A program made the position numbers and the translations under genes. A stretch of 64,000 nt of DNA from Microbotryomycetes sp. JL201 (lineage: Eukaryota; Basidiomycota; Microbotryomycetes). The notes under the pieces were generated by a model. It had not been told where the DNA came from and made no database searches. It saw nothing but the letters and a program-made list of their open reading frames with translations. Location: contig JAQYUZ010000005.1 in NCBI GenBank assembly GCA_033819885.1, positions 434,001 through 498,000 of the forward strand, written 5' to 3'. Positions 1 to 64,000 of the stretch are shown here, in pieces (within the stretch, counting starts at the first letter, position 1; each line of letters starts with the position of its first letter).

Positions 1-2032
1 CACGGCGTCGTACGTTCAAGCGGCCATTCGCTACTTTTCAAAAAACTTGGAACTCTCTGCGGACGGTGCCAAAGTACGATGGATCGGGCCAAAGCCGACT
101 CTGGCTGCCAAGCGACAGAAAATGCCGCCGGCCGAGCAAGTCGTCAGCGAAAAGAAGCAACATGGTGGCTCGAACCGCTCACAGTCGAGCGAATCAACCT
201 CTGACGGAACGATGACTTCGTCCGAGGCCATCTTTTCTGAGGAGAAGACGACAAGCGGCCAAGCGTCAACTGCGGCAACGACGGAGCCTCCTCAGTCTGT
301 CGCACCGCCGCCTGACAAGATTTTGCGCGGTGAGCAGCCGACAACGGTCATTCAGCGCATTCCTCAGCCACCATCAAATTTGCGACACGAAGCTGCCAAG
401 GGAGACGACGGAGACGGAGGTGCGCAGTCAGACGAGCAAGCGCACGGAAGCACGGACGAGGTTGAAACGTCGTCGAACGAAATTCAGCAGCCCGGCGAGA
501 ACAGCAATCAAAAATCCCACGTCCAGTACGTGTCGTTCTTCAACCGGTGGCGTAAAGGTCACTCGACGTTGCGATCCTCATCGTCATCGTCCGGCAACGA
601 CTCGTCCGGCACGAGCACTCTTGAAGGCGGTCAGTCGTCGGGCAAGCTCACTTTTTACTCGAGCGTCAATTTCTGCAGCGATTTTACCCAAGATACTCCA
701 CTCGTGCTTTCCTCGATGGATCTGGATCTGCCTTTCCCGCCGCTCGGCGCACCGTCTGCCTTGCACCAGATCTACGGCGAGGCCAACAAATCGCTCGTAC
801 CGGAGCTCCTCGACTACGACATTGACATGGACCACGTCGTGCCTCACTCGCTCGATGAAATCCCTTCCCTGGCCGTCTTTCCAGAGTCTCGCAAAGACTT
901 TGCCTTGTCCAGAAGCTCGTCAGGATCGTCCACGGCTGAAAACCCAGCTGACGATATGGCTTCGGACTGCATGTCTGGATTCACGGACGTCAAATTTGCC
1001 GATTTCTTCACGATGATCGTCACGACTTCCCATCCGACGTCACCTTCAAAAGTCCTGCGTCGGCGCAAGACTGATTTGATGAGGGCAGCGCAGGAGGGAC
1101 AATTGAGCTTGCCGCTGCCATTGCCTCCGCGTCCTGTCGACGTTCGATTTGTTACGCTCTCTACAGAGATGCTGCTTCACAAGGTGCTTGACCCACCAAA
1201 GCGCAAACCCTTGTTGCCCCATCTGATGGCAACTTCGTCAAGCTCGTCAGACGACGGCAGTTCTCGAGAGGACTCTGCCTACTCTCCCGTGAGTTTTGTC
1301 CTCTTTTGGGCGATTGTGCATCGCCGATCAAAGTGCAAGAAGCGTGAGCGCTGATTTTGTGCAAATGCTTAATAGCCACTTCTCTCGTCTCGAGCCGTTC
1401 CTCGAGCGCCGTCGCCAGACTATCTCATCTCTCTCGCTATGCCCTTCTTTGCTTGGGCACCTCGACATCAAAGGCCCTTCAGCGCCGCCGGAGCTTTCTG
1501 GAAAAATGTTCAAGGCCACGACAATCCAGACCAGAACGGACGAAATGCCTTCATGCAAGTAGCTGACGGACCAAACAGGTCAATCGAAAAAGTCGCTGCA
1601 GACAGATTCCGGAATGGAGACGTCGGAGAACAAATGGAGAGGGACGGGGCGACGGGTGGAGCGAGGAGCGTTTTGTCTCATTCAAGGGTGGCGAGAAATG
1701 ACTCTGGCGGGGCTAACGGTCATCACAAGCGCAAACATGGAGCGAGAACGTCTGGAGGGGATGATGTCGTAGCGACTGGCGCAGAATCAGGTGACAGTTC
1801 GGGTCAGACAGGTCAAACGACTGCCGAGGATACGACGAGCGACGAGTTTGTCAGGGTCGACAAGCGGAGAAAGATAAGTCCGCCTTTGGGACAGGACAAG
1901 ACAGAGGCATCGCCAGGAAAACGCGTCGACAATCCGGTTGGGAACGCAGAGAATGCAGACGCGTCAAACTCGACAGATTCGTCCGATGCGAGACCGATCG
2001 ATTTGGACGAAAGCGTAGTCGTGGAGGGCTAG
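1..2032 (+). CDS. frq: FREQUENCY (FRQ) circadian clock protein, 3' part
   Basis: The 5' end lies outside the window. Two exons are read, 2..1288 and 1376..2032, joined by an 87-nt GTGAGT/TAG intron, giving about 647 C-terminal residues. Near the left edge ELSADGAKVRW follows SYVQAAIRYFSKN, matching the Neurospora FRQ block FIRQAV..QLSADGRKIRW. FYSSVNFCSDFTQD matches the FRQ block YYTGAPFCTDLSGD, and FADFFTMIVTTSHP followed by a PLPLPPRPVDVRFV stretch matches DDHFVMLVTTRR..SPLPPRSHRLTV. The order and spacing of these blocks follow FRQ. FRQ is the negative element of the fungal clock; it binds FRH and casein kinase 1 and inhibits the White Collar complex. The protein is Ser-rich with an acidic C-terminal tail, as expected for a heavily phosphorylated protein. 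The coiled coil and the first kinase-docking segment should lie upstream. The assignment rests on remembered family sequence, not on a search. Confidence 0.85.
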
Positions 2033-2349
2033 GCTCTTTTCAGGATTCATTGTAGCCTATTTACGTTCTGCAATGACTAGGTTGTTGTTCGATTAACGAG
2101 TTTGACCCTGAGCCAGCGTGTGGTCACAAGAGCTTGCCAGCGGGTGGCGCAAACGTGCAAGAGACTACATTACAACCACAAGCATGAAGCTGAGAACGCT
2201 TTGCCTGGACAAGGTCACTGGGTATTCTGGCGACAGCGCGCAAACAGAAAGAGGAATTAAGCAAAGGAGAATATGTTGGTTGAAACATGCAGCAGATCCA
2301 GCATGCCGGGGTTCGCGATATGAAGACATGAGCGTACTGAACGCTAGAT

Positions 2350-3306
2350 TTACTTTTTCTGTTTGATGGATTGCGAGAGCCAATTGAGCCCTGTTGACGA
2401 GGAACGAGGCTGTCAGCGCCTGATTTGGCCAAATGCCGCCCGCAACTTGCCTTCAAACAGGCCCTCTCCATCTAATGCGTTGGACGGGTGGCAGTACCAA
2501 CTTCGATCCTTCATCCGTAGCAGTCCAAGGTTCTCTGTGACTTCTGTCGGTGACATGGCTGCAATCGAACCAGCGCATGCGAGTCAGAGATTGATCGCGA
2601 GGCTATCAAGACCGCGCTCACCATTCGGCAAGTCTTGCTTATTTGCAAATACGAGGAGCAGGCACTCTTTCATTTCGCGGTCATTCAAGATCTTGTGTAG
2701 CTCGTTTCTGGCTTCTGCGATACGTTCTCTGTCTGCAGAGTCAACGACAAAGACGAGTCCTTGTGTTCCAGTATAATAGTGTCGCCAAAGCGGTCGAATC
2801 TTGTCTTGCCCACCAACATCCTGCCGGGCGGACCAGGAAACGTGAGCATGAGCACCAGCAATCAACAGAGTTCGAGCAATCGCGAATTACCCAGACGTTG
2901 AATCTGTGCAATTGCGAAAGCGCACGAGTCAGAATGCCGTCGACAAGGATCATGGTTGTTTCGAAATCGCGACTGACTTTACGTTCTTGTACGTGACCGT
3001 CTCGACGTTGAAGCCGACCGTCGGGATAGTAGTCACACTCTGGTTGAGCTTGAGCTTGTACAGGATTGCTGGAATGTGTCTCATGTCAGGCACGTGCTAC
3101 GAAAACACAAGTGGGCCAGTTGGCATACTCGTTTTGCCTGCTGCGTCTAGTCCGAGCATGAGAATGCGCATCTCTTTATTGCCAAACATTTTGGCTGGCG
3201 TCGGAAAGTATTGTGCGGCAGGTCATGAGTGCAGGATGCCGGGAGCCGTAAGCGAGGTGGGTTGAACGAGGCGTGAGCGCGTACACAGCATCAGCAGCGC
3301 ACCCAT
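2350..3306 (-). CDS. ARF6-type ADP-ribosylation factor GTPase
   Basis: Seven exons (3285..3306, 3129..3194, 2978..3068, 2891..2903, 2622..2820, 2451..2558, 2350..2390) give 179 residues, close to the ARF size of about 180. The protein starts [17 protein letters not shown], so Gly2 is available for N-myristoylation. Motifs in order: P-loop GLDAAGKT, switch [23 protein letters not shown] (switch II) and [17 protein letters not shown] and [15 protein letters not shown] resemble ARF6 more than ARF1. ARF6 acts in plasma-membrane and endosomal traffic and actin control. Exon 4 is only 13 nt (KFNVW), and the last intron (2391..2450) uses a GC donor (gcaagt). Converges with the FRQ gene. Confidence 0.93.
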
Positions 3307-4103
3307 TTCCTCACAGATTGATGATGCTCACCAAGTGCCTTTGAAAGTCCGGATCCCCTAGCGGCGCGTCCGTTGTGTCAGCATGCATTGTCTCGAAAGA
3401 CGCGAGAGGCGCGTGCGTCGCTCGGCGCGTGTGCCTACGCGTCTCGGCGCGATCATTCGCTCACATGGTGTCTACAGACGGTGTCCCACGGGTGTCGAAT
3501 TTGTCAAGAGAGTGCGCGAGGCCGTAAACTTGAATAGATGCGTCGATCGCGCGACCATTTCACAAGACTCAGCCAGCCGTAACAGGGGGAATTTCTTGCC
3601 AGCAGTAGGTTTGGATGGGCTGCCTATCTTGCAGTTTGTATTTCAATAAGCTTGTCACTCTAATGCACCTGCAAATCACGCAAACATCAACGGCTCAAGT
3701 CACGTGCCAGTAATGTCCGTGCGCGCGGCACAGCGCCAGTGTGCGTGCCGGCTGTTCACCCTCTGCGCATCAACTGCATCTGGCTTCTACTGCTTGCAAG
3801 AGCGCACCAGACGCTCGCCTGGACGCGTTGTCAAACACGGCGCACACGTGAGTGCTCACAGCAAGTCAGCGGTCTCTGACGCACAATCAAGTTCGATTAA
3901 GGCTTATGGGAGGAGCACATGCCCGATTGGGACCTCCCATGAGGTTCCAGCAGGCCACGCGCGGTGTACACGTGGCCGAAGTGCTCATGGTTGAACACGA
4001 GTCATTCGGGTGGCCGCTGCAGCATGCGATCTCACCGAAGCGCGAATCCAACAAAGACTGATCAATCACAAACTCCAATCCCGTTTGCAGTCCGTCCACT
4101 GAG
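3307..4103. other. Intergenic, divergent promoter region of ARF6 and ATG4
   Basis: Short open frames here show no recognisable domain and no splice pattern. A CACGTG box lies at 3701..3706. It presumably holds the upstream regions of the two divergent genes. Confidence 0.5.
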
Positions 4104-6713
4104 ATGGCTCGTGGCTCGTGGGCTGCAACCGACTCGGCCCCACCCACATGGACAGCAGCCGACAGTGAGTCACAAGCAAGTGACGCGGCTTACGCTATCG
4201 CAAGGTCAGGCGAGCTCGTACAAACATCGCCCACGGCTGCGGACGAGTTCGTCTGTCTTTCGAATGGGCCAATACAGAGTACGCACTCCCTCCACGCCAC
4301 CCCCTCGCTGTCAACGAGAGACGAAGCACCATATATGCCAGCATCTACAGAATTTTCGCATGTGCAAGCACAAGAGCACACGTCTCAAGTAGCTCAGCCA
4401 GGGCGCGATCACCGTAGCAGGTCCAAATTTGGTATGCGACACCATCGCTCCCATTCGGGTTCGAGCCGACAGTCTAAGACCGACGAGAACTTGTCAGGTG
4501 CCTTCAATAAGCATAGCAAGGCCTCACGCTCAGTCTCGCAGACATCGACAGAGTCACAGTGGCAAAAGCTGCGCCGCCCAAAGTCGACCATGAACCTCTT
4601 CTCACGCAATAATCTAGCGCAGGCTGGCCTCATATCAGGAACAGACGAGAGAACATCTTTGGCCCGACTTGGACACGCTCCGCAAGACGCCCCGGCAGCC
4701 GATGCGAGATCAACAACTTCTCGACTGGGCGCCTGGTTTTCCGAGATGGTCAGCGGCAGTCCCTCTGGTAGTGACTCATGTCAACCCAAGCTGTCACCCC
4801 AGAAACAACAAAGCCCGGCCCCTTCTCGGTCGCCTATCCGCAGTGGGTCACCAATGAAGAACCGATTCGGCCTCTCCAGGCCGAGCTTCGACAGCAATGA
4901 AAGCCCGAACAACCGTACAGGCACACTTGACAGAATGCTTGATCGAGCCATGCAATTCTTTGTAGACAGCGATAGTGCAGCCGAGTGGTGCGGGGAAGAC
5001 ATATGGCTTATGGGCGTTCGACATCCTGGCCACCGTCCGGCAGAACCAGATTCGACGGCTGGGCCGGAACCCTCTGCCACCTCGAGCCAGCAATCGACAT
5101 CAGACGACTTGCAGAGAAGAAGTCGACGCCGACCAATGACATCAATGCCGGAAAGAGAATCGGGTTCGACCATCAATGGCTGGCCATCCTTGTTCTACCA
5201 TGACTTCTATTCGCGAATCGCCCTCACCTACAGAAGTGGCTTTCCGCCAATTCCATGCTCGTCCTCTGCTGTTGCGGGCAGTAATGGAATGCTCAACGCT
5301 ATAAGCATGACTCTAAACCGAAGCGCGAGGACAGCGGAGGGCTTGACGAGCGACAGTGGCTGGGGTTGCATGCTTCGGACAGGGCAGAGCATGCTTGCCA
5401 ACGCCATGTCTACGGTTCATTTGGATCGAAGTGGGTCTTCGTAGCGTCGATCTTGATGAGAGACTGATGCAAACTTTCTACCTGTCAGATTGGCGAAGGC
5501 CGCTGCCGCAAACAACCGACCTTTCAGTTCCCGACGCTGCCAAGTACAGTCGTATCGTGTCCATGTTTATCGACGACCCATCCGCTCCGTTCTCGGTTCA
5601 TCGCTTTGCCGCAACAGGAGAAAGCTTGGGAAAAGCGGTAGGCCAGTGGTTTGGGCCGTCGACAGCATCGGGCGCCATCCGGACACTCGCGAACAGTCAC
5701 CCGGCCTGTGGTCTCCACGTCGTCAACGCCATCGATGGCACGATTTTCAAGAGCGACGTTTCTTCGGCCGCTGGATGCGACAATGGGGCTTGGACGACGC
5801 CAGTATTGGTCCTGATAGGCTTGCGACTCGGCATTGATGGCGTCAATCCAATCTATCACAGCGCTGTCAAGGTACATATTTGCTTTTGACTACGATGGAG
5901 AGCGGTTCTGACGATCTGTTTTTCTCTCAGGGCATCTTCCAGTTCCCACAATCTGTCGGTATTGCCGGAGGCCGACCGTCCTCATCGTACTACTTTGTTG
6001 GCTCGCAAGCAGACTCTTTGTACTACATTGACCCGCACCATGCCCGACCCGCAATTCCAAGACGACCGGTGCCAGACGATCTCCAAGCCATAGATGAAAC
6101 GGTGCCGATCTCCACCAGGCAGGAGCAGGCGAATCGTGACGGCGACCATCTAGCACAGGGAGATGATGACCGAGGACTGCACGAGCTGGAAGGTTTCTAT
6201 GCCAAGGCGTATCCGGATGGCGAGCTCCAAACCTATCATTGCGATCGAGTGCGCAAGATGCCTCTGTCAGCACTGGACCCGAGCATGCTCGTAGGATTTT
6301 TGATCAAAGACGAGCAGGACTGGGACGATTTCAGCTACCGAGTGCAGCATGTAAGAACGAATAAGAATTCGCCAGCAATGGTGAAATGGTCCTGACGTTC
6401 GCCACTGCTTTTTGAACAGCTTTCAGCAGATGCAAAGCCCATTTTTTCGATTGCAGCCTCGCCTCCAGCTTGGATGAGACGACCTTCGGCGTCCCCTGCG
6501 CCTGTCAGGCCTCGGTCTGGGACGATGGTCTCGCAATCACCGACCGGCACGCTTCATGGGGAGACATCTCCGGCAGTCATGGTGACCGACGCCGAAGGCG
6601 AGTTCTACAGCGAACCGGAGGATTGGGAGCTTGATTCTACAGACGCGAGCGGTGACGACCTTGACGAGGATGGAGAACTACGACAAAGCACCTCGCGACA
6701 GCAAGAACCTTGA
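4104..6713 (+). CDS. ATG4: Cysteine protease ATG4 (peptidase C54)
   Basis: Exons 4104..5430, 5489..5871, 5931..6350 and 6420..6713 give about 807 residues. ATG4 cleaves the C-terminus of ATG8 and later removes it from phosphatidylethanolamine in autophagy. The catalytic motif DSGWGCMLRTGQS places the nucleophile at Cys422; YIDPHHARP supplies Asp604 and His606. NWRRPLP at the first splice junction and GIFQFPQSVGIAGGRPSSSY are further C54 signatures. A Ser/Pro-rich N-terminal extension of about 370 residues precedes the protease domain, and an acidic tail follows. Such extensions occur in basidiomycete ATG4 proteins, but the true start could be internal. The intron phases are consistent throughout. 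Confidence 0.93.
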
Positions 6714-7357
6714 TCAGTATTCACAACGTGCACTTGCTTCTCAGATATGGTCTTTGTGTGTGAAGGGGCTCCGAGTGGCGTGACGAACACGCGTGGGGTC
6801 TCGAGCGTTCAAATTCGCCCGCGGAGTTGAGCGGGCCGCGTAGCGAATTTTGGTGCATGTCCTGCTGTCAGGGCTGAGTTTGCTGCATGTGATTGTATCT
6901 GATTCGGAGCACATCTCTTTGGTCATTTGGTACATTGATGTAGCGAAAATTCGATCGGGTTGATGTTGAGCCGCTGCGCGCCGCGGTCCGTTGTGAGAGC
7001 CAGTCGGACTCGAGATCTGTTCGTGCGCGCATCGAACAAACAACGCAGGTTGGCAGAACCGGAACCCTGGTCGCGAAAGCAAGAGGTGCGTACCCTGTAA
7101 CCGAGCCCTCGCACGCCTCGGCGCCACTTCGGCTGAACCTGCGAAAGCCGTCGGGGAAATGATTTTCACACTCAGCCCGTGTAGATGTGGTAATGTTTTG
7201 CAATACACGAGTTGACAAAATGAAATTGTGAGCGAAGATCAATTCGCAGGCTTGACAGTTGAAAGAGGCGTGCCAAGGCGAAATTGCCCGGCGGCGACGA
7301 CTCCGAGTTGCGAGTGCCTGCCGCCCGTTCCTCCTGCCCAGCTACGCGCCCCTCACC
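6714..7357. other. Intergenic region between ATG4 and the zinc-cluster gene
   Basis: No supported gene. Open frames on the minus strand are Arg-rich and lack domains. It should contain the ATG4 3' end and the promoter of the next gene. Confidence 0.5.
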
Positions 7358-9262
7358 ATGTCGGTCACAGCGTCGTCGTCGTCGTCGACCATGTACGACG
7401 GCGGTGCACCTCATCCGGCTAGCCTGCTCATGTCACTTAAGGCGGACCGAGGCACGCTTGCCGCAGCGGGTTCCGGCTCGCCGCCTGCGCCTCTGCACCC
7501 GCCGCTGCACCCGACGACAACTGCTTTGGCGGCGGCGGCAGCAGCAGCGGCGGCAGCTGAATCTCCAACGAGCTCATCACCAGCAAGCTCGCGGGCGCCA
7601 AAGGGTGATCTTGTCGAGTTTTTCGGCGAAGACCGATGCGGATCTTGCTGCCGTGCCAACAAGCAGGTCTGCGTTGCGCTCCTCAAGAACGGCAATCGCA
7701 GGCGGACATGCTCCCAATGCCAACGGGACAAGAAAGCGTGTGGTCAGTTGTTATTCCATCTCCCTCTCGTGTTGCAGTGCTTCTCGTATGCAGCATGTGC
7801 TCCTTGGCCCGTCGGCTGACGCGCGTTCGGCTTTCTTCCCCCGTCCACTCTCCACCCCCTTCACTCCGCAAAAACCTGGACCAACTCTCCGCGGCCCCAT
7901 CGGTCCGCTCGAAATTCGGTACACTACGCGCCCCCGCGCACATGATTATCCAACCTGTTTTCTCATCTCCGACTGCACACCAAAACCTCAAATACCCGGC
8001 CCGGCGGCCTTTCTCGGCGCTCTACGACCGCAACCGTCGCTCCCGGCGCGCCGCCCTCGCGAATTCCGAAAAACCGCCTCAATTTTTCGTCTCTGGCCCG
8101 CGTGAAAACCCAACGTTGTACCGACGAATGCGACCCGTGCGTCTCGTGTTATGCTGATGCAGACAAGTACGAGCGATACGACTCGGATGGCAAATTGATC
8201 ACAAAAGTGCAAACATCGAGGTCGACGAACAATCCGAATGGCAATGCTACAGCGGCGTCGCCCGAAATGGGCGCCGCGGCCGTGCTGTCGGCTTCGCCGA
8301 TGATGAAACCGAGCGGCCCTCTACCTGTAGTTCACGGTGCATCAAGGGACACGACAGCAGCGACAGTGCCAAATACAACAGCAGTTCGTCCTACTTCTCC
8401 TAAGCAATCTCCTGTCGCTCGCGCTGTAACCGGAGCTCAGGGTCGATCGCCACCGCACGCTCAACTTGCCCCGCCGCCGACGCAAGCGTTCACCAGTCAT
8501 CATCAGGATGCATCGTCGGCTGCTGCTGCAATGATGCCTTCAGGTGCACCAACAACTCAGACTTCCCCGTTCCACTATCATTTGTGGCAACCTCCAGCTT
8601 CTGTCAATATGACCGCCGGCCAGCAGCAGCAGCCGCAGGGTTCTCGTCCGCAACTATCATCACAATCGACAAGCTATCAAGGGTCAGCTTCATCGTCTGT
8701 CGCTGCCACACCGCCTGCAACGTCTGTGCCGTTGGCGCCCATCGTGAACAAGTCGACGCTGGATATTGAGCGGATGCGCAACCAACTGCTCGGCGAAGTG
8801 TGCGACTCCATGCTCTCGATCTTGAATAGGTGGTCTGCCGACGAGAGGGATTTCAGTGGACCGCGTCAGTTTGTCAAGCGAGTGACGTCCGAATGTGGCA
8901 CGGCGCTGCGACGACCAGAGTTGCTCGACCGGGCCAAAGTCAACGATATTACAAGAAAGCTGGAGAGCGCACTGAAAGAGAGGCAACAGGCCCTTGGAGG
9001 CGACGACGTCGCCCCTGGTGGCAGTGTTGGCGCAACAGGAGCCGGCGACTTTGAAAGTCGCAACCCGGCGCCGAGTATGGTGACACTCGTTGCCAGCGAG
9101 GATGCGCCACCGGCGGTCAAACGCAGGCGGCTGTCGTCTGACGCGAGCGGCCGAGGTAGTGTGCCGAGCAAGAGGTCAATGTCGGTCGAAGAAGCCGACT
9201 CGAAGCCTGTGAGGTTGCATGCACCCGACGATGAGCATGACGAGCTCGAGTCCGTTCATTAG
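7358..9262 (+). CDS. Atypical zinc-cluster (Zn2Cys6-like) protein
   Basis: Exons 7358..7742 and 8163..9262 give 494 residues; the junction yields KKACDKYERYDSDGK. The N-terminal half has an 11-residue alanine run, then six cysteines starting in GEDRCGSCCRANKQVC and ending in CSQCQRDKKAC. The spacing is CX2CX7CX12CX2CX6C, close to but looser than the fungal Zn2Cys6 module, with an extra adjacent cysteine. The rest is Ser/Pro/Gln-rich, with a helical segment around RMRNQLLGEVCDSMLSILNRW and a predicted basic nuclear signal VKRRRLSS. A DNA-binding regulator is likely; target and pathway are unknown. The intron of 420 nt is far longer than its neighbours. An upstream in-frame start at 7259 is possible but less likely. 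Confidence 0.8.
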
Positions 9263-9569
9263 ATTCAGGAAAACAGGGTCTGTTACGGTTTGTTGTGGGA
9301 TAGAAAGGAGGCTGGTTGTTGTGCACAGATAGACGTTTATTGTTTTCGCCCTCGTCGTCATCCGTCTGGGCGTATTTCCACCGTGTTGCACGCATTTTTT
9401 GGTTTGGTCATTCTTCGCGGTCGAGGCGCGCTCGTGCGCCACTGCGCTCGCGCCGTCTTCAACCTGCAGCGCGCCGAGTTTGTCCCCCGTTCATAACCCG
9501 TCGGCGCTCGCGAGTGAACCGGTTCATTTGAAAGACTCGTATACGGTTGTCGGTCCACCGGTGTGCACG

Positions 9570-12484
<2,915 letters not shown>

Positions 12485-12819
12485 ACAGTGCCACTCGATA
12501 CACGTCTATCCACATTCCTGCCTCGCTTCGTATGTGTGTCTTGTTTCGTTGCGTTTGCATGCCCTCGTCTCGTTCTGTTCATGTCTCATCGTCCGTCTAT
12601 CTCTTACGAAGTTTCCTGTAAATTCGCGCGAGGCGACGACCATGTTCGGTCTCCTGTCCTTCACAGCTACTCAAACGTAGTGAACGTAGACCCTGCTAGC
12701 AGTTGCAATGTCAGTCGTTCATTCCGAACCTGATAGGTTCCCCCTGTCTTGGCCGAAACCAAACCTGCCGTCGCGCAGCATTTCGCTTGGTCTTCGTACG
12801 ACTCCGCCGCCGCACCAAC

Positions 12820-13170
12820 GTGAGTACGCGCAGGATTGTGCTCTGAAACTGGTTCATATGGCCACGAACGACGAATCTCTGGGTCATGTGCTGGACGAGA
12901 AGGGCGCTGCCGTCGAAGTGCGCTGGGCTGGAAAATTTTAGGACGAGCGATGTACGCCGTGACGGCTGTGCACAGAGCGCAATCGAACGTGCTTGGCAGC
13001 CTGCCACGCTGTTCAAGTCGAAATTTCGGCTGCTTTCGACTTTGGCAATGGGCCTTAGAGTGCGATACGTCGGCCGTCTCGAGAGATTTGGGCCAACTGC
13101 TTCATTCGCTCCATTTTGGACCTCGTTAGCTGACTTTCGCATAATTTTTGATCCAACCAGTCTTATCTAG
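12820..13170 (+). other. Probable 5'-UTR intron of the RPS2 gene
   Basis: A GTGAGT donor at 12820, a GCTGAC branch-point match near 13130 and a TAG acceptor ending at 13170, only 2 nt before the RPS2 start codon, define a 351-nt intron. Leader introns are common in fungal ribosomal protein genes. The flanking 12485..12819 should hold the calcineurin 3' end and the RPS2 promoter. Confidence 0.55.
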
Positions 13171-13172
13171 AC

Positions 13173-14013
13173 ATGTCGGCACCAGCAGAAGGCTCCCGTG
13201 GTGGCTTCGGCCGTGGTCGTGGTGACCGCCGTGGACCTCGTCGCGGCCCGCGACGCGGCGCCCGCAAAGACGAGGAGAAGGAGTGGTACGTTTTCAAATG
13301 TCTAGGAAAGCTTGCTAGTGCGACCGTAGACTGACGCGCCGGGATGCAGGGTCCCCGTCACCAAGCTCGGCCGATTGGTCAAGGACGGCAAGATCAAGTC
13401 AATTGAGGAGATCTACCTGTTCTCATTGCCCGTCAAGGAGTACCAAATCATCGACATCTTGTTGCCCAAGCTCAAGGACGAGGTCATGAAGATCATGCCC
13501 GTTCAGAAGCAAACGCGCGCCGGTCAGCGCACCCGTTTCAAGGCCTTCGTCGCCATCGGTGATTTTGACGGCCACGTCGGTCTCGGTGTCAAGTGCGCCA
13601 AGGAAGTCGCCACCGCCATCCGAGGCGCCATCATTCTGGCCAAGCTCTCTGTCGTCCCTGTCCGCCGAGGCTACTGGGGCAACAAGCTCGGTGAACCCCA
13701 CACCGTCCCGTGCAAGGTCAGCGGCAAGGTTGGCTCAGTTCACGTCGGTCTCATTCCCGCACCTCGCGGTACCGGTATCGTCGCCGCTCCCGCTTCGAAG
13801 CGCATGCTCGAGATGGCCGGTGTTGAGGATTGCTACACCAACTCGCGCGGTAACACGTCGACGATGGGCAACTTTATCAAGGCTACGTACGCCGCCATCT
13901 CGCAAACGTACGGCTTCTTGACTCCCGACTTGTGGACCAAGATCGAGCCTTCGCCCTCGCCTTACGAGGAGTTCTCGTCGCACTTGCAATTGTCGGCCAA
14001 GAAGGTCTACTAA
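13173..14013 (+). CDS. RPS2: 40S ribosomal protein uS5 (RPS2)
   Basis: Exons 13173..13285 and 13350..14013 give 258 residues, the usual eukaryotic uS5 length. The N-terminus is the typical Arg/Gly-rich tract ([16 protein letters not shown]), a known arginine-methylation region. The body contains [54 protein letters not shown] and [16 protein letters not shown], all diagnostic of RPS2. The protein sits at the mRNA entry tunnel of the small subunit and affects decoding accuracy. A leader intron probably precedes the start codon. Confidence 0.98.
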
Positions 14014-14939
14014 GCAATCTTGCGTTGCCAGTGAACGTGCCTTTTGCGTTCATTTGGGATGGGAGAGGAAGACTGGTCGGGCAGTCAGGTCTTGTTGTCT
14101 TTTCGGTCTGTTCGGGCATTGTTTGATGTAATCGCAAGCCTGCCAAACCCGGCCGTTTTTCTCTCAAACCAATTTGGCTGTATCACGTTTCAACAGTTCG
14201 AGGGGCGGAAGGTCTCTTGAAGTCCGAGTCGCCACCCGGCGCAATGTGCAGATGAGAAATGCCTTTCGGCACTTGTACAGCGTTTGACTGTCGGAGAAGG
14301 ACACGGACTTGAGTGAGTCTTTCGCCGAACAGGCGAGCGTCCCTTTGACGTCGGCAGATTACCTTGGCGAACACTTTGAAGCTCCTTCACATGCTTGCAC
14401 CAAGCTCTCTTGCATTGTATTGAATGTACGCCATAAAGTACTTGTACTACGTAAGCGGTCTGTGGAATCGTTGTAGGCTAAAATAAAGACAAAAGTCGTC
14501 GTCGCAACTATGACTTCCCCGGCCGTCGAAGGCACCCATCCGGTGAAGAGAGATTGGAGCGAGGTACGTGGCGGAGAAGGTCTCTCACTTGAAAGATGCT
14601 GAATCCTCATTGAACGACCGAGTGTTTTACTCATTTTTCTAAGTCTCGGCAATGCGCTCGCGGTGGCGGGCATCCTTCGCTACTTCTGCCCTGCTGATTG
14701 CATGAAAACTCGCATGATACGAAGCTCACATCAGATGAACATCTCCAAAAAAGATCGATTGCAGCATAATTGCAAGTCCGGCAATTGATAAACCGGATCA
14801 GAGCATGCGGGGGTGAGTCTTCCATTGCTGAAGCAGAGACCACGCCAAACTGCGGCCCGATCGAGCAGGACTTTACCAACTGAACATTGATCGAACGCCG
14901 GTAATCTTGAACAGCTGACGGCTGGTCCGGCAACCGGCA
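14014..14939. other. Unresolved 0.9-kb region without a confident gene
   Basis: No family is recognised. On the minus strand a 63-codon open stretch (14374 down to 14183) has a protein-like composition and ends with the TGA at 14183. Upstream in the same frame lie an in-frame TGA and a short ATG-started run. On the plus strand a candidate first exon at 14511..14564 (starting MTSPAVEGTHPVKRDWSE) ends at a GTACGT donor, but no acceptor continues it convincingly. Either strand could carry a small spliced gene. Confidence 0.3.
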
Positions 14940-16705
14940 ATGGCTTCGACTTCGGACGCGCTCGTGCCTGCGCATGCCGTCATATACGATTACGTCGACA
15001 CCCAGATCTCGTCATCTTTGGATTGCCCCATATGCAGGTGCGCGAGGCGTACGCCGCTCTTGCACGTGCACTGACACCATCCGCCGTCTAGAGCTCCGCT
15101 CGTACGCCCAGTCATGTCGCCACAGTGCCAGCACGTGTTTTGTCGGCAATGCATCCTCAGAGCACTGGACACGACAAAGTCTTGCCCGATTGATCGCACG
15201 CGTCTGGATTCGAGCGAGCTCGTTCGAGCTCCGCGCATCATCGAACACTTGTGCGATGAGCTAAGCGTGTACTGCTCCAACAAAGGTTCAGGTTGCAACG
15301 CCGTGCTCGAGCGCAGCAGTCTTGAACGGCATTTGCGCAAAGACTGCGTGGCGAGGCCCGTGGTGGCAAAAAAGGGCAAGGTGGTCGATCACGCAGAAGG
15401 GCCAGGTCTTGGTTCTTGTACGAGAGCGAATGATGACGACGACACACTCGACGGCGAGTGCGACGCGTGCGGAGACTTGCTCGCGACTGAGGACATAGCG
15501 GTGAGTAGACGAGACTACCTGTTTCCATGCCACCCGCTCACGCCCGTTCCTTCGTCTAGAATCATTCCAAAGTCTGTCCTGAAGCGCAAACAAATTGCGA
15601 GCATTGTACCCTCAGCCTCAAAAGACGTCGACTCGCCAGTCATTACCTCGAATGTCCTCAGATTCTTGTTCCGTGTCCGCACGCTCAGCATGGCTGTATG
15701 GCACGCGTCGCGCGGTCGCGGATGCTCGATGAGCACCTGGATCTGACGTGCCCGTACGAGCCAATCAAGGATTATCTCGCAAGACAAGACGCACGGCTCG
15801 TTGAACTCGAGAGCGACAATTTGATGCTGGCTGCTCGCTGCGCCAACATGGAGAATGACATGAAAGAGATGCGACAACTGATGCTCGGACTACGGGCAAA
15901 CATGGGCGTGTATTTCCCCGCGCTGGCAATAGGTGCCGGCCCGGGAATTCCAGGTCATACACCTCCGGGGCCAAGTCTACCGTCTCCTGCATTGCAGGCA
16001 CCAGTATCTCCGGCGGTGTCATCCCGCGTGTCACCTGCCTCGCCCCAGCCAGACCCATTCGCCTATCTTCCCTTGCCCGAACCGGCTTCCGCATCCTCCT
16101 CAGCTGTTTACCCTGTCGATGCTCCGACTCCGACACTTCCATCAGCCATCAGCTCTCTTCAAACGGCAATGTCAACCTTGTCTGCAACTGTGGCTTCGCT
16201 TGAAACTCGGCAATCGACGAACCTGCTCAATGAAACGATGCGCATTCAAGACGATGTTCAATCCATTCGAGCAGTTGTTCATGGTATACGCATGCAAATG
16301 CATTACATTATGATGGAACTTGGACGTCTGACGGGCACACCGACCAATGCGACAAACTCAGCAACAGCAGCAGCGTCAGGCGGTCCTAGTTCGTTAGGAC
16401 TTGATCCGAGAGGAATCAGAAGAACGTCTTCGTCCGGTTCGTCTTCGAATGAATCAGATATAGAAGAAGACCATCACATGTCTTCAGCGTCTTCGAGGAT
16501 TCGCGTCGCGCCTTGGTCCATGTCCGCTTCTGAAGCAGGACACCATCGGTTTTTCGGTCCTCCAACGGGCCTTGGACCGATGATCACACCAGTACCGGCT
16601 TTTCAACAGTACCATCATGCAAGAGTGGGGTACCCGCCAATGTACAATTCAACAGGCAGTATCGGACAAAGTGGTCCGTTCGCCGTGGGCGGGATCAAAC
16701 TCTGA
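14940..16705 (+). CDS. RING finger / TRAF-type zinc finger protein, probable E3 ubiquitin ligase
   Basis: Exons 14940..15037, 15092..15500 and 15560..16705 encode 550 residues. A C3HC4 RING spans about residues 29-70 (CPIC, then CQHVFCRQCI and CPIDR). TRAF-type zinc fingers follow to about residue 265: HLCDELSVYCSNKGSGCN, CDACGDLLATEDIA, VCPEAQTNCEHCTLSL, VPCPHAQHGCM and HLDLTCPY. A coiled coil then starts near DARLVELESDNLMLAARC, and the C-terminal half is Pro/Ser-rich and probably disordered. The RING plus TRAF-finger layout suggests an E3 ligase; the substrate is unknown. It converges with BRE1 with 152 bp between the stops. Confidence 0.88.
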
Positions 16706-16857
16706 GCATTTTGACAGCTTGTTCTTAGCTCTTGTTGTATAAAGGCGATGATGAGGATCAAAGAGTTGTACAACAAGCATGCATGACTACTTTGACGAAA
16801 TCAGAAAAACCTCGACACGTAGGACAAAAGGTGGCGACAGGGGTGCGTGCACCTCCA

Positions 16858-19800
16858 TTAAAAGTAAACGGCCATTACATCAGCCTTGTCAAACACGGCG
16901 GCGCATGAAGGACATTTGCGTTGACGGGTATTGATCCTGGCGTCGACGCATTCCTTGCAAAACAAGTGACCGCAACGCGTGATGGCAACGGCTTTGAACC
17001 TCGACGTGCAAGCAGAACATTTGAGCATTTTCTAGACACGAAGCAAATCGTTTTTTTTCTCCTTTGGTCAGCCTTTGGACAAGCGGAGGCATGTGCGATT
17101 TGGGATAACTTACCTGCAGGTCAGCGTTGTACTCTCTAAGTTGACGCGTCTCGGCCGTCCCTCCTCCAACTGAACCGCTGCTGGTGGAACCAGACGTAAA
17201 TGTCGACAATGTGCTTTTGGCACCAGCGAGCTCGCGTTCAAGTTTGGCGACGCGATCGTCCGCTTTTTGACGAGCAACGATTGCAGTTTCCGCTTGGTCT
17301 ACGCGATCGTGCAAAATCGCTTTGAGCTGCGCGTTGCACAGGGAACAGATTCAGGCGCGTATACGTGGTATTAAGCAGAAGCACTCACGTCGGCAAGCTG
17401 CTTGACCTGTTGCTCAAGCTTGAGCGCAAACTCGGCTTTTTCTCGCTTGGCCGAGGCAATGTAGTCTTGATGAGCTCGAACGTTTTGCTGATGCAATGTA
17501 ATCTCCTTTTCAGCAGCCAACTGCCAAAGAAAAGCCAGATCAGTCTCTTGATTTCATGACAGAGGCAAACTGAAAGTGAGGCTCACCAATTGTTGACGCA
17601 AGCTGTCCTGAAGATCGTCAGCGCCAGCGACGGCCTTTTGTTGCTTCTCGGCAAGCTTGGTCAAGACTGCGTTCTCTGCCATCAAAGCCTCCTTTTCACG
17701 CATCGCTGCAAAGTATTTGTTGTCGGCCTTAGTTTTCTGTCGATTTTGAATGCGAGACGACAGTCAGCCCGTTGTCGGCGTATTGCACTCTGACATCTGA
17801 CTTGCTTCAACAGCCAACTTTTGTATCTTCTCTTCCGTGTGCGTCAAGTTCCAGACTTTTTGTGCGTTTTGCTCTTCGAGCGTTGACCAGGCGAGCGACA
17901 GACGTTCAATTTCGCTGTACAGCATGTTGGAAGACTGCAAGCCGATGTAGGAAATTAGAAGCTGCGAATAAGGATAAATGGCGCGTACCGACATGACTGA
18001 CCTCTGCGCTGCTTTTAGCCTGGGCTTCCAACACTCGAACTCGCTCTTCGGCCTTTTGCAACTTTGTGGCGAGCTCGCTCGTATCTGATGAGGTGAACAA
18101 AGCTTCGAGCTTGGCGAGCTTGGATTGAGTTTGAGCGAGTTCTTCGCGAGCTCGTTCCTCAGACTGAGCAATGTTTTCAGCGTTTGTGCCTGTGCCTTTC
18201 GTGTAATTTGTAAGTTGCTCGCGCAGGGCTAGCAGCAATTCCTCTGCCGTCCTATAAATACATTGACAAATTTCCTGTCAGCACATGAAGCACGGCTTCG
18301 GAATGCAAACGTCTCACTTGAGCCTCTTTTGCAAGTCGGAAACAAGGTCTTCATCGTTTGTCTTTGCCAGATTCTCAACCATAGCCAAGTCGCCTCGGTC
18401 GGCAGCAACCTGCATTCTCAGTCTCTTGACCTGGCTCTCGTACGCCACTAATCTCTCTGCCTGGGACTTGTTCAAGGTCTTGATCGACTCGACGAATTTG
18501 ATCTTGTCCCAATCTTTGGCTTTCAACTGAGTTGCCTCTGTGCGCAAATCTTCACGTTGAGCTCGGATTCGACTGAGGTCCGACTCCCGTTGATTGAGAC
18601 GTTTCTGCAAGTCGTCGAGCTGCCCCTTGGCGTCGCGCTGGATCAATTTTCTCTTTAGTCAGCGTCCCGTGCTTTGACAAAGCAGTGAGAACACTGCCTC
18701 ACCATTGTCTTGACTCTGAACGTTTCCTGCTGCTCCCGGTATCCGTCCGCCTCTTTCGCCAATCGTTCCATTTCTGTCCGTTTCATCTCAACTTCAGAGT
18801 TCAAGTATTGTACATGGCTTTGCAGCGTTTTGAAGGGCGTCGAGTCGACAACAGCATCTTCCGGGAGATCCTTGAGCTGCACGTTGCGCGAAACACAAAG
18901 TGAGCAAAACAAAGGAACAAGCCAAGAAACAGTCCAAAGAAACATAAAAAACCACTCACTCTCATCTTGAGGCTATCCACTTCTTTTTTTAGACTGGTTC
19001 GATCTTGTCGCAACTCGTCAACTTCTTTCGCCCTCGACTGCAGCAACATCTCAATTTCAAGGACACGTTCGTGAGTCGCGCCATTGAGAACCGATGCGGA
19101 CGAAACAACCTCGCCTTCTTCCATACTACCGTCCGCTTCCGCCTTGGCAACATCGCCTGTTGATGACCCTGCCCCAGTCGCAGCGGCAGTGACAGCTGTC
19201 GGAGCGGGCGAAGCGTTCTTTGAAGAGGCGACATTGTTATCCGACGAGCGGGATTCAACGGCCCTGACCGTTTTCGATCTGAATCTATCGAATTTTTTCT
19301 CTGCCCTGACCAATTCGTCTATCGTTTGCTCTAGTTGTTTGACGGTCGATTCGTGTTTTTGCCGAAGTGCCCTGAGCGTCTCTTGAGATGCGAGAGACTG
19401 TTCAAGTAAAGCGCGACATTTTTGTTCCAATTCGTTCACTTTGCTGGCAGGATCGGTCGAGGTGCTGAGGGAGGTTAATTTTGACAAAAGGGAACGAGTG
19501 GCGGCGCTTCTCTGGGCGAGAGCTTGAGCCAGTTCTTCATTGCCCAAACCCGGATTGGACAAAGACGGTGAGACTGAAAGAGGTGCGCTGACATGAGAAG
19601 AATTGAGATGCATGCCCATCTCGAGGTACTCACTCGCGCTTTTCGAGTCTGCCGCGGCGACTGAAGTTGAGGGCAAGAGCATCTCAGCCTCGTTAACGAG
19701 CTGCAGGCCAACGATAAGTCAGAACCAATAAAGATTGGGCTACGGGTACCTGTAGACTAACTTGTGTCCATACAATGTCAACCGCGCTGAGCCTGGCCTC

Positions 19801-20211
19801 GTACGCAGCCTTGTCCGTCTCGAGCTGGTCGACAGTGCGTTGCGCTCTGTCTAGCTTGCGCTTAAACTCTTGCATCTCTCTCCAGATGGCTTCTTTGCGG
19901 AACAACTGCGTGCACCGAGTCAGCAAAGTAGATCCCCCTAAAAGTCGCGTGACCGACTACGAGGCTGACGGCGCACACGCGCGTGTACTGACCTCGAGTT
20001 GGTCGTCTTCGCTTTGTTCGCCATCTTCGGCGTCGCTGTCTCCGTTTGTACGGGTGTGCGCACCCGAAGCGCCCTTGTTTTCGTCGCCCGCGTCGACGCG
20101 CGGCTTCTTGACGGCGACAGCAGAGTCGAGAGCGCCCGTCGACAGTCGCGAGTCGTCATCGATGCCAGTGAGATTGCGCTTGCGCGTAAGAGAGCCGTCT
20201 GCACCGTTCAT
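16858..20211 (-). CDS. BRE1: E3 ubiquitin ligase BRE1 (histone H2B ubiquitination)
   Basis: Eleven exons (19993..20211, 19762..19905, 18960..19700, 18703..18876, 18318..18637, 18002..18251, about 17812..17934, 17587..17736, 17389..17520, 17114..17326, 16858..17031) give about 880 residues. BRE1 works with RAD6 to monoubiquitinate H2B, promoting H3K4 and H3K79 methylation. The C-terminal RING is clear: CSACTSRFKAVAITRCGH, LFCKECVDARI and KCPSCAAVF. Upstream is almost all coiled coil, including IWREMQEFKRKLDRAQRT and NKYFAAMREKEALM, the latter typical of BRE1/RNF20. The start is the ATG at 20211. The donor of the intron near 17.81 kb is uncertain: phase demands a weak GTTGAA site, while a better-looking GTCAGA would break the frame. 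Confidence 0.93.
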
Positions 20212-20470
20212 AGCGGGCGGCAGAGCGCGGCTTGAAGCTCTGGACAAAAACTAGGACGGAGAGCCCAGTGCAACTACCTACGCGTCCGACGTTTAGGTGC
20301 AGCACGTCAACGAGGTCGCGAGCGAATCTTGCTGAGCTCGTGCGTCCAGTCCGAGAGCGAAGCTGGATAAAAGACGCACAGCTCGAAAAAAAGACGCGCT
20401 TTCATTCATTGTGCTCGGAAAAAGGGTTGCTGCTTTCATCATCACCAAGAGGCAAGAAAGACATCACGTC

Positions 20471-22097
20471 CTACTTCCAGATGTCACTGAACGCGTCTGA
20501 CGAGGCTGACGGTTTCGAGCTTGCGGCGGCCGAGCCAAAGTCACCAAACGAGTCTGTTGACGGACCTGATTGAGTTGTCGTTGAAGAAGAACCCCACACA
20601 TCTGTTGCTCCAAACAAGTCTGCGGATGGCTGCAAACAAACAAGGCGTCAAATGCGTCATGACCTCCTGACCTTACTACGCACCTTGGTGGAGGTTTTGG
20701 CAGCTGGCGTAGCAGTGAAACTCTGAAACGCGTCAAACCCGCCATGACTTTGCTGATTCGACACTGGAGCACCCCACAAGTCATTGCCTGAGCTTCCGCC
20801 GCCACCGAGGCTCAGTCCAGCGAGACCATTCGTTGCAGGCTGAATTCCGCCGCCAAACGCCGGCGGTTGCTCCGGTTGGACAGGCTGCGTCGGCCTGGAT
20901 GGCGGAGCGACGGAAAACAGAGACATGATGTCTGCTTTCGCATCACGTTTCGGCGCAGCGGCAGCAACGGCAGCGGGCTGACTGGCTCCAGAAGACGACA
21001 TGTCCAAATCAAACAAACCACCGCCGACAACCTGCTGTTGCTGTCTCGAGCCTTGTGTGGTTGAAGCAGAAGAGTTTGACGGTGATCTCACAGGTGCAAG
21101 TTTTGCGCTCGCAGAAGAGGTCGATGGCGGGTCCGCGAACAAATCGATCGAGGTTGTTGCGGTCCCCTTTGCTTTTGTTGGTGCAGATCGCGATTGCGCA
21201 GGAGTCCTCGTCGGCGCTGGTGCGGATGTTGTTGTTTCGGGATTGTCCTTAGCGCGCACACAACGGCGTGAGCCTGACATGAAGCGACGGAATGTTGAGG
21301 AGCGGTCTCACCTCGCCATCCAATGTCTCAGGTGCCGGAATGGGGCCATCCATAGCCCACCTCTTGAGCTCGTATTTTGATCTGATGAAAGACTCGATCT
21401 TGCTGCGAATGCGTCCATCAAGTTGTGAGCAAGACCGCGCAACTTTGGTTCAAAGTGCGCGAAAAGCGAAGGCTCACTGTTCGGGCGGCATATGTCCTGG
21501 CTTGAGGTGTGCTTCCCAGTACGCATTTGCCCTCCTGTTTCCCCACCGTTGAATATTCTGTTGGCACAAACAAAAAAGGACGTGTCAGTCACGTTCGAAG
21601 CGACGAGGTGCGAGCGTGATCGACTGACGGCAATCTGTTCGGGTGTCCACGTATCGAGGTCGACAGATTTGACTGCCCAGAAATCGGTGTGTGAGCTTGA
21701 TGGAGGTGGTCGCTGCGATCATGTTGCAAGCAGGTTTGTAACTGACTGCGCGTGATGTGGACTCCCATGCCACGATGGATGCCCGAACAGCGGATGCACA
21801 TGAAGCAGCCTAGGTTGGTCGAAGCCCAGCGAGGGTCTACGTGGATAGTGTCAGTCGAGCCAATACGACTACAGTACCGGCGCGCTGAGGGCCATCGGAA
21901 GGGCAACAGCGGCGGCGCGTGCGTTGACTGACCATTGCGCTTGCAATCGGCGCAGACCTGGTGGGTGGGGTGAGCATCTACTCGTGTACCAGCCAAGCAT
22001 GACTGCGTACCTTGTTTTCTGGCCGTTTGAGCATTGTTTTGAGTATGTCAGAGTGCCGAGCGGCCTCGGACTTTGACTGGGTGTAGCGCGTGCTCAT
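20471..22097 (-). CDS. ArfGAP (SMAP/AGE2-like) GTPase-activating protein
   Basis: Eight exons (22011..22097, 21933..21957, 21747..21836, 21629..21672, 21478..21557, 21312..21402, 20684..21247, 20471..20629) give 379 residues in consistent phase. The ArfGAP domain covers about residues 20-140: CADCKRND, PRWASTNLGCFMCIRCSG (CX2C..CX2C zinc site), IHRGMGVHITR with the arginine finger region, KSVDLDTWTPEQI, WGNRRANAYWE and YELKRWAMDGP. The C-terminal half is low-complexity with repeated DLF/DLW-type motifs (SIDLFADPP, GGLFDLDMSS, SGNDLWGAP, SADLFGATD), which could bind clathrin or adaptors. It likely inactivates an Arf at the TGN or endosomes. An ARF6-type GTPase is encoded 17 kb away. Confidence 0.92.
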
Positions 22098-22353
22098 CCT
22101 TGCCAGTGACCGCTTTCGGGATGGAGCGTCTCGATCGAAGCGGTGGGTGGCGGTCTGTGAGCGCAGAGGTGGCGCGGAAACGAGGACAGAGCCGAAGCGA
22201 AGCGATCACGGCGCAGTCTCGCCTCTGCCGCTGACGTTTGCCCCCTGCTACAGCTCGTTCCGGGCGCAAGAGACGCCAAAGCTCAGACGAGGCTCGAGTG
22301 CACTAGACTTGGAGCCCAGCCTGGGGCGCAGGTTGTGCTTGGGTGATGAGACG

Positions 22354-25300
22354 ATGAAGCGCGCTCACAGTCCGTCGACTCTGTCAACTCCGGCGACCAC
22401 GGCCCCGTCGCAAGCAGACGCCAGCGCGCAGCCGAGTCCAGATGGCACTGCTCCAAAGCCCAAAGGGCCTTCATGCCTCGCTTGCAGAAAGATCAAGGTC
22501 AGCACAAGTCCTGTCCCCGGAAGCGGGGGCCCGAGCGGAGTGCGCGCGCTTAAACTCTTGTGCGCTCTCAAACGCAATCATCAGGTCAGGTGCGTGCTCC
22601 CGCCAGGCGCACAGCCTCAGAGCAAGTGCACTAGATGTATCCGCATCAGTAAGTCTCATCCGCTGATCCTGGCGAGGCCGGCACGTCGAGCTGAGAAACC
22701 TCGGCCTCTGGCTGAATCCAGACGGCGAATGCAAGTACCTTCCAAACCAACCACCAGGCCGCAAACCAAGGAAAAGGTGAGTCACAAGCGAAACTCAATT
22801 GGCGCTCTCAAGTGTTCCGATCGCTGACACGAATCGCCCGCCTCTCAGCTTGTCGGTCAGTGACGGCGTAGCTGCCTCCGCCACCGCCGCCGGCAGCACG
22901 TCTGCGAATCAGAATTCCGGCCCTGCAACAGGCATGGTTCAACAGCAGATGTACACCGCACATCAGTCTGAACAGCACCACTCACGACACACACAGCATC
23001 CACAGTTTGTCGGAACAGGTCACACACGTCCGGGCTCGATTGGCGATCACGATTGGTCCGTGCTTTTGCGTACTCAAGCAGCGTCGCCGAGCCTTTAATC
23101 GGCGCCTGAGCTCACTATCACCATGTTGACCAACAACTCCCCTTTCCAGGTACGCACGCGCAGCACAGTCAGTGTCCCAGCAACAAAGCCAGCATCTCGG
23201 TCATCAGCCACCGACGCTGCCAGCGCCTTTGGGGCAGTCTTTGCCTACACACATGGCGCCACAGCCCACTCAGGCTTCCGCCTCGCCCACTGTCCAAATC
23301 GATCCGTCAACATTGGCTGTCCAACAGAAATCTGCTCGATCGCCTGCCGCCGTGCACAACAATATCGACACGCTTGTTCAAGCGGCAGAGAGACGCGCCG
23401 CAGAAAAAGAAGCTCCTGTTAGTCGAGCACGACAGGCGAGCAACGCCAGCTCGACGCACCACCAGCTTCAGCAATCTCCCGCACAAACTCAACAGCAGCC
23501 ATTGCCGCGGCAGCAAGCAGCAGAAGAGCCACGTTCCCATCACCCAATAGATCTTCAGCAAATGACGCTCAAGTCGCCAGATCCAGTCGACCTCCTCATC
23601 CTCAGTGAACCCGAAGCGCGGCATTTGTTTTCATACTTTTGTTCCGAACTCAACCCCCTCATCAAAATCCTTGACCCGTTCTTGCACACGTTCGATTATG
23701 TCAGGTTTACCTCGACTGCCTTGTTCACGAGCATGTTGACGGTCGCGAGCAAGTATCATCGACCAGACTTGCATGCAGCCTTGTTGAACGAGACGCAACA
23801 TTTGCATGGACGCGGGCAGACGGAATGTCAGGGTGGAATCGGCCTCATTCAAGGCATGGCCATGCTGTGCTATTGGAAGGCGCGTCTGGAAATAGCCTGT
23901 CTTTCGAGCGAGTAGCTGATTTGACGTCTCTGCGATTATTCAGGAGCCGAAAGACTTTACGGTCTGGACAAAAGTCGGGTTCATGATACGATATGGCTAC
24001 ACATTGCGACTGCATGCTCGGCGGACTACGCCTCTACCCGAGGACGAGCTTGAAGCGCGGCTCGTGCTCGATCGAGAGCGAACGTGGCTCAACCTGGTCT
24101 GCTTCGAAAGAGTGCAAGTTATGCGATATCAAATCGTCTGCCAGGGCGCACAAGCTGATGGCCGAGTCTTTGTCCGACAGGGCGAGACTTTATATCGAGG
24201 AGGACGACGAAGACGGCGCGTACATCCCCTCCATGGTCACAATCGACGATCTAGACCTGGACAAGTGGCTCGATGAAGGGCAGGCTCGAGGAATTGGCTC
24301 GCCCCTCGACAGACTATTGTGTGGTTCTGTAGAGTCAGTCTCACCGTTTGACAAATACGCGCCGAGCCCATCCGGGTCCACTGACGTATTTGGTCAATTC
24401 AAATGGTCATACAGGAACGGAAGGATTAATAATTTGTGCGTTGCTCTACAACACACCACGTCGCCGGCGGCGGGCGGACTTTTGTTCAGACATGTCGATC
24501 ACATGCTCAACGATGCGATGCGCAAATATGTGCAACCTGCGGGCAAGCTATGCTTTTACGTTTGGCCACATGCAAATGGCGGCTGACCGACTGCTGGCTT
24601 TAGCTCCCACGCCCGGCGAAGTTCCAAGCTCGTCGTTTATGCAGAACCGCATGTCATGGGGCAACGTGAGATGCGTGAGTGACAGAGATGTTCTCCTGTT
24701 GAAAGTGCCACGGTCGCTAAAAGACTGGAATGACTCGACTGCCAGCGTGCGCGACTGGCTTACTACGAAGCGGCGGGACGTTCAGACCACAAGGCACTTC
24801 CTCTTTATCTCGAATCTGTCGCCGACACGTTCGACATTTGCATCACGTCACTCGAATCTGGTTCACTTGACCGAGTCCAAGACGTTTTTGCAGTCTTGTT
24901 GTTTCGAACTGCTCAGAGCCTCGCCAAATTGTTTCCGACAGTGTCGTTCGTGCACCAGACAAGTATTATGACCATGTTGAAGTGCGTTTACGAAGCTTGT
25001 TCGAAGGCTGCGAAAGGCGACGATGGTTGCACGGCCGCGTATTTAAAGAGGTTTGTGAGGTTGGTCATTCGGGCTTTGACGGTCAATACGAGTTTTCCTT
25101 CGTCGAGGGACCAGACGCCGAATGGCGACAGGGAAGGATCATCTGGAGCGGCAGCGATGGCTTTGGGCCCGGTGACGACTGCCATGCATGATCAGCTTGA
25201 TGGTCATCAGATGCCGCAACAGCAACCGCCGCAACAAGTGGGTACCCAGCCCGGGTTTGCCTTTCAGGACATTATTGGCAATATCGTGAGAGGGCATACC

Positions 25301-25570
25301 TGATCCGAGTTGGGCTGCCAACGTGGCTGACGTTGACGGGTTTTTTCTTGAAGGGGTCCGAGCTCGTGCCGGAACTGTTGCAAGGCAACATGAACCTTGA
25401 TCCGATGGCCGGCATGCAATCTCTCGACGCCGGATACTGGTCAGTCGCCTAGACGTGCGGACAGTTCGGGTTTGATAGTGTGATCTGATGTCGACAATCT
25501 TCCGGATGGCACCAGGGAGGCTTTGTTGCCGCCGAGTAGTTTGGCTTGGCTCGATGGCAGCCATGGTTAG
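22354..25570 (+). CDS. Zn2Cys6 fungal transcription factor
   Basis: Resolved exons are 22354..22497, 22585..22648, 22722..22776, 22849..about 23018, about 23164..23879, 23944..24111, 24167..about 24330, a piece ending at 24665, 24746..25285, 25354..25439 and 25516..25570. The DNA-binding module is assembled across three introns: SCLACRKIK, VRC, SKCTRCIRI and NGECKYLP. A Gln/His-rich linker follows. The middle has the fungal-specific regulator pattern, for example HLFSYFCSELNPLIKILDP, ALFTSMLTVASKYHRP, YWKEPKDFTVWTKVGFMIRY and RTWLNLVCFER. The C-terminus ends LPPSSLAWLDGSHG. The intron at 23880 has a GC donor. Joins near 23.0-23.2 kb and 24.33-24.66 kb are not settled. Targets are unknown. Confidence 0.85.
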
Positions 25571-25659
25571 GCTTTGAATATCATCTTTTTGCTATATAGT
25601 GTAGATTTCTTGTCTTGTTGTTTGCTGTTTCGGTTGATTGTCGGAATGTCGGAGTGTGG

Positions 25660-25667
25660 TCACGTGA
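25660..25667. promoter_or_regulatory. TCACGTGA E-box upstream of MET3 (Cbf1-type site)
   Basis: The palindrome TCACGTGA lies about 245 bp before the MET3 start codon. In Saccharomyces the same core recruits Cbf1 with Met4/Met28 to sulfur-assimilation promoters including MET3. A role here is inferred by analogy; CACGTG also occurs elsewhere in the window. Confidence 0.45.
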
Positions 25668-25910
25668 CTGTTTTGCTTTTCCTGGAATTGGATGCAGCGT
25701 CTTTGCTGGCTCGTCCATGTTCGTTTGTGAGGGACTGTATGTCGACCGTCGTTTGTGGACGGGCAAGGTGGGGTGGATGGTCGCCAGTCGAGCTGATTGT
25801 GGTTTGAGAATGGCGTGATTTCGAATGCTCGCGCGTCGGCCCTTTCTTGTCGGCTCGGTTTTCTGCTCACCACTCGCGTCACACGTCAACTTTCTTGTAC
25901 ATTTCACACA

Positions 25911-28371
<2,461 letters not shown>

Positions 28372-28609
28372 ACGACAGACCTCACCGGAAGAAGCCTTTG
28401 CATTTCGTTTCCAAATCGTAGACGTGATAGTATAAACCAAAAGAATAGAGCGTGACTTGCACGCGATCGTAGAAGAGATATTCCATCTCAAAGATGCTGT
28501 GACATTCTTTTCCATTGATAGCAACAAGTAATCAGAAACCAGCTGTACTTGGGCCAATGACAACAAGGGCGGTCTGCTCAGGAAACTAGCGATCAACTAG
28601 ATCCGAACC

Positions 28610-31600
28610 TCAGACTGGCCAGTCTCCAACGGAAACGTTGTCTGCTCTGGCATTGCGCGGCACATGATGCTCGAGCAAATGCTCTCGAAGCGCCTGAGAA
28701 AACCATTCAAATGTCAATACGTCAACGCACAGTCGTCCTTCGGACGTTTCTCAAACGAGAACAAAGAACACTGACCTCTCTGGATTCGAGGACTTGTCCG
28801 CAAGGTTTCGTCTCTGCAGACAAAGGGTCCAGGTTCGCCGCTTGTCTCCACTCGCAAGCAAACTCTTGTACATTCTGTCGGGCGATTGCTTGAGCCTTTG
28901 CCAAAGCTTCATCGGCCTGTGCCATTTCTCTCCATCTTTGAGCAACCAACTCGTCACTGTCGTAACCTTCGTCCGAATCCTCTTCAGTCTGCGAATCCTG
29001 TCCCTCTTGGATACGTTGCCACCTCTGTTGTTGGCTGACGACGTGACTGTCCCACCTGGCAGCCTTTTCCAAAACTCCACTCTCATGTACCCTTTTCTCC
29101 TTGGCCCTCAGAGCGACAACTTCAGTCTGAAGCCTAGATAATTCGAGTTCAAGTCTCGTCACTTGGCCTTTGTGAACGAGGTCACGTTGCTTGATACCGA
29201 CGTCCAGCATGCCCTTGAGTTTGGCAACTTCAGCCTCTGCCAATTGACATTCCTGCGCTCGAGCAACGGCCGCCGTAGAAGCAGCTTGGTACTGCTGCTG
29301 CATGTAGGCATGATCCGTCTGAGCACTGTCTCGGGATGACTGTAAGACCCTGTTTTGCTTTTGTAGCTGAGCGACGTCGGCTTTCAGCTTTGCAGCTTCG
29401 ACTTGGAATGACCGTAGACTTTCGAGCTGGGCATTCTGAGAGCGAAGTGACTCGACTTCTTTTTCAAGCTCTTCGCGCGTCTGATGCGAAAAAAAAAAAT
29501 TGGAAATCGATCTCAGCGACGGCTCGAGTTTGGTCAAGGCAGGTTGACGAGAGCGGCCGCCTGAAGAAAAACTCACCATTTGGGAGACAGGTGTCGCAGG
29601 TGGGACCGACATTTCGACAGAAGGTGTCGCCACCATCGGAGTAGTGACACGGGGAGCACTGCCCCTGGATGCTGCGTGCGACAGCGAGCGAGCAAAATCA
29701 AACTGAGACTGCGATCTGGCCGCGCGTTTCAATTGAAAGGTGCCAGTTGTCGTGTGCAAGATGATAAAGTCCGTCTTTTCAATGTTCTCGTGCGTCGTCC
29801 GTCGCAACTCGAAAGCCCAGTGAGCAGACTTGTTCAAAGGCAAGTCTGATCCTCCAGCTGCGTCAAATTGACGGAAATCAGTCGAATAGAAGCGCGTAGC
29901 AGAGGGTTCAAACATACCGGAATACGCCTTGGGATCCGTCAAGAACTTGCCAATCTCTGCCTTTGTTCCATCTTCGCCATCAATATATGGTGAGAATTGA
30001 ACAAGCGCGATCAGCTCGGTATTGTTCGACGTGGATTGCTGGGGAGCAGGTGACGCCGTTCGAGACGACAGGGAAGGAGTCGAATTTACAGCAACAGTGG
30101 ACTGTGGCTGAGCTGCCGGAGTTCCAGCAACAGGAGCAACTGGTGCGGCCGATGGAGCTGAGCTCGGACCTGACGGAGGCAATGGCGAAGGAGAGCGACC
30201 TTTGGCAGGTGTGCCTCTGCCAGAATTTGGCGCCGACTCTGAGGTTGTGGTTTCGCCGAGTACCCGAGCTAGTGATGCGGGAAACGAGGCTTGCGGAGCA
30301 AGTGGTCCCTCTCGAGCAACGGTGGCAGCAGGCCTCTGAGGAGGCTCAGACGTCCGCGCAGAAGAAGCGGCAGAAGCTGAACTCTGCCTCGGGGATGACG
30401 TATCTGGCCGCAATGGAGATGCTTGTGACACGTGTGCCGAAGCCGGCGGTGGCGGCGGCACAGGCATGGGATAGCCGTACGGAACAGGCTGCGGCGGAGG
30501 CGCATAGTAGCCGTAGCCGTACGGCGGGTAGTACATTGGAGGGTACTGAGGCTGCGGAAGTGGACTTATGGATGACGGAGGCTGCTGTTGGTGCACCGGT
30601 GGCGAACCCCCTTCATTGTTCGTCTTTGGCTTCTTGAGCGAAGGATCACGCTCGTCGACAGGAAGTGGTCTTTTGGTGGAAGGGCCGCCACCCAAGGTGT
30701 GCACCGCTTCATAATGGTGACCACTATTCCCGCCTGCGCTCGAGTAGCCACCAGCGCCACCATACTGCGAAGTCGGAACCTGGGCATAGCCTGTAGAAGC
30801 TGCACTGTAACCGTGTGCGTCGCTCGTGGTCCGATACCCGGAATGATAACCGCCGCCGCTGTTCGAAGGCGGGGCTCGACCGTACGAGCGATCTCCGCCG
30901 CCTCGCTCGGAAGCCTCATGGACAGAATCATGACCGCCTGCGGCTTGAACAATTCTTTCCGACAAACCAATGCGAGGCCCGACGACTGAAGGTCCAGCTA
31001 GTGGCTGTCGGCTCCTCACAATGGGCGCTCCGTCCGTTTGCTCCTCGTCAAGATCGTACACTATGCGCATCCGAGACCTTTCCTGGGCTTTCGTTATAGC
31101 AGCTGAGCGCTCTGAAGCGGCGGCCGGGCGCCCAAAAGTCGCCGGCTGCACGATCGCGACGTTCACTTGTTGTCTCAAGCCGAGACCGGTGGCGATGATC
31201 TGAGTGCTGCTACCGCTACTGATTGACGATGTCAGATTTTCATCGTTGATGCAGCCTAGCGATAATGGTGGCGATTGAGTTCGCTTGCGCGCGACAAGTT
31301 CGAGCTGAGGCTTTTGAAAGGTGTTTGTCTGGCACTGAGCCAATGCTGGAGGTACGGGAGGCAGCCGATGAACCATACGGCACGTCTTCAAGCGTGAAAG
31401 CTGACGTGCAGGCGACGAGTCGGGATCTTCAATCGGATCCTGAGTCTTGATCTGTATCGGGCTTGTAGCCAGCGGAAGAGATCCCGTGTCTTGATCTTCG
31501 AGAGACATGTTGATTGTGGGCGACGGAAATGCGGAGAGCGTTGGCTCGACAGCAGTGGGCTCAACCTGAGTCGCCACCACTGCCGATTGCGAATTATGCG

Positions 31601-32324
31601 AAAGAGCACCCTGTGAATCGGGCACAATTGAAGTGTTGCAACTCTGGCCTGAATCCTTATTGCTTGCATTCGTGTCTTGCGTCGCGTATGACGCCTGAAT
31701 TGGCGAAGCGGAAACGGTCAGAGACTGGCCATCTTCGTCAGAGCAAATCCTGAAAAGAGTTCGAGCGCGTTTTTTCGATTGCTGTGCAGGACGAGCTTAT
31801 GAGCACGGACCTCCTGGCACGTGTTCACTGTGCACATACTCTTTGCTTTCCCGGCGATGCGCTGCTTGACCTCATCACGACTTCCTCTGGTCTACTGTCC
31901 AACGCCGTGCTCTTGCCGATTTGCTGCGCGCTTTGCGCCTTCCGCTTCTCGACAAGATTCTTCATCTTTTGCTTTTGCCAAGACTTGATGAGCACAGCAG
32001 ATGCGTTCCCTTTCGGTTCCTGTTTCTTTCACGAGTCAGCTTGGTTGGTAATTTGCAGGTCAAGTTCTGCAGAGGAACACAACAAAACTGACCCAGGTTG
32101 GTTCAAAAGGCCGCCTTTGTGCGTCATAGCCTTCCCAGTCGATCAGGTACATGTCATCGGTCTCCTCGAGCTGTTTCTCGTGAAAGGCGGCGCCGGCGTC
32201 ATTTCGAAAATCAGTTTGGCTTCGCTCGGTGGGCTCAGAAAAGCTAGAAGCCACTCAAGCCACTCACGATGGCTTTGGCGTCCCAGAATTCCTCAGAGTT
32301 TGAACGTGCGTTGGCGTCTGACAT
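28610..32324 (-). CDS. Chromodomain protein with long disordered middle and coiled-coil C-terminus
   Basis: Exons 32268..32324, 32093..32170, 31871..32019, 29577..31749, 28776..29480 and 28610..28693 give about 1081 residues. The first three exons assemble a chromodomain: EEFWDAKAILEETDD, MYLIDWEGYD, FEPTWEPKGNASAVLIKSW. Aromatic residues at the methyl-lysine cage positions appear present. Residues about 95-660 are Ser/Pro/Tyr/Gly-rich and disordered. A compact, possibly folded block follows at about 670-780 (ALVQFSPYIDGEDG, FYSTDFRQFD, HWAFELRR, DFIILHTTTGTFQLKR), then a long coiled coil (TREELEKEVESLRSQNAQLE onward). It may read histone methylation; no named orthologue is recognised. The intron 29481..29576 is 96 nt and frame-neutral if retained. 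The exon 3/4 junction is the least certain. Confidence 0.75.
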
Positions 32325-33211
32325 GTTCTTTATTTTTTTTTGCGGAGGAATCGGTGGCTTCTGTAAAATGAGCGGACGGGGCAGTGCTGCGCGCCGCCGT
32401 GCCCCCGTTTCGGCAGAGATCGGTGTGCAGGAAGGGTTGCCCGGCTGGGCAGACTGTGTTTGAGTATGTACTGGACAACCCAGTGTCGTTTCGAGTGCCG
32501 CCAGACAGCCTCAGAGAAGTGCGCGTGCGTGCGTCTCGCCCGGCGTTTGTTTTTTAGACAATCGCGTGATGCTGTTTGACAATTTAGAGGTCAACGAGCT
32601 GTCAGTTGACTGTCGATGAATGTAGAATGCAATCTGCGCCGGTTTGAGCCTCGTTGTGCTAGCCAGCGCATCAAGAAATGCGCTCGAGTTTCGGTTTGAG
32701 CTCGCTCTCGACGAGCGGGCTGGCCACGCGCGGGTAACGCCGAGTCATCAGAATGCAAACCGAGTACTGCGGACTGACCGTTTCTCAATTTTGATTTTGC
32801 ACACTTTGCGAATCGTGTGCCGCGAGCAGCTCAGGATGCTGCTGATGTGGGACGGGGGGAAAGAAAAGGGCCAGAGCACACCCGCTGTCAGTTGGCAGAC
32901 TTGACCAAAAATCCCATAGAGCTTTGCAAAGGGCTCTCGGTGATCTGCAGCATTTGATGAGCTGAACAGTCTGGTCAAAGACATACTTTGATGGACGTCA
33001 GTTTCAAATTGATCGACGGTGCTGCGGACTGCCTCCTGTCGGCGAGTGAGGAGACTCGCGTTCTACATTGGCTCCGAGTGACTTCAAGCTCACTATTGAG
33101 CATAGGAGCTTTCTGTCGGGCGCCATCAAGGGTTACTGGTTTTCTAAACGTTTTCTTTCGGGTCGCGGCCCGAAATGACGAGGAGAGCACGCATTCGCTT
33201 TGGCGCACACC
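32325..33211. other. Divergent promoter region of the chromodomain gene and RPI1
   Basis: No gene supported in 887 bp. Short frames on both strands lack domains or splice-consistent continuations. Confidence 0.5.
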
Positions 33212-34894
33212 ATGAGCACGGTACAGCCGCTCGAGCGGTTGTCTGAAAATCCAAAGCCAGCGTCGACGCCAAATTCGCGACGGCCAAGCGGCACATCTTC
33301 GTCAAAGCCGGATCCGCTCAGCAGCATCTCGCACGCGAGCGTCAGTCGAACGCGCAGCTGGATCTGCGACGAGATCTACTGGAGGCTGACTAGTTGCAAT
33401 CTGATGCTATGCTGCAGGCGTCTCGCATTGGGCCTGGAGCACATCCGCTGGGTCACCCGCAGTCGGACCAGGGCAAGCTCTCGCCTGAAGAGAACGCAAA
33501 ACGGCTGGCAGCGTACGCTGCAGTCGACGAGCACGTCAAAGAGTACCACAAGATTATCGGTATCGGGTATGTTGCACGCGACGAGGTGATACGAGCCGGG
33601 CAAGAGCATCGCTGGTCCAGAGCTCGGTCAATCAAAGTCCCTGCTGCAGCCCTTGCGCTAGCTCGGGAGCGTGTTGGTGCTACAAAGCTGCCCTCGATCG
33701 ATCGTGGAAGCCAGTCAATGCGATTCGCCTCTTGTCGGACCGGCCGCAGCGGCGACATGTCAACTCGAGCCGGCTTGAAGCTGACATTTACCGACGCACG
33801 CAGTTCCGGATCAACAGTGCCTTACGTCGTTGAGCGATTGTGTCAGGAACCGCATTGCTTTGGCAACCATGACAGGTGGTAAGCTACACCTTCACAGCGA
33901 AGCGCGTCATGCACCGCTGCGGGCTCGCTCCGCAAGCGAAATCGCACACCTCGGATGTCTTGAATTGAAATCTTGCACCGCACAAAACAGGTATGTGCCT
34001 ACTGGGTTCCAGTCAAAGGAATTGATTGTCAAAGCCGGACTCAACCTTGGCGACGTCGACCAATTCCCCAACATCGACGTAACCATTGATGGCGCTGACG
34101 AGGTGGACGATGACCTGAACGCGATCAAGTAAGGCGTCAACAGTGACCTTCAAGGATGGAACAAGGATGAAAGCTGATCGTCACTACATCGATCAGAGGC
34201 GGTGGAGCATGCCAACTACGAGAAAAGGTCTTGGCAGAGGCGGCAACAAACTTCATCTTGGTTGCAGATTCGCGCAAAGATTCGAAAATACTCGGAACCA
34301 ACTGGAAGCAAGGAGTGCCGATCGAGGTTGCTCCATTTGCTTGGGCAAAGGTGTTTCAGAGTGAGTTTTTCGAGCTAAAGACGGCTTTGGATGGACGGTC
34401 CTTTGACTGCGTCTGTGACAGACTTGCAAAAGATGGGTTGCGAAAAGCCTGTGCTACGAATGGGAAAGATGAAGGCAGGACCGGTTGTCACAGATAACGG
34501 GTCAGTCGATCTTTCGAAGTTAAAAGATGTCTCCTCTGACACTTGATCAACGCACCCAGCAACTTTGTCATCGACGCAGTGTTCTCCGACTCTTACATGC
34601 GAGATCCATCAGAGTTGTCTCACAGGATCAAAATGTGCGCCGTCGCACAATTCATCTGATCAACTGTGATGACACGCATAACTAAATCATTCGGCACATG
34701 CAGGCTCACCGGTGTACTAGAAGTTGGCATCTTTGCAGGAACGGCTCTAGCCGCGTACTTTGGCTATCCAGATGGAACTGTTCACGTCAGGTGGCAAGAC
34801 GGTCAGTCCGCCGTCCTTCGTAGTGCGACTTGGCCGCTGAAACAATTTCATCGCTCATTTAGGCCGACGAAACGTCATTGCAGCTCCAAAGTAG
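33212..34894 (+). CDS. RKI1: Ribose-5-phosphate isomerase A
   Basis: Nine exons (33212..33340, 33418..33566, 33804..33875, 33991..34128, 34197..34360, 34422..34500, 34560..34634, 34704..34801, 34863..34894) give 311 residues with every phase consistent. The enzyme interconverts ribose-5-phosphate and ribulose-5-phosphate in the non-oxidative pentose phosphate pathway. Signature motifs: [16 protein letters not shown] (phosphate loop), [27 protein letters not shown] (catalytic Asp region), [12 protein letters not shown] (catalytic base region), [25 protein letters not shown] and [10 protein letters not shown]. It has about 60 extra Ser/Pro-rich residues at the N-terminus compared with bacterial enzymes. 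Confidence 0.96.
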
Positions 34895-35017
34895 ACCTGT
34901 TCTCGATATCTGTGCAATTACATAAACACGCAGCCAAGAGCCGACAACAACAAACCAGAACATTCAAACTTGGAGCATTCCTCTTGAGCCAAGATTCACC
35001 TCTCGTCGCAAGGCAAT

Positions 35018-37025
35018 TCATATCTTCTCTGCCACTACGCCTGCCGTGACCGCTTCAACGTGCGCGCTCGCTTGTTGCTCTCGTGCTTGTGCGGCGTTTC
35101 TCTTTGCATTCTCTTCCTCTTGGGCCGCCACCCTCTTCATCGCTTCCTTGGTGTCTTGTATCCGAGTTCTTTCTTTGAGAGCCTCTTCGTACAACTTGAC
35201 AGCTTTCGGCATTGCCCTTTTCAACTCCTACAGAACAGGATTTCGCGAAGTTTTTGTTTCTGAGCTCGGAGCTTTCGGAAAACAATCACATAGTCTCACC
35301 TCTATACGTCGTTCTCCGGTTGGATGCGTCCGTAGGAACGCAATGTGGTCTGTGATCGTGCCATGCTCGCCTGTTGCCGACACGTCCGATTCAACCTGTG
35401 CCCGATTCTTTCCCCTCAGCAGACGTTCTCCGCCGAAGATCAGCATTTGGAACTTACCTCGTTGAGTATTTCCCACAACGCGATGGCCCCACGTGGATCA
35501 AATCCTGCTCTCGCCATCAACTGTGGCCATTGTACTTCCGTCAGAAAGTCACCTTCTTCGAATCTCAGAGCAAGCGCTCTGCGGACTGACCTCCAAACCC
35601 AAGACGTCTGCTTCCGTTTCTAATTTGCGAGAGTAAGCTCGTTGGCTGACTTGTCGATCGAGGAAATTGAAACCCGAAGCAAGAGCGTCGCCCAAGAATG
35701 GAAACGACAAAGTCAACACGAACGTCGTGCCGCGTAAAATGTCCCAAAACACGCCACTAAGAGTATCGTGTTATCGATCGGAAAACAGGCAAAGCGGCTC
35801 AGCAAACCGAGGCTTCAACTTTGTGAGACCCGTCACGACAGTTTACCTGAGCGCCATGAATCCCAAACTCTCGACAACATGTCGCTCGACACAGTGAGAG
35901 ATTTCGTGAGCCAACACGGCCGCCAGCAAATTCTCGTCGTCCTCTGTTACAGATAACAAACCCGTGTAGATGAAAATGTCCGTCGAGGGCAGAACGAAAG
36001 CGTTGATCCGAGGCAAGTCGACGCAAAAGATGCTCCATGAAGATCTCGGTATGATCTTTTCCGGATTCGATGTCTACATCGGGACTTTGTCAAAGGCGCA
36101 AGCAGGAATAGCTATCGGGAGCTGCAGGACGTGCGTACCTCTGGCAAGAACGGCATCGTCATTTCCGTCCGCGCGCTCGGCGCGATACTTCGTCTCTTTC
36201 GAACAACACCGTCTACTCTGACATTCTCTCTGTGACCGTCTGATACGACAGACACGCACGATAGTGCTTGGTCATCGTTCAAGGCCTGAATCAACCTATC
36301 GCAGACCCGTTTGACGATAAACGTTCGCTCGTCCGATGGCGGCAACACGAGATTCTCTTCCTGGGCAATGATCTCTTCGAACCGTTTATTTGACCATTCG
36401 AGTTCTTCACGAGGTGACATGAGCAGCAAACGCCACCTGTATGCCCAAGTAGCGGAACCTGTCAGTCTGCCGAGTCGTCACACAATCTGACAGAAACGTT
36501 CCGAGCTGACCTGGCGGTTTTTGGACTCTGGTTCAGCCCGAGTGCGATAACGAGACACATTCCGAGCAATGGCAGCTGCCACAGCCTGCTCGCATGTCTC
36601 GGAAACCGTTTGAACCAACCCCACCGGATCGCCAATGGTAACAAGACGAGTGCCGAGCGCACGACCGTCAGCAAGACTTGTTTGACCGCCGGTATAGAGA
36701 CGAAAAAGACGTCTTGGCGTTTGGTGGATGCGTGAAAGAGTCGGGCAAAGGACGGAAGCGGGGTAGACAGAGCCAAGCCAGGTCGTCGACCCCATTGGGC
36801 GGCGCCGTTCGATCGAATGAGCGGCTGATATGTTTGGAGAGAGCTGTGCAGGCCTATCAATGGAGCTTTAGCCCTGCACCTAGCCGAGATGGCTGGCGTT
36901 GAGCTGATTAGGCGACTGCCTCGGTGTTGTACGCGAACGAGGCCGTCTGCAGAATTTTGCAAGCGCTCTCGCCGCAAGACGTGCCATACAGAGCACGGCC
37001 GGCCCGTCTTGTACCAGCTGAGCAT
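35018..37025 (-). CDS. OMA1: Mitochondrial metalloendopeptidase OMA1 (M48 family)
   Basis: Exons 36511..37025, 36139..36436, 35847..36073, 35591..35756, 35458..35520, 35300..35395 and 35018..35227 encode about 524 residues. OMA1 is a stress-activated inner-membrane protease that processes OPA1/Mgm1-type substrates and controls protein quality. The zinc site is AHEISH in the exon at 35.9 kb, preceded by INAFVLPSTDIFIYTGLL; the third ligand lies in KLETEADVLGLE. The N-terminus is Arg-rich without acidic residues, fitting a mitochondrial presequence, followed by hydrophobic segments (VKQVLLTVVRSALVLLPLAI and LWQLPLLGMCLVIALGL). The motif FLRTHPTGERRIEELKRAMP is typical near the C-terminus. Part of the 36.1-36.2 kb exon might hide one more intron. 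It converges with RKI1 (123 bp). Confidence 0.92.
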
Positions 37026-37178
37026 GCTTTGGCGTGACGCAATGGCACGTGACACGGGCAGAGACGGACGAATGAGCGAGACGTCAGAGCATTTCCGAAG
37101 TTGCAGCAAATCTCGGCAAGGACAATCAAACTTGAAAGAGATGTGTTTGTTCTTGTGCACTTCTAATCAAATGCTCTG

Positions 37179-38778
37179 CTATCGAGCCTCGACTCCGATC
37201 CCGTCTACTACCTGAGCGACGACCTGGGCATGCAGCTCATTGACTTCTTCGTTTGACAAGCTCCTGCAGCGAGTGAAAGAGCGAGTCAACATCCTGCAGC
37301 TGAGCAGAACACAGTGTCGGGAGTCTTTACGAACCTGTCCATGGACCGGTAATTGAGTCTGTAGCAAACGCTGCGTCTCGATGTTGTCGGGTGCACAAAC
37401 TCATCGATCTGTTTGCTCGAAGCATCGTCGTCAGTTGATTTTTGCTGTCCATCAATACGCGCAAGAGTCACACCTTTTGCACGTCCTCGATCAAATCGCC
37501 CGCAACATCCCTGACCACCTCGCAGAATTCGTTCTCGTGAAACTGAGGCGGCGTCCAGAAACTGAAATCTTTATAACACTCGGGATATTTCGAGTAGGGT
37601 TTGAACGTTGATATCTGGCCGTCACTGAACTGAGAGATAAACCGAGGATCTTCAGACCAGAACAGGCGGATGTCGGGCACGCCAAACATGACCATGGCAA
37701 TGCGTTCAAGTCCCAGACCGAACGCCCAGCCATACTTGTCGGGCACATCTAGTAGAAAGAGGAGTAGAAGGGTGTGAAGCGGTCAGGATTCGGGAGGCGC
37801 TTCACTTGGGCTGATGTCATCGCTTACTCGAACGTTCCAAAGCTCGCTGGCGCACGACTCCACAGCCAAGAATTTCGAGCCATTTGCCATTGAACAATAC
37901 TTCTACTTCGTAGCTCGGTGCAGTCCAAGGAAAAGTCGCTTCGATCCACCGCACTTGTAGCGGCTCGTTCGCATCTTTTCCGACGCCGCCAAACAAGTTG
38001 AGGACCATCGAATTGAGGGAATTTTTGAGGTGGTCCGAAATGATGCGCGCCTCTTCGGAAGTGTGCTCGTCTTGTATCGGGTTGGTGGCGGTCGTGTCTC
38101 TCGTTGGGTCGGTAATGACAATGTTGGCCAAGTCTAACCGTTCCTTCATCAGCTCGTTCTCGCGCACAAACTTGTCGAGCCCATTGTCGCGCCTGCTGAC
38201 TACATTGCAAGCTTCTACTTGGTGGAAGACTGGATAGTGGCTTCTGTCAATCTCGTCGCGCCTGTACACGTCGCTCGTCAACAAGAAAGAGTCGAGGCCT
38301 TGCTTGAAATGCTGAACTTCGTGCGCGGATGTGTGTGTACGCAGCATGGTGTGCTTGTTGAGGTAGTACGAGTCCGTCAAGCTCCTGCCCGGGTGGTCTG
38401 GTGGGAAGCCTAGCTCGTCAAAGTTTTGCTCGACGGTAACGACGGGTGACAGTGTGTTGAGATGCACGAATGAGCTGAAGTGCGCCTCGATGCGTTGCCG
38501 TAGGATCGACAGCGGATGATTCGGCTTGAGATGCAAGTTGCGGCCAACCTTGGACAGGATTGTTGGCGTCACATTGGTCCACTCGTCTCTCTCGTACGTT
38601 TTGCCATCGACAGTAATGGTTTGTTGCGCCTGTAGATGGCGATGGGCCGAGTTGAGCCGAGCGATTCGATTGAAGAGCACGGGAGACGTACACTTGAGTG
38701 CAGCGATCGTTTCATCGGCCTGCACGTACATGCCAGTGGTCCTCTGTTCGCGCTTAGGCGCTGTAGCAGCGTCTTCAT
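37179..38778 (-). CDS. MSF1: Mitochondrial phenylalanyl-tRNA synthetase
   Basis: Exons 38692..38778, 37828..38629, 37474..37748, 37335..37408 and 37179..37263 give 440 residues, matching the monomeric mitochondrial enzyme. It charges mitochondrial tRNA-Phe. The first exon supplies a basic targeting sequence ([21 protein letters not shown]). Class II motifs: [20 protein letters not shown] (motif 2), and [26 protein letters not shown] (motif 3) in two consecutive stretches. The C-terminal anticodon-binding domain contains [17 protein letters not shown] and [21 protein letters not shown] start at 38731 would lose the targeting peptide and is less likely. Confidence 0.95.
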
Positions 38779-39149
38779 TGCTCGAGGCTAGGGTTGTCTA
38801 TTGTTCTCGGATTCAAGTTGCACGCGCCGACTATGCTGCGCACATCTGCTGGCAAATCCTCTGTTAGCAATCTTGCACGCTCAGATGAGTTCTTTAATTT
38901 GTTAACTCAGTTGAGGGCCTTTGCTTTCATTCGACAAACAAGCCTCCTGTTCAGTGGCGAGCAAAGACGCGCGCGTGCGCAGTGTTTCAGGCTTCACCAA
39001 GTCACCCTCGCAAACCAGGCTCGCTCGTCCGAGTCCACGGTCGGTCCTCGTTGCCCAAAGGATCCCCTCTAGGCTACCAGTGTTGCCACCCTCCGCTGTC
39101 CACGCGCGTATCTCGCCCGTGCCCACCCCGAGTGCCCGAACGGCCAGTC
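38779..39149. promoter_or_regulatory. Divergent intergenic region between MSF1 and the antizyme gene
   Basis: This 371-bp gap separates two oppositely transcribed genes and must hold both promoters. No TATA-like element stands out. Confidence 0.5.
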
Positions 39150-40451
39150 ATGGCGTCTAATTCATCACGTTCCAAAAAGTGGGCAGCCTCGGCCGTCCGA
39201 GCTTGCATCGATACAAACATGTGCTGACATCCGTCTCGCTCCCAGTCTCAGCCCCACGGCCGCCGGCAGGTCGATGAACGGGGCGTCGTTGGTTGTCGCC
39301 GGCAAGGGGGCTGCGCCCTCATCGTGCTCTACGTTGGGTGATCGTGAGTCGCCAGCCTGCTTCTCGTACAAGTTTTCACGCCGACTGCACCCGTGCCCGA
39401 CGCGCCCGTGAGCCGTGTCGGCCTTGTGCGGCGGTGCGCGGCGTCGGAACGTGCGCGTTCTTGGAACCCGAGAGAACAGGAGGCTGACCTCAGACCTGTG
39501 TGCTCTGCAGCGGGCCCACAGTGGCCCTGACATCGCTAATGCGAAAATGCCTGCCGACAAGATCGGAGGTGGGTGTGTGCATGTGACAGGTCAGTCCAAC
39601 AAGGCGCCGCTGCAACGAGTGCAACTGACTCTTGTTTTGACCAGATGCCGCACCTTATACCCAACCGCTTCCTCTTTCCGCTTCTAAACTTTCTTCTGCT
39701 TTGCACTCGATCCTTGGCTCGTCGCCTCAGTCTCCTGCCGAATCAAACGCGTCCTCGTCTTCTTCGTCGTCGTCGATCTTGTCTTCGCCTCCACCCGCCT
39801 ACCACGACGTCTACCCTCCTTCGTCACCGTCGACCGCCCCGACATCTCCTTCCGATACCTCATCCATCTCGTCAAAGAGCTCGTTCGGCCGTATCACCAA
39901 CAAGTGGCAAACAAGCTTGACTTCGCCTTTGCCGGTCAAGCCGTTGTTGACGGCGCGTACGTCCGACGATCGCATCACTGTCGTCGACATTCAAGCTCCT
40001 TGCGTCAAAGACAACGTGTTGGCCCGCTTGTTCCCTGCCTCGTCGCCGATTCACGATTTGAGTTCGACTGCGGTCGACTTGTCGGATGTTGTGCCTTCGT
40101 GGCAAGGTGCCGTCCTTGACAACGCGAGCTCTGGCTTGCGCACGCTCTACGTCATGTCGACATCGTCAATTGCGAACGACGTCAACCTGCGTGATGCCGT
40201 GTGCGGCGTGCTTGAGAAGGCAGAGGACGAATTTGGGGCGAACGGCGTCGTGATTGCACTTGACAAAAAGGCGGCCGACCTTGGTGAGTGGCGCGCGTGT
40301 CGCATGTGATACGAGTCGACTGTTTTGCTGACTCGACCTTGATTCTTTAGGCGAACTTGTTCACCAGCTTTGCTACGTTGGTGGCACCATCACCAATCAG
40401 CCGTTTGCGTCCGATCCTCGCTTTGTCCTGGTCGCGCTTGACTTGATGTGA
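39150..40451 (+). CDS. OAZ1: Ornithine decarboxylase antizyme, made by +1 programmed frameshift
   Basis: Exons 39150..39178, 39246..39343, 39511..39568, 39645..40283 and 40351..40451. ORF1 (48 codons) starts MASNSSRSKNLSP and ends CSTLGDPGPQWP at the TGA at 39528, resembling vertebrate ORF1 ends (CCSNLGPGPRWCS). Shifting +1 at CCC-TGA continues into GACATC and a 307-residue product. Its C-terminal domain fits antizyme: WQGAVLDNASSGLRTLYV, NLRDAVCGVLEKAEDEFGAN, GVVIALDKKAADLGELVH, QLCYVGGT and FVLVALDLM. Antizyme binds ornithine decarboxylase, sends it to the proteasome and inhibits polyamine uptake; polyamines raise the shift rate, closing a feedback loop. A Ser/Pro-rich linker separates the two parts. 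The exon joins that make ORF1 and ORF2 coherent were found independently of the shift. Confidence 0.9.
39525..39530 (+). other. Predicted +1 ribosomal frameshift site CCC-TGA
   Basis: ORF1 of the antizyme gene stops at TGA 39528..39530 directly after TGG CCC. Skipping the T puts the ribosome in the long second frame. Antizyme shift sites known from animals and fission yeast are mostly UCC-UGA, and GCG-UGA in budding yeast; a proline codon in this position is a variant. Confidence 0.8.
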
Positions 40452-41062
40452 ATTGCGATCGACTGGTGACGCTCGGCGACTGCTCGCGCTTTGATTTTCG
40501 GCAATCTTTTCTTTTCTTCTCGACGGCTCACAGAAAACACGGAAACCGAACAGAAAAAATGGAAGGGTCGGACTGTTTCTATTCTTTCACGGCGACAACA
40601 GCTGGTACGCTACATTTGGCGCACACGCACCAAGGATCCTGGGGATTTTTTTTTTTTTTTCGTTCTCAGGTTGCCTTTTTGCTTTTGTTAGTTGTGTGTA
40701 GCTTTTCTTCTGTTCTGTCCTTACTAGATATTGGCTTCCGTACGCAACTCGGTTGCTTTACTGCACAATCTCGTCGCCCGCAGCGATTTGGAGCCCTTGA
40801 AAGCGATGACCCGAAGCTTGTGAGCGAGCGTTGACGAGGCCTTGTTGTCGCGTCAGTCACACGCGCGCGCACGTGCATCTTTGCCAGCAGCGGCCGTGGG
40901 CGTCTTGGGCGGGGGCGCAGAGTGCCCCGTACGGTTATCGTCGTTGTCGCCTCGTTGTGGGCCCCGCAGCGCGCGCTCGTCGTGTCGGATCCGCAGCTCC
41001 AACCGCTCGTCAGACACGACAGCAGCACAGTTGCGCACCCGGCACAAGCTTCTGTCAGCACC
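40452..41062. other. Intergenic region, antizyme 3' end and next promoter
   Basis: No gene supported. It contains T-rich stretches around 40640..40720 and otherwise low-complexity frames. Confidence 0.5.
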
Positions 41063-42293
41063 ATGCAAGACTGGGTCAGCCACGCGACGGCGGCAATCGT
41101 GGACGACGGCGGTGGGGCCGAGCGGCTGCCGGCTGCGAGCAGTACGGCGTCATCCATCGCATCAGCAGCTGCATCTGCCGCACGTCGTCATTTGGACCAC
41201 TACATACCCTACGAGACGGCCACCACGTCACCCAGCATGCTGGCGCTCCTCATCGACGTCGTAGACGTTAAATTGCCCGCGAACTTGTCTCTCTTGCCGG
41301 CAATGTTTAGAACAATCGCGTTCCTGTGCGTCTTGCCCGTCATCGCATTGACAGTCGGAGACATTGTCGGCTGGGCAATCTTCAAACTCGTGCTCAGGCC
41401 ACTCGGATACGCCAGCACGTGAGTCTCACTCGCGGCATTCGCCGCCGAAAGAAGGTGACATATCTGGCCACGCTTTTCTTTTTTTGCACAGCGTCAGGTA
41501 CAAGGACCCAGAGCCCACTACTAAAGTCAGCTCATCAGCGTCCACCGTTGGCAGTGGCGTCAGGAACAAGCCTCGCTCCCGAGCCGTCGACAACCTCAAA
41601 GCAAGTGACTCTGGCGGTGGCGCTGCGGCGACCGGACACGGCAGGAAACGCCCGTCGTCACTGCCCGCTCCTTTGAGACGTGTCAGAGACTCTTCTCCGG
41701 ACTTGAATGCGTTCGAGCTGGACACGAGTGCTCTGAAGCAAGGCGACGGATCATCGAGGGACGGTTTCCGAAGTGGCGCAGATGACGACTCTGCGTCGTC
41801 AACAGCTCCTTCTCCCGTACTCAGCTACGAATCACTGTCACGTTCACCTTCGGCGTCACCGTCAAACTCTCCCCGTTCGCCAATGCTCGTCTTGCCAATG
41901 TCTCCCTCCACGTCTTCAACTCTGCCCAACGCTCAAAGCAGGTCGTCCCGTCCGAGACGACAAAGGTCGTTGTCCGAGACCTCAACAGGATCGTCCGTGT
42001 CTGCCGGGCTGCAACGGTTCAGAGCGCCCTCTGTCGGTTGGGAAGGCCCTTTGCTAGGCGGCGAAGACGGCTTGCTGAGTCCTGCTCGAAGTGATGACGA
42101 GGCGTTGGCCGCGTTCGGCGAACTCAAACCTCTTTCGTCTGAGCAACAACCTGCTAACACGGGGGACGATGACTTTGAAGCGCCGGACGATTCAAACGGC
42201 AACGACTTGGCGAACGGACTGAGGAAACGCAAACAAAGAGTCGCAGGCGCACCTAAACGAGGACCAAAGTTTGACTTTACTTCAATGGGGTAA
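41063..42293 (+). CDS. Unknown membrane protein with long Ser-rich tail
   Basis: Exons 41063..41418 and 41492..42293 give 385 residues. I do not recognise the family. Residues about 80-115 contain one or two hydrophobic segments (MFRTIAFLCVLPVIALTVGD, then IVGWAIFKLVLRPLGY), preceded by a short Ala/Ser-rich N-terminus without a clear signal peptide. The remaining 265 residues are Ser/Pro/Asp-rich with runs such as SPSASPSNSPRSP, and end in basic RKRKQRVAGAPKRGPKF. It looks like a tail-exposed organelle or ER membrane protein with a phosphorylated disordered domain. Confidence 0.75.
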
Positions 42294-43010
42294 AGCTCGC
42301 GCCCTCTCTTTCTGCTTCGTTTCAAGAGGAGGATTCTACGTGGCATTCAGGACGATGATACTGTTCTCATGGTTTCGTCGACCTGTACTCTCTCGTTTTT
42401 CTTGGTTTTCATTCAGGTGCCGTCCGCCTTGTCTTTCAGTTGCTCTGTTTCTCCGCTTTCTTTGTCCATGTTGTAGCTTTGCCTGGTTTGAACTCGGTCT
42501 TGGTCTTGTTCTCCGTGCGTAGAATGCCCCGTCAGTAATTTCCGACAATTTCTTCAGATTCCGTTCTTTTGAAACCACAGAAAATGCATTCATAGCCTTC
42601 TTTCCCCTGGGCTTGAGACAGAGGTGTGAGAGGGAGAAACACCTCACAAATGTCGAGCGACTCGAAACACTAATGACAACAAAAACTCGACCCTCCGTTA
42701 CGTGTCCCGAACCAAAGATACCAAAAAATCACACAACAAAAGGACAGGACCTTGATTCCCGCTAGATTCCCACAAACGTTTTTCTCAGAAACGTAAAAAG
42801 TTGCCTACAATCATCTGAAAGAGGACGAGCGCGCGCGCGCGCGCAATTCGTTAGCAAGAACAGCAAAAAGCCTCCGAAAAAACGGGGTGGACCAGATTCA
42901 AGACATTATGGGTCTGCTTTCAAACAGAACGTACAGAAGGTATAGCATAACTGTCTCTCCTGATTGTGAACGAGAAACAACACTGTGAGAGCAAAGCGCA
43001 TGTCAAAAAG
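42294..43010. other. Convergent intergenic region of 0.7 kb
   Basis: This lies between two convergent stops and should hold both 3' ends. It is A/T-rich in parts and contains a (GC)8 run at 42829..42844. No coding potential is seen. Confidence 0.55.
42829..42844. repeat. (GC)8 dinucleotide repeat
   Basis: Eight uninterrupted GC dinucleotides in intergenic DNA, a small microsatellite able to form Z-DNA. Confidence 0.9.
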
Positions 43011-45344
43011 TCAAGTAAACTCGGAGCGGAGGCCCCGCTCATAAACACCTACGTTAATTTTCGCCTCTTCGATCAATTTTTTCAATTTGTCATTCTTGTC
43101 GGCCTTGTCTGTAGTCGCCGTCGTTCCGGCAGCGCCACTTGCGGCAGCAACCGTCGAAACGGACTGGTTTGTCGCGTCTTTGGACGGCGAGTTCTTCTTG
43201 TTGGCACTTGCCATGGCGGCAGCCAACTTTTTGCGTTTCTTTGACAGAACGCTTTGATTAATCAAGACGCACGACGTCAAGACTGCTTTCTGGCCGGCAT
43301 CGAAAGCAATCTGGCAAGCAGGGAGACCGGAGCATCCGTCAAGCCCCGTGTACAATCACTGCGGTCGAGGCAGCTCACATTTCCGTATTTCTCCCAGTAG
43401 TTGACGGCACTTTCTTCTGCCATGAGCTCATAGATTGCCAATTTGCCTCCTTGCAAATGCTCAATTGGCACGCCGACTGTTTTAAGATGTGGCTGTCAGA
43501 ACCGAAATTCACATGTGCACCGCTGAGGCAAGGCTCTGGCAATGCTCACCTAGCGCTGCAAATTCCTTGTTGCCCTTGTAGATCTCGCCCGTCCGACGCC
43601 ACAGGCAAGACGGGATGCCCATAGAAGAAAACACGCCTGGCTCATACCCGTGATCAAATGCAGCACTACGCTACAAGGGAGCCAAGACTCACGGTCATAG
43701 TCGAGCAAGAGGCGCTCGAATGCTTCTTCAATAAATACAAGGTCGAGATCGGTTAAACTGGACGCAATCGCCTGGATCAAATGGAGACGTCAGCGTGAGC
43801 CATTCGTCCCGACAACCTGACCACGTACCCTGAATGCCGGTCGGAACTCTGACAAGGTTTGCAACGTCCTCTGTCGGGAATTTGCCGACATGCTGGACAT
43901 GACGCGAGAATATGTCAATCGCCTGCATATATCATAGCGAACTCATTTACGGTAAGCTCACTTGTCTGCCATCCACTTCATCAATCTTGTATATCCAGCA
44001 ACGTGATTGTATGGCCGCAATAGGCCTGCCTCGAATTTGGCATGAATGACACGAGCGAGTCGGTCAGAACGTGAGCCGTCCTTCTGATCAGCAGCCGTGA
44101 GCAAGAACCTCTCGGTCCTAGAGACGTTCAGAAACAGCTTTGAGTCGGTTTGCGCCCGCGGCGTTGGATTGGTCCTCGACTCACTTGTTGACGGGACTGC
44201 CTGGCGCAGACATCCCTTCACCTCTCGACGGCGCGCCACTCGTGTCGGCTCGACTCGTCGTCGTCGCCTTTGCGTCCCCTTTATTCCCGTCGACTTTGGA
44301 GGCGTCGCCGAGAACGTCGCTCGTTGATTGCAGCAGTTGTTTCGTCGTCCCGCTTGACGATGGCTGAGCAAAATCGTTCTGAGGGTCGCTCAGGTATGGA
44401 GGATCATTAAGGGATTGCAGGAATTCGCTGCAATCCGATGGGACGAATGAGAATCGTCAATACCGAGATGCTGAACGGTCCAATCCGAAAGCGATGCGCA
44501 CCTCAGTCCTAGACCTGAAAACTCGCTCGAGGGTTCCATCGTCATGTCCAAGCCTAAACCGGCTCCCATGCCACCTTGACCGCTGGCCAGGTCGAGCTGT
44601 ACGGACCAAGCGTCACCGACTGCCTTGAGTGACCGCAAGTGATGAGCTCACCATTGCCAAGTTAAAGTTGTTGTCGAAAAGTGACGGCGCGTTATTGTTT
44701 GCGCCAGTGCTGGTTGTGTTGCCATTGCTGTTGTTGACTCCATACGAGTCGACCTGGTTTGCAGCCGTGGTGAAAGCCGGGACATGAGCCGGCACAGGTG
44801 GAGCCGTGGCGGCCGAGAAGAGCGACATAGCCTGAGAGGAGACGGCGGATGGTGACTGTTGTTGCTGATGTTGCTGATGTATCTGGTGTGCGGTGAGAGC
44901 GTCGAGTCCGAGCAAGTTTGTGTTTGCAGTGAGGGAAGGGTGCAAGACGGTCGTTGCTGTCGAGCCATCGAGCGAGAGCGTGTTGCCGAGACGCGTGTGC
45001 TGCTGCTGTTGACCTTCTGACGATGCTGCTGCTGCTGCTGTTGCTGCTGCTGAGGGTGGAGGCGGCGTGCCATTGTGGCTTGCGAGCGTTTCGAGCGGTT
45101 CATCGCGGCACAAGTGGGCAATGTCGCGCTTGATGCACCTGCCGCAGGGTCTACCTGCATCACAGCTCATGTGCGAGCGTCTGCAAAACTTGCATGCTTC
45201 TGCCACCTTTGAGCGACGCTGTTTCTTTGCCGGACGCGTGACCGGGGCACCGCTCGTCGAAACTGACGTTGAGGCCGTCGCAGACGGGTCCATCGTCGTT
45301 GTGTTGTCGTTGTAAGACGTGCTCGCCTGAGCGTGGTACGCCAT
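43011..45344 (-). CDS. ERT1: ERT1/RDS2-like Zn2Cys6 regulator with PAS domain
   Basis: Nine exons (44652..45344, 44502..44596, 44185..44427, 43962..44117, 43829..43922, 43693..43771, 43550..43636, 43379..43476, 43011..43310) give 614 residues. The zinc cluster is KVAEACKFCRRSHMSCDAG then RPCGRCIKRDIAHLCRDE, the ERT1/RDS2 form. The C-terminal half follows ERT1 closely: TERFLLTAADQKDGSRSDRL, RTLQTLSEFRPAFRAIASSL, VFIEEAFERLLLDYDRVF, RRTGEIYKGNKEFAALVG and LAIYELMAEESAVNYWEKYG, covering the PAS domain. Such factors regulate gluconeogenesis and growth on non-fermentable carbon. The first exon has poly-Ala and poly-Gln runs. The stop-proximal part is Lys/Ala-rich, longer than usual. It diverges from SNAPC3 with 137 bp between starts. 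Confidence 0.92.
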
Positions 45345-45481
45345 GCGGGCACGAGATGCCCGGAGTGTGTAGCAGCCGAGCAAAGAAGCTTCGTCGACTT
45401 TCCCCCACATTGGTCTTTGCTCTTGTCCATCACGGCTCATCCGCCGAGGCAAGAGCTTTGAAACGGTCGCAGGAACAGTGG

Positions 45482-47727
45482 ATGACAAACGGCAATGTGT
45501 CGACTGCAACTGCTGCCGATGACGGACCGTCGGCTTTGATCGCCTCGGGCCAGCCTCAAGCCGTCGCAGACAAGCTCGGCCCGGCCACAGCACATGTCGA
45601 ACCTCTCGAGTTTGTCAAGACAGCTCACGAGACCCTCGCGCGAGTCGAGGCCAAAGTCCGGCAGCTCAGGAACGAGCTTGAGCTCTGTACTGATCAGGAG
45701 CAGGTCAAGGACAGGTGCAGGTTAGTGTCACAGTCCGCCTGCACGATTCCTTCATGGCAGAGCATCTGACGTTTTACGGAAACGACGCGCGCATTTGTCG
45801 CCTTTTGGGCCCTTCAGCGTATCGGACCTGCATGACGAGCTGGCTTCGATCCACAAAGACTCTGTTCTGATGCGGGAACTTGGGCGTTGGCAAGCTTATC
45901 GCACGTTCAATGAGCTTCCAAAACGCGAACACGGCCAAGCGCTCGTCTCGGGTCTGCCACCGCCACCAGAAGAGCTGCCCACTGTGCAGGCGAATCCCAG
46001 AAAGCGCAGGCGAAATGACGGATCCGCAACAGATGGCGATCAAGACGAAGGTGGAGAGCAAGAAGACCAAGGAGGTGCAGTACGTGCTGCAAAGGTATTG
46101 GATCCACAAGAAGTTCTCGCTGGCGACAGAGTGATTGCGCTCGCCAAGGAACGAGACGCAATCAAGCTACGCATCATGAGGTAGCCACTGGACGATCGCT
46201 CTTACTGCATTTCAGAAGGGCGACTGACCCCTCATTTTTTTTTGTTTCTCGCAGCAACCTTGACAATTCGGCTTTTGCCACACGCACGCGACTTCTCGAC
46301 ATGAATCTGTTGACGGCGCTCGTGAGTGATTACGTCCAGGAATCTGCAAATACATTTCTTCACATTCATTCCATGTTGCCTTCCGGTAGACGTACTCGAG
46401 CCCCGCTCCGCCAATCACGGCCGGCGATCAACTCGTTACACCGACTTCCCCAACGAAACCTTTCTCAGAGCTATTATATACGATTACCGTACAACCCGTC
46501 TCTCAACCAAAACGAAGAAGCGGCAAAGTAGCACAGCTCCGGATGCACACAATGCACGTACTCGCCAGCACAACGCTGTGGGAAATCAAGCTCGCTTTGA
46601 CTGAGCAAGTTTGCAGGACCCTTGTGCCGAAAGCAGAGTGGTTGGGCACGGTTGACGGTCTCGCGAGTACCGGCGTTGGGTATGAGCGAGACCAAATCGG
46701 TGGTGAGGACGTTGACGACGACGACCGTGGTGGTGAACAAGACGATGCGAGTGAGACTTCAGAAAGCTCGAGCACGATTGACCCAGATGCCAGGTCGGAC
46801 AAGTCATCAGAATCTCGTCAAGCCAGTTTGAAACGTCCTACGACGAGATGGGTTGGACGTAGCAAGACATTGCAACCGGCAGACGTCGTTTGGACGGAAG
46901 AAGCAAGCGAGATGGGCAGCGTCTTCATGATTGAGAATGCTTTATACGCTGACGGTAGGGACAAGGTGCAAAATTACAGTCTGTGAGCATCTCGTACAAG
47001 AAAAGCCTTCCTCGCGCGTTTCGAGATTGACTCTTGTCTTGCCAGTCTCCTCGAATCGCTTTTTGACAAAGTCGACTGGACATCTGCACACCCGAGCGCC
47101 ACTCGCAAGCGCAGAGAATCGACGACGTCGGTTTCCTCGTCGAATGATGACGAAGACGTCGCTTCGAGACGTCCACCGTACACGGCGGGGCCGTCGATGC
47201 AAGAAACGAGGATCGGAGACATTGTAGTCAGGATTGGCCAGCCATACTGGTTCATGCATGACGGCGACTGTGAACATGTCTTGACGATTGACGAGATCCG
47301 GTGTGTTGCTGCCAGAAACTAACTCGTACACCCAAGCACAAAACTGAGTTTGGCCGGCAGGTTGACGCACCCGGCCGATCCCGAGCCGCGATGCGCGACC
47401 GACTCCGCAAGCTGGTCGACGGCCCCGTACCCAATTTCGGTTTTTTCGAGTCGGTCGAATTTCGAGGAGGACGTGCCGACCTGCACAATCTGCTCAGCCG
47501 CGAAAGCCGTGCTCGTGACGATTGATGACGAATTGGCGGGTGAGAGTCCGGCGCCGTTGTGCCGCAAATGTTTCGACTTTTTGCATGGACATGAGCAGGA
47601 TGAAATCGAGGAGGCGAGCGAGATTGGCTCGGACGACGACGAGGAGCGACAAATTCGACAGATGCGTGGCAGGAAGCAAGCGCGTCAGAGGTATAGCGTT
47701 GTTCCGCTCGTACAAATGAAGAGTTAG
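45482..47727 (+). CDS. SNAPC3: snRNA-activating protein complex subunit 3 (SNAPC3/SNAP50)
   Basis: Exons 45482..45720, 45818..46180, 46255..46321, 46390..46982, 47046..47300 and 47361..47727 give 627 residues. SNAPc binds the proximal sequence element of snRNA promoters for Pol II and Pol III. The C-terminal domain has the family pattern: LYTITVQPVSQPKRR, HVLASTTLWEIKLAL, GSVFMIENALYADGR, GQPYWFMHDGDCEHVLTIDE and zinc ligands in CTIC and CRKCFDFLH. The N-terminal 200 residues are helical (VKTAHETLARVEAKVRQLRN) and then acidic, less conserved. The first exons were assigned by splice phase and continuity. It converges with SWS1 (108 bp). Confidence 0.88.
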
Positions 47728-47835
47728 AGACAACAGTTAGAGCTTGCGAATGGCACGTCATTGTTGTTGTGGTGTCTTCCTTGCAATCTTCGCCTCCTCT
47801 TTGTCAAATGCCGATGTTCAGAGCGAGTGGCCTAG

Positions 47836-48675
47836 TTACACTGAGGTCGAGTTGTCCGTTGCGGTCACTACACGACGGAAATTGTCACTCCAGGCGGCGA
47901 CCCATTTCAGTCCGAGATCTGTCTTGGTTGTGCAATGATCGAGAGCGCGAGCAAGGTGAGCAGCGAGCAGGTGTTTGCACTGGCGCGTACGAGTGAGGGC
48001 ATGTCAGCCTAGACTGTGTCTGTGTGCTGTTTGAAGCGCAGCAGCGACTGACGATAACAGCATTGTCCATTCTGAGAACACTGTGAGCGAACGCTGGGCA
48101 AGGACAGTAGCCGAGCTGGGCAGTGTACTGAGCTGGGTCGGTTGCTGCCCCAGCCTCTGAACGCGGCATATGGACTGTGTACGCCAAGCTCGGGCTCGAA
48201 GCCGCTGCGACTTGGTACAGGTACCGGCCCGAGGGCAAGTGAATGCAAGCGACTTGCCAAGGCGATCGAGCTGATCAGTCACAAGCCCAGGCAGGCGCAC
48301 AGAAAGCTCACCTTCACCCTTGTCGACCAAATCTAGCGCGTCGAGGACGGTGTTTGTGGTGCAAATGAGCGCGAGCGTCTTCCAGTCGTCATCGGTCGCG
48401 CGCTGGCGACTGCGGATAGTAGCGAAGCAGCCATCGAGCACGAGCGAGAGCTGCACCGTCGCAGGCAGCATCCATGCACCAGCGAGCACTGTCGCAAATT
48501 TCGGTGGCAGGGCATGCCCGCAGAAAGGCGGAAGATAGGCGGGCCGCCGAGCTGCGCTTTCAATTTGAGCACGTGCCATTTGTTTGTACGGCGACAACCT
48601 CGTCGTGTGACAGTCAAAAGCTGTCTTGACAGTCGATACTCGAACATTGTCCGCATCCTGACCACTTCCGGACAT
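47836..48675 (-). CDS. SWS1: SWIM-type zinc finger protein, SWS1/ZSWIM7-like
   Basis: Exons 48312..48675, 48053..48270 and 47836..47979 give 241 residues. The SWIM motif is split by the last intron: CPCPAFAHSVLRMDNAVI then CKHLLAAHLARAL, i.e. CxCxnCxH, with the ZSWIM7-typical flanks YLYQVAAASSPSLAYTVH and YCPCPAF. The N-terminal part (TLALICTTNTVLDALDLVDK) fits the helix before the SWIM domain. SWS1 is the conserved core of the Shu complex, which promotes RAD51 filament assembly in homologous recombination. The start codon is only 77 bp from that of PPG1 on the opposite strand. Confidence 0.87.
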
Positions 48676-48752
48676 CGGCCCGTGCGCGCCGGGCCACCGC
48701 TGCCTGACGACGACGACGAGGACGTAGAGGACGACGAGAGGGGCGCACGAGC
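48676..48752. promoter_or_regulatory. 77-bp divergent promoter between SWS1 and PPG1
   Basis: The two start codons face away from each other with only 77 bp between them, so transcription start sites must overlap or lie inside the neighbouring leader or coding sequence. No TATA box is visible. Confidence 0.7.
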
Positions 48753-50262
48753 ATGCTTGATCTCGATGGCGCGATCGCGACGTTGTTGCGCAAACGCTTG
48801 CTCGCAGAGTCGCTAGTCAAAGAGATCTGCGAAAAGACAAAGGAGCTGCTCATGCGAGAGAGCAACGTTGTACACATCTCTGCACCTGTCACAGTTGTAG
48901 GAGACATTCATGGGTGAGTCACTGGCGACCAGGGCCTGTTGGCGGACTGCACTGGGCGAGATTCGCTCGTTCTGCCCGACTAGGCGAACAGTCGCACAGG
49001 CATCGACACGACTGCACAGCATGTCCCCGACCGCTACAGCATTGTACTAATTCTCCTGGGGTATCTGTCCCTGTAGGCAATTCTATGATCTCATCGAGAT
49101 CTTCCGAATCGGCGGCTACTCGCCACACACAAACTACCTCTTCCTCGGAGACTACGTCGACAGAGGCTTGTTCTCTGTAGAGACAATATCTCTATTAACT
49201 TGCCTCAAACTGAGGTACCCAGATCGTGTGCAACTCATCCGAGGCAACCACGAAAGCAGAGCAGTCACGCAGGTCAGCCTGAACTGAAACCGACAATCGA
49301 CGCACCCTGACCCGGCGCCTTTATCACCCTCCTTTCTCAACAGACATACGGCTTTTACTCTGAATGCGTGCGCAAATACGGCAACTCGAATGTGTGGACG
49401 TACTTTACAGACATGTTTGACTTTTTGACGCTCTCGGTCGTCATTGACGATCAAATATTCTGCGTCCACGGAGGTACGTCTTCTCGCGCAAGCTTCTATC
49501 ATGCACCTGGCCCGAAACTGACGCCGAAGCATGCAACAGGCCTGTCCCCTTCTGTGCACACGCTGGATCAGATCAGAATCATTGACAGATTTCGAGGTGA
49601 GAGCGCGCTCTTGATACAAGCTTGTGAAGCTTGCGCTCAATCCCGAATCTGACACATTGATGCAGAAATTCCACACGAGGGGCCAATGGCAGACCTCGTG
49701 TGGTCAGATCCTGACCCAGACAAAGAAGAGTTTGCCATCTCGCCAAGGTTCGTCGCCTCCTACTTTCCTTCAAGTCGCTCTCTCCAGCTCAACGCAGTTG
49801 ACTCGCTCAAATATATTTGTTCCGTTTGCAACAGAGGAGCAGGCTACACGTTTGGCGCCCAAGTTGTCAAACATTTCCTAGAATTAAACTCGATGTCTCA
49901 CATCCTTCGAGCTCACCAACTATGCATGGAAGGTTTTTCAGTTCTTTACGACGACAAACTGTCGACTGTTTGGTCTGCTCCAAACTATTGTTACCGATGT
50001 GGTAACATGGCGAGCATTCTAGAAGTTGGACCGGGCGGGGAGAAACACTTTAACGTGTTTGACGCGGCACCAGAAAATGAGAGAGACGGGCCGAACCAAC
50101 AACAACAACAGCAGCAGCAGCAGCAAGGGCTGGGCGGACAAGGTCCAGGAGGGTCTGTCCATAACGTGAGTGTCTCTTTGAACTGTGATATCTGCGTTTG
50201 ATTAGCCTGAATTTTGATGTGTCGGAAACTTGGTTATTCAGCAAATCGAGTACTTTCTATAA
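48753..50262 (+). CDS. PPG1: PP2A-family Ser/Thr phosphatase PPG1
   Basis: Exons 48753..48913, 49077..49272, 49344..49473, 49540..49596, 49666..49747, 49835..50165 and 50242..50262 give 325 residues. Motifs: [74 protein letters not shown] and [33 protein letters not shown] and NTNYLFLG-type wording match PPG1 rather than PP4 or SIT4. The last exon (21 nt) encodes QIEYFL, the PP2A-type carboxymethylated tail. PPG1 works in glycogen metabolism and, in yeast, with the Far complex. A 10-residue Gln run sits just before the tail, where other members are short. Confidence 0.94.
50097..50126 (+). repeat. CAA/CAG trinucleotide run encoding ten glutamines
   Basis: A run of CAA and CAG codons in the PPG1 gene encodes ten consecutive Gln between the catalytic core and the C-terminal QIEYFL. 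Confidence 0.9.
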
Positions 50263-50767
50263 CGAATGTTCAGGAGCATTCGTCAATGGCAAGGCGTCAT
50301 TGGTCCGCCCGCCGTCGATCCCTCTAAGCTTCCCGGACAAGTTTGTATCAATCCAACTAGAATCGTGCGCACGCTTCCTCAGTGAAATTGTTGTAACGGA
50401 AAAAGAAAATCATTGCACGAGAACGGGTTTGGAGTTCGGCCGTTTTCGTCAGATGAAAGATTAGGGCAAAGTGACTGCAATGCAACACGCGCGCGAAGAT
50501 GCGGTCTATTAGACGAAATCATACTGCCTGTTTGCAGAGAGATCCCTTGGTTAAAATTGCAGCAACACAACTTTGGCAGTCAAGAGCCCAAAGACTTACA
50601 GGTCATCTCTCGCTGGTGCAGAAGGTGACGCAAACACGTGTTTCCTGCGGTGATGTTTAGAAGAGTAAAAGCCACGATTTGTCAGCAATCAACCAATACG
50701 AGATCGCGCTGGGTGGCACGGCGAGAAAAACAGCCAGGTCGTTCTCAGATTGCGCCACTGCGCAAGC
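50263..50767. other. Convergent intergenic region PPG1/CDK11
   Basis: A 505-bp gap between facing stop codons. No gene or RNA element recognised. Confidence 0.5.
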
Positions 50768-52482
50768 TCACTTTTCCCCGTTCGCGACCGAAGGAAAGCT
50801 GGCAAACAAATCTGGATGCTTCGGCAATGGACTCTCTTGGAAGTAAGGATGTTTGAGAGCTTGTTCGGCCGTCAAGCGTTTGTCGGGGTCGTAAGTAAGC
50901 AAGCCTTGCAAAAGGTCAAGACCATGTTGTGTCAGGTACCGGAACGTCTGTCGAAGAGTCGAGAATCTGGTCAAAATGAAACGCAATGTTCAGCAAACCC
51001 GGACCTCTGATCTGGCGCTAGGAGAAATCGACTTGCGGTTGAGCACTTGTCAAGTTGAAGGATTTCACGTTTGGCAATTTCGTGAACCCTGGCCACATTT
51101 CCTCTGTCGGTCGTCCTAATAACTTGAATATCTGTGACATGCCGACGCGATCAGCTAGATCCACAGACGAGGGCTTCGGACAGTACAGGGCGTGCCTTGG
51201 ACACTTGATCAATTTCGCCCTTGCCGGGCAGCAGAGGTTCTTTCAGTATGAGCTCTCCAAAAATGCAGCCGATAGACCACATGTCGACGGCCGTTGAGTA
51301 CTCGGTCGCTCCAAACAGTAATTCCGGAGCTCTGAAAGTAACATTGTCAGATACACCACGGCGAGATCGATGCGAGACCAGCATTCTAAAAGCCCACCTG
51401 TACCACAAAGTGACAACCAATTGCGTCATGTCTCCCAGCGGATCACCATACGTTCGTGCCAGGCCAAAGTCTGCGACCTTGATCTGACCTCTGTTGTTCA
51501 TCAACAGATTGCTCGTTTTGAGGTCTCGATGAACGATCCAGTTGTCGTGACACAATGCCATGGCAGACAACAGCTGCATCATGAGCGTTTTGATTTCGGA
51601 CGCGAGGAACGGTGTCGGCATTGTTGACAGTAGCGTCTTGAGGTCGTGTTCGACGAAATCCATGACGATAAAGACTCTGTACAACCGAGCGTTAACGCCA
51701 TTGTCTATATCTTTGGCCAGAACGAGATGTAACTTACTGCGTCAACGTGTCTCCAACGACAATCTCCCGAACCCGGACAATGTTTTCGTGGTTGCAGACC
51801 ATGAGAGTTTGAATCTCTCGTAAGCTCGTTATCGGGAATCCGTTCTTTTCCTTGTCCATTTTGATTTTTTTGAGCGCGACAATGTCACCTGTCGTCTTGC
51901 AGCGAGCTCGGAAGACGATTCCGTAGCTGCCCTCCTCGATTTCGTTGAGGCGCTGCGAGAGATGCAAAGCACGGTATGAAGCACAGTCAGCTGCCGTCGA
52001 CCAACCTAGGGGCCATTCTTGCACAAGAACAAAGCAGGCTGACCTCGTAATTGTATACTGAACGACAGCTCTGTAATGGCGGGTGAGCGCTTCTGCCCCT
52101 CAGTGCTCTTCTCGTCGGCGCGCGCCCGCTTGTTCTCGTCGTTCTCTCGGCATCTGCTGCTGAGAGAGAATGCTCCCTTGACGTCGCCCTCGAAGACGCT
52201 GCAGAGTCGATCGCGCCGCGGTCGGATGCTCCTGCTACCTTTCCAAGCCGTTTCTCGCGTTCCAAACGAGCAGCAAGCTTTTGTTGGCGCTTCTGTTGCT
52301 TTTGTTGCTCATGATCATCGTCGCTGGCGTCGTCCCACTTTGATTTCTTGCGAGGCGGCGGACGATCAGCCGCCGGCGCAGCTGTACGACAACGCGCAGG
52401 GTGACTCAGCTCTGTTGACCTTGCCCTTCTTCATGGTCTACTCGGACGCACCACTCGGAGATGGAAGCTGATCTGCATGCAT
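50768..52482 (-). CDS. CDK11 (PITSLRE) cyclin-dependent kinase
   Basis: Exons 52452..52482, 52044..52381, 51738..51952, 51398..51676, 51205..51331, 51033..51131 and about 50768..50966 give about 430 residues. The kinase domain starts [20 protein letters not shown]. It contains VALKKIKM, the namesake [51 protein letters not shown] and [22 protein letters not shown]11 with cyclin L acts in pre-mRNA splicing and transcription. The short N-terminus ([17 protein letters not shown], then basic and Gln-rich) resembles the CDK11 leader but is much shorter than in animals. The join near 51.0 kb is unsettled: extension to STLRQTF would need a phase that no GT donor provides; an acceptor before [13 protein letters not shown] is in phase. 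Confidence 0.92.
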
Positions 52483-52668
52483 GGCTCTTGAAAGCGTCGG
52501 CAGAGGCAACCCAACGAGCCTCACAAGTCCGCGCCACACGTGACCTCGCACACCTGAATGGTGTCCAAAGAAAAGACGAGCTACAAATTAACAACATGTT
52601 TACGCATACCCTGGAACGTGCAATCCGTGCAACCTGCTCTCGTAACACCCAAAGATAGAACCCGCTCT

Positions 52669-53637
52669 TTAAAGCCGTCCGACGGTGCTGCCACCAAAGC
52701 TCAGGCTGCGTCCTTCCCACTTTTCCACCTCGTCTTCTGCGCGATCCGGTGGTAGCAAAGCGTCGAGTGAAAAGTATGCCCACATTGATACGGCGAGACC
52801 GACTGGCAGAAACTCTAGCGTGCCAAACAAGACTTCGTTCGTCGCTGCCGCACCAAACACGCCTTGAGCCGTTTCTGCCAACCTGAAGCAGGTCCTCAAA
52901 AACAGCAAGAGCGATGTCAACAAGAGCATCGACGTGAATTTGCGTTTCAACGTCGCCGGCCTCGTCATGTTTGCCCTGTACGTGACCAAAAGTGTCACGC
53001 CGATAAAGACGAAGAAAGCAGCTAGTTGTATGGCCAGGCCAGAGATGAGGATATCATTAGCTTGTTCCGTGGACACCGGACCAGCTCGACCGGTCCGCAA
53101 TCTTCTTGCTTCAGACACGCCAATGAGACTCGCGCCGATGATTTGGATCACTGTCGTCACAAAGTCGAGCGCGCCAAAGACTGCGACCAAGATGCGAGGC
53201 GAGAATGAAAGCAAGCCGTGGCCTGTGCCATATGGCAAACGCCGGATGGCGATCGACAAAGAAAGAAACAATCCTGCCGAGAAGAATGTCGGGCTGATGA
53301 CGATGAGTGCGAATTGAGCGACGTAGTACGACACTTCAAAAGGCCTGTAATGTCCCACAACTCTGACGCAATAGCCGACAGTCTCGAGCAGGCATCCGAC
53401 GGCGAACAGTGCCTGGAATACTCTGATCGACCTGAACTTTGCAAACAGAGCCGAGTGGGCGATGAGTGCAAGCAGGAATACGAGTGCCCCGATGGCGGCG
53501 AGGGCGCGATTGGGCACGTATCCATACAGTGCAATCGGCGAACTCCCGTTGCTGGTCGGTTCTAGAGAGTCAGCCGAGGTTGTCGGGCGGCGTGTGGCTG
53601 TGAGAGACGCACCTCGGATCGTTGTTGACAGGTCCAT
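52669..53637 (-). CDS. RTA1-like seven-transmembrane protein
   Basis: A single open frame of 322 residues with seven hydrophobic segments, beginning ALAAIGALVFLLALIAHSAL and ending near LEFLPVGLAVSMWAYFSL. RTA1-family hallmarks are the motif ETVGYCVR early in the protein and LALIVISPTFFSAGLF-like wording (QFALIVISPTFFSAGLFLSL), plus FRLAETAQG in the sixth region. The family includes lipid-translocating exporters and 7-aminocholesterol resistance proteins of fungi. A possible 51-nt intron (53562..53612) with GTGCGT donor, CTGAC branch and TAG acceptor would remove 17 residues without changing frame. Confidence 0.9.
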   Translation of the reverse strand: MDLSTTIRGASLTATRRPTTSADSLEPTSNGSSPIALYGYVPNRALAAIGALVFLLALIAHSALFAKFRSIRVFQALFAVGCLLETVGYCVRVVGHYRPFEVSYYVAQFALIVISPTFFSAGLFLSLSIAIRRLPYGTGHGLLSFSPRILVAVFGALDFVTTVIQIIGASLIGVSEARRLRTGRAGPVSTEQANDILISGLAIQLAAFFVFIGVTLLVTYRANMTRPATLKRKFTSMLLLTSLLLFLRTCFRLAETAQGVFGAAATNEVLFGTLEFLPVGLAVSMWAYFSLDALLPPDRAEDEVEKWEGRSLSFGGSTVGRL

Positions 53638-53913
53638 GGTAGTCGGGGAACTGGCTCGCCATTGTTCACGAGCTCGAGCCCGTAAGGAGTGATCGCCGAG
53701 CGCGTTTGCGCACCGAGAGTCTGGCGGATCGCGTTGTCACCTAACCCAGACGCCGAATGGTGGTTCTTCCGGTGAAAGGCGAGGAAGACAGGCGAGGGTC
53801 GTAGACGAGAGCGAGCAGGTTGCCGGTTGAAACGAGACAGAAGAGTCGAGCCAAGACTTGCGAGTTGCCGCTTGACCCCTTGCCGCCATCGCACCTCGCC
53901 ACAACCCGTGACC

Positions 53914-54520
53914 ATGTCTGGTCGTCCGTCATGGGTGTACGACTCGAGTGAGCCACGTCGGCCTGATCGCCCTGTGCCGTACCGTTTCCCGCGATCGGAC
54001 AACGACCTGTCAGAGACCATGACGATATTGGCCATGTTTGCCAGCTTCGCCGCAATGTTGACGAGGTCAGTCATTGCGAGCTATTCGATTATTGCTGCAT
54101 CCGACCAAGCAGGCGCTGCCTTCGGCCCCGTCGCATGCGGGATTCCCCCCACATTCACGAGCTGCTTGCTGACATACGAGTGGCTGCCAGGTACCCCATC
54201 TGGTGTTGGGTGGCCCTGTTGATGTCAGTCTCCGCCATGCGAACGCGCAAGTCGCTCCAACCCGACAAGGAAAAGTCGACTTCAATGTCGGCTTGGTCTT
54301 CAATCATGTTTGCCTGTCAGTCGACCAGCCTTGCGGGAAAGACCACTCCTTCAGAAGTCTCATGTTCGTTCATCCAAATTGTGCAGTCACCGCCACGTTC
54401 TCAGTGTACATGCCACTGCTCCAAGGCATCGCCAGAAGGGCGCCTTGGTCAGAACTGCCTTTCAAAATGGGCAAAGGTTTGATTGCTGTCGCACGTTCGC
54501 CCGCAACATCAACAGCTTAG
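53914..54520 (+). CDS. Asterix / PAT10 (WDR83OS-like) ER membrane protein
   Basis: Exons 53914..54065, 54191..54315 and 54387..54520 give 136 residues. The start MSGRPSWVYDSSEPRRPDRP, then YRFPRSDNDLSETMTILAMF and three hydrophobic segments (the others around YPIWCWVALLMSVSAM and FTATFSVYMPLLQG), match the Asterix family. In mammals Asterix pairs with CCDC47 in the PAT complex, a chaperone for multi-pass proteins at the ER translocon. All phases agree. It diverges from the RTA1-like gene and converges with the PTPA gene with only 81 bp between stops. Confidence 0.88.
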
Positions 54521-54601
54521 AGGCAACAAGTCTTCGTACAACAACCCGAGTCTACTTCTGCACATGTATAGCAACGCGGACATGAATCCTCGACTGTTTG
54601 T

Positions 54602-56193
54602 TCAGTCAAATGGAATCCTTCGAACGTTGATGCCAACGTCTCTCTGTTTGAGGTCTTGAGCGGCTGCGAACCCACTCGGAATCTTAATCCCACAACAATC
54701 TCCAAATCCTTCTCCTCTGACATGAATGTGTCCCTCTGCGTCGGCGTGAACGCCGACTTCGTCAACCTGCGAAGGATCCTCGGCCAAATCGGTTCGGTTC
54801 GGATACGGCAACAGTGAACCAAACATGAAATGTTGAGCGACTGGAAGCTTGGCCAACACTTCGGCTCTGTACATTTTCAGCATCCCAGAATTGACCTTGT
54901 CCCACGTTTTGACCTGAGACGATGCAAGAACAGATGATCGTTAGCAACGCGATGCCTACTTGTTATGGGCGCCAGTTGATTGACTCGCCCCTGATATGTC
55001 ATCGAGCATGGGTGAATGCCACCGAAGACTTGCAGTCTTGATCTGAGATTGATAAAGTCAGTTCGCTCGCTCCTTTAGGAGAATGCTCACTCCGTCAACA
55101 ATAACGACGCACAGAGTTGATATATCGCACATAAGCCAAATACATAAAGTCTTTTGAACACTCTTCCAAAATCTCGTCGTCGTGAATTGCTTTCGGGCGC
55201 AAGTACTTGTGCGTCTTGAGTTGGGCCGAACCGAAAACTGGCTCATGATCTGTCAGCGAGCTCCAGCAGGCACGTATCCAAAAATGTCGGAGACTGACTG
55301 AAGACGGCAAAGTGGTAGTCGTCGAGCCCTTGTGCTCCGTGAGAACCAGCGGGTTCGAGCCAGTATTCAGTCTGAAGCAACCTCGCCACCTGCATGTACC
55401 TGCGCTTGGACCAAGAACAATCTCAGAAGCTGAAGGACGCTCGCAGAATAACCGACGTTTGCGACTGACTTCCAAAACACCTTGATGACGACCGCTCGCA
55501 AATCTTGATCTTTGATCACGCCAAGCTTGCGCAAGCACAGTCTGAGCGGCAAAGGTCAATCGCCTTCGACAAGTCGGATCGTTCAACCGGATGACGCACA
55601 GCCAAGCAATGAAATTCAGCTCCATGCCCGAGCCATAGTCGACTCGAGTTTTGTTGCCCCAGCTTTCTTGAAAGTAGATCTTAATCTCTTCAATCGTCTC
55701 TTTCACATTCATGTCTGTCCCTTCGATCGTTGGCGTATTATCTTGCAATCCAGGGATGCTGTGATGCCACTCTGCTGCTCTCTGTGTAGAAATTGAACAT
55801 TAGCACACCACCTCAACGATTTCGCGTCAGAGAGCGGCGACCGACTTGAGCGACCTTGTCGTAAAACGTTTTGAAGGCAGGGTTACCGAATCTTGATTTG
55901 CCATTGTCAACAGGCGGCGTTTCTTTGACACATTGCTCGACATGATCAAGAATTTCACAAAGGATGGTGATTGCCTGCACAAACGAGCGCCGAGCGTCTC
56001 AAGTCAGCTCAGACAGAGACCGTCTTGCTAGGCAATCAAGACGCACAGGACTTTGTTCGACAGTGTCTGTAAGTTTGACCCCAACGACGCTGTCGTTGAG
56101 CTCTTCTATGAACCTGCACAGGTCGGCGTGCGTCTCGGACTCGAGAAACGCCTGCAGATGCGCACGAGAAATGATGCGCTTTGTTGGGATCAT
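54602..56193 (-). CDS. RRD2: PP2A activator PTPA (RRD family prolyl isomerase)
   Basis: Eight exons (56047..56193, 55846..55974, 55600..55781, 55470..55541, 55299..55399, 55113..55237, 54989..55042, 54602..54913) give 373 residues. Family motifs: [94 protein letters not shown] and [23 protein letters not shown] binds PP2A-type phosphatases, helps load catalytic metal and has peptidyl-prolyl isomerase activity. RRD1 versus RRD2 cannot be decided without a tree. The last intron (54914..54988) uses a GC donor (gcgagt). The client family member PPG1 is encoded 4 kb away. Confidence 0.95.
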
Positions 56194-56490
56194 GTCGGAT
56201 CGTTTGGAGATGAGGCAAGTCGCTGACTCGAGTCGATCTCACGGCAAAGCGACCGTCGTGTCACGGTAAGGGGCAAAAGAACAAGAACAGTGGCGCTCCG
56301 ACATGTTGGTCAGATTCTAAGTTCAAATGGCTGCAAGGTGAAGATTACAATCGATCTTAAACTACTCTTGTCTCCATCCTCTGGCACCTCCCCGCAACAC
56401 ATAATTTGCCTTCTCCCGAATCAGCACATCTGCAGGGAGCACTGGAACCGGGAATGATCCACCCTGGTCCTCATTTGGCTCGTGCCGGAG

Positions 56491-59490
56491 TCAGTTGCTG
56501 GACGGAGGAAAAGCCTGCATCAACGCGCGCAGGTTGCGCTCGTTTGTTAGCGGCGCCAGGTCGCCACGTTGCATCCTGAACGCATCAACATCCAAAGTCA
56601 GCACTCGGAGTCAGCGACAAAGGTGAGATCGATCACTGACTGCAGCAAGCAAATGTTGAGCGAGTCCCACAATGTCTGACTCGTCACTCCCGTCGGCGGC
56701 ATGTCGTTGTAATCAGCTGGCGATACTCGGTCGATCAGCATTTGGCGGTAGAAGCAGATTTGACACACGAGCTCACCTTCATGCTGAGCTTCAGTTTCTT
56801 GAATGGACAACGAAGTAAGCAAGTGTTGGATAGCCTCGTCATATCGCTGAGAAAGCATTCTGTGCGTCAGTCATCCGCAAAGAGACTACTTCACCAACGT
56901 TCAGACCTACTCCTAGATTCATGTTGGCAACGGCGAGGTTGAATCGAGCGCGGACATAGCCTGGCTGAATGTCGAGCGCCTCGAGATAGTATTGAATCGC
57001 AACTTCCGTCTTGCCAGAATTGGCAAACGTCGCTCCGAGTCGGTTGAACAAGAGCGGGTCCTTGAGGCAGATCGGAATCATCATCAGCTCACAGACTCGA
57101 TCATCACCATAAAGAATTTTCAGCTCACATCAGGCCTGACGGACAAGGCAGACTCGAAGCAGTCACCAGCCTTTTCGTACTCTTCACTTGTGTTGAACAA
57201 GACTCCCAATCCGATTTGTACTTCAGCGTCCACGTCTGCACCATCAACTTCCGCCCGCGATTGAGCGAGCTGAATAAGGAGACCCGTCAAGTAGTCGTGC
57301 TTGTCGCGCGAGTTGGCTGTCGGCAGCGGTCCGAACATGTCTCGATAGTTGTCCACCTCTCGAGCATACCGAGAAGCGCCCAATGTGTCGATCCATCTAT
57401 CGATGGCCTGGTACGCCAACGAACGTTCGTTCTCGTTCGTATAGCTGACGGCGAGAGCTAAATACGCCTCTCCCATGTTGGGGTCCAGCTCAATGGCTTG
57501 TTTCAGTGCCTTGATGGCCATATCTTCGCGTTCGTTCTCCTGCTGCTTGATGCCGAGTGCGAGCCACGCCTGAGGATCTCTCGGGTCTTGCTGCACGTCT
57601 GCTTCTTTACGCAAGACAGAGTCGAGCGTGGAAGGGAGCGAAGACGAAACATGATGTAAATGCTGTCGAGTCGAGTACACGTAAGGATTGTTGTGTGCGA
57701 AAGAATAGCCCGCGATCGTCGAGGAAGTCGAAGCAACAGGTTTGATTCCTGACGCTGTCGCTTCAAAAGTGTCCCAGTCCTGCTGCAAGGCGTCCCACTC
57801 CAACTGTTGAGCAGAAGGCTTGAACGGAGTCTGCCGCGCCTGAGCGCCGAAAGCGTGCCCGCCCGAAATCATGGACGCGTCTCCAAAGTCCTCTTCCCAA
57901 TGCGAGCTCGCGAGAGGCACGGTTGTGTCGACTCGCATTTGCTCTTTCGTACGCTCTTCTTGCATGATCTCATCTTCGGTTAAACCACCGTCCCCCTGGA
58001 ACAAGCCTCGGGCACGCCTGAGCTGGTCTTGTTCGCGTTGTTGTCGGACCGCATCCTCGTCGTCCCACAAGCTTGCCATCTCCTGGTAGCTCTTTTCCAT
58101 CTCGCGGTTTCTCTGAGCCGTCTGACTCTGTCTGCTAGCAAACGCATGCTGCGCTTCCGCAAAGGCCGCCAAAGCAGGACCGGATTGTAGCGTCGACGCC
58201 ATCGGCATGGCGCCGACTCTACCTTCTTCCTCTCTCGTGAACTGTGATGACCATTCCGACGCTTTGCCTTTGCCTTTGTCCATTGTCGTATGTGCCGGAC
58301 CAATTTGCTCGACCATCTTATCGCCTTCGACCGCCACTTCGCCATCTCGAAGTTTTCGCATCAAATCCAAGAATGACGAATTAGCAAACTTGTCTTGCGC
58401 AGACCGCTCGTTGTCTTCTTTTGATTTCTGTTCCTCAGATGACCTGACCGTGTCGAGCAAAGCGCCTGCTGTTCGAGCGAGCAAGTCGCGGGCATCGTCA
58501 GGCGAAAGAACCGGTGACTTTGGCCGTGTCACGGTTTCAGCTTCGCCTTGCACAACCATGGGCTCTGACGTTGACGTTTCTTGCTGCTTAAATATCGATT
58601 CCCAGTCTTGCTCTGCCAAAGCGAGTCAGCATCGGACGAGATACTCTTTGAGCGCACACATACCTCTTGTAGTCATGGCGTGGTCTTGAAACGGTTGGAT
58701 TGATGTTTGCATGGGTTCGGCGTGCATCGGGTGCATTGCATCTGGTCGTGACATGGCTGAGAATTGCCCGCCTCCAAACCCTGCGCCGAACAGCCGAGCT
58801 TGGCCGGTCGCGTGCATGCCAGAATGATGTTGCGAAGCTGTTTGCTGCTGTTGTGGTTGTTGGTGCTGTTGAGTATGGTGCGCCATGCGTTGAAAATCGC
58901 CTGCCCATTGAGGTTGGCTCGTCGAGGTGGCAGCTGGTGGCGCAAACGCGCGCTTGAACATCTCTTGCTCTGCCTGGCTCGACGTCGGGACTGGGCCCAT
59001 ACCTTGGCGAGCGAATGCCTGTGCCCATGCTGGCGGTGCAGATTCGCCTGTGCTTGGTGTGAGGGCGCGATTGAGCGGCGTCATGTCGAATGGCTGTATC
59101 GGCTGCTGCTGCTGTTGCCTGTAGAACTGCTGCGCCTCGTCGGGCATGGCCGCTGAGCCGCCTGCATCTTGTCTGAAGCCCTGTCCACGATGCGTCCGCC
59201 GTCGAAGCGTGATGCCGTCAGCGACAAGAGCGCAGACGGCTCACGTGACAGAACATGAGCTCGCTTACAGTTCTCGATGAGCCAGCCTGCGGTCCAAAAT
59301 GGTCCTGTTTAGCAATCAAGTGGCAGTAGTCAGCAATGTTTTCATCGTCACGGTTGGTACGCGCGGCGTTGACAGCCAAGGCGCAACAGACCTGTTGCAC
59401 GCCACGGTCACTCGAGTACGCTTTGCTCAGCTGCGCCAGCGGGTTGACTGGCCCGCATGACGAGCCACCGGCCAGCGCCGCAAAGCTCAT
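56491..59490 (-). CDS. PEX5: Peroxisomal targeting signal 1 receptor PEX5
   Basis: Eight exons (59392..59490, 59269..59304, 58664..59180, 57129..58612, 56911..57060, 56777..56846, 56641..56716, 56491..56575) give 838 residues. The N-terminus MSFAALAGGSSCGPVNPLAQ holds the conserved cysteine (Cys12) that is ubiquitinated for receptor recycling. Pex13/Pex14-binding WxxxF motifs are WAQAF, WAGDF, WESIF and WEEDF. TPR repeats in the C-terminal third bind SKL-type signals: DPQAWLALGIKQQENEREDM, DPNMGEAYLALAVSYTNENE, NRLGATFANSGKTEVAIQYY and NLGRYDEAIQHLLTSL. The length is larger than yeast Pex5 owing to a Gln/His-rich and a Lys/Glu-rich linker. Exon 2 is 36 nt. Confidence 0.96.
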
Positions 59491-60167
59491 GAGTGCTATG
59501 CGATTCGCTACACTGCAAGCTCGATCTCGGCCGCGAAGCCGGCGCCGCTTCAACTGTAGCCGGTCACGGAAAGAGTTCAGCCCACATTATGCAGCCTCAC
59601 CCAACTGCTGAGTATTGAAACCCATAGACTTTCATTTAAAGCCGCCGCCGGTGGGAGAGCTCGTGTGAGCCCCCTGTCTTGCGCCCGCCATAAAAAAACT
59701 GCACCTCAGTCTCACCTGTCGTTCTCTGATTCAAATCCTACACTACATTTCAGCCTGCTTTCACCGGACGCAAATGCCTGTACTACTGCCATGCACCACA
59801 ATTCTGTAACAGCCCTCGGCCTGCCGCTCGGGACAGTCGACCGTTCAAACTCGTTTGCTAGGCCGTTGAAATCAGTCTTTGAAGCGAGCGAGCTTTCAAG
59901 CTTGACAATCAGGCCCTCATGCCTCGATGACCGAGGGCTCGGAACGGTGAGGCCGCTTGACACAAGCTGCTACAACCCTTGTCTGACTCTTGATGGGAAT
60001 TCAAATGGCTGGATACATATTTAAAGGAGTCAAATTTGCCCTGCCATGCATCCTCCGAAACCCCTTCATCGTCTACAAGAGGCTTTGCGTTGCAAGACGA
60101 CGTGACTCCTCAATCGACCAGTTCGATCGTCACGAACTCGATCGACCCTACCGACCTCGACAATGCG
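59491..60167. other. Divergent region between PEX5 and the C2H2 gene
   Basis: It contains an ATG-started open run from 59791 to a GTGAGG donor at 59947 that could be a first exon of the C2H2 gene, but no acceptor restores the downstream frame. An in-frame run without ATG also extends upstream of 60168. Confidence 0.4.
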
Positions 60168-60962
60168 ATGCCCTCGTCAGATGAACTCAGTACCGTAAGA
60201 GCGCTTGCGCAGCTTGCTCAGTCGCGCACGATCACCTTCAGCAAGCGAGGCGGCTTGAACGATGATGCCCTTGGAGGCGCCCATCAAACTGTTTTTCAAG
60301 ATCCTAGGCCCGGGATCAAGCACCATACCCCACTTCCCTTTTTTAGCTTATTGGTCAAGACATCAGACAAACTGGACATGGAGTACAAGCTTCAATGGCC
60401 GACTTTGAAACTCAAACTTGATCGCGCGCCAGCATTGCAGGATTGGTCCAATTTCTCGTGGCCTCGGTCAAATGCTTCCGACAACCTTGCTCTGCATGTC
60501 TCCGGCTCTCAGTCAACAAATCTCCTGGCGATTCAACCCTTCAGTCCCGTGCCCGAAAGGCCGACAAGGACATACAATTGCTCGTTATGTCCGAAAAACT
60601 GTAGGATTGCACATCATGTCGGAATCTCTGCGCTCGTATCTGACATTGTCTGATTGCAGTCTCGCGCTCGTCAGCGCTAAAAGTGCACGTGAGGTCTCAC
60701 ACGCGAGAGCGGCGTAAGCCTCTCTGCGAATCAGTCGAGCTGTCCAAGTGATCCTGACACTCACCATGCAGCTTACGCTTGTCCCGTTCCAGGCTGTTCG
60801 AGGTCATTCGGCGTTTCGTCAAATTTGAACAGGCACATGAGGGTAAGTTGTCTCGTTTCTTCGAAACAACCTTGCGTACAGTGCAATAAAAGCTGACGAA
60901 TCTGTCTGTTGAAGAGTATTCACAAAGTCAACAAGGGCAGAGACGGCCAAACAGACGATTGA
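60168..60962 (+). CDS. Two-finger C2H2 zinc finger protein
   Basis: Exons 60168..60600, 60660..60713, 60772..60842 and 60915..60962 give at least 201 residues. Two adjacent C2H2 fingers are assembled across the introns: YNCSLCPKNFSRSSALKVHV with RSH, then YACPVPGCSRSFGVSSNLNR with HMR. The linker HTRERPYAC is the canonical TGEKPY type in variant form. The N-terminal part is Ser/Thr-rich with no known domain. A sequence-specific DNA-binding regulator is likely; targets are unknown. The true N-terminus may lie further upstream, spliced in from 59.8-60.1 kb. Confidence 0.8.
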
Positions 60963-61313
60963 AAAGGCTTATTTCTCAGATTCCTGTTGCTTCGGTGTTC
61001 TTTGTAACGCTAGCACCGAAGTTGAACGTAAAGTCGTGTGTGACGCCAATCGAAGAATCGTAATGGAGTGATGCTTGGAATTGGGTTGAAACCCTTTGCG
61101 TCTGCTCCTCTCTTTTCGGCCGAACGCGCGCCAGTAAGATTGGTGATCAGCACTCGCACAGGCCGAACTTTGTTGCGTCTCAGATTCACTCTCGTGACAC
61201 AATTATTGCTCGTCGCTTGCATTCTTACGTAAAATCGCTGGTGAATACCAAAAGAATAAAGCTCAAACAAGTACAACAACAAAGATATTGATCTAAAGTC
61301 TGCTTCAATCATT
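60963..61313. other. Convergent intergenic region
   Basis: A 351-bp gap between facing stop codons; nothing recognisable beyond presumed 3' ends. Confidence 0.5.
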
Positions 61314-61869
61314 TCACCACTTGAACCACCTCTTCCAGCTCTTGTCTGCCAGCTCTTGCTTCTTCCTCTCGGCTTCCACCGTGATCGGCCACAATCCTTC
61401 GTCTTTGTTGATCGGGCCGAGTCGAGGTTTTTCTTGCAGCTCCTCACCGAATTCAGACACTTGACGACGATGGAGCTTTTGGAAATTTACCCAGTCGGTT
61501 GTGAAAGATGGAGAGGAGGACGACAGATTGGTCGAAGGCACAGACAGGCAAGAGCCTTTGTTGAACTGGTCGGGAGAGTCTTCGTGCGCTGGCAAATAGT
61601 TTTGAGGCGGAACAAAGATGATTTCGTTTTTGGTGGTGATAATTGGAATGTCATCAGAACCCTGCGCACGAGTGAGATGTTGGTCAGAGCTGAACACACG
61701 AGAACAAAATGTCGGGCAAGCTGACCTCGTCGTCTCCGAAATCGAGCGAATCCCAGTGCCACGTGACTGGCAGACCGTCAGCCATCAACAAGTCGGCAAG
61801 CGAGGTATACGATGATGTAGAGCTTGTCGAGCTAAAGGACGAAGCAACGGACGATGAAGCGGATGACAT
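61314..61869 (-). CDS. Small conserved-looking protein of unknown function
   Basis: Exons 61726..61869 and 61314..61661 give 163 residues, joined at DFGDDE/GSDDIP by a GTCAGC/CAG intron in phase. The N-terminus is Ser/Thr-rich (ASSSVASSFSSTSSTSSYTS). The core is TWHWDSLDFGDDE, IPIITTKNEIIFVPPQNYLP and DWVNFQKLHRRQVSEFGEEL, and the C-terminus is basic and aromatic (WKRWFKW). No signal peptide or membrane segment. I do not recognise a family. Confidence 0.6.
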
Positions 61870-63208
61870 GTCGCAAATGTGGCGCGGAACCGACGAGAGT
61901 CTTTGCGTGTGCAAGAAGAGTACTCAGGCTCTGGATGCTAGGGGCAGTCAGAGGCTAGGGAGAGAGCAGATGAAGATAGAAGGAAGAGAGAGGAGGGAGC
62001 GAGCTGCTTCGGTTTTGATGGCCAAGGTGTGACGGACCCGGACCCGCCATCTTTTTTGCCACTCCAACGGTCGGGCTATCTAACGGTCAGACAGGCTCGG
62101 CCTTGCCAAGGAGAGTCTGACAAGCAGTTTAAGGCTGATATACGATTGACTGCGGTACAGCTTGGCTATGTTTACAACATGTGGAGCTTTGCCGATGTAG
62201 CAAAAGACGCCGGCGACAGCTCATTGACACGCTGCATCGAAGTTGTCAGTCCTGCTCATGGTTCTCGGATGTTCACCTGCTTGTTGTAAATAAGCCACTC
62301 AAGTGTTTGCTGCTTCGATCAAAGTCTTGTTCACGCTGTGGAAACCTCTGTCACATCGACGCCACTCAAGTGAGACTGTGCAGCGTGACAGAGACACGTA
62401 GCTTCTCAAAGAGTTGACAGAGCAGGCCAGGACGTTCTCAAGATAGCTCATTTCACTGTGGCAGTCGCTCGTAGAACGCAGAGCGGCCTCAAGCATAACC
62501 GCAGTGCGTCTTTTGCCTCGGGCCGACACGGCCATTGATGCCGCTCTGCAAGGCTCTCATCTCCCATGAAACTGATGGGGGTGAGATCTCAAATCCGTAT
62601 GGAGTTTCCGGAACTTCGAGCTCTTCGCTTACGGTCCTACGGTCTCGCGTTCGACGAAATCGAGCCCTCCAGCCCGCCTGCTGGCCAAAGTGATTGCTGA
62701 AAGCAGTCGCTCACGAGATCCAGATGGTCAATTGGTGTTTCAGGAGGACAGGAACCCGAAGAACGAGTCGCATTACGCTGGGCGCCTGACGAGCCTTTTG
62801 CCACTGCCTTTTGCCACTGTGGCGTGGGATTTAAGGATGGCGCTGGCGGGTTACTGTGACACGTGTCTATATACACGGTAATATTTGGTCATGTCACACA
62901 AGCGGCAGAGGCTCGGAGGTCCCTTTGGCCACAGCTCGTCAGAGCAGTGTGACTGTCTCGTGCAAATCTTCAAAATCAGGATAAAGAGCATCAGCGATAT
63001 CGTGTGAATCTTGACTCTAGTCTTTTGTTCTTTCGGGAGCAATGTGCTTGCTGATTGACCCCTGTTGATCGTCGGCGCCCACAAAGTCACGCGTTTGCGC
63101 ACGACATCTCACCACGTGACCGACGCAGTGCGCCTTGAATCCACTTGAAAACATCAACAGGGCCTGCCTCGCTGCTTCTGGCTGCAAGACAGCCGTCTGC
63201 AGACGAGC
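61870..63208. other. 1.3-kb region without a supported gene, upstream of ESA1
   Basis: The start codons of the flanking genes diverge, so it includes two promoters, but it is the longest gap in the window. A short plus-strand run starting MGVRSQIRMEFPELRALRLR near 62575 has no visible continuation. A CACGTG box lies near 63113. No RNA gene or repeat recognised. Confidence 0.4.
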
Positions 63209-64000
63209 ATGACGGCGCCGCAGACACCGGCGTGAGTCACGTCTCGAACGCGGCGCTCACAAACGGCGCGAGTTTCATCATACAACTGACAATAATCCTT
63301 TTATGTACCACTTGCAGTGCGGCGTCTGACCAGCCTCCGCCAAAGCCCGTCATCTCGGCGCCAAACACTGTGCTGCTCAAGGACATTTCGTCAGGATGCA
63401 AGGTGTATGTGCAACGTCAAGGCGAAGAGGCTCGCAAAGCAGAAATCCTCAGTATCAGGGAAAAGAAGCTCAGCAGGGCTGCGCGCAAGGCGACGCTCGA
63501 GAAGGGCCAGTCGGTCGAGGACGCTGTCAAGAACATGTCGGACGAGGAGAAGCTGGAGTACTACGTGCATTACGTCGAGTTCAACAAGGTGCATCTTTGT
63601 CCGGGCATCTTACGTACGCGGATTGGACTGAAATTTCGTTCTGGTTTTGCCAGCGTCTCGACGAATGGATATCCGGCTCGCGCATTCTCCTGTCGCGTGA
63701 AGTTGAATGGCCAGTCATCCAACCGCCTGCTCCGCCAGCTCAGGCCGCGACGCCCTCCAGCCGTAAGAAGGACGCCAGCGGGGCCACGACACCTTCACGC
63801 GAAAGCTCGGTCGGCTCAAACCGTAAGAAGAGTGCCAACGATCCGTCGATGTTGCGTAAAGCGGCCATCAAGGCTTCTGCAGCGAGTAAAGGGACAAAGT
63901 CGGTAGCCAAGAAGCGCAAAGTCCCGCCGTCAAGCACGGCGAGCGCTGCTACGACGACAAACGGCGATGACGAGGACGCAGAAGGCGAAGACGACGACGC
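63209..64000 (+). CDS. ESA1: MYST histone acetyltransferase ESA1, 5' part
   Basis: Exons 63209..63231, 63318..63588 and from 63654 beyond the window. The first coding exon is 23 nt (MTAPQTPA). The N-terminal chromo-barrel (tudor-knot) domain is clear: LKDISSGCKVYVQRQGEE, then EYYVHYVEFNKRLDEWI. This pattern is shared by ESA1/TIP60 and MOF, with an insert of about 35 charged residues between the first strands (ILSIREKKLSRAARKATLE). A Lys/Ser/Ala-rich linker with two RKK patches follows. The catalytic domain lies past the right edge. ESA1 acetylates H4 and H2A in NuA4. Confidence 0.88.

Follow-up and report, generated by a model that had tools for sequence, protein, structure and literature searches.

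The five predicted exons between positions 39150 and 40451 on the plus strand of the window (the whole 64,000-nucleotide stretch analysed) look like a gene coding for antizyme, the protein that restrains polyamine production, and we regard the identification of this locus as an antizyme gene as very nearly certain. The reading we favour, at a probability of about 0.65, is that the antizyme is made through a +1 slip at the proline codon CCC, aided by the UGG codon that precedes it and by a two-stem RNA element that is completed when a 79-nt shift exon is spliced. Ribosomes would translate a 46-residue ORF1 as far as CCC, at which point UGA occupies the A site. Some of them would then slip by +1, reading CCC and then GAC, to yield a 312-residue antizyme that would bind ornithine decarboxylase. 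The slip would most likely be helped by the 5’ UGG codon and by a two-stem-loop RNA starting at the 19th base after UGA, and that RNA would be complete only once the 79-nt shift exon (39511-39589) had been joined to exon 4. This scheme takes in the predicted introns, above all the one with its donor at 39590, together with frameshifting, a polyamine response and decarboxylase binding, all of which we infer.

Gene structure and antizyme identity

The frames stay in phase across the predicted introns from ORF1 to a stop codon ending at 40451. The features of the gene model, with the basis of each, are as follows.

39150..39178 (+): exon 1, with the ORF1 start ATG at 39150; sequence and joint translation
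39179..39251 (+): predicted intron 1, 73 nt, GTGGGC...CTCAG; phase-consistent GT-AG, branch-like CTGAC by eye
39252..39343 (+): exon 2, the remainder of ORF1 before the shift exon; open frame, junction ...STLGD / PGPQWP
39344..39510 (+): predicted intron 2, 167 nt, GTGAGT...GCAG; consensus donor, phase-consistent, branch-like CTGAC by eye
39511..39589 (+): shift exon (exon 3), 79 nt preferred, or 58 nt if it runs to 39568; both ends in phase
39522..39524 (+): UGG (Trp) codon immediately 5’ of the shift codon; sequence
39525..39530 (+): shift site CCC_UGA (ORF1 stop), next base C; sequence and joint translation
39545..39548 (+): AAAU adjoining stem 1; sequence and published basidiomycete motif
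39549..39570 (+): stem-loop 1, putative 3’ stimulator; MFE fold, 3’ arm includes the GU (39569-39570) of the 58-nt donor
39571..39589 (+): 5’ arm of stem 2 and 7-nt loop GUGACAG; MFE fold
39590..39644 (+): predicted intron 3, 55 nt, CAG/GTCAGT...CCAG; placed from the RNA fold, in-phase donor, 76 nt if it starts at 39569
39645..39655 (+): 3’ arm of stem 2, the first bases of exon 4; pairs with exon 3 in spliced RNA
39645..40283 (+): exon 4, a linker rich in Ser and Pro plus the bulk of the antizyme domain; Pfam ODC_AZ, 15.1 bits alone
40284..40350 (+): predicted intron 4, 67 nt, GTGAGT...TTTAG; its removal brings the ODC_AZ score up to 26.3 bits, against 15.1 for exon 4 alone
40351..40451 (+): exon 5, last part of the antizyme domain and TGA stop; joint translation and ODC_AZ score

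With the predicted introns removed, ORF1 translates as MASNSSRSKNPTAAGRSMNGASLVVAGKGAAPSSCSTLGDPGPQWP and is closed by the UGA at 39528-39530. The first-pass annotation of this DNA had ORF1 ending in GDPGPQWP before its stop codon, and the predicted spliced sequence bears this out. A possible alternative in-frame start is the ATG at 39274 in exon 2. The donor of intron 1 pairs weakly with U1 in our predictions (-3.8 kcal/mol).

The protein predicted from the joined exons matches the Pfam ODC_AZ profile at 26.3 bits (E 7.1e-6; cut-off 24.2), a modest score that covers profile positions 20-90 of 114. The frame of exon 4 on its own stays under the cut-off, and the gain in score comes from joining exon 5 to exon 4 with intron 4 removed. 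The match upholds the antizyme identity put forward in the first-pass annotation; the homology of the downstream domain to antizyme, on which that proposal had been made to hang, is present.

A search of the genome for the ODC_AZ domain returned two places (2/2 candidates scored), which are two exons of this same gene; it is the one antizyme gene found in the genome. An ODC-type decarboxylase domain, which alone does not separate ornithine decarboxylase from related decarboxylases, occurs at one place, on a different contig from the antizyme gene. A whole-genome search with PF02100 gave 0 matches, but it also registered in 0/14 control genomes, so this null says nothing about absence. Compared by sequence with the predicted antizyme, no PDB chain matched at E <= 1; no relatives were found among plasmids by tblastn at E <= 0.1, and the 7 pattern stretches on viral contigs included 0 confirmed relatives. 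The divergent neighbour at 37817-38797 on the minus strand scores 105.8 bits against Pfam PF01409, the core of class II phenylalanyl-type tRNA synthetases.

The CCC_UGA shift site

In the predicted mRNA, a +1 shift from the CCC at 39525-39527, directly before the UGA at 39528-39530, gives access to a frame that stays open until the stop codon whose last base is 40451. The sequence and the predicted mRNA contain two ORFs that a +1 shift at the codon preceding UGA would join, and the earlier proposal of a shift at CCC-TGA into the antizyme domain is supported by sequence. The sequence likewise agrees with the earlier remark that the shift codon is proline rather than the usual UCC. CCC_UGA sites form a tiny minority of antizyme sites, with two known in an extensive survey, and replacing UCC_UGA by CCC_UGA gave less shifting in one mammalian cassette (PMC5009743, from the portion used here). 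Because that review reports rare CCC_UGA antizymes, the proline shift codon seen here is unusual, not new. The UGG codon before the shift codon has been reported in some basidiomycetes outside Agaricomycetes, and when UGG was placed in a mushroom mRNA, shifting was not lowered (PMC4505036, likewise in part).

The combination TGGNCCTGA-N14-AAAT, a motif we composed after the site and the published AAAU were known, occurs once in the window, at the shift site; the mean over 100 shuffles was 0.03, with a single occurrence in 3/100. Genome-wide there are 3 matches including the antizyme site, and 0 in a backwards control. The other two matches lie at loci L039 (contig G000:C23) and L041 (contig G000:C89).

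It is also conceivable that an assembly base error, or decay of the gene, mimics a programmed frameshift, as an indel would likewise appear as a single-base offset between frames. The offset falls on UGG-CCC-UGA, which AAAU follows at the spacing to be expected, the remainder of the gene is open and the splice phases are consistent, and we hold this explanation to be very improbable.

In one long open frame, a gene candidate at most, CCC accounts for 12/94 proline codons, a count to which we give no weight. A proline tRNA pattern matched 5 places in the genome, with AGG at the anticodon place in 3, TGG in 1 and 1 unlike either; two of the three with AGG mirror each other on a single contig, and 2/5 of all places were inspected by eye. 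ARAGORN called none of these five as proline (arginine twice, undefined once, no call twice), and found no proline tRNA among 22/30 loci taken from a tRNA family search (63/386 candidates scored, at least 44 listed). Contig G000:C21 (218,852 bases) is palindrome-like: in a 6-kb sample, 5980/5980 bases equal the reverse complement of the mirror place, and the tRNA and pattern matches on this contig are mirror-paired. This could be an assembly fold-back or a genuine inverted duplication.

A putative stimulator that splicing would assemble

The 3’ RNA element described for basidiomycete antizymes begins 19 nt beyond the shift site; its stem 1 abuts AAAU, its loop 1 is variable, stem 2 directly adjoins stem 1 and loop 2 has 7 nt (PMC4505036, in the portion used here). 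By the same account AAAU is absolutely conserved in the examined basidiomycete antizymes that have the structure, as are six bases of loop 2. In RNA spliced from the donor at 39590, the first 72 nt 3’ of UGA fold at an MFE of -29.5 kcal/mol into a small hairpin and then a pair of stem-loops that follow one another directly, the second having a loop of 7 nt. The first base of stem 1 is 39549, which is the 19th base counted from the end of UGA and the 22nd from CCC, and the 19-nt match assumes the former count, the counting point not being explicit in that portion of PMC4505036. The 3’ arm of stem 2 sits in exon 4 and the rest of the element in exon 3, so splicing would assemble the stimulator. 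As judged from these folds, an mRNA spliced at 39590 would most likely carry the known basidiomycete stimulator, completed across the splice junction.

The layout test behind some of our controls was devised after the published description and the fold here were known, and there were three donors to choose from, so the following figures flatter the case for the stimulator somewhat: against 5000 dinucleotide shuffles the 54-nt element has a z of -3.2, with 25/5000 as stable, 258 opening at their first base with two adjacent stem-loops, and 17 of these also having a 7-nt second loop; a 77-nt stretch has a z of -3.5, with 1/200 shuffles as stable; and among 2433 UGA-anchored unspliced stretches on both strands of the window, 47 form adjacent stem-loops with a 7-nt second loop in 5, 10 are as stable, 16 have AAAU in place (the shift site included) and 0 combine all three. 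In a 356-nt mRNA context the predicted pair probabilities are 0.49-0.55 for stem 1, which would be about half populated, and 0.56-0.98 for stem 2.

The small hairpin (UCGC-UAAU-GCGA, 39533-39544) is predicted two bases 3’ of UGA, ahead of AAAU; the portion of PMC4505036 used here describes no hairpin between the shift site and AAAU. An Rfam search of the unspliced region 38900-40700 gave a single match, whose 14.2 bits fall short of the gathering score (38) and which we take as chance. Among titles and abstract openings, with few subscription papers, we found nothing on splicing across the basidiomycete antizyme stimulator.

The 3’ end of the shift exon

Nine GT sites lie between UGA and the acceptor of intron 3, and three of them are in phase, at 39569, 39575 and 39590. 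The donor at 39590 (CAG/GTCAGT) is 21 nt downstream of 39569 and gives an exon of 79 nt, an intron 3 of 55 nt and 7 additional residues (GGCVHVT). Stem 1 abuts AAAU (39545-39548) only in models with the donor at 39590 or 39575. Splicing at 39575 also leaves two adjacent stems (-22.7 kcal/mol), from a poor donor. When 39569 is used, the spliced RNA after UGA folds at -9.8 kcal/mol, the adjacent stem-loops are gone and the 54 nt have a z of +0.76. On this modelling the shift exon is probably 79 nt, not 58 nt. The first-pass annotation had placed a 58-nt shift exon between two introns; the phase-consistent GT-AG introns on both sides stand, and the end at 39568 probably gives way to the donor at 39590, which explains the site better.

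The main competitor, which we consider unlikely though well ahead of the other alternatives, keeps the exon end at 39568 and supposes that +1 shifting needs no two-stem RNA. Its donor (GAG/GTGGGT) is in phase, and among the three in-phase donors it is predicted to pair most strongly with U1, at -9.5 kcal/mol against -7.5 kcal/mol for 39590. There is also precedent: of 55 basidiomycete antizyme sequences gathered in PMC4505036, 54 of them aligned 3’ of the site, 4 from Tremellomycetes are reported in the portion used here to be without the structure, so a basidiomycete antizyme can do without it. A 58-nt model, however, would leave both AAAU and the stable, published-type fold to coincidence. 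The donor at 39569 is, moreover, less open than that at 39590 in local folds of 60/80/120 nt (mean unpaired 0.30/0.20/0.16 against 0.67/0.54/0.36), although a 201-nt fold of the pre-mRNA leaves the GU at 39590 almost fully paired (0.0 and 0.01 unpaired) and the one at 39569 likewise.

A survey of the window for introns by motif was uninformative, with 8 real against 9 control candidates. Among its donors GTCAGT appeared 16 times in the real and 5 times in the reversed sequence and GTGGGT 1 and 0 times, with 62 and 11 copies of these hexamers in the window; these candidate counts were left unused because the reversed control does not preserve hexamer frequencies.

Splice variants and mRNA fate

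Exon 3 is 1 mod 3 at 79 nt and at 58 nt alike, so an exon 2-exon 4 junction gives one open frame through the domain. Across 470 combinations of donors, acceptors and starts, 16 yield one continuous frame into the domain, and 4/16 use the consensus donor at 39344. These four are two patterns with two start codons each, namely plain skipping of the shift exon, or use of a weak acceptor at 39568 together with the donor at 39590. The frame arithmetic behind the first-pass suggestion that splicing could bypass the shift is therefore sound, and such a bypass is, from the sequence, possible but unproven. It would be a stronger claim that the shift exon is often skipped to give a constitutive one-frame antizyme, with the shift isoform regulated or minor. 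The open frame through the domain under either exon length is what speaks for this, but in-frame skipping is expected by exon length alone in one case in three, and it would require a 301-nt intron and remove conserved-looking signals. We regard it as improbable.

Retention of intron 1 would lead to a stop after 25 aa. If intron 2 were retained, the ORF1 frame would enter it and stop after 62 aa, and retention of intron 3 would leave the ORF1 stop unchanged. The distance from UGA to the exon 3/4 junction is 59 nt with the 79-nt exon or 38 nt with the 58-nt exon, and another 639 nt separate that junction from the exon 4/5 junction. As UGA lies ahead of exon junctions, mRNA on which no shift occurs might be degraded by nonsense-mediated decay. 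In Drosophila this pathway targets the antizyme mRNA (PMC1756896, in part).

It is tempting to view the donors at 39569 and 39590 as a switch between stimulator-less and stimulator-bearing mRNAs, with splice choice setting the gain of antizyme autoregulation. Splicing at 39569 would produce nearly the same protein, 7 residues shorter, without the stimulator, and the GU of that donor lies inside stem 1. The choice might perhaps be sensed through RNA fold and polyamines. We consider a switch of this kind doubtful.

Implications

With this locus, antizyme recoding gains a further example of the rare CCC_UGA site. If the donor at 39590 is right, the recoding signal would be completed only by splicing and, for that reason, would escape a scan made on uninterrupted genomic sequence. 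A possible link between splice-site choice and frameshift efficiency becomes directly testable.

Comparison with known antizymes

Our comparison with other fungal antizymes is based on published papers, used in part. With basidiomycete antizyme mRNAs the locus shares two ORFs in +1 register and, given the donor at 39590, AAAU abutting stem 1 and two adjacent stem-loops. Loop 2 would also share the 7-nt length, a likeness in length and not in base identity. In having UGG before its shift codon the gene resembles some non-Agaricomycete basidiomycetes (PMC4505036). Together these features make it probable that the genome is a basidiomycete one. All 34/34 Agaricomycetes and the one Dacrymycete, in contrast, have UUU_UGA and a conserved peptide before the site (PMC4505036), which in Ganoderma reads YYYSTTFSGG (PMC9604110). 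Here the site is CCC_UGA and ORF1 ends in APSSCSTLGDPGPQWP, in which no such peptide is seen when compared by eye with Ganoderma.

With vertebrate antizyme 1 the predicted gene shares a short ORF1, a Gly-Pro-rich end with Trp, an XCC_UGA site and the ODC_AZ domain. The vertebrate shift codon is Ser UCC and its Trp is one codon further upstream, whereas here Trp adjoins CCC. The 3’ element of vertebrate antizyme 1 is a pseudoknot close to the shift site; the element here would instead consist of predicted stems from +19. Where antizyme mRNAs have pseudoknots, these lie 3 nt 3’ of the shift site, and human ORF1 ends in NLGPGPRWCS, where a single codon separates W from the shift codon (PMC5009743, in part). 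The first-pass view that the end of ORF1 mirrors that of vertebrates therefore holds for the Gly-Pro stretch with its Trp and fails for the position of Trp, which here directly precedes the shift codon. The shift site itself is identical to that of the CCC_UGA antizymes reported in PMC5009743.
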